From IMG/VR virus record IMGVR_UViG_3300048582_000105, positions 1-45,523 of that record: a DNA stretch of 45,523 nt, one strand, 5' to 3'. Below are positions 1 to 45,523 of this stretch, piece after piece. The notes beneath the pieces are model-generated. The model was not told the DNA's origin. It did not search any database and was given only the letters and a program-made list of their open reading frames with translations. Origin of the DNA: a virus. The position numbers and the translations under genes were made by a program. Position 1 is the first letter of the stretch, and each line of letters starts with the position of its first letter.

Positions 1-175
1 GTTGGGCGTCGACGGACGGCGCCTGGATCACGTCCGGGGTGCGCCGGGGGTTTCGGGCCCGGGCGTCCTGCCGCTCCAGCTTCCGACGCTGCCGTTCGCG
101 CGCTAGTTCGAGGGCCATGTCCCGAAGGTCGTCTTCGGGCGTCCTGCGGGCCAGGGATTGACCGGGCTGTTCCAT
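1..175 (-). CDS. Small terminase subunit, second allele (N-terminal part, cut by contig end)
   Basis: The frame starts at the ATG read leftward from 175 and runs off the contig start after 58 codons. It encodes the same N-terminus (MEQPGQSLARRTPEDD) as the complete gene at 44516-44968. The four substitutions I could place within codons are all silent third- or first-position changes: TTG/CTG, GCT/GCC, CCT/CCC and GAT/GAC. Silent-only divergence is what is expected of a functional allele from a sister strain, not of a decaying copy or sequencing noise. Unlike the complete locus, no gp49-like gene lies upstream; the leader runs straight into the terminator at 203-238. Confidence 0.75.
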   Translation of the reverse strand, partial: MEQPGQSLARRTPEDDLRDMALELARERQRRKLERQDARARNPRRTPDVIQAPSVDAQ

Positions 176-211
176 GACCGCTGTATGCCAGCGTTGGGCG
201 GGAAAGAAAAG
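1..211. repeat. Direct repeat A, diverged copy of 44794-45004
   Basis: These 211 bases match 44794-45004 with six substitutions and no gaps. Five substitutions lie in the last 65 bases of the small-terminase reading frame or its leader, and one lies in the 31-bp leader repeat (position 200). The match stops where this copy runs into the hairpin at 212-238 and the other copy runs into the hairpin at 45004-45027. The contig therefore carries two versions of the same locus, which suggests strain variation rather than a simple end overlap. Confidence 0.9.
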
Positions 212-281
212 ACCCCCGACCTTTGTGGGGCCGGGGGTGAGTTGGGGTCGACTGACTGCTGAACCCTGGGGAGAGTTCTCG
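181..281. repeat. Exact terminal repeat, copy 1 (matches 45423-45523)
   Basis: All 101 bases recur at the right end of the window at an offset of 45,242. This marks the closure point of a circular map. It is not a genuine physical end, because the redundancy begins 180 bases inside the left end. Confidence 0.95.
203..238 (-). terminator. Rho-independent terminator, minus strand
   Basis: Read leftward, the stem is 7 bp (arms 212-218 and 232-238, ACCCCCG/CGGGGGT) with further C-G pairs inside, followed directly by CTTTTCTTT (203-211). It lies upstream of the small terminase gene, so it would stop leftward transcripts from beyond and insulate the late operon. The identical element recurs at 45445-45480. 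Confidence 0.7.
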
Positions 282-427
282 ATTGGTATGCAATAGGCCG
301 GGGTGGGCGTCAAGAGCGACCTCGGGATACCGAGGACGGGTTGGTGACGGTTCCGGAGGAAATCACCTGATTAGCAAGGGTTTGCATAGGTTTAGGGGCG
401 GTGACGGCGGAATTGAAAATCAGCAAA

Positions 428-438
428 AGAATAGACTA
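428..438 (+). promoter_or_regulatory. AGAATAGACTA motif, copy 1
   Basis: First of five identical 11-mers, all on the plus strand and all in the first 3.3 kb. No consistent -35 hexamer lies at a fixed distance upstream of the five copies. It may be an extended -10 element or the site of a phage regulator. Confidence 0.55.
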
Positions 439-548
439 CACTTTGGATTCTGGGGAAATTGGTTATGTGGTTCTACCGGCCCGGATCACGAGGCCGCCCG
501 AACCACCCCCCGCCCCCTTCGATTTTTTCAAAATGGGTCCCCTCCCTG

Positions 549-559
549 AGAATAGACTA
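549..559 (+). promoter_or_regulatory. AGAATAGACTA motif, copy 2
   Basis: Identical 11-mer, 114 bases upstream of the first gene. On the opposite strand it overlaps a possible leftward promoter (TTGACC, 18 bases, TAGTCT). Confidence 0.55.
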
Positions 560-630
560 GCAGACCGACTCGCACCTGGTCAAGCAATTTAATTGCATCT
601 CGATCTGATTTATTTGTTTGCGGCAATGCG

Positions 631-641
631 AGAATAGACTA
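631..641 (+). promoter_or_regulatory. AGAATAGACTA motif, copy 3
   Basis: Identical 11-mer ending 31 bases before the ATG at 673. This is the right spacing for a promoter whose short leader carries the AAAGGAACGA ribosome-binding element. Confidence 0.6.
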
Positions 642-672
642 CATTGATTCGCATAGGACGAAAGGAACGAAA

Positions 673-864
673 ATGGCCCAACGCACAAAAATATCGGTTC
701 GGGGTTGCCCGTCTGGCAACGGTTGGCGCTACTATGCGACCTTTGCGCTTTACGATTTTCCGTATCTTTCGGATTATCACGGGCCCGTGGCCAGCAAGGC
801 AGAAGCTTACCGGTTGGCGCGCGCCAAAGCCGCGGAGATCGAGGCGGCCATCCCGGTAACGTGA
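673..864 (+). CDS. Small hypothetical early protein, 63 aa
   Basis: First gene of the rightward arm. I do not recognise a family. The product is 63 residues. It has an aromatic-rich middle (RYYATFALYDFPYLSDY, residues about 20-36) and an Ala/Arg-rich amphipathic helix at the C-terminus. The ATG is set by the leader AAAGGAACGAAA immediately before it, the same leader used by many genes to the right. A copy of the AGAATAGACTA motif 31 bases upstream suggests direct early transcription. A short early protein in this position is a candidate host-takeover factor, but that rests only on location. Confidence 0.7.
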   Translation: MAQRTKISVRGCPSGNGWRYYATFALYDFPYLSDYHGPVASKAEAYRLARAKAAEIEAAIPVT

Positions 865-877
865 AACCCGGAATTTT

Positions 878-1159
878 GTGAGAGGAACGGAAACGGCTTG
901 TTTCAAGGTTGAATTTCACTCGGGCGGGGTCCTCCGGAAGCGGTTTGAAGCTGCGGTTAGCCCAGTGCGCGGGTTGATGGCGGTTCCAGACTTCGAGTCC
1001 GTCTGCCGGGCCATGCCGCCGAAATACTGGCCGGCGATCCAGCGCGAAAATTGGCGGCAAGCTGATGACATGACGGGCGCCAGTCTACCGCTTAGGTTGG
1101 ACATGTCCGACCGCAAGGGGAAGCCCCTCGGAACCCTGTTCGCCGCCTATCAGCCCTAA
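878..1159 (+). CDS. Hypothetical early protein, about 93 aa, start uncertain
   Basis: This is an open frame after a 13-base gap from the first gene. No family is recognised. The product is mixed alpha/beta, with a PPKYWPAIQRENWRQADD segment around residues 47-64. The only conventional start is GTG at 878, but then the standard leader AGAGGAACGGA (881-891) lies inside codons 2-5. In other genes that leader precedes the start by 1-7 bases. Here that position is occupied by ACG at 893, in frame, as if an ATG had mutated. Initiation may be at GTG 878, at the non-canonical ACG, or impaired. The region after the stop (1157-1159) is regulatory. Confidence 0.6.
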   Translation: MRGTETACFKVEFHSGGVLRKRFEAAVSPVRGLMAVPDFESVCRAMPPKYWPAIQRENWRQADDMTGASLPLRLDMSDRKGKPLGTLFAAYQP

Positions 1160-1169
1160 CTGCCAAACC

Positions 1170-1210
1170 GTAACAGGTGTTACCGTCCCCCCGACCGTAA
1201 CACCTGTTAC
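1170..1210. promoter_or_regulatory. Paired operator-like palindromes
   Basis: GTAACAGGTGTTAC (1170-1183) and GTAACACCTGTTAC (1197-1210) are exact reverse complements. Each is also an inverted repeat in itself (GTAACA, 2-bp centre, TGTTAC). Their centres are 27 bp apart. Two half-site-rich dyads in tandem resemble a dimeric repressor's operator pair. Alternatively the whole element could fold as a 14-bp stem with a 13-base loop and act on the transcript of the gene ending at 1159. No T-tract follows. Confidence 0.6.
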
Positions 1211-1280
1211 GTTCTATCCATTCTGATTCAATTCACATTTTCTTGCAATCGCGGGATAGACCGAAAGCCCGGCCGCAAAA

Positions 1281-1377
1281 GACGGGAAGGGGGGATTGAC
1301 TATCTATCCGCACTTCTTTAAGGGCCTTGAGGCCCTTAAAGAACGGTTCAGATATAGTCAACCCCCCAATTCCCGTC
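1281..1377. repeat. 97-bp nested palindrome (cruciform-capable)
   Basis: The core is a perfect 14-bp stem with a 2-base loop (arms 1314-1327 and 1330-1343, TTCTTTAAGGGCCT). Ten bases further out on each side lie larger inverted arms (1281-1303 and 1354-1377), each reading GACGGGAA, then a G-run, then TTGACTAT toward the centre. The arms differ only by small length changes in the G-run. No T-tract follows, so a plain terminator is unlikely. The symmetry suggests a protein-bound dyad such as an origin or replication-initiator site. Confidence 0.65.
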
Positions 1378-1407
1378 ATGCGCCAGCTACGTCATCCCGC
1401 TCGCATA

Positions 1408-1420
1408 TAGAATTATTCTA
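1408..1420. promoter_or_regulatory. 13-bp perfect palindrome
   Basis: TAGAATTATTCTA is symmetric about its central base. It lies 12 bases upstream of AGAATAGACTA copy 4 and shares the AGAAT half-site with it. It may be an operator for that promoter-like element. Confidence 0.45.
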
Positions 1421-1431
1421 AAGGGGGCGCG

Positions 1432-1442
1432 AGAATAGACTA
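1432..1442 (+). promoter_or_regulatory. AGAATAGACTA motif, copy 4
   Basis: Identical 11-mer, 68 bases before the ATG at 1511. It would drive the second early cluster. Confidence 0.55.
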
Positions 1443-1510
1443 GACAGGCGAGGGCGAATCGGTCTAATGATGGCCTATCGGAGCAATCGAGCAACAGAGA
1501 GGAACACAGC

Positions 1511-1615
1511 ATGAACGGACTCGAACGCATCCCGATGGAAGCCGGTGCGGCCGCGCTCGCATGTTGGGCCCTGGGGCTGGCAATCCTGCTGGCGCCGCTA
1601 TTCATCCGCAAGTGA
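1511..1615 (+). CDS. Single-pass membrane peptide, 34 aa
   Basis: This short frame begins at an ATG preceded by GAGAGGAACACAGC, a variant of the phage's standard leader. Residues about 12-31 form one continuous hydrophobic segment (AGAAALACWALGLAILLAPL) followed by a short basic tail ending RK. The topology is therefore probably N-out, C-in. No family is recognised. Its TGA sits inside the leader of the next gene (GTGAGAGGAACGGAAAATG), so the two are likely translated from one transcript. Small membrane peptides in phage early regions often act on host envelope processes; nothing more specific can be read here. Confidence 0.6.
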   Translation: MNGLERIPMEAGAAALACWALGLAILLAPLFIRK

Positions 1616-1627
1616 GAGGAACGGAAA

Positions 1628-2185
1628 ATGGAACGGATCAGAGACAAGAAAGCCGGCCGCGCGATATCGGCCTATGTCATCCTCAAGGGGTCGCGGCGCG
1701 CGGCAACGGTGCACGTTCTGCGCGGCTCCGGTGGCGGGGTGCAGGTGGATATCTGGCAAGAGCCTGAGGCGGCCAGCCGGTCCCGCGCGGCATTGCTGAA
1801 GGCCGGCGGCAAGCTTCCTCCCAAGCCGGGCGAATATATCGAGCCCATGGCGCTGCAACAGGCCAAGGCTGGCGGCCATGGCTATGACAAGTTCACGGCG
1901 TGCCTGTCGGGAATGTGGGTCGACGGTCACAAGCTGACGGATCATTGCGGCGAGAGCCTGAAAAAGCCGCGCGGCAAGAAATATTTCCCGCAAGGCTTCA
2001 AGGCGCCGGAAGGCTATCGACTGGCCAATTTCGGGACCTTTCAGGAGTCGACGGGCCGCAAGGTGGATCCTTGGGCGCCGGAGACTGAAACGGGCGAGCG
2101 CGTCAACGGCTATTCCGACTGCTATCGGCAAGCCGGCCTGCAATACCTGGCGGCCGTCGGTTACACCGTGATCGAGGCGCTCTAG
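1628..2185 (+). CDS. Hypothetical protein, 185 aa
   Basis: The ATG is fixed by AGAGGAACGGAAA directly upstream. I do not recognise the family. The N-terminal 50 residues look like a beta-rich domain (AYVILKGSRRAATVHVLRG). The middle is rich in Gly/Lys/Pro and includes a HGYDKFTACLSGMWVDGHKLTDHCG stretch with two Cys and three His (residues about 80-104) that could bind metal. The C-terminus is a hydrophobic helix-strand unit (YRQAGLQYLAAVGYTVIEAL). A hairpin follows the stop (2202-2228). Confidence 0.7.
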   Translation: MERIRDKKAGRAISAYVILKGSRRAATVHVLRGSGGGVQVDIWQEPEAASRSRAALLKAGGKLPPKPGEYIEPMALQQAKAGGHGYDKFTACLSGMWVDGHKLTDHCGESLKKPRGKKYFPQGFKAPEGYRLANFGTFQESTGRKVDPWAPETETGERVNGYSDCYRQAGLQYLAAVGYTVIEAL

Positions 2186-2201
2186 CGCGGCCGTTCAACC
2201 T

Positions 2202-2228
2202 TGCCCCGGCATTGGAGGCGCCGGGGCA
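2202..2228 (+). terminator. Hairpin after 185-aa gene, weak terminator
   Basis: A 9-bp GC stem (TGCCCCGGC, 2202-2210; GCCGGGGCA, 2220-2228) with a 9-base loop, followed only by TATTTG. The poor T-tract suggests partial termination or transcript-end protection. Confidence 0.45.
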
Positions 2229-2258
2229 TATTTGAGCGACTGAGAGAAAGGAACGGAT

Positions 2259-2729
2259 ATGCACAAGGTAGCAGCGCGCCATTTGGCCGCGATCGAAAGC
2301 GGTTGGATTAACCGCGGGACCGTGACAGGTATTCGCAAGATGGTGAGCGCCAGCACCCGCGCCAGCATGGGCTGGAGCGTAGGCGGCGGGCAGGCCAAGG
2401 CGCCCGCGGAGGACGTGGAAAAGGTTCTGGCGGCCCTGATGGACCGCGCGCCCCTCGCAGTAGGGGAGTTGCATGCCGGCGGCTTGGCCGTGCTGGCCAG
2501 CAAGCGCAATCGGCGCAAGTTGGAGCGCGTCGCCGATATCGCCCCGGACGTGGTGACGTTCCGCCTTGTGGATTATGAATTGCAAGGCCGCGCGGGGGAA
2601 TATTTCGCGCCTATCTGGCGCGCTTCCACGGTCGACGGCCGGCGGTTCGACTTCCTGAATATCCCTTGGCAATCGGGCGGGGACGGGCCGGAGGTCTTCA
2701 ACGTGCATCGGGACGGAAAGGATTTCTGA
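2259..2729 (+). CDS. Hypothetical protein, 156 aa
   Basis: The ATG follows AAAGGAACGGAT, one of the best copies of the phage leader. I recognise no family. Residues 1-75 look helical, with a repeated Ala/Ser/Arg pattern (VSASTRASMGWSVGGG) that could be a nucleic-acid-binding or low-complexity segment. Residues about 85-150 look like a compact beta domain (VVTFRLVDYELQGRAGEYFAPIW). The stop overlaps the next start (TGATG), so the pair is translationally coupled. Confidence 0.7.
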   Translation: MHKVAARHLAAIESGWINRGTVTGIRKMVSASTRASMGWSVGGGQAKAPAEDVEKVLAALMDRAPLAVGELHAGGLAVLASKRNRRKLERVADIAPDVVTFRLVDYELQGRAGEYFAPIWRASTVDGRRFDFLNIPWQSGGDGPEVFNVHRDGKDF

Positions 2730-3130
2730 TGCCTGAATTTCAACTAGACACCAGCCGGCCGGCAACGGTCGACTTTTCGGACTTGAGCGACTTCGCGCAA
2801 GGTTACGTGGAGGCCCTGTTTTTCTGCGCCCAAGGCGACGACGACGGGATGGACGTGGCAACCTTCGCGGACCTGTCGCTAGGCGCCCTGTGCCGGATTG
2901 TGGCCGATTGCGACGCCTTCGGGGAGCAATGGGGCGACCTGGACGAAATAGCGCCCGACTATGACAGGCGCCAAGCCGGCCGGGACTTTTGGTTTTCCCG
3001 CTGCGGGCACGGGGTCGGCTTCTGGGACCGGGGCTTGGGGGAGGTTGGCGATCGACTGCACGACCTGGCCCAATCCTTCGGCAACCTTGACCCCTATATG
3101 GACGACGACGGCAAGGTCTATCTGGCATGA
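2729..3130 (+). CDS. Hypothetical acidic protein, 133 aa
   Basis: The start was taken at the ATG overlapping the previous stop (TGATG at 2727-2731). The longer frame upstream would read into the preceding gene. The protein is acidic, with clusters of Asp (QGDDDGMD, residues about 35-42, and YMDDDGK near the end) and many Phe/Trp. This composition resembles small phage DNA mimics, but no known family is evident. The stop overlaps the next start (ATGA). Confidence 0.65.
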   Translation: MPEFQLDTSRPATVDFSDLSDFAQGYVEALFFCAQGDDDGMDVATFADLSLGALCRIVADCDAFGEQWGDLDEIAPDYDRRQAGRDFWFSRCGHGVGFWDRGLGEVGDRLHDLAQSFGNLDPYMDDDGKVYLA

Positions 3131-3264
3131 AGCGACGGCGCCGACGCTTTCGCCGCCCTGCCGTCAACCCCCACGCTATCCGGAAACGCCGCCGAACGCG
3201 GCCCGGCCTTGCATGGCTGGCCCTAGGGATCCTCGCCGCCCTCCCCCTGTTGACGGGCGGTTGA
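3127..3264 (+). CDS. Arg-rich single-pass membrane peptide, 45 aa
   Basis: The ATG lies in an ATGA overlap with the previous gene. The first 27 residues carry a very basic stretch (MKRRRRRFRR, then RKRRRTR). One hydrophobic segment follows (residues about 28-42) and a short Thr/Gly end. A strongly positive N-terminus before a single hydrophobic span predicts an N-in inner-membrane peptide. The stop codon TGA is the first part of AGAATAGACTA copy 5, so the end of this gene and the next promoter-like element are fused. Confidence 0.5.
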   Translation: MKRRRRRFRRPAVNPHAIRKRRRTRPGLAWLALGILAALPLLTGG

Positions 3265-3274
3265 GAATAGACTA
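3264..3274 (+). promoter_or_regulatory. AGAATAGACTA motif, copy 5
   Basis: Identical 11-mer, 38 bases before the ATG at 3313. Its first base is the last base of the preceding stop codon. TTGACG lies 12 bases upstream of TAGACT, which is too close for a standard -35. Confidence 0.55.
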
Positions 3275-3312
3275 GACGAATCGAGAGCAGCAGAGAGAAA
3301 GGAACGAATCAG

Positions 3313-3594
3313 ATGGAGACGGCAAATTTCGGCGGCCCCTTGGAGGTCCGCGACGGGTCCGCGGTGTTTTCGCCCGCAAACGACGCCCGGCCCTATTCGG
3401 TGCGCGTGGCGGATTGCCTGGGCTATCAGGCCGACCGCGAGGCATACGCCCGCCTTTTTGCGGCCGCGCCCGAATTGCTGGCGGTGCTGCGGGATATTGT
3501 CGCCGGCAACAACGGCCAGCCGCGAGGCGTGACCGTTCCGGCGCTTGATGCAGCCCGCGCCGCCATCGCCAAGGCAGAAGGGACCGCAGCATGA
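3313..3594 (+). CDS. Hypothetical protein with phage-type AAAPELL segment, 93 aa
   Basis: The ATG follows AAAGGAACGAATCAG. The N-terminal half is beta-rich (GPLEVRDGSAVFSP). The C-terminal half holds an ARLFAAAPELLAVLRDIV helix (residues about 46-63), a segment I know from many small phage early proteins of unknown function. A second Ala-rich helix then follows. The stop overlaps the next start (ATGA at 3591-3594). Confidence 0.65.
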   Translation: METANFGGPLEVRDGSAVFSPANDARPYSVRVADCLGYQADREAYARLFAAAPELLAVLRDIVAGNNGQPRGVTVPALDAARAAIAKAEGTAA

Positions 3595-4232
3595 CCCGCT
3601 GCCCCTACAGCTTCCCCGCCCGTTCCAAGCGCGCCATGCTGGCGGCAATCCGGGACATGGGCAATCCTTATTGGGAGGGCCACACCTGCTATCCGTTTTC
3701 CTGGAACGTGAAGGCGCCCTACCCCTTCCCCATGACCGCGGCCGAATTGAACCCCTTCCACTATGACGGGGGCGCATTCGACGCCGGCTTGGATGCGGCA
3801 TGGGAGAAGGCATGGGAAAGCGGCGACCGCTTCAACTGGATGGTCGAGGACATGCGCGACCGGGCGGATGAATATTCGACCTGGCCCGGCGATGACGGGG
3901 GCTCGTTCAAATTTCAGTTTGTCGGCCGGCAGGGCGGGCATATGGTCCTGGAATCGGCCTTCGGCTTCAAGCTGAAGGGCCTGACGCTCGCCGAAATGGT
4001 GGAGGATATCATGCCCGACTGGCCGCTGGCCAATATTCGGCGCCTCTATCGCGCGCTTGTGTGCATGACGGCCGATTTCGCCCCGGACAAGGTGCGGGAG
4101 GAATACGCCCACGCAATCGCCTATGAGCGCTTCACCTGGGAGGAAGAGCAGCAGGAAGCGCGGGCGGCCAGTGCGGCGGCCTTCGCGGCCGAATTGGAGG
4201 CAAGCCGGCCTGGCATGTATCAGCCGGCCTAG
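3591..4232 (+). CDS. Hypothetical protein, 213 aa, with tail motif copied downstream
   Basis: Coupled to the previous gene by ATGA. No family is recognised. The middle is aromatic and charged (WEKAWESGDRFNWMVEDMRD, residues about 69-88). A helical, Ala/Glu-rich C-terminus ends in AAELEASRPGMYQPA. That tail and the untranslated stretch after it, through the next leader, are repeated almost exactly at 5100-5173, on the far side of the pentapeptide gene. The arrangement implies that the pentapeptide gene arrived by, or with, a duplication of this gene's 3' end. Confidence 0.7.
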   Translation: MTRCPYSFPARSKRAMLAAIRDMGNPYWEGHTCYPFSWNVKAPYPFPMTAAELNPFHYDGGAFDAGLDAAWEKAWESGDRFNWMVEDMRDRADEYSTWPGDDGGSFKFQFVGRQGGHMVLESAFGFKLKGLTLAEMVEDIMPDWPLANIRRLYRALVCMTADFAPDKVREEYAHAIAYERFTWEEEQQEARAASAAAFAAELEASRPGMYQPA

Positions 4233-4251
4233 AGAGCAAGAAAGGAACGGA
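4180..4251. repeat. Direct repeat B, left copy
   Basis: About 72 bases covering the last 17 codons of the 213-aa gene, its stop and the next leader. It matches 5100-5173 with a few substitutions and small indels. The two copies exactly bracket the pentapeptide-repeat gene and a 30-aa remnant. Confidence 0.8.
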
Positions 4252-4253
4252 AC

Positions 4254-5066
4254 ATGAAATTTGAGATCAAGTTACGTTTTTCGGCGCGCGTCATTTTCAC
4301 GGCTGAAATCGAGTGCGACGAGGGCGCAAGCCACGGTGTCAAGCTGGGGCTTGCTGTCGGAGCCGCAATCAAGGCGGGTGCCAACCTGTCGCGTGCCGAC
4401 CTGTCGGGTGCCAACCTGTCGCGCGCCGACCTGTCGCGTGCCAACCTGTCGCGTGCCGACCTGTCGGGTGCCAACCTGTGGGGTGCCGACCTGTCGCGTG
4501 CCAACCTGTGGGGTGCCGACCTGTCGCGCGCCGAACTGTCGGATGCCAACCTGTGGGGTGCCGACCTGTCGGATGCCAACCTGTCGGGTGCCTACCTGTC
4601 GGGTGCCGACCTGTCGGGTGCCAGCCTGTCGCGTGCCGACCTGTCGGGTGCCTACCTGTCGGGTGCCGACCTGTCGGGTGCCTACCTGTCGGGTGCCTAC
4701 CTGTCGGGTGCCGACCTGTCGGGTGCCTACCTGTCGGGTGCCTACCTGTCGGGTGCCGACCTGTCGGGTGCCGACCTGTCGCGTGCCGACCTGTCGGGTG
4801 CCTACCTGTCGGGTGCCGACCTGTCGGGTGCCAACCTGTCGGGTGCCGGGATCAGGGCTTGGGTAGCTCAGGCTCGCCGCTCCGACGGATACGATTTCTT
4901 CGCGTTCGACACCGACCAAGGCGTGAAGGTCAAGGCTGGTTGCCGTTGGTTCACGGTCGCGGAATACCGGGCGCACGTGGCGGCGGAATATCCCGACACG
5001 CCGAAGGCCGCCGAGACGCTGGCGATCCTCGCCTTCATTCACGCGCGGGCCGGGGCAGCCGTATGA
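4254..5066 (+). CDS. Pentapeptide-repeat protein, 270 aa
   Basis: The ATG follows AAAGGAACGGAAC. Residues 1-41 form a beta-type N-terminal segment. Residues 42-196 are 31 uninterrupted pentapeptides of the A(D/N/Y)LSx type, which fold as a right-handed square beta-helix. Residues 200-270 form a separate C-terminal domain (YDFFAFDTDQGVKVKAGCRWF). Pentapeptide proteins such as MfpA and Qnr mimic DNA and bind gyrase, so gyrase protection or inhibition is plausible. Many others have unknown roles. The repeats are nearly identical at DNA level, implying recent expansion or homogenisation and possible length variation between isolates. The gene sits between two 70-bp direct repeats. Its stop overlaps the next start (ATGA). 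Confidence 0.9.
   Translation: MKFEIKLRFSARVIFTAEIECDEGASHGVKLGLAVGAAIKAGANLSRADLSGANLSRADLSRANLSRADLSGANLWGADLSRANLWGADLSRAELSDANLWGADLSDANLSGAYLSGADLSGASLSRADLSGAYLSGADLSGAYLSGAYLSGADLSGAYLSGAYLSGADLSGADLSRADLSGAYLSGADLSGANLSGAGIRAWVAQARRSDGYDFFAFDTDQGVKVKAGCRWFTVAEYRAHVAAEYPDTPKAAETLAILAFIHARAGAAV
4377..4841 (+). repeat. 31 tandem 15-bp units inside pentapeptide gene
   Basis: Each unit is close to GGTGCCGACCTGTCG, with changes mostly at the codons for residues 1 and 3 of the pentapeptide. Because the unit is a multiple of three with no stops, several other frames also stay open; these are not genes. Confidence 0.95.
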
Positions 5067-5155
5067 AACACTGGCAATTCGATGATTGGCTGGCGGTTGC
5101 CTTCATGGCGGCCGAACTGGAGCAAAGCCGGCCTGACATGTATCAGCCGGCCTAG
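5063..5155 (+). CDS. 30-aa peptide, duplicated C-terminal tail
   Basis: The ATG is in an ATGA overlap with the pentapeptide gene. Residues 16-30 (AAELEQSRPDMYQPA) repeat the last 15 residues of the 213-aa protein with two or three changes. The first 15 residues (MKHWQFDDWLAVAFM) are unrelated to it. This is most simply the remnant left by the duplication that brought in the pentapeptide gene. It is kept in frame behind a coupled start and may still be translated. Confidence 0.5.
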   Translation: MKHWQFDDWLAVAFMAAELEQSRPDMYQPA

Positions 5156-5173
5156 AGAGCAGAAAGGAACGGA
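5100..5173. repeat. Direct repeat B, right copy
   Basis: Second copy of the repeat at 4180-4251. It includes the tail codons, the CCTAGAGAGCA stop region and the AAAGGAACGGA leader of the next gene. Confidence 0.8.
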
Positions 5174-5175
5174 CT

Positions 5176-5652
5176 ATGGGAACGCGATCGAGAATCGGAC
5201 TGCAAACCGGCAATGGCGCCGTGTATTCCATTTATTGCCATTGGGACGGCTACCCGTCGCACAACGGCCAGATCCTGATGGATCACTACGCGACCGAGGA
5301 ACGGGTGCGGGCGCTGATGGACTTGGGCAACCTGTCCGTGCTGGATGCGCGCTTGGAGCCCGACCCCGGCCATGAGCATTCCGTTGACGGCCAGCGCCAG
5401 CGCGGGGTTTGCTTGGCCTATGGCCGGGACCGCGGGGAAACCGAGCAGGAAGCGGCCGTGGATGACACGCAAGCCGACTTCTTCAAGCGCTGCACCGAGG
5501 GATGGGAGGAATGGGCATATCTGTTCATTCCCGAATCAGGGCAGTGGATCGTTTCGCAGGTTGGAGGCGGCTGCGGCCCGTTCCTGGGTCGGCCGAACGT
5601 GCCGCCGGGGTGGGCGCTGCTGTATGACGTTCTGCAAGGGGAGGAAGCCTGA
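5176..5652 (+). CDS. Conserved phage protein of unknown function, 158 aa
   Basis: The ATG follows AAAGGAACGGACT. The N-terminus, MGTRSRIGLQ, followed by YSIYCHWDGYPSHNG (residues about 18-32) is a signature I know from a protein shared by many tailed phages and prophages. Its function has not been established as far as I know. The conserved Cys/His/Trp/Asp block suggests a catalytic or metal-binding site. The C-terminal half, with WAYLF and GQWIV strands, looks like a second beta domain. The stop overlaps the next start (TGATG). Confidence 0.75.
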   Translation: MGTRSRIGLQTGNGAVYSIYCHWDGYPSHNGQILMDHYATEERVRALMDLGNLSVLDARLEPDPGHEHSVDGQRQRGVCLAYGRDRGETEQEAAVDDTQADFFKRCTEGWEEWAYLFIPESGQWIVSQVGGGCGPFLGRPNVPPGWALLYDVLQGEEA

Positions 5653-5891
5653 TGCTTTTCAGTATCCAGACACGCAAGATATGCACCGGAGGGGTTGCGG
5701 CGATCGTGACCCGGCATGACGGGGTGCGCGCCAGCTACAGCGTGCACCCGGACCGGGCGCAAGCCTTCTTCGCCGCCAAGCGGACGCAAGCGGCCCTCAC
5801 GCGCCGATACAAAGCCGAGAACCGAGCGCGCATTCGCGGCATCCTGGACGGTCTGCGGAGGCTTCCCGGCTGGCCGAGGACAAGCGCATGA
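5652..5891 (+). CDS. Small basic hypothetical protein, 79 aa
   Basis: Coupled to the preceding gene by TGATG, with GAGGAAGCC as ribosome-binding site. The first 40 residues are beta-rich (GVAAIVTRHDGVRASYSV). The rest is a long basic helix with many Arg, Lys and Ala (RRYKAENRARIRGILDGLRRL), compatible with nucleic-acid binding. No family is recognised. The stop overlaps the methyltransferase start (ATGA). Confidence 0.6.
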   Translation: MLFSIQTRKICTGGVAAIVTRHDGVRASYSVHPDRAQAFFAAKRTQAALTRRYKAENRARIRGILDGLRRLPGWPRTSA

Positions 5892-6385
5892 AGGCGGGAT
5901 TCAGCCACGAGAGCCCGCGGGCGCAGTCAGTCGAGTGGTTCACCCCGCCTTGGCTCTTTACCGCCATGGGCCTGCGGTTCGACCTGGACCCGTGCGCGCC
6001 TCCCGGCGGCCTGCCCTGGATACCGGCCGACCGCTTCCTGTGCGAAGCCGATAACGGGCTCGCACAACCTTGGGCAGGCCGCGTGTGGTGCAACCCTCCC
6101 TATGGGGCCATGACGGCGCCATTTATGCGGAAGATGCACGAGCACCGCAACGGGGTCGCGCTCGTCTTTGCCCGGACGGATACCGAGTGGTTCCACGCCT
6201 ATGCGGCCAAAGCCGACGCAATCCTGTTCCTGCAAGGGCGGCTCGCTTTTGTGCCTTCGGGTCAAACCGAGGGCCGCAGTGGCGCCGGCGCGGGCTCCAT
6301 CTTGGTTGCTTGGGGTCAGGAGTGTGTCGACGCGCTGGAGCGCGTGCAAAAGGTCCGGACGGGCCTGTTACATCGGGGCTTCTAA
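5888..6385 (+). CDS. dam: Phage DNA N6-adenine methyltransferase (Dam family), 165 aa
   Basis: This is the phage-type Dam family, which transfers methyl from S-adenosylmethionine to adenine N6 in duplex DNA. The family's usual N-terminal block is present (SVEWFTPPWLF, residues 14-24, then FDLDPCAPPG, about 31-40). The catalytic motif is WCNPPYG (residues about 68-74), with NPPY in place of DPPY. ALVFARTDTEWFH and the hydrophobic strand ILFLQGRLAF follow, as is typical. The length of 165 aa is normal for the single-domain phage enzyme. A likely role is protection against host restriction or marking of phage DNA. It is coupled by ATGA to the upstream gene. Confidence 0.9.
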   Translation: MKAGFSHESPRAQSVEWFTPPWLFTAMGLRFDLDPCAPPGGLPWIPADRFLCEADNGLAQPWAGRVWCNPPYGAMTAPFMRKMHEHRNGVALVFARTDTEWFHAYAAKADAILFLQGRLAFVPSGQTEGRSGAGAGSILVAWGQECVDALERVQKVRTGLLHRGF

Positions 6386-6438
6386 GGCTTGACGAATCAG
6401 GCCGGGTGCAAGAGACTAGGAATAGAGAGGAACGACTC
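6386..6438 (+). promoter_or_regulatory. Possible promoter before the GTG-started gene
   Basis: TTGACG (6389-6394) is followed after 17 bases by GAGACT, within AGAGACTAGG, a relative of the AGAATAGACTA motif. The 15-mer GGCTTGACGAATCAG (6386-6400) recurs at about 20660-20674, just before another leader-headed gene. Confidence 0.45.
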
Positions 6439-6780
6439 GTGACGAATGACGAACTGCTGACGGCCCTGCGAGGGGTCGCAAACAAGGGGGCGGAGAGCCC
6501 GCACCTGCAAACCCTAGCCGATTGGCTGGCCGAGCACCTGCGGGCCATCCCGCCGGGCGACAAGTGGGACAGTCGCCAGCTTTACGCGCACCTGGCGCGC
6601 TCCGGGGTCGACGTGCCGGCCAAGCTGCTCAATCAGGCCATGTGGCGCCTGCGGGACTGCAAGGCGCTTCCGGCGGGATCCTGGGGCTATGACAACACTC
6701 GCCGGTTCATGGGCAACCCTTTGGTTGTCTGGAGCACCCCGGCGCCCGTGCCTGCGACCGTTGATGAAGGGATCTTCTGA
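6439..6780 (+). CDS. Hypothetical protein, 113 aa
   Basis: The GTG start is chosen because AGAGGAACGACTC lies directly before it. Longer frames run back into the methyltransferase gene. The first 75 residues are strongly helical (NDELLTALRGVANKG, LQTLADWLAEHLRAI, SRQLYAHLARSG). The layout resembles a small winged-helix or helical DNA-binding fold, but I cannot name a family. A Gly/Asn/Pro-rich tail follows. The stop overlaps the next start (TGATG). Confidence 0.65.
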   Translation: MTNDELLTALRGVANKGAESPHLQTLADWLAEHLRAIPPGDKWDSRQLYAHLARSGVDVPAKLLNQAMWRLRDCKALPAGSWGYDNTRRFMGNPLVVWSTPAPVPATVDEGIF

Positions 6781-6926
6781 TGGGCTCGCACCCCCTCGAT
6801 TGCCGGTGCGCTAGTTGTGTGCACGACTACGTGCAAAGGCTGGAGAGGCAAGTCAAGCGGTTGACGACCGCCAGTCGGTCGGCGTTGGACGCGCCAGCAG
6901 GCGAGCACTGGAGGGGCGGGGAATGA
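6780..6926 (+). CDS. Small Cys-rich protein, 48 aa
   Basis: The ATG overlaps the previous stop. The N-terminus holds C-x-C-x2-C-x-H (residues 8-15, CRCASCVH), a possible zinc-binding knuckle. A basic amphipathic helix follows (YVQRLERQVKRLTTA). This could be a tiny zinc-stabilised adaptor, but no family is recognised. The stop overlaps the next start (ATGA). Confidence 0.5.
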   Translation: MGSHPLDCRCASCVHDYVQRLERQVKRLTTASRSALDAPAGEHWRGGE

Positions 6927-7045
6927 GCGACGAACTGGAGCGGGTGCAAGTGCGCCGCGCCTTCTGGACGGGATTCATTGCGGGGCTGTGTTTTGCTGGC
7001 CTAGCAGGGCTCGCAGCCGAACTGCTTGCGATGGCCCTCGCATGA
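6923..7045 (+). CDS. Single-pass membrane peptide, 40 aa
   Basis: The start is taken at the ATG in the ATGA overlap with the Cys-rich gene, with GGAGGGGCGGGG as a strong ribosome-binding site. Residues 1-12 are charged, and residues about 14-39 form one hydrophobic span (FWTGFIAGLCFAGLAGLAAE). No family is recognised. It lies in a run of coupled tiny membrane genes. Confidence 0.5.
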   Translation: MSDELERVQVRRAFWTGFIAGLCFAGLAGLAAELLAMALA

Positions 7046-7080
7046 CCCGCCGCCTCACCAAGTCCCGCAGGAGTGGATGA
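7042..7080 (+). CDS. 12-aa peptide, probable remnant
   Basis: ATG in an ATGA overlap, product MTRRLTKSRRSG. It resembles the N-terminus of the 23-aa frame at 7382 (MKHRLTKARV), so it may be a truncated copy or just a coupling ORF that carries ribosomes to the next gene. Low support. Confidence 0.25.
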   Translation: MTRRLTKSRRSG

Positions 7081-7385
7081 TGAAAGATTTAGGAAACGCA
7101 TTTGAAGCGGGCTGGAAAGCCTACGCCGAATGCCAGCAGGATCGCCGCGCAGCCGGAGAGGCGGGTCTTGGCTACCGTCTGCTTTCGCTTGTAGTTGGCA
7201 CGTATGCGGTCGGATACATCGCAGTTTATGCGATAGCCTTCCCGCACAGGCGACTAGACGCATGGCCGGAAATCGTCTTGGCAACAGCCCTAGTCGGCGT
7301 CGCTTTTGCCGCCCACTGGTGGCGCAAGCAGGACAAAATTAACCGCGCAGCATGGGCCGCCTTTCACGAAAAGTGGGGGCAATGA
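7080..7385 (+). CDS. Two-pass membrane protein, 101 aa
   Basis: CAGGAG lies upstream, and two consecutive ATGs follow at 7077 and 7080; the second gives the better spacing. An N-terminal charged helix (residues 1-35) is followed by two hydrophobic spans, YRLLSLVVGTYAVGYIAVYA (about 37-56) and IVLATALVGVAFAAHWW (about 67-83), then a basic/aromatic tail. The hairpin topology resembles a small inner-membrane protein or holin-like protein, but it lies far from the lysis cassette and in the early arm. The stop overlaps the next frame (ATGA). Confidence 0.6.
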   Translation: MKDLGNAFEAGWKAYAECQQDRRAAGEAGLGYRLLSLVVGTYAVGYIAVYAIAFPHRRLDAWPEIVLATALVGVAFAAHWWRKQDKINRAAWAAFHEKWGQ

Positions 7386-7453
7386 AGCATAGGCTCACCA
7401 AGGCCCGCGTTGCGCGTGCGGCTGAGATCGCGCGGCAGTATTGGAGCAAGTAA
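7382..7453 (+). CDS. 23-aa basic peptide
   Basis: ATG in an ATGA overlap, product MKHRLTKARVARAAEIARQY plus WSK. It is a basic amphipathic helix related in sequence to the 12-aa frame at 7042. It may be translated; its function is unknown. Confidence 0.35.
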   Translation: MKHRLTKARVARAAEIARQYWSK

Positions 7454-7466
7454 GGAAGGAACAGGC

Positions 7467-7985
7467 ATGACCAAGCAAGTGAAGCTCATCGACGAGCCCG
7501 CGCCTGCGCCGGATGCGCTGCGGGAGGCGCTGAAGAAGTTGGTGAAAGCGGGAGACCAGTTGTCTGTCGCGGCTCAGACAACAGGCGGAACTTCCGGATC
7601 TGACGATGGCCTGCAAGAAGCCGTCAAGGGCTGGCAAGCGGCGAAGGCTTTGTATCGAATTGCAAGGCTGGAGCCCGAGGGCGCGGCGATTGGCGCTGTC
7701 GGAGGGGCCGCCCTCACCCAGCCCGCGCCTGCGAGCGAGCCCGTCTCAAAAGCGTGGCCTTCGGCTGAAGGTGCGCCGGTTTTTGACCTTGAGGCCGATG
7801 CTGCCGACTACCAGCGCTGCAAGGACGACGCCCGGCGATGGGAGGCGGCGCTGGCTGCGCTGACAGGTGCGATGGCCGGTTCCGCAGCGGACGGAACACC
7901 GCTCTACACACCGGAATGGGCTGCGCAGGTTTCACTTGAAGCCGCCGATGCCCTCGTCGCGGCCATGCGGGAGGCGGGCCAATGA
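7467..7985 (+). CDS. Hypothetical protein, 172 aa
   Basis: The ATG is set by GGAAGGAACAGGC, a leader variant. Longer frames start inside the preceding peptide. Residues 15-90 are helical, with a low-complexity Thr/Gly/Ser turn (TTGGTSGSDDG). Residues 95-125 are Ala/Pro-rich and probably a linker. Residues 125-172 are two further helices with an ADYQRCKDDARRWEAAL segment. It resembles many phage early accessory proteins in composition but not in any motif I can name. The stop overlaps the next start (ATGA). Confidence 0.6.
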   Translation: MTKQVKLIDEPAPAPDALREALKKLVKAGDQLSVAAQTTGGTSGSDDGLQEAVKGWQAAKALYRIARLEPEGAAIGAVGGAALTQPAPASEPVSKAWPSAEGAPVFDLEADAADYQRCKDDARRWEAALAALTGAMAGSAADGTPLYTPEWAAQVSLEAADALVAAMREAGQ

Positions 7986-8179
7986 GCGCGCTGGTGGACA
8001 GGATCGAGGCGGGGACGGCGACGTGCGACTATTGCTCGGGGACGGGTATGAAGTGGCAACTGCCGAGCGGTCAGAACGCTTTTGAAATGTCGATTTTCGA
8101 GATCGCCCGGAGGGTTGTCCGGGTGCCATGCCATTGCCCCGCCGCCCTGGTCCGCGCTGTTGAAGGAGAGACGAGGTGA
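7982..8179 (+). CDS. Zinc-finger-like small protein, 65 aa
   Basis: Coupled by ATGA. The sequence holds CDYCSGTG (residues about 15-22), the C-x2-C-x-G-x-G knuckle of DnaJ-type zinc ribbons, and a second pair, CHC, near residue 50. Together these could bind one zinc ion. A hydrophobic helix lies between them. Small zinc-ribbon proteins of this kind are frequent in phage early regions. The stop overlaps a GTG start (GGTGAG). Confidence 0.55.
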   Translation: MSALVDRIEAGTATCDYCSGTGMKWQLPSGQNAFEMSIFEIARRVVRVPCHCPAALVRAVEGETR

Positions 8180-8355
8180 GTAAGTTTGAGCTTTGGTGGA
8201 CGCGGGGAATTCGCGCGCTGGGCGTCGTGACAGCGATTGTTGCCCTTCCGCTACAAGCGCTTGCCCCTGAATTGCCGTGGGTGATGCTTGTCCCTGTTGG
8301 TATGGGGGTTGCGGGTATCGCTCACGGCAATTTGACAGGATGGAGAAGCCAATGA
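8176..8355 (+). CDS. Two-pass membrane protein, 59 aa
   Basis: GTG start overlapping the previous stop (GTGA), with GAAGGAGAG upstream. After a short charged N-terminus there are two hydrophobic spans: residues about 12-29 (IRALGVVTAIVALPLQAL) and about 34-50 (LPWVMLVPVGMGVAGIA). A short polar tail follows. No family is recognised. The stop overlaps the next start (ATGA). Confidence 0.55.
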   Translation: MSKFELWWTRGIRALGVVTAIVALPLQALAPELPWVMLVPVGMGVAGIAHGNLTGWRSQ

Positions 8356-8825
8356 CCGCCCCCATCACCAGCGCCCGAGTGCGCGAGCTGAGCGCGAAGG
8401 CGACGGGGGGCGATTGGGACGGCGGTAAAGATGGTTGGATGGTCACGGCCTTCGACCGCCAGATGACCGTCTGCGACATTCGCGGATGGGGCTATCTGAC
8501 AGGCAAAGGACACGCCGCTCTTGGCCTTTCGGCGGAGCAAGCGAAAGCCGTGCAAGAGCACAACGCCGCCCTAATCGCCGCCCTCTGTTCCGAGCCCGCG
8601 CGCAACCGCATCGCCAAGGCGCTCGACCTGCTGGAGCGGGTGGAGGGGCCTGTTGCCGAACTGCGAAAGGCACAAAGCGAGTGCCTTGCAAACAGGGCAT
8701 ATCTTGGGACTGCGCCGTGTCCAAAATGCAAAGCTACGCGGGATGAAGGCTGCCGAATTGAAGGCCGCGCGCAGAATGATCTTTGCCGCGCAGCCCTCGC
8801 CGCGCTTGTGGGGGAGGTGAAGTGA
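8352..8825 (+). CDS. Hypothetical protein with zinc-ribbon-like end, 157 aa
   Basis: The start is at the ATG in an ATGA overlap. The opening ITSARVRELSAKATGGDW is a segment I know from many uncharacterised phage proteins. The middle is helical (AVQEHNAALIAAL, then RNRIAKALDLLERV). The C-terminus contains CPKCKATRDEGC (residues about 126-137), a likely zinc knuckle of the type seen in small phage and plasmid proteins. The function is unknown. Confidence 0.6.
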   Translation: MTAPITSARVRELSAKATGGDWDGGKDGWMVTAFDRQMTVCDIRGWGYLTGKGHAALGLSAEQAKAVQEHNAALIAALCSEPARNRIAKALDLLERVEGPVAELRKAQSECLANRAYLGTAPCPKCKATRDEGCRIEGRAQNDLCRAALAALVGEVK

Positions 8826-9013
8826 TGGACGATATCGAACGCACTTGGAAGGTGTTTTGCGTTGACACTTTCGACGGCACGAAATGGCAGCACGGCAGCT
8901 TTGCCTCGCGAGAGGAAGCGGAAGCTGCCGCGAGGTCAATAGGTGGGACGATGCTGCGCGCTCACGTTGAAGACCCGTCGGGAAAGAGGATTGGTAGCTA
9001 TGGCACAAGCTGA
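8825..9013 (+). CDS. Hypothetical protein, 62 aa
   Basis: The start ATG overlaps the preceding stop (TGATG) and has GGGGGAGGTG upstream. This is a compact alpha/beta protein. It has a strand (TWKVFCVDTFDG), then a helix (SREEAEAAARSI), then two strands (TMLRAHVED, GKRIGSYG), which is the pattern of many single-domain phage proteins. No family is recognised. Confidence 0.6.
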   Translation: MDDIERTWKVFCVDTFDGTKWQHGSFASREEAEAAARSIGGTMLRAHVEDPSGKRIGSYGTS

Positions 9014-9043
9014 CGCCATCGCCGCCCGCCAGGAGCCCCGGCC

Positions 9044-9538
9044 GTGACCTTCGGCCTTGTGCGATCGAGAACCGGCCGCCCGGTGAAGCCGCGCCCTGGA
9101 CCCAAGCGGAACGGAGAGCGCAGCTATCTCACCTTCGCCCGCGCTTGCCGGGCCGCGGGAAAGCGGAACCTGCTCGACGAACTGTTCGACCCGGTGCGGG
9201 TGCAAGTCGCCGCGGGGGACGCCGAACCTGCTCTTGTGGCTGCGCTCGCCGCCTACCGCCGCCGGCCGTTCTGGACGCCCTCGGAACTGGCGAAGATCTG
9301 GCCTGTCGTGTGCGTGGGGCTTGTGGATCTGGCCAAGCCCTTTGAACCCCGGCCGGCCGACCTTCGGGCGGGCCTGCTGCGGCATGGCATGGTCCTGCTG
9401 CGACGGGCGGGGGGCTCGACTTGGTTCGCGCGCAACGGGCAGATGCAGGAATATTTCATCGTGGAGGATATCGCCCGCTGGTCGAACCGCACGGTGGAAC
9501 AGGCACAATTCGACGAAGTGATGAAGACTCGCACTTGA
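9044..9538 (+). CDS. Hypothetical protein, 164 aa
   Basis: GTG start with CAGGAG eight bases upstream. The N-terminal 25 residues are basic and Pro/Gly-rich. The rest is helical and aromatic, with RRRPFWTPSELAKIWPVVC (residues about 72-90) and WFARNGQMQEYFIVEDIARW near the end. A winged-helix DNA-binding role would fit the layout. No family is recognised. It is the last gene before the nested hairpin and the replication module. Confidence 0.55.
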   Translation: MTFGLVRSRTGRPVKPRPGPKRNGERSYLTFARACRAAGKRNLLDELFDPVRVQVAAGDAEPALVAALAAYRRRPFWTPSELAKIWPVVCVGLVDLAKPFEPRPADLRAGLLRHGMVLLRRAGGSTWFARNGQMQEYFIVEDIARWSNRTVEQAQFDEVMKTRT

Positions 9539-9541
9539 CGC

Positions 9542-9602
9542 GAGAGGCCACCTGAGCAATCAACGGGCTAGCGGTTTTGCTCCCCGCTAGCGCCGGCCTC
9601 TC
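9542..9602 (+). terminator. Nested hairpin between accessory and replication modules
   Basis: The inner stem is GCTAGCGG (9567-9574) with CCGCTAGC (9584-9591). The outer stem is GAGAGGCC (9542-9549) with GGCCTCTC (9595-9602). TTTTGCTC lies in the inner loop, and no T-tract follows. It probably separates two transcripts or processes the RNA. It is also symmetric enough to be a protein site. Confidence 0.45.
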
Positions 9603-9667
9603 CCATGCGGCTCCGTTCCTCCCTTGACGGAGGGGCCGGCGCACCCAACGGAACGGACAAGGAACGG

Positions 9668-11632
9668 ATGGACGACACACGCAACCCCCGATTGGAAGCA
9701 GCGCTGTCCTACGCGCGCCGGGGCTGGCATGTGTTCCCCTGCCTGGCGGGCCTGAAGGCCCCGGCAACCGCACACGGCCACCAAGACGCGACGACCGACC
9801 AAGCGCAGATCGAGCGCTGGTGGACCGACAACCCGAACTGGAACGTGGGGATCTCGGCCGGCGCCAGCGGGCTCGCAGTCGTCGACGTGGACCCGGCGGG
9901 CCTTGCACATTGGGACAAGCTGCTCGAAGACTTCCCCGACCTTGCCGAAGCGGTGCGTTCGGCCCCGCGGGTTGTGACCCCCCGAGACGGCTTCCACGTC
10001 TATCTGAAGGGCGACGGCCCGACGACCGCGAGCAAGCTGGCGCCGGGGATCGACACCCGCGGGGCCGGCGGCTACGTCCTGGCGCCCCCTTCAGTCGTCG
10101 ACGACGGCAAGTCGAAGGGCTCCTATATCGGGGATCTGGAGTGGGTCGAACCCGTTCCGGTTCCGCCTGCGTTCGGCGAACGGCTGGCCGCATTGAAGGC
10201 GCCAGTGGAGCGCAGCGCGCCGACCTTGCCGCCCGAGGAAATCCGGTGGGATACGCCCGAGACGACCGTGCGCGCCGAAGCGTGGCTGCAAACCCTTGTG
10301 GACGCCGGCGACGTGGCGGTGGAAGGCTGCGGCGGCGACCAGAGGACCTACGAGGTTTGCTGCCGCGTGCTGGAAATGGGTATCACGCCCGACGGCGCGC
10401 TCGACCTTATCTCTCGTGTGTGGAACCCGGCCTGTCGCCCGCCATGGGACGAGCGCGAGTTGGCGGCCAAGATCCGGAACGCCTGGGATTACGGGCAGGA
10501 GACGCGCGGCGGCAAGGCCGGCCGCCCGCTGGAGGAAGAGCACAAGCATCTGCTTGACGCGCCCGAGACGCCCGAGGATCAAGCGCGGGCGGCCGAATAT
10601 GAACGCTTCACCCCGCGGCCGATTCAGGAGGCGCGAAAAAACCTTCGGGAGCCTGAGTGGCTGGTGCAGGATATCATTCCGCGCCGGGGAACCGGGATCC
10701 TCTACGGCCCGTCGCAGACGTTCAAGACGTTCCTGCTGCTCGACCTGGCCATGGCGATCTCGACCGGCCATGGCTCGAACTGGTGGCAGTATGGCGACCG
10801 GGAACCGCGGCCGATCCTCTACCTTGCCGGGGAAGGCCCGCATGCGTTCAAGGGCCAGCGGATCGACGCTTGGCTGGCGGCAAACCCCCTTCCCGGCCTG
10901 CTCGACCGTTCGCGCCTGTTCGTGGTCGACGAAGTGCCCCCGTTCGAGATGCACGCCTACTGGACGCACATGGTCGACTATCTGAAGGCCAACAACATCA
11001 AGCCGGCAATGGTCGTGATCGACACGCTCTCGCGGGCGCTTATGGGGATGGACGAGAACAGCGCCAAGGACGCCGGCAAGGCGACCGGGAAGCTGGATTG
11101 GCTGGCCCGGCAACTCGACTCGTTCGTGATTGCCGTGCACCACACCGGCAAGGACGCCGCCCGCGGGATGCGTGGCTCCTATGCCTGGTTCGGGAACGTC
11201 GACGTGGTTCTGGAGACGGACCGCAAGAACGAGCGCCACGTGGCCGTCGACCTGCATGTCCGGAAGATGAAAGACGGCGATCAGCCCGACAAACCTCTCC
11301 ATTTTGAGGGGGCGCCATACGGGTCCACTCTCGCCTTCACCCGTGACTGGAATTATGAGGAACCTGAAGCAGTTGAGGCGCCCGAAGCGGCCTCCGGGCC
11401 GGGTTCCGAAGAGTGGTTGCAACCGGATGCGCTCGTGTCGGTTCTTATGAAGGGCCCGCACACACTGGAGCATCTGGCCGAAGCGCTGTCGCAATATCAC
11501 AACGTCTCACTCCGGAAAGTGCGTCGCGGGCTCCAACAGGCAGCCAAAGGCCGGCTGCGCGCTTGGGCACCAGACGGGAGCGTGTGGAAACTGCCAGGCG
11601 ACCATCCGGCCATGCAAGGGATGGAGTTCTGA
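9668..11632 (+). CDS. Primase-polymerase / RepA-like helicase fusion, 654 aa
   Basis: The ATG is fixed by AAGGAACGG directly upstream. Residues 1-170 form a bifunctional primase-polymerase domain. Its metal-binding D-x-D is VVDVD (71-75) and its catalytic His lies in GFHVYL (109-113). A primase C-terminal helical region follows (about 200-275). Residues 330-520 are a RecA-fold ATPase of the RepA/AAA_25 type: Walker A is LYGPSQTFKT (345-354), Walker B is MVVID (448-452), and HHTGKD (491-496) plus RGSYAW form the sensor region. The Walker A has F where Gly is common. The C-terminal 90 residues look like a winged helix. It would prime and unwind at the phage origin and supply the replisome helicase. 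Confidence 0.9.
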   Translation: MDDTRNPRLEAALSYARRGWHVFPCLAGLKAPATAHGHQDATTDQAQIERWWTDNPNWNVGISAGASGLAVVDVDPAGLAHWDKLLEDFPDLAEAVRSAPRVVTPRDGFHVYLKGDGPTTASKLAPGIDTRGAGGYVLAPPSVVDDGKSKGSYIGDLEWVEPVPVPPAFGERLAALKAPVERSAPTLPPEEIRWDTPETTVRAEAWLQTLVDAGDVAVEGCGGDQRTYEVCCRVLEMGITPDGALDLISRVWNPACRPPWDERELAAKIRNAWDYGQETRGGKAGRPLEEEHKHLLDAPETPEDQARAAEYERFTPRPIQEARKNLREPEWLVQDIIPRRGTGILYGPSQTFKTFLLLDLAMAISTGHGSNWWQYGDREPRPILYLAGEGPHAFKGQRIDAWLAANPLPGLLDRSRLFVVDEVPPFEMHAYWTHMVDYLKANNIKPAMVVIDTLSRALMGMDENSAKDAGKATGKLDWLARQLDSFVIAVHHTGKDAARGMRGSYAWFGNVDVVLETDRKNERHVAVDLHVRKMKDGDQPDKPLHFEGAPYGSTLAFTRDWNYEEPEAVEAPEAASGPGSEEWLQPDALVSVLMKGPHTLEHLAEALSQYHNVSLRKVRRGLQQAAKGRLRAWAPDGSVWKLPGDHPAMQGMEF

Positions 11633-11633
11633 C

Positions 11634-13268
11634 ATGCTTTTGGACCACACCGGAATCGACTTCGTGCTGAAGGTGAACAGCGTGGCCGACAACGCGGCGC
11701 CCGCCGACCTTATGCTCGAACGGGGGCTCGACTATTCCACGACCGACAGCCGGCCGGGCTCGGCCGTCCTGTTCACCAAGGATGCTTGGGCCGTCGCCGA
11801 CATGATCGAGCACGCGACGCCGCGCGCCGCCAGCGTGCTGAAGCCCATGGCCGACCGTATCGCGCTTTCCAGCGCCAAGTCGTCGGGCTCGCATTTTCGC
11901 ATGCCGATGGACAAGGAACTGTGGCCCTTCCAGAAGGCCAGCCTCGACTATGCGCTGTCCCGAAACCAGTCGCTCATCGCCGACGCGCCGGGCCTCGGCA
12001 AGACGCCGCAGGCGATCGTCTATGCGAACGAGATCGGCGCCAAGCGTGTCCTGGTTCTGTGCCCGGCGGCCATCCGGCTGCAATGGGCCCGCAGGATCCG
12101 CGAGTGGTCGACGATGAAGTGGCCCTTCGTCATCTACCCCGTCGTCAACAGCAAGAACGGGATCCACCCGACGGCGGAGTGGACGGTCGTGTCGTTCGCC
12201 CTGGCGCGGAACCCGGCGCTCGTCGCGGCAATCGCGCAGTCGCGCTATGACCTCCTGATTATCGACGAATCGCACTATCTGAAGGACCCCGAGACGGCGC
12301 AGACGAAGGCGGTGTTCGGCGGCGCTGACGGGCTTTATCACTTCAAGCGCGGGCAGGACGCCATCCCGTCGATCATGTCCCGCTGCGCGCATGTCCTGTG
12401 CCTCTCGGGAACGCCGATCGTGAACCGCCCGCTGGAGGCTTACACGACCGCCCGGAACCTGTGCTGGGACGCGATCGACTATATGAGCCTCGACAAGTTC
12501 CGGGTCCGCTACAACCCGCAGAAAACCATGTTCGTGCGCGACGGGAAGAGGATCACGGACGAGCGAATCGGTCGGGTGCGCGAGTTGGGCAACCGGATGC
12601 GGGGCATGTTCATGGCCCGGCACGCCAAGCGCGACGTGATGGACCAGTTGCACATGCCGAAATACGACGTAGTGCGGCTGGAAGAGACGGGCGAAATCAA
12701 GGCCGCGCTGCATGCCGAGAGCATGCTCGGGCTGGATATCGACGTGATCCAGACGACCAATGACTACAAGGTCCTCGGGCATATCGCGCAAGTTCGCCGG
12801 GAGATGGGAATTGCCGTCGCCCCGCAGGCCGCCGAATATATCAAGCTGTGCCTCGACGGCGGCGAGGACAAGATCGTCGTTTTCGGCTGGCATATCGAGG
12901 TCCTGGACAAGTTGCAGGAGATGCTGGCGAAATATGGCGTGCTGCGGATCGACGGCTCGACCTCGCCGAAAAAGCGCCAGCACTACGTCGACCTGTTCCA
13001 GTCCGATCCGAATATGCGGGTCATGCTCGGGAATATTCAGAGCATGGGAACCGGCGTCGACGGGTTGCAGCAAGTGGCCACCCATTGCGTGCTGGTCGAG
13101 CCGTCGTGGACACCAGGGGAGAATCAGCAAGCTGTCGATCGACTTGACCGCGGCGGGCAAACTGGCCATGTTCAGGCCGATTTTCTCGTGGCGCCAGGGT
13201 CGATTCTCGAAAAAATTCTGGTGAAGGCTCTCGAAAAAGCCTCCACGATTTTTAAAACCATCGGTTGA
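11634..13268 (+). CDS. SNF2-family (SMARCAL1-like) helicase, 544 aa
   Basis: The ATG comes one base after the previous stop, with GGAG upstream. Superfamily 2 motifs are in order: I, DAPGLGKT (117-124); II, DESH (211-214); III, SGTP (about 263); then in the second RecA lobe DGSTSPKKRQ, MGTGVDGLQQ and motif VI, QAVDRLDRGGQ. The spacing and the DESH box match the compact phage SNF2 proteins related to annealing helicases, which remodel forks and branched DNA using ATP rather than unwinding long duplexes. Paired with the nuclease, ssDNA-binding protein and resolvase downstream, it probably serves recombination-dependent replication. The family is often annotated simply as DEAD/DEAH helicase. Confidence 0.9.
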   Translation: MLLDHTGIDFVLKVNSVADNAAPADLMLERGLDYSTTDSRPGSAVLFTKDAWAVADMIEHATPRAASVLKPMADRIALSSAKSSGSHFRMPMDKELWPFQKASLDYALSRNQSLIADAPGLGKTPQAIVYANEIGAKRVLVLCPAAIRLQWARRIREWSTMKWPFVIYPVVNSKNGIHPTAEWTVVSFALARNPALVAAIAQSRYDLLIIDESHYLKDPETAQTKAVFGGADGLYHFKRGQDAIPSIMSRCAHVLCLSGTPIVNRPLEAYTTARNLCWDAIDYMSLDKFRVRYNPQKTMFVRDGKRITDERIGRVRELGNRMRGMFMARHAKRDVMDQLHMPKYDVVRLEETGEIKAALHAESMLGLDIDVIQTTNDYKVLGHIAQVRREMGIAVAPQAAEYIKLCLDGGEDKIVVFGWHIEVLDKLQEMLAKYGVLRIDGSTSPKKRQHYVDLFQSDPNMRVMLGNIQSMGTGVDGLQQVATHCVLVEPSWTPGENQQAVDRLDRGGQTGHVQADFLVAPGSILEKILVKALEKASTIFKTIG

Positions 13269-13280
13269 CAGGAGCAGAAA

Positions 13281-13772
13281 ATGTCTGAATATTCCGAATC
13301 GGAACGGAGCAATTTTCGCGCAGCGCTGGACAACGCCCGGGATTTCACGACGCTTATGTCGCCCGGGGAAGTCGCCGAGCATCTGCGCCACTATTTCCCC
13401 GCAGCCATGGACGTAAACGCTGAAAGGAACGACAATGGGAATCACGATCACGATCACGGAGGACACGGTATGGGACGCGCAGAATGCGATGGCGCAACTT
13501 CTGGCCGGTCGCCAGACAGCTTCCACTTCTGGCTCGGTGCCGGCGGCCATTGCGCCGGTCGCGCCTATTCCGCCAGTCGCCTCCCCGCCGATTTCGGATA
13601 CGGCCCCCTCCATCGAATCGACCCCGCTGAATACCCCGACGGCCTCTACCGAACTCCAGCCGGAACCGTCGTCCGGGTCGACCGAGCAGCCGAAGCGCGG
13701 CCGGGGCCGTCCGAGGAAGGACGCCAACTCCGTTGCGGCGGATCCCGCGACTGCGACCTCCGAGGCTGCTGA
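13281..13772 (+). CDS. Small conserved-looking protein with out-of-frame extension, 163 aa
   Basis: ATG with CAGGAGCAGAAA upstream. The first 49 residues look like a natural small helical protein (ARDFTTLMSPGEVAEHLRHY). From codon 50 the frame runs for 338 bases through the start and body of the 221-aa gene in another frame. There it reads as His/Asp/Gly and Arg/Gly-rich low complexity with no plausible fold. I infer that the original stop was lost, so the real domain is about residues 1-50 and the extension is incidental. A frameshifting sequence error near 13,425 is the alternative. Confidence 0.5.
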   Translation: MSEYSESERSNFRAALDNARDFTTLMSPGEVAEHLRHYFPAAMDVNAERNDNGNHDHDHGGHGMGRAECDGATSGRSPDSFHFWLGAGGHCAGRAYSASRLPADFGYGPLHRIDPAEYPDGLYRTPAGTVVRVDRAAEARPGPSEEGRQLRCGGSRDCDLRGC

Positions 13773-14100
13773 CGAGGGAAACGCGCCTTCTGGCGAAGCC
13801 TCTGCAACGGAAACGGTCGAACCGACTTCGGACGCTGCATCCTCGACCTCTTCGGAGAGTGCGACGGAGGAAGTTGTCACCGAGACGGCTGAACAGCCAG
13901 CCGTCACGGACGCGGACCTCCAGCGCTTCTGCGCCAAGCTGGCCGAGAAGTTCGGCGGCCCTCAGAAGGTCTTCGACGCCTGCAAGCCGTTCCTGGCCGA
14001 AGGTGACGTGGCGCGGCCGACCAACATTCGCCGGACCGAGGACCGCTGGGCCTTCATCCGGGGCATGGAGATCGAGAGCGGGCTGACGTTCCATGGCTGA
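13435..14100 (+). CDS. Disordered linker protein with RGRPRK motif, 221 aa
   Basis: The ATG is fixed by GAAAGGAACGACA. Residues 1-25 are structured (GITITITEDTVWDAQNAMAQLL). Residues 26-150 are Ala/Pro/Ser/Thr/Glu-rich and disordered. They contain RGRGRPRKD (residues about 89-97), an AT-hook-like DNA-contact motif common in phage proteins. Residues 155-221 form a helical C-terminal domain (DLQRFCAKLAEKFGG). It lies between the helicase and nuclease genes, so a DNA-binding accessory role in replication or recombination is likely. The end overlaps the next gene by 8 bases. Confidence 0.7.
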   Translation: MGITITITEDTVWDAQNAMAQLLAGRQTASTSGSVPAAIAPVAPIPPVASPPISDTAPSIESTPLNTPTASTELQPEPSSGSTEQPKRGRGRPRKDANSVAADPATATSEAADEGNAPSGEASATETVEPTSDAASSTSSESATEEVVTETAEQPAVTDADLQRFCAKLAEKFGGPQKVFDACKPFLAEGDVARPTNIRRTEDRWAFIRGMEIESGLTFHG

Positions 14101-15226
14101 ACATAGCCTTCTCGGCGCGTCCGGGGCGGCTCGGTGGCTGGCGTGCCCCGGCTCTTTCCACCTGTCGCAACTGACGGGCTCGGGTGAAGAGTCGGAGCAC
14201 GCCGCCCTCGGCACCGCCGCGCACAAGCTGGCCGAGCGCGCCCTGCACGACTGCAAGGACGCTTGGGAGTATATCGGCCAGCGGGTCGACGGCTTCGACG
14301 TGGCGACCGACCGCGAGGATGCGATCGACCCGACCGCGCTCCAGGTCTATCTGGACTACGTGCGGGGTCTGACGCAGATCGCAGACTTCACGGAGGTCGA
14401 GCATACGTTTGGGAAGCGCTACAAGCCGAACGAGCACTTTTGGGGCACGGCAGACTTCGTGGCCATCACCGACCGCCTGCACGTCGTCGACCTGAAGTTC
14501 GGGTCCGGGCTCTATGTCGAGGCCATCGGTTCGCCGCAACTTCAGTATTACGCCTGGGGCGCCATCAACGAACTGGACTTCGAGTTCCCCGACGACTTGG
14601 GCGTTGTGCTGGCGATCGTCCAGCCGCGCCTTGCCGGGACCGAGCCGGTGCGCGAGTGGGTCACGACCGTCGGCGCCATCCGGCGCTGGGCCACCGAAGT
14701 CATGCTTCCGGGCATGGAGCGCGCCATCGCCGGCGCGCAGGATCTCAACAGCGGGGAGCACTGCCGGTTCTGCCCGGCGCTGCTGGCCTGCCCCCGCACA
14801 CGAAAGGCCGTGACGACCGTGGCTACTGCAACCGCCGACACGAGCGATGAAGCGCTCGACGCCCTCTACGTCGAGGTCCAGACCGCCAAGATGGTCGCCA
14901 AGGCGATCGAAGCCCGGCTGCTGGCTCGCGCACAGGAAGGCGCCAAGTTCCAGAACGTCAAGCTGGTCAAGAAACGCTCGACCCGCACTTGGAAGGACGG
15001 GGCCGACAAACTGCTGGTCGAAATGCTCGGAGACGACGCTTACGAGAAGTCGTTGCTGTCTCCCGCGCAGGCCGAGAAGCTGTCGACGAAGATGAAAGCC
15101 TTCGTCGCAGAAAGGGCTTTCCTTCCGGAGAGCGATGGGTATAGTCTCAAGCCGGCGAGTGATTCGGCCCCGGAGGCAACTCCGAATGCCGACATGGCCC
15201 GCCAGTTTGCCCATTATGACTTTTGA
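14093..15226 (+). CDS. Cas4/AddB-like nuclease with Fe-S cluster (DUF2800), 377 aa
   Basis: The start ATG lies inside the end of the previous gene. The PD-(D/E)xK core is visible: helix with HAALGTAAHKLAERAL (36-51), then GTAD (118-121), then VVDLKFG (131-137), giving D121, D133 and K135, then the Q-motif SPQLQYYAWG (147-156). Four cysteines sit exactly as in Cas4 and AddB: Cys18 near the N-terminus, and C224-x2-C227-x5-C233. They predict a 4Fe-4S cluster that staples the domain. DUF2800 proteins are RecB-family phage nucleases. Next to a DUF2815 protein and a SNF2 helicase, a role in end resection for phage recombination is likely. Confidence 0.85.
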   Translation: MAEHSLLGASGAARWLACPGSFHLSQLTGSGEESEHAALGTAAHKLAERALHDCKDAWEYIGQRVDGFDVATDREDAIDPTALQVYLDYVRGLTQIADFTEVEHTFGKRYKPNEHFWGTADFVAITDRLHVVDLKFGSGLYVEAIGSPQLQYYAWGAINELDFEFPDDLGVVLAIVQPRLAGTEPVREWVTTVGAIRRWATEVMLPGMERAIAGAQDLNSGEHCRFCPALLACPRTRKAVTTVATATADTSDEALDALYVEVQTAKMVAKAIEARLLARAQEGAKFQNVKLVKKRSTRTWKDGADKLLVEMLGDDAYEKSLLSPAQAEKLSTKMKAFVAERAFLPESDGYSLKPASDSAPEATPNADMARQFAHYDF

Positions 15227-15243
15227 TGAAAGAGGATTGAATC

Positions 15244-16041
15244 ATGTCGACCAAGAAGAAGTATTACGACTACGTTCTCGCCCAACCGGGCCGCGCGCTC
15301 TACGCCAACATCACCGAGGCTTCCAAGCCGAAGACGGTGGCCGAGGCCAAGACCAAATATTCGGTCACGCTCGGACTGGAGCAGCGCGACGCCGAAGCGC
15401 TTTTCGCCCTCGAAGCACAGGCCATCCGTGACGCTTTCGGCTCCTTCACCGGGCCGGACGACTATCAGCTTTGCGTCGTGTCTGGCGCCAAGGCTGCGGC
15501 CAAGGCAATCGCCGGTGCGGAGATCAATGCCCGCGGCAAGCCCGACGACGAGCGGTTCAAGATCATGCAGGCGGCCGAAGCCCGCGCCGAACTGCTGAAG
15601 CCCTATGCGGGTGTCATGCAGGCGTCGAGCCGTATCGCGTTCCATGATCGGTTCCTGGAGCGCTACACCAACGACCTCACCCAAGCGGAGCGGGAACTGG
15701 CCGACCGGCTGGGCTTCAGCTTGGGCGTTCTCGCCAAGCCGCAGTTCATCAAGCTGAATACGTCGCTGCTCTTCCAGGAGCACAAGGACAAGTTCTACCG
15801 CGGCGCCTACATCGGCGGGGCCTTCAACCTCAACGCTTGGGCGCGGAAGAAGGCCGACGACAAGGACGGCGTGACCGCCTACATCAAGTCGCTGATCTTC
15901 GTGAAGGACGGCGAGCGCCTGTCGGCCGAGCGTCCGATGGAGGACGAATTCAGCCACTATCAGGGGGTCGAGACGGACTACAGCCCGTCGGCCGCCGCAG
16001 CCGCCAGCGACCAGCCGAAGGTCGACGCGCACCAGTTCTAG
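15244..16041 (+). CDS. DUF2815 single-stranded DNA-binding protein, 265 aa
   Basis: ATG with AAAGAGGATTG upstream. The layout fits DUF2815, an OB-fold-like phage family regarded as the ssDNA-binding protein of this replication module. A long beta domain begins RALYANITEASKPKT (residues about 16-30). A central helical insertion follows, then a conserved block with YRGAYIGGAFNLNAWA (about 180-195), and an acidic disordered C-terminal tail ending in DAHQF. Phage SSBs typically use such acidic tails to recruit partners. The order nuclease, DUF2815, polymerase A recurs in many phages. Confidence 0.8.
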   Translation: MSTKKKYYDYVLAQPGRALYANITEASKPKTVAEAKTKYSVTLGLEQRDAEALFALEAQAIRDAFGSFTGPDDYQLCVVSGAKAAAKAIAGAEINARGKPDDERFKIMQAAEARAELLKPYAGVMQASSRIAFHDRFLERYTNDLTQAERELADRLGFSLGVLAKPQFIKLNTSLLFQEHKDKFYRGAYIGGAFNLNAWARKKADDKDGVTAYIKSLIFVKDGERLSAERPMEDEFSHYQGVETDYSPSAAAAASDQPKVDAHQF

Positions 16042-16055
16042 GGTGAGGGGCCCGC

Positions 16056-16079
16056 TGGCAGACCGGGAAAAGTCTGCCA
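16056..16079 (+). terminator. Hairpin after the DUF2815 gene
   Basis: Perfect 8-bp stem (TGGCAGAC, 16056-16063; GTCTGCCA, 16072-16079) with an 8-base loop, followed by CCTTTG rather than a T-run. Probably an attenuator or 3' end stabiliser. Confidence 0.4.
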
Positions 16080-16103
16080 CCTTTGAACAAGAAAGGAACG
16101 AAT

Positions 16104-16331
16104 ATGAGTGGCGAATTGCGGATAGACTGCGGCCGGTTTTGGGTCCAGGCTGTCGAAACCTACCTCACCAGAAGCGAGGTTCGACGCACCCTTGTTCTGA
16201 CTGCGGACGCCAGTTCGGGCCAACCGTTTCACGCCTACAGCCACCGTCTCGATATTAAGGCGCCGAAAGTTACAGACGCCGCAGTCGGTCGCCGGTTTCG
16301 AGTGTTGTTAGTCGAAGAACCCCGCGACTAG
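16104..16331 (+). CDS. Hypothetical protein, 75 aa
   Basis: The start is taken at the ATG right after AAAGGAACGAAT. A frame starting earlier would translate the leader itself. The product is a small beta-rich protein (GRFWVQAVETYL, RRTLVLTADA, GRRFRVLLVEE), with charged residues between the strands. It could be an OB or similar small barrel fold. No family is recognised. Confidence 0.6.
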   Translation: MSGELRIDCGRFWVQAVETYLTRSEVRRTLVLTADASSGQPFHAYSHRLDIKAPKVTDAAVGRRFRVLLVEEPRD

Positions 16332-16366
16332 GGACATAATCGACCGTGAGCAAGAAAGGAACGGAC

Positions 16367-16552
16367 GTGAAGGCCACGTTTCCAGCGTTGAACCGAGCGG
16401 CTGCTCTGTATGAGCAGGCCCGGAAGGTGCCGAAAACCAATAGCGAGTTGCGGGCTAAAATTCTCATGCGCGCCGCAATTTCCGCCGCTCAAGCCAGCGA
16501 AGACCTTCAAGCGCTGGCTCGGAGCGAAGCCGGTAGGTGGGGGTATCCCTGA
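16367..16552 (+). CDS. Small helical protein, 61 aa
   Basis: The GTG start at 16367 is preferred because AAAGGAACGGAC precedes it; the longer frame from 16346 would encode the leader. The product is almost entirely helical and basic (NRAAALYEQARKVPK, RAKILMRAAISAAQ, SEDLQALARSE). It ends one base before the polymerase start codon and may be an accessory subunit. No family is recognised. Confidence 0.55.
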   Translation: MKATFPALNRAAALYEQARKVPKTNSELRAKILMRAAISAAQASEDLQALARSEAGRWGYP

Positions 16553-16553
16553 C

Positions 16554-18533
16554 ATGCCCGTCAGTGTCGTGGTCGATTTCGAGACCGCTAGCACAGCCGA
16601 CTTGAAGAAAGTCGGTGCCTGGCGCTACGCCGAGGACCCGTCCACCGGGATCCTGTGCCTTGGCTACAAGCTGCTGGACGGCGATCGCCATTCGACGACC
16701 CGAGTGCTGACGGAGCGTGAGGTCGTTGCCAAGGACGCTGAACTGCTGGCGCTCGTGAACGATCCGTCCGTCATCTTCATTGCCCACAACGCCGGCTTTG
16801 AGCAGGCCATATGGAAGCATGTGATGGTCGGGCAGCACGGTTGGCCGCCGCTGCCGCCCGAGCGCTGGCACGACACGATGGCTGTCGCCTACCGCAAGAC
16901 GCTGCCGCCGGCGCTCGACAACCTGGGCGCCATCCTGAAGCTGCCGGTCCAGAAGGACAAGGACGGCCACCGGCTCATGCTCCAGATGTGCAAGCCCGGC
17001 CGCGACGGCAACTTCGACCACACGCCCGAGAAGCTGGCGCGGTTGGTGCAATACAACGTCGGCGACGTGGACAGCCAATATCACGTCCACCTGAAGGTCG
17101 GCGGCCTTGGCCCCGAGGAACGCCGCGTGTGGCTGCTGGACCAGAAGATGAACCAGCGGGGCATCCGGGTCGACGTGGACTATGTGCGTCAGTGCATGGG
17201 GCTGCTGGAGGCCGCTCGTGGGCCGATGGAGGAAGAGTTCATCCGCATCACGGGCGGCATAAAGCCGACGCAGCGGGCCAAGGTCCTCGAATGGATCCAA
17301 GGCCAAGGCGTGAAGATGTTCGACCTGCGGAAAGCGACGCTTGACGCCTTCCTCGATCCCGACAACCCCCTCGACGATTTCGACGACCTGTCGCCGACCG
17401 TGCTGAAGGTCATCCAGCTTCGCCGGATCCTCGCGTCGTCGAGCGTGTCCAAGCTGGGCCGCATGCTGGAGACGATGAACTTCGACGGCCGCGTGCGGGG
17501 CACAATGCAGTATCACGGCGCGAGGACCGGCCGAAACGCCGGGCGCCTGGTCCAGCCGCTCAACATGCCCCGGCCGACCGTGCTGTCCGACAACCTCACC
17601 CAAGGGGCCGTCATGGCCATGATCCGGGCGGGGGACCTCGACTCCATCAACCAAGCCTGCGGGAACGCTTTCGATGCCGTCATCTCGACGCTGCGGGGCT
17701 GCTTTGCGCCGGCCAAGGGCCGCAAGTTCGCCGCTGGCGACTTCAACGCGATCGAGGCGCGCGTCGTGCTGGCGCTTGCCGGGGAATACGAGCGCGCCGA
17801 GAGTTTCGACAAGGGCGACGCCTACTGCGACATGGCCGCCACCATCTACGGGCGGAAGGTCACGAAGGCCGACAAGGACGAGCGCCAGATGGGCAAGACC
17901 GTCGTGCTCGGCTGCGGCTTCCAAATGTCGGCCGCCAAGTTCGCGCTCGTCACCGGGCTCTCGGAGACGTTCGCCGAGAAGGCCGTCACCGCCTACCGCA
18001 AGGAATGGGCGCCGCTGGTCCCGAAGCTGTGGTATGGGTTGGAGAAGGCCAGTGCCGACGCTGTATGGTGCAACGACCGCCGGGCCTATCAGTATCGCGG
18101 CATCTCCTACCAGATGCGGGGGGAGTATCTGGTTTGCACGCTGCCGAGCGGGCGCGAGATCTACTATTTCGAGCCTCGCCGCGAGCAGGGCCAAGTGCCG
18201 TGGGACCCGACGCAGTTGAAGCCTGCTTGGTCCTTCCTGTCGTTCACCGGGAAACGGATCCAGCGCAAGTGGATGTTTGGCGGGCTCGCCACGGAGAACG
18301 TCGTCCAAGCGACCGCTCGGGATATCATGGTCGAGGCTATGTTCCGCTGCGAAGAGCGCGGGTTGCCGATGGTGTTCACGGTCTATGACGAGATCGTGGC
18401 CGAGCCACTGGAAGGCGTCGAGCGCGCCGACAATATCCTCCAGGAGTGCATGGAAGAGCGTTCGGAGTGGGTGCAGCGGTTCCGGATACCCATCCGGGCC
18501 GAGTGCGAGGAAATGACCGAATACCGAAAGTAG
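16554..18533 (+). CDS. Family A DNA polymerase with 3'-5' exonuclease, 659 aa
   Basis: The ATG comes one base after the previous stop. Exonuclease motifs are Exo I VVDFET (D8, E10), Exo II AHNAGFE (77-83) and Exo III Y-x3-D (YNVGD, 167-171). Polymerase motifs are A, AAGDFNAIEAR (metal ligand D396); B, RQMGKTVVLGCGF (444-456, R444 and K448); and C, VYDEIV (610-615, metal ligand D612). Motif C carries Tyr where the His of HDE is usual. Motif B has GCGF where YG is common. Both are tolerated in phage relatives, as far as I recall. There is no 5' nuclease domain. This is the replicative polymerase. Confidence 0.95.
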   Translation: MPVSVVVDFETASTADLKKVGAWRYAEDPSTGILCLGYKLLDGDRHSTTRVLTEREVVAKDAELLALVNDPSVIFIAHNAGFEQAIWKHVMVGQHGWPPLPPERWHDTMAVAYRKTLPPALDNLGAILKLPVQKDKDGHRLMLQMCKPGRDGNFDHTPEKLARLVQYNVGDVDSQYHVHLKVGGLGPEERRVWLLDQKMNQRGIRVDVDYVRQCMGLLEAARGPMEEEFIRITGGIKPTQRAKVLEWIQGQGVKMFDLRKATLDAFLDPDNPLDDFDDLSPTVLKVIQLRRILASSSVSKLGRMLETMNFDGRVRGTMQYHGARTGRNAGRLVQPLNMPRPTVLSDNLTQGAVMAMIRAGDLDSINQACGNAFDAVISTLRGCFAPAKGRKFAAGDFNAIEARVVLALAGEYERAESFDKGDAYCDMAATIYGRKVTKADKDERQMGKTVVLGCGFQMSAAKFALVTGLSETFAEKAVTAYRKEWAPLVPKLWYGLEKASADAVWCNDRRAYQYRGISYQMRGEYLVCTLPSGREIYYFEPRREQGQVPWDPTQLKPAWSFLSFTGKRIQRKWMFGGLATENVVQATARDIMVEAMFRCEERGLPMVFTVYDEIVAEPLEGVERADNILQECMEERSEWVQRFRIPIRAECEEMTEYRK

Positions 18534-18543
18534 GGGTAACAAC

Positions 18544-18708
18544 ATGCAGGCTCGGATACTGGTTCCTTGGTCAACCGTAATGTTGGCTCTAGGAGAAATA
18601 ATACGCTACGTGGAGCCCGAAACGCTCCAAGTAACGGCATTTACTATCCCTTTTGTAATTTTTGTCCTGATAGTTTCTACCGTCCTTATGTGGTCGGGTT
18701 ACGAATGA
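18544..18708 (+). CDS. AT-richer membrane peptide, 54 aa
   Basis: ATG with AGGGGT upstream. Residues about 30-50 are a clear transmembrane span (VTAFTIPFVIFVLIVSTVLM), and the N-terminal third is amphipathic (STVMLALGEIIRYVEPE). Base and codon use are visibly AT-richer than the neighbours (ATA, GTA, TTT codons), which suggests recent acquisition. The stop overlaps the next start (ATGA), so it is nevertheless integrated into the operon. Confidence 0.55.
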   Translation: MQARILVPWSTVMLALGEIIRYVEPETLQVTAFTIPFVIFVLIVSTVLMWSGYE

Positions 18709-19208
18709 TTTGGCGCTCGTCTTGGCGCGCAGATCCCGAAGCCCGGGAACTTGCCGACCGCCACTACAACCGACAGAAGATAGGGGCCAAAGGGTTCGTT
18801 CCGCCGGGGCGTTGCTACGTCCTGAAGGCGCGCACCCCGACCGGCAGGGCTTTTTGGGTCACGAGTTGGCCGTTTGCTGAATACGTGCGGCACGCTTGGG
18901 GCGGCGCGTGGCTGTGCAGCGCTTTTCGCAATGAGGGGGCCGGCGTGGCCAGTGATATGATTCTGCAAGCCGTGGCAGCTACCCGCTGGAACTACGGCGA
19001 GCCGCCCGAACTCGGCATGGTGACTTTTCTCGACCCGACAAAGGTTCGACCGACCATACGGCGCGGTAAACCGACATGGGGCCGAACGTGGGAGTTAGCC
19101 GGGTTCGAGCGCGACGGTGAAACGAAGGGCGGGCTTCTTGCTTTTCGCTTACCCCCGGAACGGATGCCGGAACCGCAGCCCCCTTACGACTATGAAGGGC
19201 AGTATTGA
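18705..19208 (+). CDS. Conserved phage/actinobacterial protein of unknown function, 167 aa
   Basis: Start at the ATG in the ATGA overlap. The pattern is one I know from a widespread uncharacterised family: ELADRHYNRQKIGAKGF (residues about 14-30), PPGRCYVL, then AEYVRHAWGGAWLCSAFRNE (about 61-80), and ELGMVTFLDPTKVR. The His-Tyr pair (H20, Y21), the FRNE block and an alternating strand/helix order are compatible with a GNAT-like fold. Mu Mom, a GNAT-fold DNA-modification enzyme, also depends on a His-Tyr pair, but I cannot establish homology by eye. The neighbours are resolvase and methyltransferase genes. Confidence 0.6.
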   Translation: MIWRSSWRADPEARELADRHYNRQKIGAKGFVPPGRCYVLKARTPTGRAFWVTSWPFAEYVRHAWGGAWLCSAFRNEGAGVASDMILQAVAATRWNYGEPPELGMVTFLDPTKVRPTIRRGKPTWGRTWELAGFERDGETKGGLLAFRLPPERMPEPQPPYDYEGQY

Positions 19209-19663
19209 TGATCCTCGGCATTGACCCCGGCAAGTCCGGCGCGCTGGCGATCGTGGACGGCTCGACGGTGGCCGTGCATGACGTGCCCTGCATCGGCGGA
19301 AAGCCCGACTTCACCGCCTGGGCGAAGCTGTGGATGATCCACCTTCCTTGGGCCAGCCATGTGTGGATCGAGGACGTGCACTCCATGCCGAAGCAGGGCG
19401 TCTCCAGCACGTTCGACTTCGGACGGTCCTATGGCTTCGTCATCGGGCTCGTGGCGGCCAGCGGGACCCCCTACAGCTTCGTGCGGCCGCAGGAGTGGCG
19501 GAAGACCGCAGGGCTCGTGAACGGGGCTGCCAAGGGCGCCAGCCGGCTCCGGGCCAAGCAACTCTGGCCGTCGGTCGATTATTTTGATCGCGCGAAAGAT
19601 GATGGACGAGCGGAAGCGGCCCTGATAGCGTTTCACGGAGCGAATCGGAACGGGACAACATGA
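19208..19663 (+). CDS. RuvC-like Holliday junction resolvase, 151 aa
   Basis: The ATG at 19208 overlaps the previous stop (TTGATGA). The RuvC/RNase H catalytic acids are in place: GIDPGKSG gives D6, WIEDVH gives E55, and the C-terminal KDDGRAEAALIA helix gives D131/D132. The length is typical of small phage RuvC-type endonucleases. It would cleave branched DNA before packaging and during recombination-dependent replication, with the upstream SNF2, nuclease and SSB proteins. The stop overlaps the methyltransferase start (ATGA). Confidence 0.85.
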   Translation: MILGIDPGKSGALAIVDGSTVAVHDVPCIGGKPDFTAWAKLWMIHLPWASHVWIEDVHSMPKQGVSSTFDFGRSYGFVIGLVAASGTPYSFVRPQEWRKTAGLVNGAAKGASRLRAKQLWPSVDYFDRAKDDGRAEAALIAFHGANRNGTT

Positions 19664-20682
19664 CCGCCTACTACAACGAATTCGACCCGTATGCCGCGCA
19701 ATGGCTGCGGAACCTGATTGCGGCGGGACATATCGCGCCGGGCGACGTGGACGAGCGCAGCATAGAGGACGTGACGCCAGATGACCTACGTGGATACACC
19801 CAATGTCATTTCTTCGCTGGCATCGGCGTTTGGAGCCGTGCTCTCCGCGGCGCCGGAATCAGCGACGACACCGAAGTCTGGACGGGATCCTGCCCATGCC
19901 AACCTTTCAGCGCGGCAGGCAAAGGACTTGGGACTGCTGACGAGCGGCACCTATGGCCCGCGTTCCATTGGCTCATCGAGCAGCGCCGACCTCGCCTCGT
20001 CTTTGGCGAGCAGGTTGCAAGCAAGGACGGCCTTGGTTGGCTCGACCTTGTATCGGCAGATTTGGAAGGATCGGGCTACGCCGTCGGGGCGCTTGATATC
20101 TGCGCTGCGGGCTTCGGCGCACCGCATATCCGACAAAGGCTTTATTGGGTGGCCGACCGCGCAGAGCAGCGACGGGACGGGCGGGGGCCAAGCGAAACGG
20201 GCGTTGAACCCGGAACGGTCGAACGACCTGAACGACTTTGTGATGCTGTGCGGCTGGTTGACGCCAAGCGCAAACGAGGACGCGGCGGGAAATCCCGGCG
20301 CCAAGATGCAAGCTATGCTGGGGTCGCAGGTAAAACACGCGGGCTGGCCGACTCCGAACTCGACCATCGTGGATGCAAAGCCGAACCCCCCGATCACGTC
20401 GGGCCGCAAGCCGACGGACCCTCAGATCAGCACCGCAGACATTGCGGTGCATCTGTTACCCGGCCCCGCCCGACTGACGGCTTCTGGCGAGATGCTGATT
20501 GGCTGTTCTGCCGGGATGGAAAGTGGCGGCCAGTTGAACCCGGCACATTCCCGCTGGCTCATGGGGCTCCCGGCAGAGTGGGACGACTGCGCGCCTACGG
20601 AAATGCGATCGTCGCGCCGCAAGCCGAAGCGTTCGTCAGAGCCTACCGTGAAGCCCGAGGGCTTGACGAATCAGTCTTTTGA
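19660..20682 (+). CDS. C5 cytosine DNA methyltransferase, 340 aa
   Basis: Coupled by ATGA to the resolvase. Motifs in order are [14 protein letters not shown] (50-62); [11 protein letters not shown] with catalytic Cys80; VI as FGEQV (about 115-119, EQV in place of ENV); [16 protein letters not shown]; and [16 protein letters not shown] near the C-terminus. The region between VIII and IX, where target recognition lies, is Arg/Gly-rich and carries LADS-type repeats. From 19781 to the end the same DNA also encodes a second recognisable frame. It probably modifies phage DNA against restriction. Target specificity cannot be read. Confidence 0.9.
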
Positions 20683-20698
20683 CCCGAGCATCTTCTGA
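19781..20698 (+). CDS. WPTP-repeat protein overlapping the methyltransferase, 305 aa
   Basis: This frame lies +1 relative to the methyltransferase and shares 902 bases with it. Its sequence matches a phage/prophage family I know as a separate annotated protein: [11 protein letters not shown], a [10 protein letters not shown] block with LRAS (residues about 93-110), repeated GWPTP/GWLTP motifs spaced through residues 120-190, and a C-terminal [20 protein letters not shown] box. GWPTP and the methyltransferase's GLADS are the same bases in two frames. The frame extends 16 bases past the methyltransferase stop. Whether it is translated is open. The ATG at 19781 has only a weak GAGG upstream. Confidence 0.55.
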
Positions 20699-20712
20699 GC
20701 AAAGGAACGGAC

Positions 20713-21156
20713 ATGGCACTCACACAAGCGCAACTCGCCTGGTGCGCGGCGGTCCTCGGGGCTGGAACCGCAGGCTATCACGCCCCGCCAGTCGTCAAGA
20801 AAGCCAAGGCGTATGTCGCCAAGGCGCAAGGGAAGCCGGCGGCTACGACCTCACGTCCGCGTGTGGCCCGCCCTGAACCAGCGCCGCCGGCTTCCCCGAC
20901 CCCCCTCATGGACTGCCCGATGCCGAGCGTTCCGTCGTTCGACGGGGAACTGGAATATAGGCTGGAGCCTATGTGGTCCAAACCGTGGCCGCAGGGATCC
21001 TTTGTGGTCGCGCAGCCTCCCATTGGCGGCGGGGGCGGCTTTCTGCCTCCTGTCGCTCCCCGCGTCCCTGAGCCCGGCGCGTGGGTCATGCTGATTGCCG
21101 GCTTTGGGTTCATCGGCGCGTCTCTCAGGAAGCGGAAGAGCGAGCAAAATGCGTGA
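20713..21156 (+). CDS. PEP-CTERM exported protein, 147 aa
   Basis: The ATG follows AAAGGAACGGAC. Residues 5-22 are a hydrophobic signal-like segment (QAQLAWCAAVLGAGTAGY). Residues 40-115 are Pro/Gly-rich and low complexity. The C-terminus is a textbook PEP-CTERM sorting tail: VPEPGAW (118-124), a hydrophobic span (VMLIAGFGFIGAS, 125-137) and a basic end (LRKRK). In bacteria this tail is cut by exosortase and directs proteins to the outer surface. The PEPxxW...GFGxxG form is typical of Sphingomonadales. A phage copy implies use of host exosortase, perhaps to alter the cell surface. Its end overlaps the next gene by 8 bases. Confidence 0.85.
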   Translation: MALTQAQLAWCAAVLGAGTAGYHAPPVVKKAKAYVAKAQGKPAATTSRPRVARPEPAPPASPTPLMDCPMPSVPSFDGELEYRLEPMWSKPWPQGSFVVAQPPIGGGGGFLPPVAPRVPEPGAWVMLIAGFGFIGASLRKRKSEQNA

Positions 21157-21322
21157 TATCCAGAAGATTCGTGCGCGGCTTCGGGACGGCGAGGCCACTC
21201 CGGACGACCTGACGTGGGCGCAGCAGCGCTTTCGGGTTCTGATGGAGTGGCCCGACGACCTGAGCCGCGACCAGGTTCAGGAGGCCGACTGGCTGGCGTC
21301 GCTCATCGGGCAGCCGGCGTGA
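21149..21322 (+). CDS. Small helical protein, 57 aa
   Basis: The ATG lies inside the end of the PEP-CTERM gene, with AGGAAGCGGAAGAG upstream. Short, charged and helical (IQKIRARLRDGEATPDDL, AQQRFRVLMEWP, VQEADWLASLIG). No family is recognised. The stop overlaps a GTG start (GTGA), linking it tightly to the HTH gene. Confidence 0.55.
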   Translation: MRDIQKIRARLRDGEATPDDLTWAQQRFRVLMEWPDDLSRDQVQEADWLASLIGQPA

Positions 21323-21534
21323 GACGGCACACGGGCGCCAGCATTTACGCCATCCAGGGTCTCGGCCGGCAGGTTCGGGCCGAGCGCAAGCAGTGGCAGA
21401 TGGCGGCTTTTGCCGAACGGTTGTCGGAGCATGGCTCGATTGCCAACGCTGCGCGCGAGGTCGGCATCACCTACAAGACAGCCGAGCACTATTTCGCACA
21501 GATGCGGAGGGAACTCGGACCGCAGGCAGTATAG
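21319..21534 (+). CDS. Small helix-turn-helix protein, 71 aa
   Basis: GTG start in a GTGA overlap. Residues 1-22 are basic. Residues about 28-66 form a likely tri-helical HTH: WQMAAFAERLSEHG, then SIANAAREVGIT as first helix and turn, then YKTAEHYFAQMRREL as recognition helix. The repeated idea of a short helix, a VGIT turn and a positively charged helix fits small phage regulators of the LuxR/Fis-like kind. It is the only free-standing DNA-binding regulator I see, so it is the first candidate to bind the operator-like sites at 1170-1420 or to switch on the late arm. Confidence 0.65.
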   Translation: MRRHTGASIYAIQGLGRQVRAERKQWQMAAFAERLSEHGSIANAAREVGITYKTAEHYFAQMRRELGPQAV

Positions 21535-21545
21535 GAGGAACGGAG

Positions 21546-21722
21546 ATGCTGAAAGCAATCAGGCAGATCATGGCGTTGGAGTGGAGCCAGCCTTTCCCTG
21601 CCCCCGACCAAAACTTATGGCGCATGAAAGGGGTGCTTGGGGATTACCCTCGAATCATTTCCGGTAAGTCCCGGCTGAAACTGCTAGTGTTGGCTTGGGA
21701 CATGGCAAGGGGGCAGAAATGA
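21546..21722 (+). CDS. Hypothetical protein, 58 aa
   Basis: The ATG follows AGGAGGAACGGAG, a leader that combines the phage element with a full AGGAGG. The product is hydrophobic-basic (LKAIRQIMALEWSQPF, GKSRLKLLVLAWDMARG). No family is recognised. The stop overlaps the HD gene start (ATGA). Confidence 0.5.
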   Translation: MLKAIRQIMALEWSQPFPAPDQNLWRMKGVLGDYPRIISGKSRLKLLVLAWDMARGQK

Positions 21723-22321
21723 ACATGAAGCAAAAACACCGAGACTATGCGAAGCTGTATCGGACGGAGCCGAATAGCGCGGTTGTCGCGCGTAGAGGCG
21801 CGTGGCTCCAAACTTATTCCGGCCGCCAGTTCTGGCCGCTGGACCCGCGGGCGGAAGAGATCGACATTCTGGATATCGCGCACAGTCTGTCCATGCAGTG
21901 TCGCTACGCCGGGCACTGCCAGCGCTTCTACAGCGTCGCCGAGCACTCGGTCTATGTCAGCCAAGTGATCGAGCCTCAGTTCGCCTTGTATGGCCTGCTG
22001 CACGACGCGGCCGAAGCCTACCTGGTGGACGTGCCGCGGCCGGTGAAGCCGTTCCTGGACGGCTATCGCGCGCTGGAAGACCGGCTGTGGGAGGAGGTCT
22101 GCTACAAGTTCGGGCTCTGGCCCGATCGGGTGAAGGAAGAGGCCATCAAGCGCGCCGACAACGCCGTGCTGCTGGCCGAGAAGGACGATCTGATGCCGAA
22201 CGCGCCGGCGCCGTGGAACGTGCCGGGGGAACCCGCCGATATCCGCATCATGTGCTTGACGCCAGAGGCGGCCCGTGGGTTCTTCATCAAGCGGTTCGTC
22301 GAACTTACGGAAGGACGGTAA
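21719..22321 (+). CDS. HD-domain phosphohydrolase (YfbR-like), 200 aa
   Basis: The start is chosen at the ATG overlapping the previous stop, with AAGGGGGCAG upstream. The HD-superfamily metal site is visible as H-xn-HD-xn-D: YSVAEHSVYVS, then YGLLHDAAEAYLVDVPRPVK and a downstream KRADN. This matches phage proteins related to YfbR 5'-deoxynucleotidases, which act on dNMPs. With the DUF5664 enzyme next door it forms a nucleotide-pool pair that could starve the host of, or adjust, deoxynucleotides. The cyanophage DatZ dATPase also belongs to this fold, but no PurZ is present. Confidence 0.8.
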   Translation: MNMKQKHRDYAKLYRTEPNSAVVARRGAWLQTYSGRQFWPLDPRAEEIDILDIAHSLSMQCRYAGHCQRFYSVAEHSVYVSQVIEPQFALYGLLHDAAEAYLVDVPRPVKPFLDGYRALEDRLWEEVCYKFGLWPDRVKEEAIKRADNAVLLAEKDDLMPNAPAPWNVPGEPADIRIMCLTPEAARGFFIKRFVELTEGR

Positions 22322-22322
22322 G

Positions 22323-22808
22323 ATGACAGTCGGGAATTTGGAAAGCAATGAGCGCGGGACTGGCGCACGCTTCAACGACGGCAAGCCGCCGATGGAGTTG
22401 ATTCCGTTGGCGCTGCTGCGCGGGAATTTCACCTTGGGACCGGGCAAGGTTGTCCGGGCGCTAGCTGGCTTTGCGGAAACGCGATCACCGGACGATTTGT
22501 GGGCGGCCTACGGCCACACCGAGGACCTGCTCGACGACGGCCCTTCGATTCTCGAACTGGAAGCCCGCGTCTTCGGCTACGGGGCCAAGAAATACGCCGC
22601 CTGGAACTGGACCAAGGGGATGCCGTGGAGCGTGCCGGTGGCCTGCATCATTCGGCACCTGATGGCGATCGAGCGCGGCGAAGGGAACGACCCCGAGAGC
22701 GGGCTCCCGCACGAAGGCCACGTCGCCTGCAACCTGCGGATGCTGATGCACTACGTCGACCACTACCCCGAGGGTGACGACCTCTTCCCGCCGAGAAAGG
22801 ACGGGTGA
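22323..22808 (+). CDS. dATP/dGTP diphosphohydrolase-like protein (DUF5664), 161 aa
   Basis: The ATG comes one base after the HD gene, with GGAAGGACGG upstream. Family blocks are GARFNDGKPPMELIPL (residues about 14-29), FGYGAKKYAAWNWTKGMPW (about 84-102), RHLMAIERGEGNDPESGLPH and VACNLRMLMHYV. This is the DUF5664 all-helical, MazG-related phage family annotated as dATP/dGTP diphosphohydrolase. Acidic residues in the helices (E-x-E) would bind magnesium. It is probably co-translated with the HD enzyme. The stop overlaps the next start (TGATG). Confidence 0.8.
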   Translation: MTVGNLESNERGTGARFNDGKPPMELIPLALLRGNFTLGPGKVVRALAGFAETRSPDDLWAAYGHTEDLLDDGPSILELEARVFGYGAKKYAAWNWTKGMPWSVPVACIIRHLMAIERGEGNDPESGLPHEGHVACNLRMLMHYVDHYPEGDDLFPPRKDG

Positions 22809-22951
22809 TGCCTCGGTTGAGCGCAACGCCGACGCCAGAAGAGGTCATCGCCGAACTGCGCTATTGGCAGAAGATGAACGGCGCACCGATCTGGACGCAC
22901 ACCTTGGAACTGATTGGGCGCCTTAGCGCGGCCACGCCTCCGCGAGCGTAG
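22808..22951 (+). CDS. Last rightward gene, 47-aa hypothetical protein
   Basis: The ATG overlaps the previous stop. The product is helical (TPEEVIAELRYWQKMNG, TLELIGRLSAA). Its last 29 bases overlap the 3' end of the convergent Rz1 gene on the other strand, and no terminator separates the two arms. Antisense overlap of the 3' ends could let late transcription interfere with the early arm. Confidence 0.5.
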   Translation: MPRLSATPTPEEVIAELRYWQKMNGAPIWTHTLELIGRLSAATPPRA

Positions 22952-23168
22952 CCCGCTTGCCTTCGCACGCCGCATCGGCGCGGGCGTCCTCGACCAGCCA
23001 GATCTCCAAGGCTTCAGCGGTCAGCGGGATTGGCAGGCTTACGCTTCGGCAGGGGATCGTCGCCGCGGCCGGCGGAGGCGGAAAGGACGGCATCACGGGC
23101 GGCCTGGGCTTGCACGACGCGAGCATCGGGCAGACTGCGAGCAGCGCCAGCAGAGGGGTTCTGAGCAT
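22923..23168 (-). CDS. Rz1: Outer-membrane spanin lipoprotein (Rz1), 81 aa
   Basis: The start is placed at the ATG read from 23168, giving a lipoprotein signal: MLRTPLLALLAVCPMLASC with lipobox LAS-Cys19. A Pro-rich segment follows (KPRPPVMPSFPPPP), the hallmark of Rz1 o-spanins. The gene overlaps the 3' end of Rz by 155 bases in another frame and extends beyond it, so it is partly embedded. With Rz it would bridge the envelope and fuse the membranes at the end of lysis. The product is longer than the lambda protein because of an extra C-terminal helix. Confidence 0.8.
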   Translation of the reverse strand: MLRTPLLALLAVCPMLASCKPRPPVMPSFPPPPAAATIPCRSVSLPIPLTAEALEIWLVEDARADAACEGKRATLAEAWPR

Positions 23169-23466
23169 AGTAGGTCCTTGTTTCCTTGATGACGTTGGCG
23201 GCCGTCGCTTCGGCCTTGGCTTCGGCGGCGACCCTGGCGACTTCGGCATCTTCCACCCGGGCCCGCCAACTGTCGGCGACAACCTGAGACGCCTCCCGCA
23301 CTTGGGCGTAGGCTTCATCCCGGCCGCGCTCATACGAACGCTTCATGGCCGACTGCCAGAGAATGAGGATGCCGACGCCTGCCACGAGCACGCCTCCCCC
23401 TATCAGCCAAGGTTTCAGTTGCCCCCACGCGATTGCCGCCAGCAGCTTTCCGAACGGGTTCGTCAT
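23014..23466 (-). CDS. Rz: Inner-membrane spanin (Rz), 150 aa
   Basis: The start is taken at the ATG overlapping the holin stop (ATGA read leftward). One N-terminal transmembrane span lies at residues about 18-36 (PWLIGGGVLVAGVGILILW). A long periplasmic coiled coil rich in Arg, Glu and Ala follows (residues about 40-130). This is the standard Rz architecture. The Rz1 frame lies inside its 3' end. Confidence 0.8.
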   Translation of the reverse strand: MTNPFGKLLAAIAWGQLKPWLIGGGVLVAGVGILILWQSAMKRSYERGRDEAYAQVREASQVVADSWRARVEDAEVARVAAEAKAEATAANVIKETRTYYAQNPSAGAARSLPDARVVQAQAARDAVLSASAGRGDDPLPKRKPANPADR

Positions 23467-23696
23467 TGGTCGTTCCCTTTTGCTTTGCCCCACTCGCGGA
23501 CAGCGAACGCCGCGGCGATCGACGTGACCAGCAGCGAGAGGCCGGTGAGATCCGTGTCCTTGCCCATCATCGGCAGGACGACGCCATGGACAGCCATTGT
23601 GCCGGCGATCCAGACGCACGTAGCCGGCCGCCACCACTTCCGGACGACGCACAGCGCGACCTCTTCAATCGCAAGAAGGCGCTCGCGCAAGTTCAC
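23463..23696 (-). CDS. Putative holin, 77 aa
   Basis: The GTG start at 23696 overlaps the amidase stop (GTGA), which decides it over the longer frame. Two hydrophobic spans, WRPATCVWIAGTMAVHGVVL and LSLLVTSIAAAFAV, are joined by a short polar loop (GKDTD). A basic C-terminus follows. Size, two spans and position between endolysin and spanin genes fit a class II-type holin that releases or activates the amidase. Sequence alone does not name a holin family. Confidence 0.7.
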   Translation of the reverse strand: MNLRERLLAIEEVALCVVRKWWRPATCVWIAGTMAVHGVVLPMMGKDTDLTGLSLLVTSIAAAFAVREWGKAKGNDQ

Positions 23697-24112
23697 AGGC
23701 TGGCATACTCCGCCTTGGCGTCGAACGACGGGCACGCTTTGCGGGTGCCAGGCACGTCGCGGTGGCCGATGATCTCGGCGTTCGGGTAGCGCGCCTTCAG
23801 TTCGGCCAGCAAGCGACGAAGCGTGGTCTTCTGGGCCGCCGTGCGCGTATCCTTGGGGTTCTTCGCCAGCTTGTCGAGGCCGCCGACATAGACGACCCCG
23901 ATCCCGTTCGCGTTGGCGCCGCGAGCGTGATTGCCGACTTGGCTCTCAGGCAGGGTCGTCCAGTGCTCGCCGTTGATGCCGATGACGTGGTGGTAGCCGA
24001 TCGTGCGCCAGCCATTACCCCGAACGTGCCAGTCTGTGATGGTCTTGACGCTGACGGGCCGGCCTTCGGGGGTGGCGGTGCAGTGCACCACGATCCAGTC
24101 AATCTTGCGCAT
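23693..24112 (-). CDS. N-acetylmuramoyl-L-alanine amidase endolysin (T7 lysozyme type), 139 aa
   Basis: A single Amidase_2 domain that cleaves the lactyl-peptide amide bond of peptidoglycan. Zinc ligands match T7 lysozyme: VVHCTAT (His10), IIGHRDVPG (His about 117) and KACPSFD (Cys about 127). The tyrosine of TIGYHHVI (about 41) is the conserved catalytic-site Tyr. No signal peptide is present, so export depends on the holin next to it. T7 lysozyme also inhibits T7 RNA polymerase, but no phage polymerase is present here. Confidence 0.9.
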   Translation of the reverse strand: MRKIDWIVVHCTATPEGRPVSVKTITDWHVRGNGWRTIGYHHVIGINGEHWTTLPESQVGNHARGANANGIGVVYVGGLDKLAKNPKDTRTAAQKTTLRRLLAELKARYPNAEIIGHRDVPGTRKACPSFDAKAEYASL

Positions 24113-25277
24113 CGGCGGGCTCCTGCATTGTGTCGACGTGGAACTGGTTCCGGCCGAGTTCCCCGTATTCGCGGTGGTAGGTGATGACCTTCATCGAACT
24201 CTTCGACCGATAGCCCGACTTGCGGTGCCAGGCGTCGCTGGCCGCCAGCGTCCGGTGCGTCTCGACCGTGCACCCGACCTTATCATCAACCCGGTCGTGG
24301 TGGAAGTGACCGCGGTGAAACACCCGATGCTTGGTCCGACCCCATGCCTGCGGTTCGTCGTGCGCCATGATGCCCGGCAGCGCGTCTTCCTTCGGTCCGT
24401 CGCCGTGCGTGAAGCCGAGCAGGTTGACGCCGAATTCGCGGAAGTGGAAATAGGCCGGGCTCTCGTCGACCTTCACCCGCGGGTTGTCGCGGAAGTGCAT
24501 GGAGAGCGCCAGGGTGAGGGCCAGCGCCGATATGTCGTCGTGGTTGCCCCGTTCGGAAATGACCTCGACGAACTCATGCTTTTCGAGCAGCCGGTGCACC
24601 AGATGCACCATGGTCCAGGCGCCGACCTTCAGGACGCGGTGGTGGCGACCGTCCACGTCCAGCTTGTTGCCCGACTGGCGCGTGACGCCGCTGTTGTCGT
24701 CGGCGTGGAAAAAGTCGCCGAGGTTGAGCAGGATCGCGGTTTTCGCCGGTGGCGCGGAGTCGACCAGATAATCCACGGCCGTCTTCGTGCGGCGCTCGGC
24801 AATCTTCAGGTCGAAGTCCTCGCCGACCTCGGGCGCGTGGGCCTGCATCCCGAAGTGGGGGTCCCCCATCGGATAGAGGCATAAGAGGTCGGTGTCACCG
24901 AAGGAGGGCTTCGAGATAGGCGCGGCCGGCGGCACACTTTCGCACAGGCTCTCGATAAAGGTGCGGACGAGAGCTTCTTGCCGGTCGCTGTCGACCTGGC
25001 TCTTGACCCACTGGCCGGTCGGCTTGCCCTCCTTGTTGTAGTAGGTGGACACGCCCTTCACCCGGAAACCGTCGGGGACGGTGCGGGTCATGTCGTGGCC
25101 GGGACTGTAGCCTTGTTTGGCGGCCTTGGCCCCCACCGCCTTGATCATGCGGTAGATGGTCGTATCATAGACCCCCAAAGCCTTAGCCGCCGCCTTCACG
25201 CCACCGTGGGCCTCCACGGCGTCCATGATCTCTCGCTGACGTTCGGTGGCGAACGCCTTCAGCTTTTCATCGAACAT
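24099..25277 (-). CDS. HTH-metallophosphoesterase, 392 aa
   Basis: ATG with AGGAG upstream. Residues about 10-55 form an HTH (QREIMDAVEAHGGVKAAAKA, then VYDTTIYRMIKAV). Residues 130-340 carry all five calcineurin-type phosphoesterase motifs: GDPH (138-141), GDFFH (187-191), GNHDD (244-248), HGD (291-293) and RGHFHHD (322-328). Such HTH-phosphoesterase fusions are common in podophages near lysis or late genes. The substrate is unknown; candidates are DNA ends or cyclic nucleotides. The HTH resembles terminase-small-subunit or resolvase DNA-binding heads, so action on DNA is the simpler reading. It overlaps the amidase start by 14 bases. Confidence 0.85.
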   Translation of the reverse strand: MFDEKLKAFATERQREIMDAVEAHGGVKAAAKALGVYDTTIYRMIKAVGAKAAKQGYSPGHDMTRTVPDGFRVKGVSTYYNKEGKPTGQWVKSQVDSDRQEALVRTFIESLCESVPPAAPISKPSFGDTDLLCLYPMGDPHFGMQAHAPEVGEDFDLKIAERRTKTAVDYLVDSAPPAKTAILLNLGDFFHADDNSGVTRQSGNKLDVDGRHHRVLKVGAWTMVHLVHRLLEKHEFVEVISERGNHDDISALALTLALSMHFRDNPRVKVDESPAYFHFREFGVNLLGFTHGDGPKEDALPGIMAHDEPQAWGRTKHRVFHRGHFHHDRVDDKVGCTVETHRTLAASDAWHRKSGYRSKSSMKVITYHREYGELGRNQFHVDTMQEPADAQD

Positions 25278-25286
25278 GCCTTGCTC

Positions 25287-25532
25287 CTAAGACAGCAGCT
25301 TCGAGACGATCTTGTCGAAGTTGGCCCCTATTGCGCCAGCAAAAACCCCGACGGAAACCAATATCCCCGCGCCGCGGTTCTTCAACCGCTGGTAGTCAGT
25401 GTCGAGCGCCTTGGCGGCCGTCTCGACGTGCTGGGTATGGATTTCCATTTTGTCGAGGCGGTCGACAATACCTTCGAGCAAAGTCTCGATTCGGGTCAGA
25501 CGTTCTCCAACGGTCTGAGGTTGTGGGCTCAC
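25287..25532 (-). CDS. XhlA-like coiled-coil membrane protein, 81 aa
   Basis: GTG start overlapping the stop of the ejection protein gene (GTGA). Residues 8-50 are a heptad-rich coiled coil (VGERLTRIETLLEGIVDRLD), and residues about 55-72 form one transmembrane span (GILVSVGVFAGAIGANF). This matches the XhlA/haemolysin-type accessory proteins that cooperate with holins. It may be a holin regulator or second holin of this lysis cassette. Confidence 0.65.
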   Translation of the reverse strand: MSPQPQTVGERLTRIETLLEGIVDRLDKMEIHTQHVETAAKALDTDYQRLKNRGAGILVSVGVFAGAIGANFDKIVSKLLS

Positions 25533-27661
25533 TGCGGCACTCCCATCGTCACGGTTTCCTGTGGCACGGGAATTCCCTCCGGTTCCCGATCGGCGGTTGA
25601 AATGGCGACCCCTGTGGCGATGAACGCCGCCTGCACGACTTCCCGCAGTCCGGTCTTGGGCAGGCCGGCACGCTCCAGCAGTTCGATCACGCGCTCACGG
25701 CGAGCCGGGTTCAGCAGGTCTTCGGCCAAGCGGTCAGCGGCGCCGCGACCGATGTTGGTGCGAGCAAGGATGCTGTTGAGAATCCCGGCCTTGAACGCGC
25801 CACCTGCACCCAAACCAGCGGCCACCACGGCGTCCGTCATCTCTTCCGTGCTGTCGAGCAACGTCTCGATTTTGTCTTGCGGGATGCGGGCCAGCGAGGC
25901 GATCGCGTCCACGCCCTGCTTCTGCGCCGTGGCAAACGCGATAAGGTCGTCGGCTTCTGCCTGCCCCAAAGTCGCTTGGAGCCGCTGACGAAGGCCGGGG
26001 TCTTCTTGCAGCCGGCGAGCCAAGGCGTAGGACTTTCCGGGGCTCTCAATTGCCGCGTTGAATACGCCCGATCGCGCACCGAGAGCCGCGCCCTCAGCCC
26101 CCTCCGGGCTCTGACGGCGCATGGCCGCCAGCACGTCGGACGTGGGGGCGTCCCCGACCGCCGCTCGGCCAAGTTCGGCCCCGCCGAGAAAGCGGGGGTC
26201 GCCGCCGTCAGCGACTGACAACCGGCGAGCCATATTCTCGACCGCTTCCCCGTAAGCCGGAACCTGGGCCGTCACTTCGTCCTGAATGTCGCCGGCCATG
26301 CGCTCGTAGGGCACCCCTCCGATGCTCACGCCGCCCGACTTGGACAGCGCGCGGCGGATAGCGTCCATGTCGGCCACGGACAGGTCGCCGCCCTGCTCCA
26401 GCGTGTTGCGAATCTGGTCGCGGGTAAGGCGGGGCAGGTTGACGTATGGCAGCACGTCGTCAAGCATGAACTGCCGGCCGAAGGAGTCGAGGTTGACGTT
26501 TCGGCCTGCCACCGCCCCAAATTCCACGTCGGCAGCGTCGTTGGCGCGACGGCGAATTTCCTCTGGCCCGATGATTTGCTGCGGGCCGCCGAGGGGGCTG
26601 GTCGTCGCCCGACCCGCGAGCCCTTGCGGAAGATCGGTGCGTGCCGTCTCCAGTTCGCCCATGACGCGATCGCGGGCGCCTTCGGAGCGCGAGAGCGGCC
26701 CGGTGAAGCGCTTTGCCTCGTCCGGCGTGAGAATGTCCGTGATGCGCGCCCCTCGGCCGGTGGACTGAAAATAGACTTCCGCACGCCGACGCAATTCGGC
26801 CGGATCAAGGCCAGCGCCTTGCAGAATATCATTGGCGGCCGTCTGGTTCACCCCGTCGCCTGGCGCGAACATCTGCACCAACTTGCGACCCGTGCCCGCC
26901 ACCGCAGGAGCGGCAAAGCCGGTGACGGCCCCGAAAACTGCATCCTCGCCCACTGTCTCGAAGCGGTTGCCCTGCTCGGCCGCGCCAATGCCGGCGAGAG
27001 CGTTCATGCCGGCGCCTACGCCAGCCCCGACAAACATTTGGTTTCGCAGGCCGGCGACACGGGAAACCGCGCCTCCGGGCAGCACCATTGACGCACCGAC
27101 GCCAGCCGCCTTCCCGAGCCCGCGGAAATCCGGGTCGTCGGCCATGCGACGCTGCATCCGGCGCACGAGCGCGGCGTCGAACTCTTCGCCGCTGAAAGTG
27201 CCCGCCTCGACGAAGGCTTCCAGTTCGTCGGCGTAATTCAACAAGGCTACGTCGGCAAAGCCGCGAGCCACTGACCCGGCGTTCGTGCTGGGCTGACCGT
27301 CAGGGCCAAGGACTTGCGCGTCAAACCGGATAGGCTCTTGCCCGCCAAGTTCCTGAACATATTTCCGGGCTTCTTCTACGTTCGACCAATCCCCTTGGCC
27401 GCCATAGGGCTGGTCGGTTGCCGGATTGCGGAGGCGCTGCACGAAGGCTTGCAACTCCGGGGTTGTCGCGCCCCGACGGAGCATTCGGTTGAACTCAATT
27501 TCGGCCTCCTCGGGCCGAAGGGCCAAAGGTGCAGTTTCGGAAACCGGAGCAGGCGCAGCGACTTGGCCTCCGGTTTCCGCCGCCAAGGCGTCGAAGTCTT
27601 GGCCGGCAGACGGAGCAGCCGTTCCGCCGAACTCTTGGGCGAGGGCGTCGAAGTCTTCCAT
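25529..27661 (-). CDS. Large ejection-type virion protein (position of P22 gp16), 710 aa
   Basis: The ATG at 27661 overlaps the previous stop (GTGATGG). Two short N-terminal repeats, DFDALAQEFGG and DFDALAAETGG, precede an Ala/Pro linker. I have seen this arrangement in other P22-like ejection proteins. Residues about 190-260 are Gly/Ala-rich hydrophobic helices (GVGASMVLPGGAVSRVAGL, FVGAGVGAGMNALAGIGAA) able to insert in membranes. The remainder is long helices. As the last virion gene in P22 order, it probably leaves the capsid with the DNA and helps form the trans-envelope channel. Confidence 0.65.
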   Translation of the reverse strand: MEDFDALAQEFGGTAAPSAGQDFDALAAETGGQVAAPAPVSETAPLALRPEEAEIEFNRMLRRGATTPELQAFVQRLRNPATDQPYGGQGDWSNVEEARKYVQELGGQEPIRFDAQVLGPDGQPSTNAGSVARGFADVALLNYADELEAFVEAGTFSGEEFDAALVRRMQRRMADDPDFRGLGKAAGVGASMVLPGGAVSRVAGLRNQMFVGAGVGAGMNALAGIGAAEQGNRFETVGEDAVFGAVTGFAAPAVAGTGRKLVQMFAPGDGVNQTAANDILQGAGLDPAELRRRAEVYFQSTGRGARITDILTPDEAKRFTGPLSRSEGARDRVMGELETARTDLPQGLAGRATTSPLGGPQQIIGPEEIRRRANDAADVEFGAVAGRNVNLDSFGRQFMLDDVLPYVNLPRLTRDQIRNTLEQGGDLSVADMDAIRRALSKSGGVSIGGVPYERMAGDIQDEVTAQVPAYGEAVENMARRLSVADGGDPRFLGGAELGRAAVGDAPTSDVLAAMRRQSPEGAEGAALGARSGVFNAAIESPGKSYALARRLQEDPGLRQRLQATLGQAEADDLIAFATAQKQGVDAIASLARIPQDKIETLLDSTEEMTDAVVAAGLGAGGAFKAGILNSILARTNIGRGAADRLAEDLLNPARRERVIELLERAGLPKTGLREVVQAAFIATGVAISTADREPEGIPVPQETVTMGVPQ

Positions 27662-29178
27662 CACCGGATACCCGCGCGCTGCCGGAAGGCCGCGGCGGCC
27701 TGCTCATTCGGGAAGGAATAGTTCTTGCCGTTCGGGGCCGTGACGGTGACAGGAGACGCACCCCCTCCAGCCAGTTCATTCCGGCGAGCGACAAGTTGCC
27801 GGCGAAGAGATTCAACCCGCTTGAGATTTTCTTCCTCGGACTGCCCCGGGTTGAACGCGCGCTTGATAAGCTGCTCACCTTCCTTTGCGGCGAACTGGCC
27901 GCCAAGGATCTGCCGGAGTTCCTTCTGGCTGACGCGCGCCACCGCTTCCCCGGCCGTGACGGTATCCGGATTGGTGAAATTGAGCGCGGCATCCGGCGCC
28001 AAGCCAATCACCGGCCCCGTGACGTTGTTGCCGGCTTTCAAGATGGAGATGGCGCGGTCGAGATCGGCGATACCCTCGTCGAGCACGGCAAGCTGCTGCG
28101 CGGGACTGGCGGAACCTTTCGGCGCCGCAGCGCCCTTGGGAGGCGCTTGGGTCTTGTCGGGCGTTTGCGCGACCCTGGTGACGCCGGGACCGCCGCTGGC
28201 CGCTCCAGTGCCGTTCTCGAACTCCTGCATGGCCGCCGCCAGTTCGACCACACGGCCAGGGGGGATCGGATCGTTCGGGCCGATGCCGAGCCGACGCGCG
28301 ATGAAGTTGGTGTAGTTCGCCACACTGGCGCCACTGTTCTCCGGCCCCGGAGGCGCGTAGGTGTTCACGATCGCCGCCGGTGTGTTCAGGCCGCGGCCAA
28401 AGTAGCGCTGCTGGAGCAACGAAACCTGTGCGCGCGTGCCAGCATTTGCATCCTCGAAGACGGCGAACCCGTCGGCGTCGGCACCCTTGTAGCCGGGCTG
28501 GCTGCGGGCGAACGGGCCGTCCTTCAGGTTGCCCGCATTGTTGTTGCGAACCCCGCGCGGTGCCGCTCCGGGCGTGCCGGGTGCGCGGTTGAACATGAAC
28601 GCTTCGACGCCGCCATCGCCGCGGTTCACGGTCTTGAACTCAGGCGGCAGCTTCAGGTTGGCCAGATATTCGGCCGCCTTGCGCTCATCTCCGCCGAAAA
28701 TCTGCGTGAGCCGGTCGAGCATCTGAATGTCGGCAGACGGGGAGACGGACGAGTCCGCTTTGAAAATCGACCGGCCGCTGCCGCCAGGTTGCGTCGGCAG
28801 TTCGACCAGTTCGTTCCCGACCTTCTCGTATTTCGGCTGGGGGCGAAAGGAATTGCGGAGATCGAGCGCGCCCTTCGGATCACGGGACGCGAGGAAGGTG
28901 AAAGCCTCGTTGTCGTCGGGGTCAGCGGCCAACCGTTGCGTCGCGGCGCGCACCGCGTCGATTTCCGCTTGCTTCTGCGCCGTGGTCACGTTCGTCTTGT
29001 AGCCGGGCGTAGCGCCGCCGGCGGTAGCCACTGCGTCCAAAATGCGGCCGAGCGTGTTCACGAACTTCCCGGGCTTCCGATAGGAAACCTCGATCGGCGC
29101 ACGCGCGGGCGCGGGCGCCTGCTGCAAGCCTGCAAGGAAGTTGAACGGTTGCATGTCGGGAGTGGTCGGGAGCGCCAC
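27661..29178 (-). CDS. Ejection-type virion protein with transglycosylase-like domain (position of P22 gp20), 505 aa
   Basis: GTG start nine bases after GGGAAAGG. Residues about 205-330 form a recognisable phage structural domain with RNNNAGNLKDG, ADGFAVFEDANAGTRA, then YAPPGPENS and YTNFIARRLG. This domain occurs in virion proteins annotated as structural lysins or transglycosylases and probably opens peptidoglycan during DNA entry. Flanking regions are helical or Ala/Pro-rich. The C-terminal 30 residues (GKNYSFPNEQAAAAFRQRAG) look like a small capping motif. The stop overlaps the next gene start. Confidence 0.7.
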   Translation of the reverse strand: MALPTTPDMQPFNFLAGLQQAPAPARAPIEVSYRKPGKFVNTLGRILDAVATAGGATPGYKTNVTTAQKQAEIDAVRAATQRLAADPDDNEAFTFLASRDPKGALDLRNSFRPQPKYEKVGNELVELPTQPGGSGRSIFKADSSVSPSADIQMLDRLTQIFGGDERKAAEYLANLKLPPEFKTVNRGDGGVEAFMFNRAPGTPGAAPRGVRNNNAGNLKDGPFARSQPGYKGADADGFAVFEDANAGTRAQVSLLQQRYFGRGLNTPAAIVNTYAPPGPENSGASVANYTNFIARRLGIGPNDPIPPGRVVELAAAMQEFENGTGAASGGPGVTRVAQTPDKTQAPPKGAAAPKGSASPAQQLAVLDEGIADLDRAISILKAGNNVTGPVIGLAPDAALNFTNPDTVTAGEAVARVSQKELRQILGGQFAAKEGEQLIKRAFNPGQSEEENLKRVESLRRQLVARRNELAGGGASPVTVTAPNGKNYSFPNEQAAAAFRQRAGIR

Positions 29179-29181
29179 GGT

Positions 29182-29691
29182 TTAACCTTTCCCGCCGCCG
29201 GAAAGAAGCCCGCCGACCGACGAAGCCAGATTGGCCACGCCCTGAAGGTTGGAGAGGGCGTTGGCAAACCCGCCACGCTGCGAGCGCTGGGCCGCCACGT
29301 TGGCGACCAAATTGGCGTAGTTGTTGCCTTGGTTCAGGTTCAGTTGCGAGCCCTGGAGTATCTGGCCGAGCCAATTGGCGAAATTCTGCTGGGCGAGCTG
29401 TCCAGCTTGATCCTGCGAACGGCGGATAAGCGAACCCGAGGCCAGCATCCCCTTGGCCGCGCGGTTGGAAGTCACCCCGCGCATGGCTTCGTTGAAGATG
29501 TTCCCGTAGCCGGTCGAGCGCTTGTATTGCTCCAGCCCGGCGCCGTCGTCCTCGCCCGTGAGCGCGCCCATAAAGGTGTTCAGGCCGGCTTGGCCCGCCC
29601 GCATGGAGGATTCAGCCGCCGGCTTATAGGTGTCCGTGACCCACTTATACTGTAGGTTGGTCGGCTTGTTCTTCGACTTCAGAAAGCCCAT
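29182..29691 (-). CDS. Small ejection-type virion protein (position of P22 gp7), 169 aa
   Basis: The ATG lies inside the 3' end of the acetyltransferase-like gene (47-base overlap). The product is helical, Gln/Asn/Ala/Gly-rich, with GGFANALSNLQGVANLASSV and a Gly-rich hydrophobic C-terminus (VGGLLSGGGKG). That composition is common in internal head or tail proteins. Position between the gp14- and gp20-like slots points to the gp7 role. No sequence-level proof. Confidence 0.6.
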   Translation of the reverse strand: MGFLKSKNKPTNLQYKWVTDTYKPAAESSMRAGQAGLNTFMGALTGEDDGAGLEQYKRSTGYGNIFNEAMRGVTSNRAAKGMLASGSLIRRSQDQAGQLAQQNFANWLGQILQGSQLNLNQGNNYANLVANVAAQRSQRGGFANALSNLQGVANLASSVGGLLSGGGKG

Positions 29692-30103
29692 ACCGCGCCT
29701 CGAACTCCCGGCGCGTCATGGAGAACTTCTCCTGGGCGCCCATGTCTGTTTCCTCCATGCCAGACGACACAAACCCCATCTGACGGGTGAACCAAGCTGA
29801 AGCGCGACAATGCGCGGGGACGAGTCCGTAAACTGTCCGGGCTCTGTAGTCCGTGAAGACCGACCGAAGCAATTCGATCGCAGCTAAGAAGGCATCTCTT
29901 CCCCGGTCCACAAGGAGCCAGTGACCGCAGTATGTATCATCGCTTTCCTGCGAGAACAACATCATATTTCGCCCGTCGGACAGGGCAAGGTTGGCTGGGT
30001 CAGAAAGCCACGCTTCGGCGTCGAAATCCAGCACGAGGCCGTCCATGTCCGGCTTCTGCAACCGGGTGTCGAGCACAAGCGGGTCTTGAACCCTGAAGAT
30101 CAC
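29645..30103 (-). CDS. GNAT-like phage protein, 152 aa
   Basis: GTG start overlapping the tailspike stop (GTGA). The fold order fits a GNAT acetyltransferase: an N-terminal strand-helix, FLAAIELLRSVFTDYRARTVYGLVP, then HCRASAWFTRQMGFVSSG, where RASAWFTRQMGF is the classic end-of-fold helix and strand. The usual acetyl-CoA loop (Q/RxxGxG/A) is not clear, so it may be a structural relative. GNAT-like genes often sit at this place in podophage virion operons. Confidence 0.7.
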   Translation of the reverse strand: MIFRVQDPLVLDTRLQKPDMDGLVLDFDAEAWLSDPANLALSDGRNMMLFSQESDDTYCGHWLLVDRGRDAFLAAIELLRSVFTDYRARTVYGLVPAHCRASAWFTRQMGFVSSGMEETDMGAQEKFSMTRREFEARYGLSEVEEQADQPTV

Positions 30104-31368
30104 GGCGCGAACCCGAAAGCCGTCGCCATGGCCTTCAACTCATTCGCCAGAGTGAGGGCCGACGCCAGATCGGTCGCGTTGGCCGGCAGCGTGTATTTGC
30201 CGCGGGGCGTGTTCCCCAGAACCGCGAAGCTGTTCAGGTCGACCTGGAGCGCACCGTTGGCAACCGAGTAGCGGGTGTCCGGCCCGCTGCCCGACACGTT
30301 GCGATGGTAGCGCACCGTCGAGTTGTCGGTGAGGTCAGTAATCAGCGATTCGACGACTGCGCTGCGCGAGGCGTTCAGCGCCGTGTCGCACAGCAGGCGG
30401 CTGTCGGCAATCGACACGCTGGCCGTTCCCACGACCTCGATCGGCGGGAACCCGACTTCCGGTAGATGGCCGAGCACGCCGACGTTCTGGAGCTTCAGGC
30501 GCAGCCCGGAGTTGTTCTCCACGAGGACCGCACGGGACTTGTTGGCCTCGATGTAGAGGTTTTCGAGCAGCACCGAGGCGATGCCGGTTTCGTCGTCCAC
30601 CGAAGACCGGAGATGGAGGGCACCAGTAAATCCGGTGCCGGCCGTGCCATTGCCCGACGTGTCGGTGCCGGAAATCTTGTGCGCCTCGCCGCCACCGAGG
30701 TTGAACCCCCAGCCCGCGTTTCCGCGGCTCTCCCCGCCGAGCCAAGTGATGAGGTTCGCGTAGAGCCCGAGCGGGACGCTGTTCGCGGTGTAGTAGCCGT
30801 CTCCGTTGCCGAGCGCCGAGCAGTCGTTGAAGTTGAGCACCAGGCTGCCGATGACCTCGCAGCCCCGAAACGAGTTCAGGAACATCAGGCGATCGGTGAC
30901 ACAGCGGGCAACTCCGTTCAGCCGGAGAGCAGCTTCGGACGCTGCCGTCGACAGGCCGTCGAAGGACACGCCCGAGAATCCTCCATACCAGTCTGCGCCG
31001 GACGGGGAACCCGGACCGTTCAGAGTGAAGACCGGGCCAGTTCCGGCCCCTGTCTTTCGCATGGTGTAGGCGCCCTTCCCGGCGGTGGCGATCAGCCACG
31101 GCTTCCCGTTCTGGGCGGTGCGGGTGATGCCGGTCGTGAGGCTGACGCCACCTGCGGGGGCCCACAGGATGCCCCCACCCTGCGTCTCCATCGCGTCGAT
31201 CGCGTTGTTGATGGCGGCGGTGTCGTCTGCCACCCCGTCGGCCTCGACGCCGAAATCCCGCATGTCGCGGACGTAGCCGGTCTTCGCATAGACCTCGGCG
31301 AAGTTCTCATTGAGCTTCGTCCGAACGGCAAAGCCGCTTTCGCCGTTGTTGATGACCTGCTGCGCCAT
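30100..31368 (-). CDS. Tailspike with pectate-lyase-type beta-helix, 422 aa
   Basis: ATG with AGGAG seven bases upstream. Residues 1-30 are a short virion-attachment segment (LNENFAEVYAKTG). The canonical start of a pectate-lyase-3 beta-helix follows (DFGVEADGVADDTAAINNAI, residues about 38-57). Repeated Gly/Asn/Val strands run through about residue 350, and a short C-terminal helical cap follows. Such proteins form trimers that bind and often cut surface polysaccharide. The place after the gp10-like genes fits attachment to the tail hub. Confidence 0.8.
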   Translation of the reverse strand: MAQQVINNGESGFAVRTKLNENFAEVYAKTGYVRDMRDFGVEADGVADDTAAINNAIDAMETQGGGILWAPAGGVSLTTGITRTAQNGKPWLIATAGKGAYTMRKTGAGTGPVFTLNGPGSPSGADWYGGFSGVSFDGLSTAASEAALRLNGVARCVTDRLMFLNSFRGCEVIGSLVLNFNDCSALGNGDGYYTANSVPLGLYANLITWLGGESRGNAGWGFNLGGGEAHKISGTDTSGNGTAGTGFTGALHLRSSVDDETGIASVLLENLYIEANKSRAVLVENNSGLRLKLQNVGVLGHLPEVGFPPIEVVGTASVSIADSRLLCDTALNASRSAVVESLITDLTDNSTVRYHRNVSGSGPDTRYSVANGALQVDLNSFAVLGNTPRGKYTLPANATDLASALTLANELKAMATAFGFAP

Positions 31369-31376
31369 GATGGCTC

Positions 31377-31616
31377 CTATGCCAACGTGAGAGAAACCGA
31401 CCGGACGACCCCGTCGGAGCCCCTATACTTCAGAGTGAGTGACGTGTCACTCGTGGCCTCGACAACCAAGTCCCCTTTCGCCGGCGGGTCCTGCTCGGGC
31501 ACCAGGCGAAAGATCGGCTTGGTGAAAAGTTGCTGCCACATTTGCTGGAACCGCTGGGTAGGCAACCCTTCGGCGTTCACGATCGGCGTGCTGAAGCGAA
31601 GCGGTTCCCGGGCCAT
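31377..31616 (-). CDS. Small virion-associated protein, 79 aa
   Basis: The ATG at 31616 overlaps the preceding stop (GTGATGG). N-terminal half is polar with NAEGLPTQRFQQMWQQLF, a pattern I have seen in small adaptor proteins next to podophage tail genes. C-terminal half is a beta-hairpin (DTSLTLKYRGSDGVVRSVSL). It probably joins the tailspike or tail hub. No firm family. Confidence 0.55.
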   Translation of the reverse strand: MAREPLRFSTPIVNAEGLPTQRFQQMWQQLFTKPIFRLVPEQDPPAKGDLVVEATSDTSLTLKYRGSDGVVRSVSLTLA

Positions 31617-32329
31617 CACTCGGTTTCCTCGGTGAGCCGGGTATCGGCCCCGTCAATGCGGACGACCGCACCAGTGTCCGAGAACTCGTAGATGCGGCTG
31701 GGAGCCCGGATCAGGCCAAGCGACCGCCAGCGGACTTCACTGAAGTTCGTGCTGGTCGGCGCGCGGACAGCGCCGCAGTTCTTGTAGGTCACGCCATTGT
31801 CGTCGCTGATGCGAAGCTGAAGCGTGGCGTCGACCGCGCTCGTGTCCATGATGGAAACCGTCAGCGTGACCGAGTTGTTGCGCGGCGAAGCCCGACCCCG
31901 CATGGGAAGGCCGCCGGTGACTGTGCGCGTGAAAGGCCGCACCGGCATCCCGGCGAAAGGCCCGTCGTCGACGCCAGTGGTCGGGTCGAGCGCCCATAGG
32001 ACGCCAAACGTGTCGTCACCGCAGATGAGGTTGGTCTGAGGGACATTCGCCTCGCCGGAGCCCAAGATGCCCACCCAATTCAGCGAGCCCGTCGCGCGCC
32101 AAGTGTTCCGGCCGGGCGAATCCCAAGACGACCACGAATCCGTCTCCAAGTCGTAAATCAGCGTCTCGTCGTCGCCAAGCCGAAGAACATACATGTCGTG
32201 GCTGTCGAGGCTGAAGCCGCTGGAAACGATCTGGTTCGACGGCGTATATTCGTAGTCGATCCAAACGTCTTCGTCGACCCAGATGCCTGCGTCGTCCCAG
32301 AAGGCAGAGCGGAGGATCCAGTAGGTCAC
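31616..32329 (-). CDS. C-terminal part of a split gp10-type tail hub protein, 237 aa
   Basis: The start ATG overlaps the stop of the larger gp10-like gene (ATGA), so both chains are made in step. The sequence reads as the last blades of the gp10/packaged-DNA-stabilisation fold: HDMYVLRLGDDETLIYDLET, then WSSWDSPGRNTWRATG, CGDDTFGVLWALD, and the family's characteristic close, VRWRSLGLIRAPSRIYEFSD. In relatives this segment follows the GGPRRIS-SIEE block without a break in one polypeptide. Here it is a separate gene after two inserted Ig-like domains. Confidence 0.7.
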   Translation of the reverse strand: MTYWILRSAFWDDAGIWVDEDVWIDYEYTPSNQIVSSGFSLDSHDMYVLRLGDDETLIYDLETDSWSSWDSPGRNTWRATGSLNWVGILGSGEANVPQTNLICGDDTFGVLWALDPTTGVDDGPFAGMPVRPFTRTVTGGLPMRGRASPRNNSVTLTVSIMDTSAVDATLQLRISDDNGVTYKNCGAVRAPTSTNFSEVRWRSLGLIRAPSRIYEFSDTGAVVRIDGADTRLTEETE

Positions 32330-34305
32330 GGGATGAACCCTCCGAAATCGGGGAAGTCCCGGTTGAAGTGCGTGAATGTCACGGGCGGCGAGACGCCGAA
32401 ATTCCCGAGCGAGTCAGTGACCCGGCACCGCATATCGGCCACGGCGACCGAGCCGCTGGGAACGTTGGCGACCTGCACCGACACTGCCGCAACGGTGGCG
32501 TCGGTCATGGTCCACGTCTCGCCGCCAGTGCCCTCGAAATACCAAAGGTAGGTGAAGGGGCCAGTTCCGCCCTGCGGCACGGCCGTCACGGGCGCGAACG
32601 ACTGGCTGGACTGCTGGAAGCCGTCCGTCGACTGCACCGTTGGCGATACGCCGACCACGAACGTCGGAACCGGGTTCGGCGGCTGCGCGCCGACCGGCAG
32701 GGTGTTCTGGTGGCTGTAGGCCGCTCCGGGCGTCGCCAGGACGCGCGTGCCGACGGAATCGGTCACCTCGCAGTTCAGAAGCGCGCTGGCCGTCGAGGCA
32801 TTCTGCACCGACACAGCCTGCGGCGTAATCAGTTCGGTCGTCTGACTACCGACGAACCCGAACGTGCCGAGATTGTTGGAGCCGGTGAAGAACCAACGGT
32901 AGGAGTAGGGCGCAACCCCGCCCGTGGCCGTCGCCAAGTTCGGGGCATAGACTTGCGCCGGCGAAGCCGCCGACGTGGCCTGCCCGCCCGACTGGAGAGA
33001 AACCGAAAGCGCGCTGTCCACCGGCGGGGGCGGCCCCACTTGCGTCACAGCCTGCTTGATGGCTCGGCGCGTGCGTTCCTCGATCGAGGCGTCGCTGATG
33101 CGGCGCGGGCCGCCCCCGTCAATCCGATAGACTGCGCCGTCCGTGTCCATGACGAGCAGCGTGTCCTTGATCTGAACGTCGCTGCCCTCCCACACGCCGC
33201 GCTCGAAGATGGAGGCCGTCGACCGGGCGAACGGCTCCAGCGCATCCCCCGTCAGATACCACATTTCGGTGCTGGTCGTGCCGAACAGGGCGATCTGGTC
33301 GCCGACCGTCCGAACGGCCACGAGGGGGTCCGGGCTGCGCTCGGCGGTGTTGAAATTCTCGGGCCGGATGAAGTCTTCCCCCGGCTCCAGCCAATACCAG
33401 CGGCCCTTGAAGCCGTTCCTTGGCGCCGCGACGACAATGATGTAACCGCCAATGAAGGCCACGGAGATCGCCTCCAGCCCTTCGGGCACGTCCACAATGC
33501 GAAGGCCCGCCGAGACGCCATTCTGAAGCGTGCCGGACAGCCAAGACGCGCCAACGATGGTTGTGGTCGTCACGACCGAATTGCCCGCCGTGCCAGCCAC
33601 GCGCGCCTCTACGAACAGGGTATTTACCGTCGAAGCGACCGCTCGCGCCTCCGCGTTGGCTGTCAGGGCGGTCGAATAGGTCGTCCCCGCAACCCCGCTG
33701 GCGTTGATGGCCGCCCGGAGGTTGCTGAGACTGACCCGAACGCTGGCATTGCGGGCCACCAGCCAAGGGTTCCCCGACGTGCCCGCCGGCGTCCCCGCAT
33801 TCACGCCGCCGTTCGTAAACCGATAATAGACGGCTCCAATCCGCACCACGTCGGCATCGGCAATCCCGCTCGGGGTGTTCAGTTCCCCGCGGGCAAAAGT
33901 GTCGGGCTCGTAGAGCCGCAGCACCGTGCCATCGGCGATGAAAAGCCACTCCGGGGATGCCCCGATCGCTGCCGTAGCCGCCATCGAGGCGCGCGTCGTC
34001 AGGTCGTCTTCCGCGAAGAACCCACCCCCGATCAACGTGACGCTCAGGTCAGATTCGACGCTGTAAAGTTCACGGCCCGACATGGCGAACAGCGCGTCGT
34101 TGAAGCTGCCTGGCTGGCTGTAGAGGCCGCGGTTCGGGCCAGCGCCGACCGTCAGCCAGCGCTTCAGCGCCGGGCGGGACAGAAGCGCCGACTGCTCGAC
34201 GAGGTTGGCCGGGTTCTGCTCGAAGAAACGGTTCCGCAGCCGGATAAACGGCGATGCCGCTACCGAACGACGAAAATCCGATTTTCCGAGCGGAATATTC
34301 ACCAT
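32326..34305 (-). CDS. P22 gp10-like packaged-DNA stabilisation protein with two Ig-like domains, 659 aa
   Basis: The start is placed at the ATG from 34305, seven bases into the end of the gp4-like gene. The earlier open frame lies over that gene. Residues 1-422 match the gp10 tail-hub family: an opening IPLGKSDFRR, repeated propeller-like strands (YSVESDLSVTLIGG, EWLFIADGTVLRLYEPD), and GGGPRRISDASIEE near the end. Residues about 423-535 and 540-650 are two Ig-like domains (SYRWFFTGSN..., TYLWYFEGTG..., ADMRCRVTDSLGNF). Such domains in virions often decorate or bind surface glycans. The hub's remaining blades continue in the next gene. Confidence 0.8.
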   Translation of the reverse strand: MVNIPLGKSDFRRSVAASPFIRLRNRFFEQNPANLVEQSALLSRPALKRWLTVGAGPNRGLYSQPGSFNDALFAMSGRELYSVESDLSVTLIGGGFFAEDDLTTRASMAATAAIGASPEWLFIADGTVLRLYEPDTFARGELNTPSGIADADVVRIGAVYYRFTNGGVNAGTPAGTSGNPWLVARNASVRVSLSNLRAAINASGVAGTTYSTALTANAEARAVASTVNTLFVEARVAGTAGNSVVTTTTIVGASWLSGTLQNGVSAGLRIVDVPEGLEAISVAFIGGYIIVVAAPRNGFKGRWYWLEPGEDFIRPENFNTAERSPDPLVAVRTVGDQIALFGTTSTEMWYLTGDALEPFARSTASIFERGVWEGSDVQIKDTLLVMDTDGAVYRIDGGGPRRISDASIEERTRRAIKQAVTQVGPPPPVDSALSVSLQSGGQATSAASPAQVYAPNLATATGGVAPYSYRWFFTGSNNLGTFGFVGSQTTELITPQAVSVQNASTASALLNCEVTDSVGTRVLATPGAAYSHQNTLPVGAQPPNPVPTFVVGVSPTVQSTDGFQQSSQSFAPVTAVPQGGTGPFTYLWYFEGTGGETWTMTDATVAAVSVQVANVPSGSVAVADMRCRVTDSLGNFGVSPPVTFTHFNRDFPDFGGFIP

Positions 34306-35075
34306 GACCGAAGACCGAGGCCATATTCGAACGCTTGGTCGGCGTTCACGAGGTCTTGGCCGCCCGGGGTCACGGCCTGCCGCTGAAGGTAGCGTTCCTT
34401 GCAGCGTTTCATCAGGCGGTTGAACATGAACATGGTGCCGTCGGTCGGCTTGATCTCGTCCAGCGCCGTGAGGCTGATGGCGGTTCCGCAGATGATGAGA
34501 CGGTCGAACTCGGCCGGCAACGGCAGGGCGTCCGTCAACGTCAACTGCGTGATCGGTATCCAGTTCGCCAAGTCGGCGCGGTAGAAGTAGGTGACGGGCG
34601 GGAAACCGGGTTCCAGGGTCACGACGTTCGTGCTGTTGACCCGGCGGCCGTTGCCGTCGACCGTGATGGCCGCGGTGCTTCCCGTATCGACCAACGCCAC
34701 CCGGGCGCCGTCTTCGGGGTTCTGGGGGAAGAACACGGTCGTCGGAACCGTCGAGCGCCACAGGATGCGACTGTTCGGCGGGACGACATACTCGGAGGTC
34801 GTCAGTTGCTCCAGCGCGCCAATCGGCTGGTCGACGTTCGACAGATTGTTCGGGAACGGCTGGTGGAAGTTGGCGCTGGGCTGGGCCGCCGTGCGCTGCA
34901 CGAGCGGCACCTGAACGTCCGTCAGCAGGCGGCCGATCTCAGCCCCGAAAAGCGAGTCCAGGAAGCCGTTGAGCCGGTCAAGGCCCTCGGTGTATTCGTC
35001 GACCGTCGGCACGTCGCCAATCCGCTTGATCGCGGCTTCACGATATGCCCGCTCAACGGCTGCCTGCGCCAGCAT
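34299..35075 (-). CDS. P22 gp4-like head-tail joining protein, 258 aa
   Basis: N-terminal helices with VERAYREAAIKRIGDVPT and DEYTEGLDRLNGFLDSLFG (residues about 7-45) are the signature of the gp4/tail accessory factor family. It assembles under the portal after packaging and supports the gp10-like hub. The rest is a beta-rich domain (TVFFPQNPEDGARVALVD, VTYFYRADLANW). Unlike P22 gp4 it has a longer beta extension. Order gp4, then gp10, matches P22. Confidence 0.75.
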   Translation of the reverse strand: MLAQAAVERAYREAAIKRIGDVPTVDEYTEGLDRLNGFLDSLFGAEIGRLLTDVQVPLVQRTAAQPSANFHQPFPNNLSNVDQPIGALEQLTTSEYVVPPNSRILWRSTVPTTVFFPQNPEDGARVALVDTGSTAAITVDGNGRRVNSTNVVTLEPGFPPVTYFYRADLANWIPITQLTLTDALPLPAEFDRLIICGTAISLTALDEIKPTDGTMFMFNRLMKRCKERYLQRQAVTPGGQDLVNADQAFEYGLGLRSW

Positions 35076-35078
35076 GGC

Positions 35079-35348
35079 TTAGAACTCGCTCGGTTCGACG
35101 GGCTCGTCAGGCTCGGCGTCTTCGACCACTTCGGTCGTGGTTTCGCTCGTGGCGACGACCTTCTTCGGGCGGCCGCGCTTCGGAGCCTCGGTTTCAGACG
35201 CCGAGTGGTCGACCCAGCCGGCCTTGCCGACCTTCGCCGGGTGGTCGACCCAGCCAGCCGGCACGTCCTCTTCAGCCTGGAAGATTTCGGCTTCGCCGTT
35301 CGGTCCGTAGAACCATGCGGGGAAGGCTTGGTGTTCGTAGTCGGTCAT
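35079..35348 (-). CDS. Small RGRPKK-motif protein of the neck region, 89 aa
   Basis: ATG with GCAGGAGAG upstream. The opening HQAFPAWFYGPNGEAEIFQ is known to me from small proteins beside head-neck genes of many phages. A short internal repeat, AGWVDHPA and AGWVDHSA, follows, then RGRPKK (residues about 58-63, an AT-hook-like DNA-contact motif) and an acidic tail. It may touch DNA at the portal. Function not established. Confidence 0.65.
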   Translation of the reverse strand: MTDYEHQAFPAWFYGPNGEAEIFQAEEDVPAGWVDHPAKVGKAGWVDHSASETEAPKRGRPKKVVATSETTTEVVEDAEPDEPVEPSEF

Positions 35349-35408
35349 TCTCTGCTCTCCTGCTCTTGATCTTCTACACTCAGGCAGCGCCCGCGTAAAC
35401 GGCCCTCG

Positions 35409-37943
35409 TTAGAGGGTCGCCTCGTAAAGCACTACGACGCCGACCAGCGCGGTTACGCTGCTGCCTATTGTCCAGCTATCGGGCGTCTCGGACGAAGCCT
35501 CGAAGAACTTGATGACGCCAGCGGTGGTCACGCTGCCCGTGCCGCCGGCCGTGACAGTCAGGTCGGTATAGTCTGTAGGGCCGGACGTGACCGTGATGGC
35601 GTTGTCGAGCGAGATGTGCTGGACGGCGAGATATTTGCGCGGGATCGCCACGTCGATCGGGGAACCCAGGGGCGTGGTCGAAGCCACGGTCCGCGTGTTC
35701 CGGACTACGCCGGCCACAACAATGCGGCGCGTCGGCCCCGAGCGCGGGATAATGTAGAGCACGCCCGTAGCCCGCTCGGCCGCGCTGAAAGTCAGCGTCA
35801 GGTTCACGTTCACCGATACGCCGGTGTCGTTGAACCAGGAGAACTGTGCAATGCGGTGCGAGGTTCCCAGCACGGTCGAACCGTGGTTGATCCACGCAAC
35901 GTTGCCGCTCTCGGTAACGGTAGCCGTGCCGTCGTTGCCCATGACGACAAGCGCCGTAGCGCCACTTGGGACGGCATAGTTGACTAGGGCGTCCCAAGTA
36001 AGCTGCGAGGACGCCGCAGCCGGAAGCTGGACCATAGTGATGTTGGCGGCCACGCCGCTCGCCGGGTATTGCGCCGAGTCAGTCAGTGTGGTCGCAGTGG
36101 TGATCGGGGACCACGCGGACCAACCGTTCGGCGTGCGAACGGATACCCGAAGGTCGTAGCCAATCAGGCTCCCTAAATCTAGCAGAACAAAGGACGTGGA
36201 CGCCTGAACCGCGCGCCCCCAAGCGCCGGTCGAGCCGGTCGGGCGATACCACAGACGGTAGCTCTCGGCACCGGAAACCGCCGTGACGCTCACGTTGAAC
36301 CCGCCGGCGGTGGGCGTGACCGAAAAAGTCGGCGCCGTGGGGATGGCTGCCAGAGGGCGCATGTGCCCGGTGCCGGCGATCGCCCCCTGCGTCGCAAAGG
36401 CCGGGCGAGGCCGAAGCAGCAAGGCAAGCTGGGACAGGGTGTCAGGCCGGATCGCCGAACTCCCGAAAACGCGCGTCGAGGGCGCGCCCGAGATCGAGCT
36501 ATCGGTGTCCTCGACCGTGATGAAGGCTGACGTGCTCAGATTCTGTGTGGCCGGCGCGGTGAACAGAAGGCTCCGCGACACCATGCCGTCGTTCTGGTAA
36601 TTTTGGTCCGTGCTTTCGTTGAAGCGAAGCGATCCCGTCGAACCCCGGCTCAGACCCGGCGACCACTGCGAAACGAAATCCAGAATATAATCGGCGATGC
36701 TGAAGTAACCGGTGATCGCCCCGGACCCGCCAAACAACGCGCGGCGGATCCGCATCCGGCGGACGTTGGTGTTCGAGATGTAGTTGGTGTTCACCGGGTT
36801 CCCGGTCGCCGTGCAGCCATCCGCATGGGCGCGGGTGTTGCCGATGACATAGGCCACCTTGTCGATCGTGAAGTCGAGCGAACTGGCGTTGAACACCTGA
36901 ATAAGATCGGGGTGGGGTGCGTTGCCGTTACCAAAGGCATTGGCGTTGGTGTCCATCTCGTCATACAGGCCATAGCAGTGCGACACATAGAGGCCGACGA
37001 GCCGCCCACCGCCGGTCGGCGCGTTCCCGATCAACCGCACGCAGTCGAAATACCAGCCGTGGATACGGACATGCTCGCACACGGTGTCGTGGTTGAGGTC
37101 GAGCGCGATATAGACGTTGCGGGCGAAATAGCCCCGGATCGTCGCGCCTGGCGACGAGGAAACCGAAAGCCCGAGACCCGTGAACCGCATCCCGAACCCG
37201 CCGCGATAGATGCTGTCAAGCAGGTTCGCGGGCACATTCTGGTAGGTCGCTTGGTCGATATTCGGGCAGATGACCCGGGGCGCGATGATCGTGCACCCCG
37301 ACGAGGTGGGGCCGAGGTTCAGCGCATTGGAGCGCGTCACCGTCGTCAGGAAGGTGAAGGATAGCCAGTGCGGGATGCCCTCCCACGTCACGTTCGTCCA
37401 CTCGGTCGGGGCCATGTAGCTGTCGGAGATGCGCGCCGGGTTGTTCTGAGGCGTCGTGATCCGCTTGTTGGAAATCGTGTTCGGGATATCGGCGGCGTTC
37501 CAGGTCGTGCCGGCCGCCAGCACGATCACCGGCGCTGCGCCAGCAACAGCAGTCGCCAGGGCGGCAGGCGTGCTCACCACCACCGCACCCGGCTCCAGAT
37601 CGGGGTCGACGGCGTGCAGCACCGGCCCGATCGTATTGGATACCGCGGTCACGCCCGTCGGCAGGCCGTTTGCGTCCAGTTCGAGCGCGCAGACCTGGAC
37701 CATCATCCCCATGTGCTGCTCGCCGAGCGTGAAAGTCGGCACCGGATTGTCGAGGTCCAGATCCAAGAACGGCTGGTCGTATGCTTCGGTGCCGGGATAC
37801 ATCACCCGGACAAACGCCGGCCACGAGGGGGTCGGATTGGTGACGGTGACGACCTGACCGACGCGGGCAGTGCCCGCGATAGTCAGCCCACCGCCCCCGC
37901 CACCCGACGGGCGCATCCAATTTTGCGACCAAGTGGTCAGCAT
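35409..37943 (-). CDS. Large beta-helix / FN3 virion appendage protein, 844 aa
   Basis: The ATG overlaps the stop of the small protein before it (TGATG). Residues 14-115 contain an Ig-like domain (GTARVGQVVTVTN...). Residues about 120-480 form a right-handed beta-helix with repeated N/G turns (YFARNVYIALDLNHDTVCEHVRIHG). Residues about 545-630 are an FN3 domain (PTFSVTPTAGGFNVSVTAVS, SYRLWYRP). The C-terminal 200 residues form a jelly-roll-like domain. It sits between coat and gp4, a slot without such a gene in P22. Probable receptor-binding or head-decoration fibre; attachment site unknown. Confidence 0.7.
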   Translation of the reverse strand: MLTTWSQNWMRPSGGGGGGLTIAGTARVGQVVTVTNPTPSWPAFVRVMYPGTEAYDQPFLDLDLDNPVPTFTLGEQHMGMMVQVCALELDANGLPTGVTAVSNTIGPVLHAVDPDLEPGAVVVSTPAALATAVAGAAPVIVLAAGTTWNAADIPNTISNKRITTPQNNPARISDSYMAPTEWTNVTWEGIPHWLSFTFLTTVTRSNALNLGPTSSGCTIIAPRVICPNIDQATYQNVPANLLDSIYRGGFGMRFTGLGLSVSSSPGATIRGYFARNVYIALDLNHDTVCEHVRIHGWYFDCVRLIGNAPTGGGRLVGLYVSHCYGLYDEMDTNANAFGNGNAPHPDLIQVFNASSLDFTIDKVAYVIGNTRAHADGCTATGNPVNTNYISNTNVRRMRIRRALFGGSGAITGYFSIADYILDFVSQWSPGLSRGSTGSLRFNESTDQNYQNDGMVSRSLLFTAPATQNLSTSAFITVEDTDSSISGAPSTRVFGSSAIRPDTLSQLALLLRPRPAFATQGAIAGTGHMRPLAAIPTAPTFSVTPTAGGFNVSVTAVSGAESYRLWYRPTGSTGAWGRAVQASTSFVLLDLGSLIGYDLRVSVRTPNGWSAWSPITTATTLTDSAQYPASGVAANITMVQLPAAASSQLTWDALVNYAVPSGATALVVMGNDGTATVTESGNVAWINHGSTVLGTSHRIAQFSWFNDTGVSVNVNLTLTFSAAERATGVLYIIPRSGPTRRIVVAGVVRNTRTVASTTPLGSPIDVAIPRKYLAVQHISLDNAITVTSGPTDYTDLTVTAGGTGSVTTAGVIKFFEASSETPDSWTIGSSVTALVGVVVLYEATL

Positions 37944-38197
37944 CAGACCAGAACCGTGCCGCTGGCCCCGCCCGCGAGGGTGACAACCCCGCCGCCCGCA
38001 CCGCCAAAGCGAATGGGAATCGGGTAGTAGATGCCGGCCGTAACCGGCAAAGCGTTCACTTCGACAAGCCCGTCCAAGTCCGTGACAGTCAGCGTGCCAG
38101 CCGTGACGCAGAGAAAACCGCCCATCTGCGGACCCGCGACCTGGAGGGTAGCGTTGGTCGACAGGGAGTAGGGGGTGTATGCTTCCTTGACGTTCAT
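37943..38197 (-). CDS. Small beta-rich virion protein, possible decoration or fibre base, 84 aa
   Basis: The start is the ATG after GGGGGAGCGTAAG; the earlier frame covers the hairpin and coat gene. The product is nearly all beta strands and turns (SLSTNATLQVAGPQMGGFLC, GTLTVTDLDGLVEV, GVVTLAGGASGTVLV). Directly downstream of the coat gene, with a strong hairpin between, it may be a capsid decoration protein or the anchor of the large appendage that follows by TGATG coupling. Confidence 0.6.
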   Translation of the reverse strand: MNVKEAYTPYSLSTNATLQVAGPQMGGFLCVTAGTLTVTDLDGLVEVNALPVTAGIYYPIPIRFGGAGGGVVTLAGGASGTVLV

Positions 38198-38220
38198 CTT
38201 ACGCTCCCTCGACGGGGGTA

Positions 38221-38242
38221 GGGCGGGACCGAAGCCCCGCCC
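38221..38242 (-). terminator. UUCG-loop hairpin after the coat gene
   Basis: Read leftward this is GGGCGGGGC, TTCG, GTCCCGCCC: a 9-bp stem (one G-T pair) closed by a UUCG tetraloop, eight bases after the coat stop. Without a T-tract it is more likely a transcript stabiliser or partial terminator that sets the high coat-to-downstream ratio. Confidence 0.6.
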
Positions 38243-38250
38243 TTGCCTTA

Positions 38251-39570
38251 TCACGCACCGTTGATGCGGACAACCCGACGACGATCGCGGATGTTGAAGT
38301 TCACCGCCACGTCGAAGCGGACGTTGTGAGCGCCGGTGGCGCCGTCCGACCACTTCCACATGCGGACCGAGAGCGGGATCTTGCTCAGGGTCCGGCGGCT
38401 GGCCGTGTCGCTGTCCGGCATGGAGAGCGGAACGGTCGAGGCCACGATGGCGCCCTTCTGGATGATCATCCGCGGCAGGAGGTTCGCCGAAGCCGCACCC
38501 AGATAGGTGATCGCCGCGTTGTCGGCCGGAGCCGCCGTCACCGTCGCGTGAGCGGAGTTCTCGCGCTGGATGTTGGCATCGGCGCCGGTGTTGGGCACGA
38601 TGATCGCCGGGAAGATGCGGAGAGCCGCGATCTGGCCTGAGCCGTTCGCCGTCGCCCCGGTGACGACCGTGAACTGCTGGAGGCGAGCCGGAGCCACCGG
38701 ACCCTGCTTGCGGTTGTCGTAGGCGAACACGCCCGCGATGGTGAAGACTTCACCGGCCGCGATCGTGTGACCAGAGGTCAGACCGTCGATCGAGATGGTC
38801 TGCGTCATATACTGGCCTTGCGCCGGCGAAACCGCCACGGCCCGGTAGTTGACGTTCTGGGACGCGCCGTTGACCAGCGAGGCGCCCGAAGCCGCCCGGG
38901 TGCCCACGGTGAGAACCGGAAGCTGCTGGGTGAACATGGTCGGCACGCTGTCGATCTCGCCCTTGAAGCCGGCGCGGAAGGCGTTGGTCGCCAGGCCGTC
39001 GGTCGAAGGCAGGTTGACGAGGTAGTTGCCGAGCACCTGACGATCGACAGGCGCCAGGACGCCATACATGTCGTTCAGGTTCACGCCCTCTTCCATGAAG
39101 CGGGTCACACCAGCCGCGAAGTCGTTGTAGGTGGCGATGTTGTTGCCAGCCACGCCGGTCCAGTTGTTCGAGGCCAGCGCCGCAACAGCCATCGCGTCGG
39201 CGTCGATCTGCTCGGCGAGGTTCATGGTCGCGGCGCGCAGGGCCCGCGATTCACGAGCCGCGCCCACGTCGCGGATCTTCACGAAGTCGGCCCAGCCCAT
39301 GTCGACGGTGTAAACCCGATCGACCACGAAGCGCTCGGAGCCGAACACGCTCGATTGCACGCCGGTCGAAAGGTCGGCCACCGCGCCAGTCGTGCGGCGC
39401 ACAACATAGTCGGGGTCCACCTGCTCGGACACGTCCAGACGGTTGCGCGGGTCGAACTCGCGGTCGTAGGTGTTCCACTCGCAGAACTTGGACGACACCA
39501 GGTTGTTCTCGAACCCGGCAGCGAAGGCATTCAGAACCAGCTTTGACTGGTCGGACGTGATGACGCTCAT
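38251..39570 (-). CDS. Major capsid protein (P22 coat family), 439 aa
   Basis: ATG with AAGGATAAGG upstream. The opening resembles P22 gp5-family coats: TSDQSKLVLNAFAAGFENN, then WNTYDREFDPRNRLDVSEQ and DYVVRRTTGAVADLSTGVQ. Length is close to the family's 430 residues. A region around residues 225-330 (GASLVNGASQNVNYRAVAVS, TIAAGEVFTIAGVF) corresponds to the I-domain/beta-rich insertion of HK97-fold coats of this group. It assembles on the scaffold gene product and is followed by a UUCG hairpin. Confidence 0.85.
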   Translation of the reverse strand: MSVITSDQSKLVLNAFAAGFENNLVSSKFCEWNTYDREFDPRNRLDVSEQVDPDYVVRRTTGAVADLSTGVQSSVFGSERFVVDRVYTVDMGWADFVKIRDVGAARESRALRAATMNLAEQIDADAMAVAALASNNWTGVAGNNIATYNDFAAGVTRFMEEGVNLNDMYGVLAPVDRQVLGNYLVNLPSTDGLATNAFRAGFKGEIDSVPTMFTQQLPVLTVGTRAASGASLVNGASQNVNYRAVAVSPAQGQYMTQTISIDGLTSGHTIAAGEVFTIAGVFAYDNRKQGPVAPARLQQFTVVTGATANGSGQIAALRIFPAIIVPNTGADANIQRENSAHATVTAAPADNAAITYLGAASANLLPRMIIQKGAIVASTVPLSMPDSDTASRRTLSKIPLSVRMWKWSDGATGAHNVRFDVAVNFNIRDRRRVVRINGA

Positions 39571-39573
39571 TCC

Positions 39574-40545
39574 TTATCCCTTTCCGAATAGCGCCTTGGT
39601 CATTGCGTCCAACGCGCGGGGGTCTTCAATATCGTAGATGCTGACCCCTCCCTTGCCACCGCTCCCTTTGGGGAGAGACGCCGGCGGTGGAGGCGCCGTC
39701 GTAACCTTCCTCTTCGGCTCCGGCGCGGGCTGCGAGAACTTCGCCTCCATGCGTCCGAACCAGAGAGCCTGCTGCCTGGGGTTCATCTCGGCGACTTTGG
39801 CCGACTCCTCCGGGTTCTGCGCGAGGTAGTAGAGAATGTCGGGGGCAACTGCGGTTTCCACAGCCGTCTCGAACATCTCCTGCGTCAGTGCGAACTCGCC
39901 AGCAAGGGCGGCTTCGACGACAACCTCTTCGAAATCGGAGAATTTGGCTTGGCCGGCCTGAGTGACCTCGGCGGCTTTCTGACGGACTTGATCGGCTTCC
40001 CGATTGGCGGCTTCCGTCTGCCGGGCCTGTTCCTGCTCGCGCTGGACGGCCAGAAGTTCGCTCTTGACCTCGAACTTGGCAAGGTCGCGCATATACTGCG
40101 GGTCCAGTTCCCCGAACTTGTATTTTGCAGGATCGGGTTCCTGAAGCGCCTCCGTTGTATCGGAAGCCTTGGCAGCCGTCAAGTCAGGTTTTTCGGCCGC
40201 CGCGACGCGCGCCTGAAGCTCGGCGAGCGCCCTCTCGGCCTCGCGCTTGTCGGCGACCAGCTTCTTGATGCGGTCGGAAGTCGAGCGCTTGCGCTTCTCT
40301 ACCTCTTCAGGCTTCTCTTCACCGTCTTCAGCGTCGGGATCGCCGGCTTCAGGGTCGGTATCGGCCCCTTCGTCTCCGTCGGCGGCATCTGCGCGCTCGT
40401 CCACCCCATCGCCAGCCGGCTTGCCTTCGTCAGCAGGAGGGCTTTTTTCATCCGTCGGTTCTCCCGTTCCGTAGAGTTGTGCCGAAAATGCCTCCAGGTC
40501 GTCGGTGACTTCGCTGATCTGCGTTCCTTCAGTTGCGGTCGTCAT
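39574..40545 (-). CDS. Capsid scaffolding protein, 323 aa
   Basis: Acidic, disordered N-terminus (DTDPEAGDPDAEDGEEKPEE, residues about 62-81). Then a long coiled coil (SDRIKKLVADKREAERALAELQ, about 90-115) and helical middle. A basic C-terminal end (KRKVTTAPPPP, then YDIEDPRALDAMTKALFG) as in P22 gp8, whose basic tail binds coat. Position between portal and coat is decisive. It overlaps the portal gene by 17 bases and should leave the procapsid on packaging. Confidence 0.8.
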   Translation of the reverse strand: MTTATEGTQISEVTDDLEAFSAQLYGTGEPTDEKSPPADEGKPAGDGVDERADAADGDEGADTDPEAGDPDAEDGEEKPEEVEKRKRSTSDRIKKLVADKREAERALAELQARVAAAEKPDLTAAKASDTTEALQEPDPAKYKFGELDPQYMRDLAKFEVKSELLAVQREQEQARQTEAANREADQVRQKAAEVTQAGQAKFSDFEEVVVEAALAGEFALTQEMFETAVETAVAPDILYYLAQNPEESAKVAEMNPRQQALWFGRMEAKFSQPAPEPKRKVTTAPPPPASLPKGSGGKGGVSIYDIEDPRALDAMTKALFGKG

Positions 40546-42595
40546 TATCCTGTTCCTCTGCTTGGGTAGCTGCCTCTACGACCCGCATGCGGCGGTCGAA
40601 GTCGGCATTTTCCGCCTTGGCGGACACGTCCCGCTGCCGTGCGTCGGCATCGGAGAGCGCTTTCTGGCTGGTGGAGAGAAGGTTCTTCACCCGCGCCATG
40701 CGTTCGGCCGTCGTCGCGTTGATCTCGCGCACTTCGGCCTTCATCTTGTCGAGTTCGACTTTCTTGACCTCGTTGCCGAACTCAGCCTCGGCCTGAGCGG
40801 CCGCCTGCTCGTCCGGGGTCATTTCCTCGGGGTCACGCATGTTGGCCGGCATCGCGGCCTTGAAGCGCCGGGCAAATTCGGTCGCCTTCGGCCAATCCTG
40901 CGCCTCGGCCACGAGATCCATGACCAACTGCGCCGATTCCGGCGCCGCGTTCACGAACGTCATCATGGCTTCAGCCGCCAAGGCCCGCTTGGTGATGGTC
41001 GCGGGGCCAGTCGTGACCGCCAAGCCGTATTTCCCGACGGAAATGTCCGTCAGGGGCTCCGCGGGGTCGTTGATGACGGCCTGCATCACCTTGTCCTCGG
41101 CCCCCATGATCGTCACGACGCGGGTGGCGTCGAAAACGGTCGGGATGAGTTCGTTGCAGACCTTCGCAGCGCGTTCCTCGGCCAGCCGCAGCCGGTCGGT
41201 GTAGATGAAGCTGCCGAGGTCGGTCATCTGCTGGCGGGCGTTGATCGCCTTGGCCGAAACCTCGTTCGATTTCATGCCGAGCGCCGCTTCGTGGATATTC
41301 GACACGTCCCGAAGGTCCTGCGTCGTCATCTGCGTCTCGGTAAGCAACGCCTGGTCGACTTGCGGCGCCGCCACTCGCTCGGGCTTGCCGCCTTCGCTGT
41401 TGTAGATCAACAGCGGGTTGTCGGACAGGTGGGAGTTCTCCCAATCCTTCTCCCGGCCGCTGACGGCTTCCTGCGTCGCCATCCACTTGTTCCGCGGGGC
41501 CGCCACCATCTGCTCGGCCAAGAGGCTGCGCTGGTAGTTGTGGAGGCGCTGCGGGTCCTTCATGAACCGCACGAGGCCCCAGCGGTAGGTGCGGTCGCCA
41601 TTCCGCAGTTCCCACCCCGGCACACGGAAGATCGGAATGCTGGAGATCGGCAGGAAGGTCGGGCCTTCGAGGATATTCGCGCCCGAGCAGAGATACATCT
41701 CGGCGCCACGGTTGGGCACTTCCTTGATGTAGGGCGTGCCGTCGGGCCGCATGGCGACCTGCTCCATCGCCAAGAGCATCTCGACGGCCTGCTCGACGGA
41801 AATTCCGAGCGAGGGGTCGGGCTGAACGACCTTGTGGGCACCGTCCACCGTCAGGACGATCGTCTTCTTGCCCCGCTCAACCATCCGCCAGTAGGCGGCG
41901 ACCTTGATGGCATCCTGGCTGAACCATTCGTTCGACCGGGCGTGCGAAGCGCTGTCGAAATCCGTCTCCGCGGCCCACGGGTAACGCTTCTTGAACGCCT
42001 TCTTGCTGAGATTGTCGGACAGAAAGCCAAATTCAGCGTCGCCACCGCACGGCAAGACAGCCAGCGGGTCGAGAACGACGCTCAATGGGTCGACGACAGG
42101 CTTGAAGACGATGTTCTGGTCGAAAACCTCGTCGGAGGCATATTCGGTCGTCAAGGCGAAGTAGCCAACGCCTCCGATGACTTGGTATTTCATCGCCTCA
42201 TCGCGGGCGAAATCGCTTTCCGGCGACTTGAAGATCGCGCGGAGCAGCCCTTGGCGCAGTTCAGCGACTTCCTTTGTCCCGTCGCGCTCGGGATAGACCC
42301 GAATTTCGGTCTCGTTGACGAGGCGGTTGTTGACGATCTGCGCGACATAGGCCGGCAGGCGGTTGACCTTTAGAACGGGCTTCCGACGCTTCTCGCGGGC
42401 CGCGCGGACGACAGGATCCCACTGGTCGCCATAAGTGAACTCGATATCTTCGAGCATGGCGATGCGGTTGTGGTCGTCGGCCTCGATCCCGCGATCGTAG
42501 CACTCCCGCATCTCTTGCAGGAACGCTTGTTCGCTCTCATAGCCCTCGGGATCCTTGGGCTTCGGGCGCTTCTCGTCGTCGGAATAGTCGCTCAT
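40529..42595 (-). CDS. Portal protein (P22 family), 688 aa
   Basis: The start is the ATG overlapping the terminase stop (ATGA). The family signatures are DIEFTYGDQWDP (residues about 50-61), KPVLKVNRLPAYVAQIVN (72-89), then KYQVIGGVGYFAL, PAEPLTDISVGKYGLAVTTGP and a long C-terminal helical barrel with QAAAQAEAEFGNEVKKVELDK ending in a coiled coil, which fits P22's barrel. It forms the dodecameric ring for DNA passage and headful sensing. Confidence 0.85.
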   Translation of the reverse strand: MSDYSDDEKRPKPKDPEGYESEQAFLQEMRECYDRGIEADDHNRIAMLEDIEFTYGDQWDPVVRAAREKRRKPVLKVNRLPAYVAQIVNNRLVNETEIRVYPERDGTKEVAELRQGLLRAIFKSPESDFARDEAMKYQVIGGVGYFALTTEYASDEVFDQNIVFKPVVDPLSVVLDPLAVLPCGGDAEFGFLSDNLSKKAFKKRYPWAAETDFDSASHARSNEWFSQDAIKVAAYWRMVERGKKTIVLTVDGAHKVVQPDPSLGISVEQAVEMLLAMEQVAMRPDGTPYIKEVPNRGAEMYLCSGANILEGPTFLPISSIPIFRVPGWELRNGDRTYRWGLVRFMKDPQRLHNYQRSLLAEQMVAAPRNKWMATQEAVSGREKDWENSHLSDNPLLIYNSEGGKPERVAAPQVDQALLTETQMTTQDLRDVSNIHEAALGMKSNEVSAKAINARQQMTDLGSFIYTDRLRLAEERAAKVCNELIPTVFDATRVVTIMGAEDKVMQAVINDPAEPLTDISVGKYGLAVTTGPATITKRALAAEAMMTFVNAAPESAQLVMDLVAEAQDWPKATEFARRFKAAMPANMRDPEEMTPDEQAAAQAEAEFGNEVKKVELDKMKAEVREINATTAERMARVKNLLSTSQKALSDADARQRDVSAKAENADFDRRMRVVEAATQAEEQDNDDRN

Positions 42596-44217
42596 ACCAT
42601 CCACCCACCTTCGGACACGGAAGGTTCGTAATAGTCCGTATTCGGGCTAGGGGTCAATGCTGCGTCCCTGATGGACGGCTGCGGGCCGTCGTCCTTCGGA
42701 GCAAAATACTCTTTGGAGGCAAATGTCAAGGCCAGAGCGTCGGCGAGGTCGGGCGACCGAAGGCCCTTCGCCTTCATGTCGGCCTTGGACATGAGCAACC
42801 AGTCGAGGTTCGTGCGGAATATCTGCCGGACGGCCGCCAGGTCGGAGCCGAGGTCGTCGCTATTCGGTATCGAAGCGAATCCCTCGGGGTCCTCCAGCCA
42901 TTCCTTCAGTCGGCCATACATCTCGGCGCGGCGGTTTATGGGCCCGACGCGCTCCTTGTTCGCCATCTTGATCTGCGAGGGCGAGCCGAAGCTCACGGCG
43001 CGGATCTTGTTGCTGTAGGTCGGGCCGTAGCTCCTGAGTTCCGTGATGATCGCCTGGCCCATGTTTCCGCTGTCGATATTCACGCGGTCGGGGTCGTGTT
43101 GGTCGATCATGGACTTGACCCATTGAACGGCTTCCCTGTGCTGGAGTTTGGTGCGCCACTGAATGACCGGAACGGCGTTGCCGTGGCGCATGAGGATGGC
43201 GAAACGGTCGCCGCCACCGCCGGCCGGGTCGACGCCCATGATCTTCGGGCCAGCGGCTTCGGTCTTGCGGCCGCGGGCGCGAAGAATGGCGGCCGGATTG
43301 ATGAACGTGTCCGTCTCGATCGACGACCAGGCGTCGTCCGGGTTCATTGGATACTCCCGCTTGAACCTCTGGAGCCCGAGTTCGTCGGCCTTGATGCGCC
43401 TCCACATCATCTGGCCGTCCGTGAGGTCGAAGACTTGCGCCATTTCGGCCTCGGAGAGCGTCATGTCGTCCGGCGCCACGTCATTCAGCTTGAAGCTGGC
43501 CGGTGGCGGGAAGTGATATTCCTTCTGGATGAACCACGGCACGAAAATGGACTGGTAGATGCCGCCCTCTTGCTCGCCCTGCCGGTAGTTCTCGAAATAT
43601 TTGCCCGTCGGGCCGGCCGAAGTGCTTTCGAGGATGATTTCGGTGTTCGGCAGGAGGGCCACGCAGTTCACCGACGCGGCGAAATGGCTTTCGGCGTTCT
43701 GCCAGAAGGCCACTTCGGAGCCGTGGAAGAGGTTGATATCATCCCCGCGGCCACCTTCCTGCGCGCCGGCGGTCGCCACCGAGTAGGAGCCTTCCAGACC
43801 CGGGAACGTGAGCATCTGGGCGTTGTCCGTGCCTGTTTCCGGCCCGAATGGGTTGTATTTGTGGTAGCGCTCAACCATCCCGAACAGCGCCAGGGCCGAT
43901 TTCTTCTCGTGGGAGAGGATATAGACCTTCCGGCCAAAAAAGAGGGTCGCTCGCCAGTAGTAGCGCGCGGCCACGTAGGTCGAAATGCCTTGCCGGCGCC
44001 CTTTGAGGACGGTTGCCCGCACCATGCCAGTTTCCCGGCGCTGCTTCTCCAGGCGCTCGTGGACGACCCGCTGCGCGTCATTGAAGACGAGTGGCACCAA
44101 CTTGCCTTCTTTGTTGAGGATCTTCAGGCAGTCCTTAGCAAAGAGTTCGAGCCCCTTGTCGGGGTCCCGCCAGAGCTTCAACCGCTCGACGAGGGGGTTG
44201 GGCTCGGTCACTGCCAT
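42592..44217 (-). CDS. Large terminase subunit, 541 aa
   Basis: The start is the ATG from 44217, inside the end of the small gene upstream. ATPase motifs: Walker A-like VLKGRRQGIST (residues about 70-80), Walker B/catalytic block NTEIILESTS (about 191-200). RuvC-type nuclease motifs: IMGVDPAGGGGDRF (Asp near residue 325), RVNIDSGNMGQ, and DLADALALTF near residue 490. This is the packaging motor and headful nuclease. The stop overlaps the portal start. Confidence 0.9.
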   Translation of the reverse strand: MAVTEPNPLVERLKLWRDPDKGLELFAKDCLKILNKEGKLVPLVFNDAQRVVHERLEKQRRETGMVRATVLKGRRQGISTYVAARYYWRATLFFGRKVYILSHEKKSALALFGMVERYHKYNPFGPETGTDNAQMLTFPGLEGSYSVATAGAQEGGRGDDINLFHGSEVAFWQNAESHFAASVNCVALLPNTEIILESTSAGPTGKYFENYRQGEQEGGIYQSIFVPWFIQKEYHFPPPASFKLNDVAPDDMTLSEAEMAQVFDLTDGQMMWRRIKADELGLQRFKREYPMNPDDAWSSIETDTFINPAAILRARGRKTEAAGPKIMGVDPAGGGGDRFAILMRHGNAVPVIQWRTKLQHREAVQWVKSMIDQHDPDRVNIDSGNMGQAIITELRSYGPTYSNKIRAVSFGSPSQIKMANKERVGPINRRAEMYGRLKEWLEDPEGFASIPNSDDLGSDLAAVRQIFRTNLDWLLMSKADMKAKGLRSPDLADALALTFASKEYFAPKDDGPQPSIRDAALTPSPNTDYYEPSVSEGGWMV

Positions 44218-44426
44218 ACGCCCTTCTCGGTCGTGTGTTCGCGCCGGTCCACGCTGTTGTGGTCCCATTCGGGGTCGCCGCCGCCGGAAATGTCGACCGG
44301 CTGGCACCAGCAGCCCCCGCTCAGGATATGCGGCTTCATGTCGTTCCGGGGAATGCAGTGGGAGCACTCGTCACCCGGGAGAAGCGCCCACCCGAGGCCA
44401 AGGGCCATCAGGGCGTCAGGCGTCAT
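44208..44426 (-). CDS. Small conserved Cys-rich protein between terminase genes, 72 aa
   Basis: Start at the ATG from 44426; the internal Met at residue 7 is a second possibility. The core ECSHCIPRNDMKPHILSG, then GCWCQPVD, and DHNSVDRRE is a widespread phage pattern (DL-H with CWC and H-x-D-R) of unknown function. The Cys/His set suggests metal binding. It overlaps the large terminase start by 10 bases. Confidence 0.7.
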   Translation of the reverse strand: MTPDALMALGLGWALLPGDECSHCIPRNDMKPHILSGGCWCQPVDISGGGDPEWDHNSVDRREHTTEKGVWQ

Positions 44427-44478
44427 TGGCCACCGGGCCCATGCGGGGTGGAACCATATGCAGAAGGATGATCGCCAT
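44416..44478 (-). CDS. 20-aa peptide, weak candidate
   Basis: An open frame MAIILLHMVPPRMGPVANDA overlapping the next gene's start by 11 bases. No clear ribosome-binding site. Possibly a coupling peptide; the 89-base gap 44427-44515 holds nothing else I can support. Confidence 0.2.
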   Translation of the reverse strand: MAIILLHMVPPRMGPVANDA

Positions 44479-44515
44479 GCGGGTCTGAGCGGCCAGCCAC
44501 TGAAAACCCGGGCTG

Positions 44516-44968
44516 TCAGAAAATCGAGGGGTCGGTTTCACTGCTTTGCTCCTGCGGCGAAACGACGTGATAATCCACGCCTTCCTCCATGTCCAGCGCC
44601 TTCACCGCCTCTTCCAACGTGATCGTGCCCCCGACTTCGATCTGCTTCGGCGCCGTGATGACCTTCGGGAACAGCTTGGTGTAGAAGTCCCCGGGGTTCT
44701 CTTCCGCCCAATCGGCCATCGCTTCGACGCCACCGACTTCCTCGAACACCGTCATCACCACGTTGCCGGCGTAGCGGCCAATGTTGGCGTAGAGTTGGGC
44801 GTCGACGGACGGCGCCTGGATCACGTCCGGGGTGCGCCGGGGGTTTCGGGCCCGGGCGTCCTGCCGCTCCAGCTTCCGACGCTGCCGTTCGCGCGCTAGT
44901 TCGAGGGCCATGTCCCGAAGATCGTCTTCAGGCGTCCTGCGAGCCAAGGATTGACCGGGCTGTTCCAT
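44516..44968 (-). CDS. Small terminase subunit, complete allele, 150 aa
   Basis: The start is taken at the ATG from 44968 (MEQPGQSLARRTPEDD); the longer frame reads through the terminator and repeat. Residues about 15-45 are basic and helical (ELARERQRRKLERQDARARN). Residues 60-110 are helical (DAQLYANIGRYAGNVVMTVF, GGVEAMADWAEENPGDFYTKLF), where the DFYTKLFPKVI pattern is common in small terminase proteins. It would recognise pac and load the large subunit. The first 58 codons are present as a second allele at 1-175. No strong Shine-Dalgarno is seen. Confidence 0.75.
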   Translation of the reverse strand: MEQPGQSLARRTPEDDLRDMALELARERQRRKLERQDARARNPRRTPDVIQAPSVDAQLYANIGRYAGNVVMTVFEEVGGVEAMADWAEENPGDFYTKLFPKVITAPKQIEVGGTITLEEAVKALDMEEGVDYHVVSPQEQSSETDPSIF

Positions 44969-45004
44969 GACTGCTGTATGCCAGCGTTGGGCCGGAAAGA
45001 AAAG
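44794..45004. repeat. Direct repeat A, complete-locus copy
   Basis: Partner of 1-211 with six substitutions. It ends at the stem of terminator 45004-45027. The last 31 bases (44974-45004) occur a third time at 45423-45453, on the far side of the gp49-like gene. Confidence 0.9.
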
Positions 45005-45027
45005 GGGCGGACCGGAAAGCCCGCCCC
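44995..45027 (-). terminator. Rho-independent terminator of the gp49-like gene
   Basis: Read leftward: GGGGCGG stem (arms 45004-45010 and 45021-45027) followed by CTTTTCTTT. It lies seven bases after the gp49-like stop and before the small terminase, so the gene carries its own terminator. Confidence 0.75.
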
Positions 45028-45033
45028 GGTTCG

Positions 45034-45381
45034 CTAGGCGGAAAGGCGCTCCCGCAGCGCGTAGCCTTCCAGCGGCCAAAGCTGCTTGATGGCATCCTCG
45101 TAGGCGAACCTCTTGCCCTTCTCCGGGTCGAAGTTCTCCGGAGATGCGGGCGCGCTTTTGCCAATGATGGTGGAGCCGTTCTGCATCACCAGAATGCAGA
45201 TTGTCAGCAGGTCAAGCGGGTTGTTGTTGCTCGCCGTCTGGTAAAGCGCGGCCTCGGCCTCGCCTGCCGTAAAATACAACTCGCGCTCGATCTTCCTTTC
45301 CATATCGGCAAGGGAAACACGCGGGGCAGTCGCCCGTGCTGCGCTGTAGTCGTCGGTGGCTTTCAGTGTTTCGCTGTGCAT
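45034..45381 (-). CDS. Moron-like gp49/gp66-family protein, 115 aa
   Basis: ATG with GGAGAG seven bases upstream. The C-terminal two thirds match the N4 gp49 / Sf6 gp66 family: LTICILVMQNGSTIIGKSA (residues about 59-77), SPENFDPEKGKRFAYEDAI (about 80-98) and LWPLEGYALRERL (about 101-113). The function of the family is not known. The gene sits as a cassette: 31-bp repeat and terminator on each side. The allele at 1-281 joins the same flanks without it. That is moron-like organisation. Confidence 0.8.
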   Translation of the reverse strand: MHSETLKATDDYSAARATAPRVSLADMERKIERELYFTAGEAEAALYQTASNNNPLDLLTICILVMQNGSTIIGKSAPASPENFDPEKGKRFAYEDAIKQLWPLEGYALRERLSA

Positions 45382-45422
45382 GTTAGCTCTCCAGCTATTT
45401 ACCGCCGTTTTGGCGGCCAGGG

Positions 45423-45523
45423 CTGTATGCCAGCGTTGGGCGGGAAAGAAAAGACCCCCGACCTTTGTGGGGCCGGGGGTGAGTTGGGGTCGACTGACTG
45501 CTGAACCCTGGGGAGAGTTCTCG
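45423..45523. repeat. Exact terminal repeat, copy 2 (matches 181-281)
   Basis: Identical to 181-281. Its first 31 bases also match 44974-45004 with one change, so three copies of that 31-mer exist, each beside a minus-strand terminator or its stem. Confidence 0.95.
45445..45480 (-). terminator. Terminator copy upstream of the gp49-like gene
   Basis: Same hairpin and CTTTTCTTT tract as 203-238. It closes off leftward transcription before the gp49-like gene. The 70 bases between it and the ATG contain CCGCC-AAAAC-GGCGG, a small stem, and should hold the gene's promoter, which I cannot pinpoint. Confidence 0.7.

Follow-up and report, generated by a model that had tools for sequence, protein, structure and literature searches.

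The window (45,523 bases, one IMG/VR virus record) carries at its two ends two apparently co-occurring alleles of one locus, which differ by a probably optional anti-CBASS cassette of the Acb4 family that was most likely imported by recombination. We give this explanation, the best overall, a probability of about 0.7. The cassette is a real and well-delimited moron of an anti-CBASS family, apparently found here in both states.

Genome context

The window is one podovirus genome of circular type in assembly terms, since the contig ends overlap, and both ends bear alleles of a locus situated just 5' of the putative small-terminase gene. The circular length is 44,793 bp without the 449-bp difference between the alleles versus 45,242 bp with it. 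The contig would thus represent one lytic-type podovirus genome of ~44.8 kb without the gene or ~45.2 kb with it, whose assembly probably closed on itself via the two co-occurring alleles. From the right end, the late genes run leftward (putative small terminase, large terminase, P22-like portal, scaffold, and major head protein); from the left end, the early genes and those for replication run rightward (primase-helicase, helicase, and DNA polymerase). The small terminase is so named, as putative, from its position before a TerL (phrog_2) alone; searches of family models (Pfam, phrog) gave no match for it. The features of the locus and its context are as follows.

40529 to 42604, minus strand: P22-like portal protein (context; PF16510, E 1.9e-138)
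42592 to 44226, minus strand: large terminase (context; phrog_2, E 2.7e-31)
44516 to 44968, minus strand: putative small-terminase gene of allele A, 150 aa, placed before TerL, as is its 70% identical homologue in relative L004
44974 to 45004: 31-bp repeat r1, downstream copy, with one mismatch to r2 at the site corresponding to 200
45004 to 45027, minus strand: the cassette's own terminator-like hairpin (folding z -3.0), with its tail (44994 to 45003) provided by repeat r1
45034 to 45381, minus strand: Acb4-family gene (PF13876, Phage_gp49_66), 115 aa, probable cyclic-nucleotide sponge, from Pfam, identity to N4, profile and fold
45382 to 45422, minus strand: gene leader with a small stem-loop (GCCGCCAAAACGGCGG, hairpin from folding) and ribosome-binding site AGCTGGAGAGCTAAC
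45423 to 45453: 31-bp repeat r2, upstream copy, made of a terminator T-tail and the TGGCATACAG element
45454 to 45480, minus strand: terminator-like hairpin upstream of the cassette, common to allele B (folding z -3.3)
1 to 127: exact match to 44794 to 44920, of a length that fits a k=127 assembly-graph vertex, with divergence starting right after
1 to 175, minus strand: 5' end of the putative small-terminase gene in its allele B copy, with four synonymous SNPs in 58 codons and an unchanged protein
181 to 211: the one 31-bp repeat that allele B has, with the same sequence as r2
212 to 238, minus strand: terminator-like hairpin of allele B (folding z -3.3)

Several other elements were observed in the early region. 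AGAATAGACTA occurs there in five exact copies, all on the plus strand (428-438, 549-559, 631-641, 1432-1442, and 3264-3274), where 0.06 were expected, and similar copies are found in the corresponding region of L004; these are probably early promoters or operators. Self-BLAST found a long imperfect palindrome near the early genes (1281-1377). A pentapeptide-repeat protein of 270 aa (4254-5066, plus strand) is encoded over a 15-bp tandem array of 31.6 copies and could be a DNA mimic.

Two alleles at the contig ends

Allele A spans 44794-45523 and holds a 115-codon gene between two 31-bp repeats, while allele B spans 1-281 and lacks exactly the 449-bp period. Read leftward, allele A consists of a hairpin (45480-45454), repeat r2, the leader with its ribosome-binding site, the gene, a second hairpin (45027-45004), repeat r1, and the small-terminase gene, versus a hairpin (238-212), a single repeat, and the small-terminase gene in allele B. 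The two repeats of allele A are identical at 30 of 31 positions (self-BLAST E 1.5e-7) and are spaced 449 bp apart. All three hairpins fold better than shuffled sequences (z about -3) and are followed by CTTTTCTTT, which is located inside the repeat. A gene-bearing right end and a gene-less left end had been described in the original prediction, and alignments, repeats, and hairpins confirm that this structure is real.

Positions 1-211 and 44794-45004 are identical at 205 of 211 sites, with mismatches at 128, 137, 149, 154, 179, and 200, and positions 180-281 match 45422-45523 exactly over 102 bp. It had been claimed that the terminase copies differ only silently. This is correct for the four SNPs inside the gene, but the fifth (179) lies 4 nt upstream of the ATG; the sixth difference (200) falls in the 31-bp repeat.

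With metaSPAdes run at a largest k of 127, an exact run of 127 bp followed by divergence corresponds to a graph vertex with two outgoing branches. The run at the left end stops where the first SNP occurs, which is what a graph bubble would produce, and on this picture both alleles have the same backbone upstream of the vertex. The right-hand overlap is 102 bp and not 127, which places that junction below a full k-mer, and the end of allele A may be an assembly-graph dead end.

Physical direct terminal repeats were rejected as an explanation, because such copies should be identical and these differ by 449 bp and six SNPs. A decidedly unlikely alternative is an assembly chimera, in which one end, that of allele A or else the left one, derives from a different phage and was attached by way of a common stretch. 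Contig ends are a usual place of mis-joins, and the right overlap differs from the k-mer length. Against this, the flanks of both junctions match one and the same genome at every base (127 and 102 bp), although the nearest other phages are only ~70% identical in protein; such flanks would demand a second phage that is nearly identical, and this amounts to the two-allele reading. Since the closest relatives of the locus are only about 68-70% identical at the protein level and the flanks match exactly over 127 and 102 bp, the alleles are assigned to one phage species, and we infer that two variants of this phage co-exist in the sample. The earlier proposal that the gene segregates in one phage population, being present in one allele and absent from the other, is thus most likely right. 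An exact pattern search for part of the 31-bp repeat in IMG/VR found no further record, and nearby DNA gave only short matches in phage records, confined to the PF13876 gene.

The cassette gene belongs to the Acb4 family

The 115-aa protein matches PF13876 at 79.1 bits (E 3.7e-22; curated cut-off 27) and is 41% identical to phage N4 gp48 (Acb4) over 96 aa. A profile built from its relatives matches the SPO1 Acb4 chain (PDB 9e4w) with an E value of 1.3e-5. Its AlphaFold (AF2) model, with a pLDDT of 90.5, fits the Acb4 fold of helices, a three-stranded sheet, and a long C-terminal helical part: in Foldseek 13 chains of 9e4w were the only PDB matches with a probability of 1.00 (E 4.5e-3 to 2.4e-2; TM 0.50-0.54 by query and 0.62-0.73 by target), the next best reaching at most 0.69.

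Chang et al. (PMC11722364) identified PF13876 as the family of the anti-CBASS sponge Acb4, a tetramer that takes up 3'3'-cGAMP, and assigned SPO1 Acb4 to it. The description of the family as one of unknown function is therefore out of date; a literature search under the old family name yielded a single annotation paper. All eight Acb4 homologues tested bound 3'3'-cGAMP, and those that also bound 3'3'-cAA came solely from phages of Gram-negative hosts (PMC11722364). N4 Acb4 is active in cells and is both necessary and sufficient to trigger Panoptes defence (PMC12657230). The product of the cassette gene would thus most likely bind CBASS cyclic dinucleotides and keep the host suicide effector from being activated.

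The two reference proteins resemble the 115-aa protein in different ways. SPO1 Acb4, from a Bacillus phage, belongs to the same Pfam family and is the only high-probability PDB fold match, but identity is about 19-20%, most mapped ligand contacts differ, and a Gram-negative host is expected here. N4 gp48, from an Escherichia phage, shares 41% identity, scores above the PF13876 cut-off, and comes from a phage of a Gram-negative host; it lies directly before a Tad2-like gene, whereas the window gene is a stand-alone cassette at the terminase.

When the SPO1 ligand contacts were mapped by alignment, only F62 was kept (F84 here). The position of the guanine-stacking F48 is Ser70 in this protein, while 17 of 19 relatives have Phe, and the remaining contacts differ across the whole clade and partly also in the active N4 Acb4. 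Because of Ser70 and the retention of F62 only among the mapped contacts, ligand choice or strength may be altered. It is also conceivable, though unlikely, that the gene no longer encodes an active sponge or has another role: Acb4 has the fold of double-stranded-RNA-binding domains, some PF13876 members carry extra domains (PMC11722364), and both Ser70 in place of the family Phe and the poor conservation of most SPO1 contact residues would fit. Its intact reading frame, its full-length identity of 69-82% to many phage homologues, and the retention of F62 and the core motif argue for a working sponge instead, and N4 Acb4 works despite differing at several of the same contacts.

Two annotations of related genes were noted in passing. 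In phage N4 (L027:5633-6486) the Acb4 gene gp48 is followed directly by the Tad2-like gp49 (PF11195), and the Pfam name 'N4 Gp49' seems to be one gene off in current numbering. A PF13876-like homologue in Pseudomonas phage P7869 (L025:2507-2869) is annotated as 'anti-CRISPR protein'; family evidence points to an anti-CBASS function instead.

Origin of the two alleles

According to the original prediction, one form turns into the other by exchange between the 31-bp repeats. This is not supported, as every crossover in the repeat leaves at least five mismatches to allele B. When the exchange between r1 and r2 was modelled at every crossover point, 5-6 mismatches remained, and 128, 137, 149, 154, and 179 were always unexplained; a third, diverged template or later mutation is therefore needed. 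The six changes lie within 73 bp, with none in the adjoining 127 bp and 81 bp, the 127-bp edge being set by the assembler. Judged by this clustering, they look like a short tract imported from a diverged relative.

Direct deletion, by which allele B would have arisen from allele A through homologous exchange between the two repeats, would account for a structural difference of exactly one repeat period (449 bp) and for the identity of allele B's repeat to r2. We regard it as unlikely, because the five junction-adjacent SNPs match neither the r1 nor the r2 context and because L004, the nearest relative, is already gene-less. The most economical route would instead be recombination with a related phage through two crossovers, of which one fell in the 31-bp element and one within the terminase gene; this most likely also brought in the six clustered SNPs.

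An alignment of the locus in related phages, which had been proposed as a check, bears on the polarity of this event. L004, whose small terminase is 70% identical, has a gene-less layout like that of allele B, namely a hairpin, CTTTTCTTT, 12 nt, TGGCATACA, 6 nt, and ATG, with the same spacing. This stretch of L004 is identical to that of allele B at 31 of 42 positions ungapped, versus 22 for the next best match anywhere in L004, and its hairpin has a z of -4.2. The TGGCATACAG element is likewise kept in L004 with the same spacing. Since L004 has this layout, the gene-less state is probably ancestral and the insertion derived, with the polarity taken from this one relative. Allele B would then be the ancestral layout (terminator hairpin, T-tail, TGGCATACA element, and small-terminase gene), to which allele A would add a 449-bp cassette of leader and ribosome-binding site, Acb4-family gene, a terminator hairpin of its own, and the T-tail and TGGCATACA once more. 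A sigma-70 search gave no match at the candidate-promoter element TGGCATACA, nor did an Rfam search return any match.

A further relative, L028, has an unrelated ORF of 190 aa (2924-3496, plus strand) directly before the small terminase, in the slot of the Acb4 gene, so this slot takes different genes. By eye the ORF looks like an HNH nuclease; a Pfam search of it gave no match. In L004 (6924-8039), an in-frame stretch of ~1.1 kb interrupts the large-terminase gene at residue 170; it matches a Hint domain weakly and is a probable intein.

Moron character and distribution of the gene

The cassette had been called dispensable and a moron, and this agrees with its self-contained structure: it has its own terminator and ribosome-binding site and is absent from allele B. 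It is not mobile in the sense of moving itself, the 449 bp comprising one gene and no recombinase. The 115-aa ORF matching PF13876 is the sole recognisable gene in it; recombinase, transposase, homing nuclease, and terminal inverted repeats were not found in the 449 bp, whose ends are direct repeats. Like other phage morons it is a single gene with its own terminator and ribosome-binding site that is missing at the same site in relatives, but here the promoter is a conserved candidate element, and a duplicated unit of terminator tail and candidate promoter flanks the gene.

Homologues with as much as 82% identity are found in phages where hardly any other tested gene nearby is shared, with one weak match of 37% (L024). 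The copies of relatives adjoin endolysin, lysozyme, tail, or virion genes, and DNA similarity to them hardly extends beyond the ribosome-binding site and the ORF. The ribosome-binding-site block is common to relatives L007, L013, and L017, all in unrelated contexts, and a hairpin 3' of the gene was seen by eye in several relatives. In a T7-like group, the gene of L009 and L010 stands on the opposite strand, flanked by a tail gene and a gene for an internal virion protein; L037, L038, and L040 lack it in that slot. The closest bacterial homologue is a 76% identical copy in a Brevundimonas genome contig.

Host defences and implications

CBASS-type cyclase domains were found in 21 of 199 genomes of the bacterial family holding the Brevundimonas homologue, and the benefit of the gene would therefore be patchy. 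It would be useful only on hosts with CBASS-type systems and for this reason would be gained and lost. Sponges are also a liability: Panoptes fires upon Acb protein action, and T4 escapes it by losing acb2 (PMC12657218), so presence/absence variation is expected. We considered Panoptes as the counter-selecting defence and set it aside, as it has weak support for the Brevundimonas host group: mCpol (PF18182, Panoptes) was found in none of the 199 genomes of that bacterial family and, above the cut-off, in 2 of the 385 genomes of the class. A more far-reaching reading, which we offer only tentatively and think improbable, is that the two alleles represent a balanced presence/absence polymorphism of an anti-CBASS sponge gene in one natural phage population, in which patchy CBASS hosts are set against cost or sponge-sensing defences such as Panoptes and the duplicated element of terminator tail and candidate promoter serves as a docking site for cassette swaps.

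Phage genes of this kind are already known, and the locus is of value for its corrected function and as a natural pair of alleles. A gene formerly of unknown function becomes a probable named immune-evasion gene, with both states apparently found in one phage and with exact breakpoints. The matched alleles suit a clean competition experiment, and the pair allows a test of whether natural populations gain and lose anti-CBASS sponges according to the defences of their hosts.
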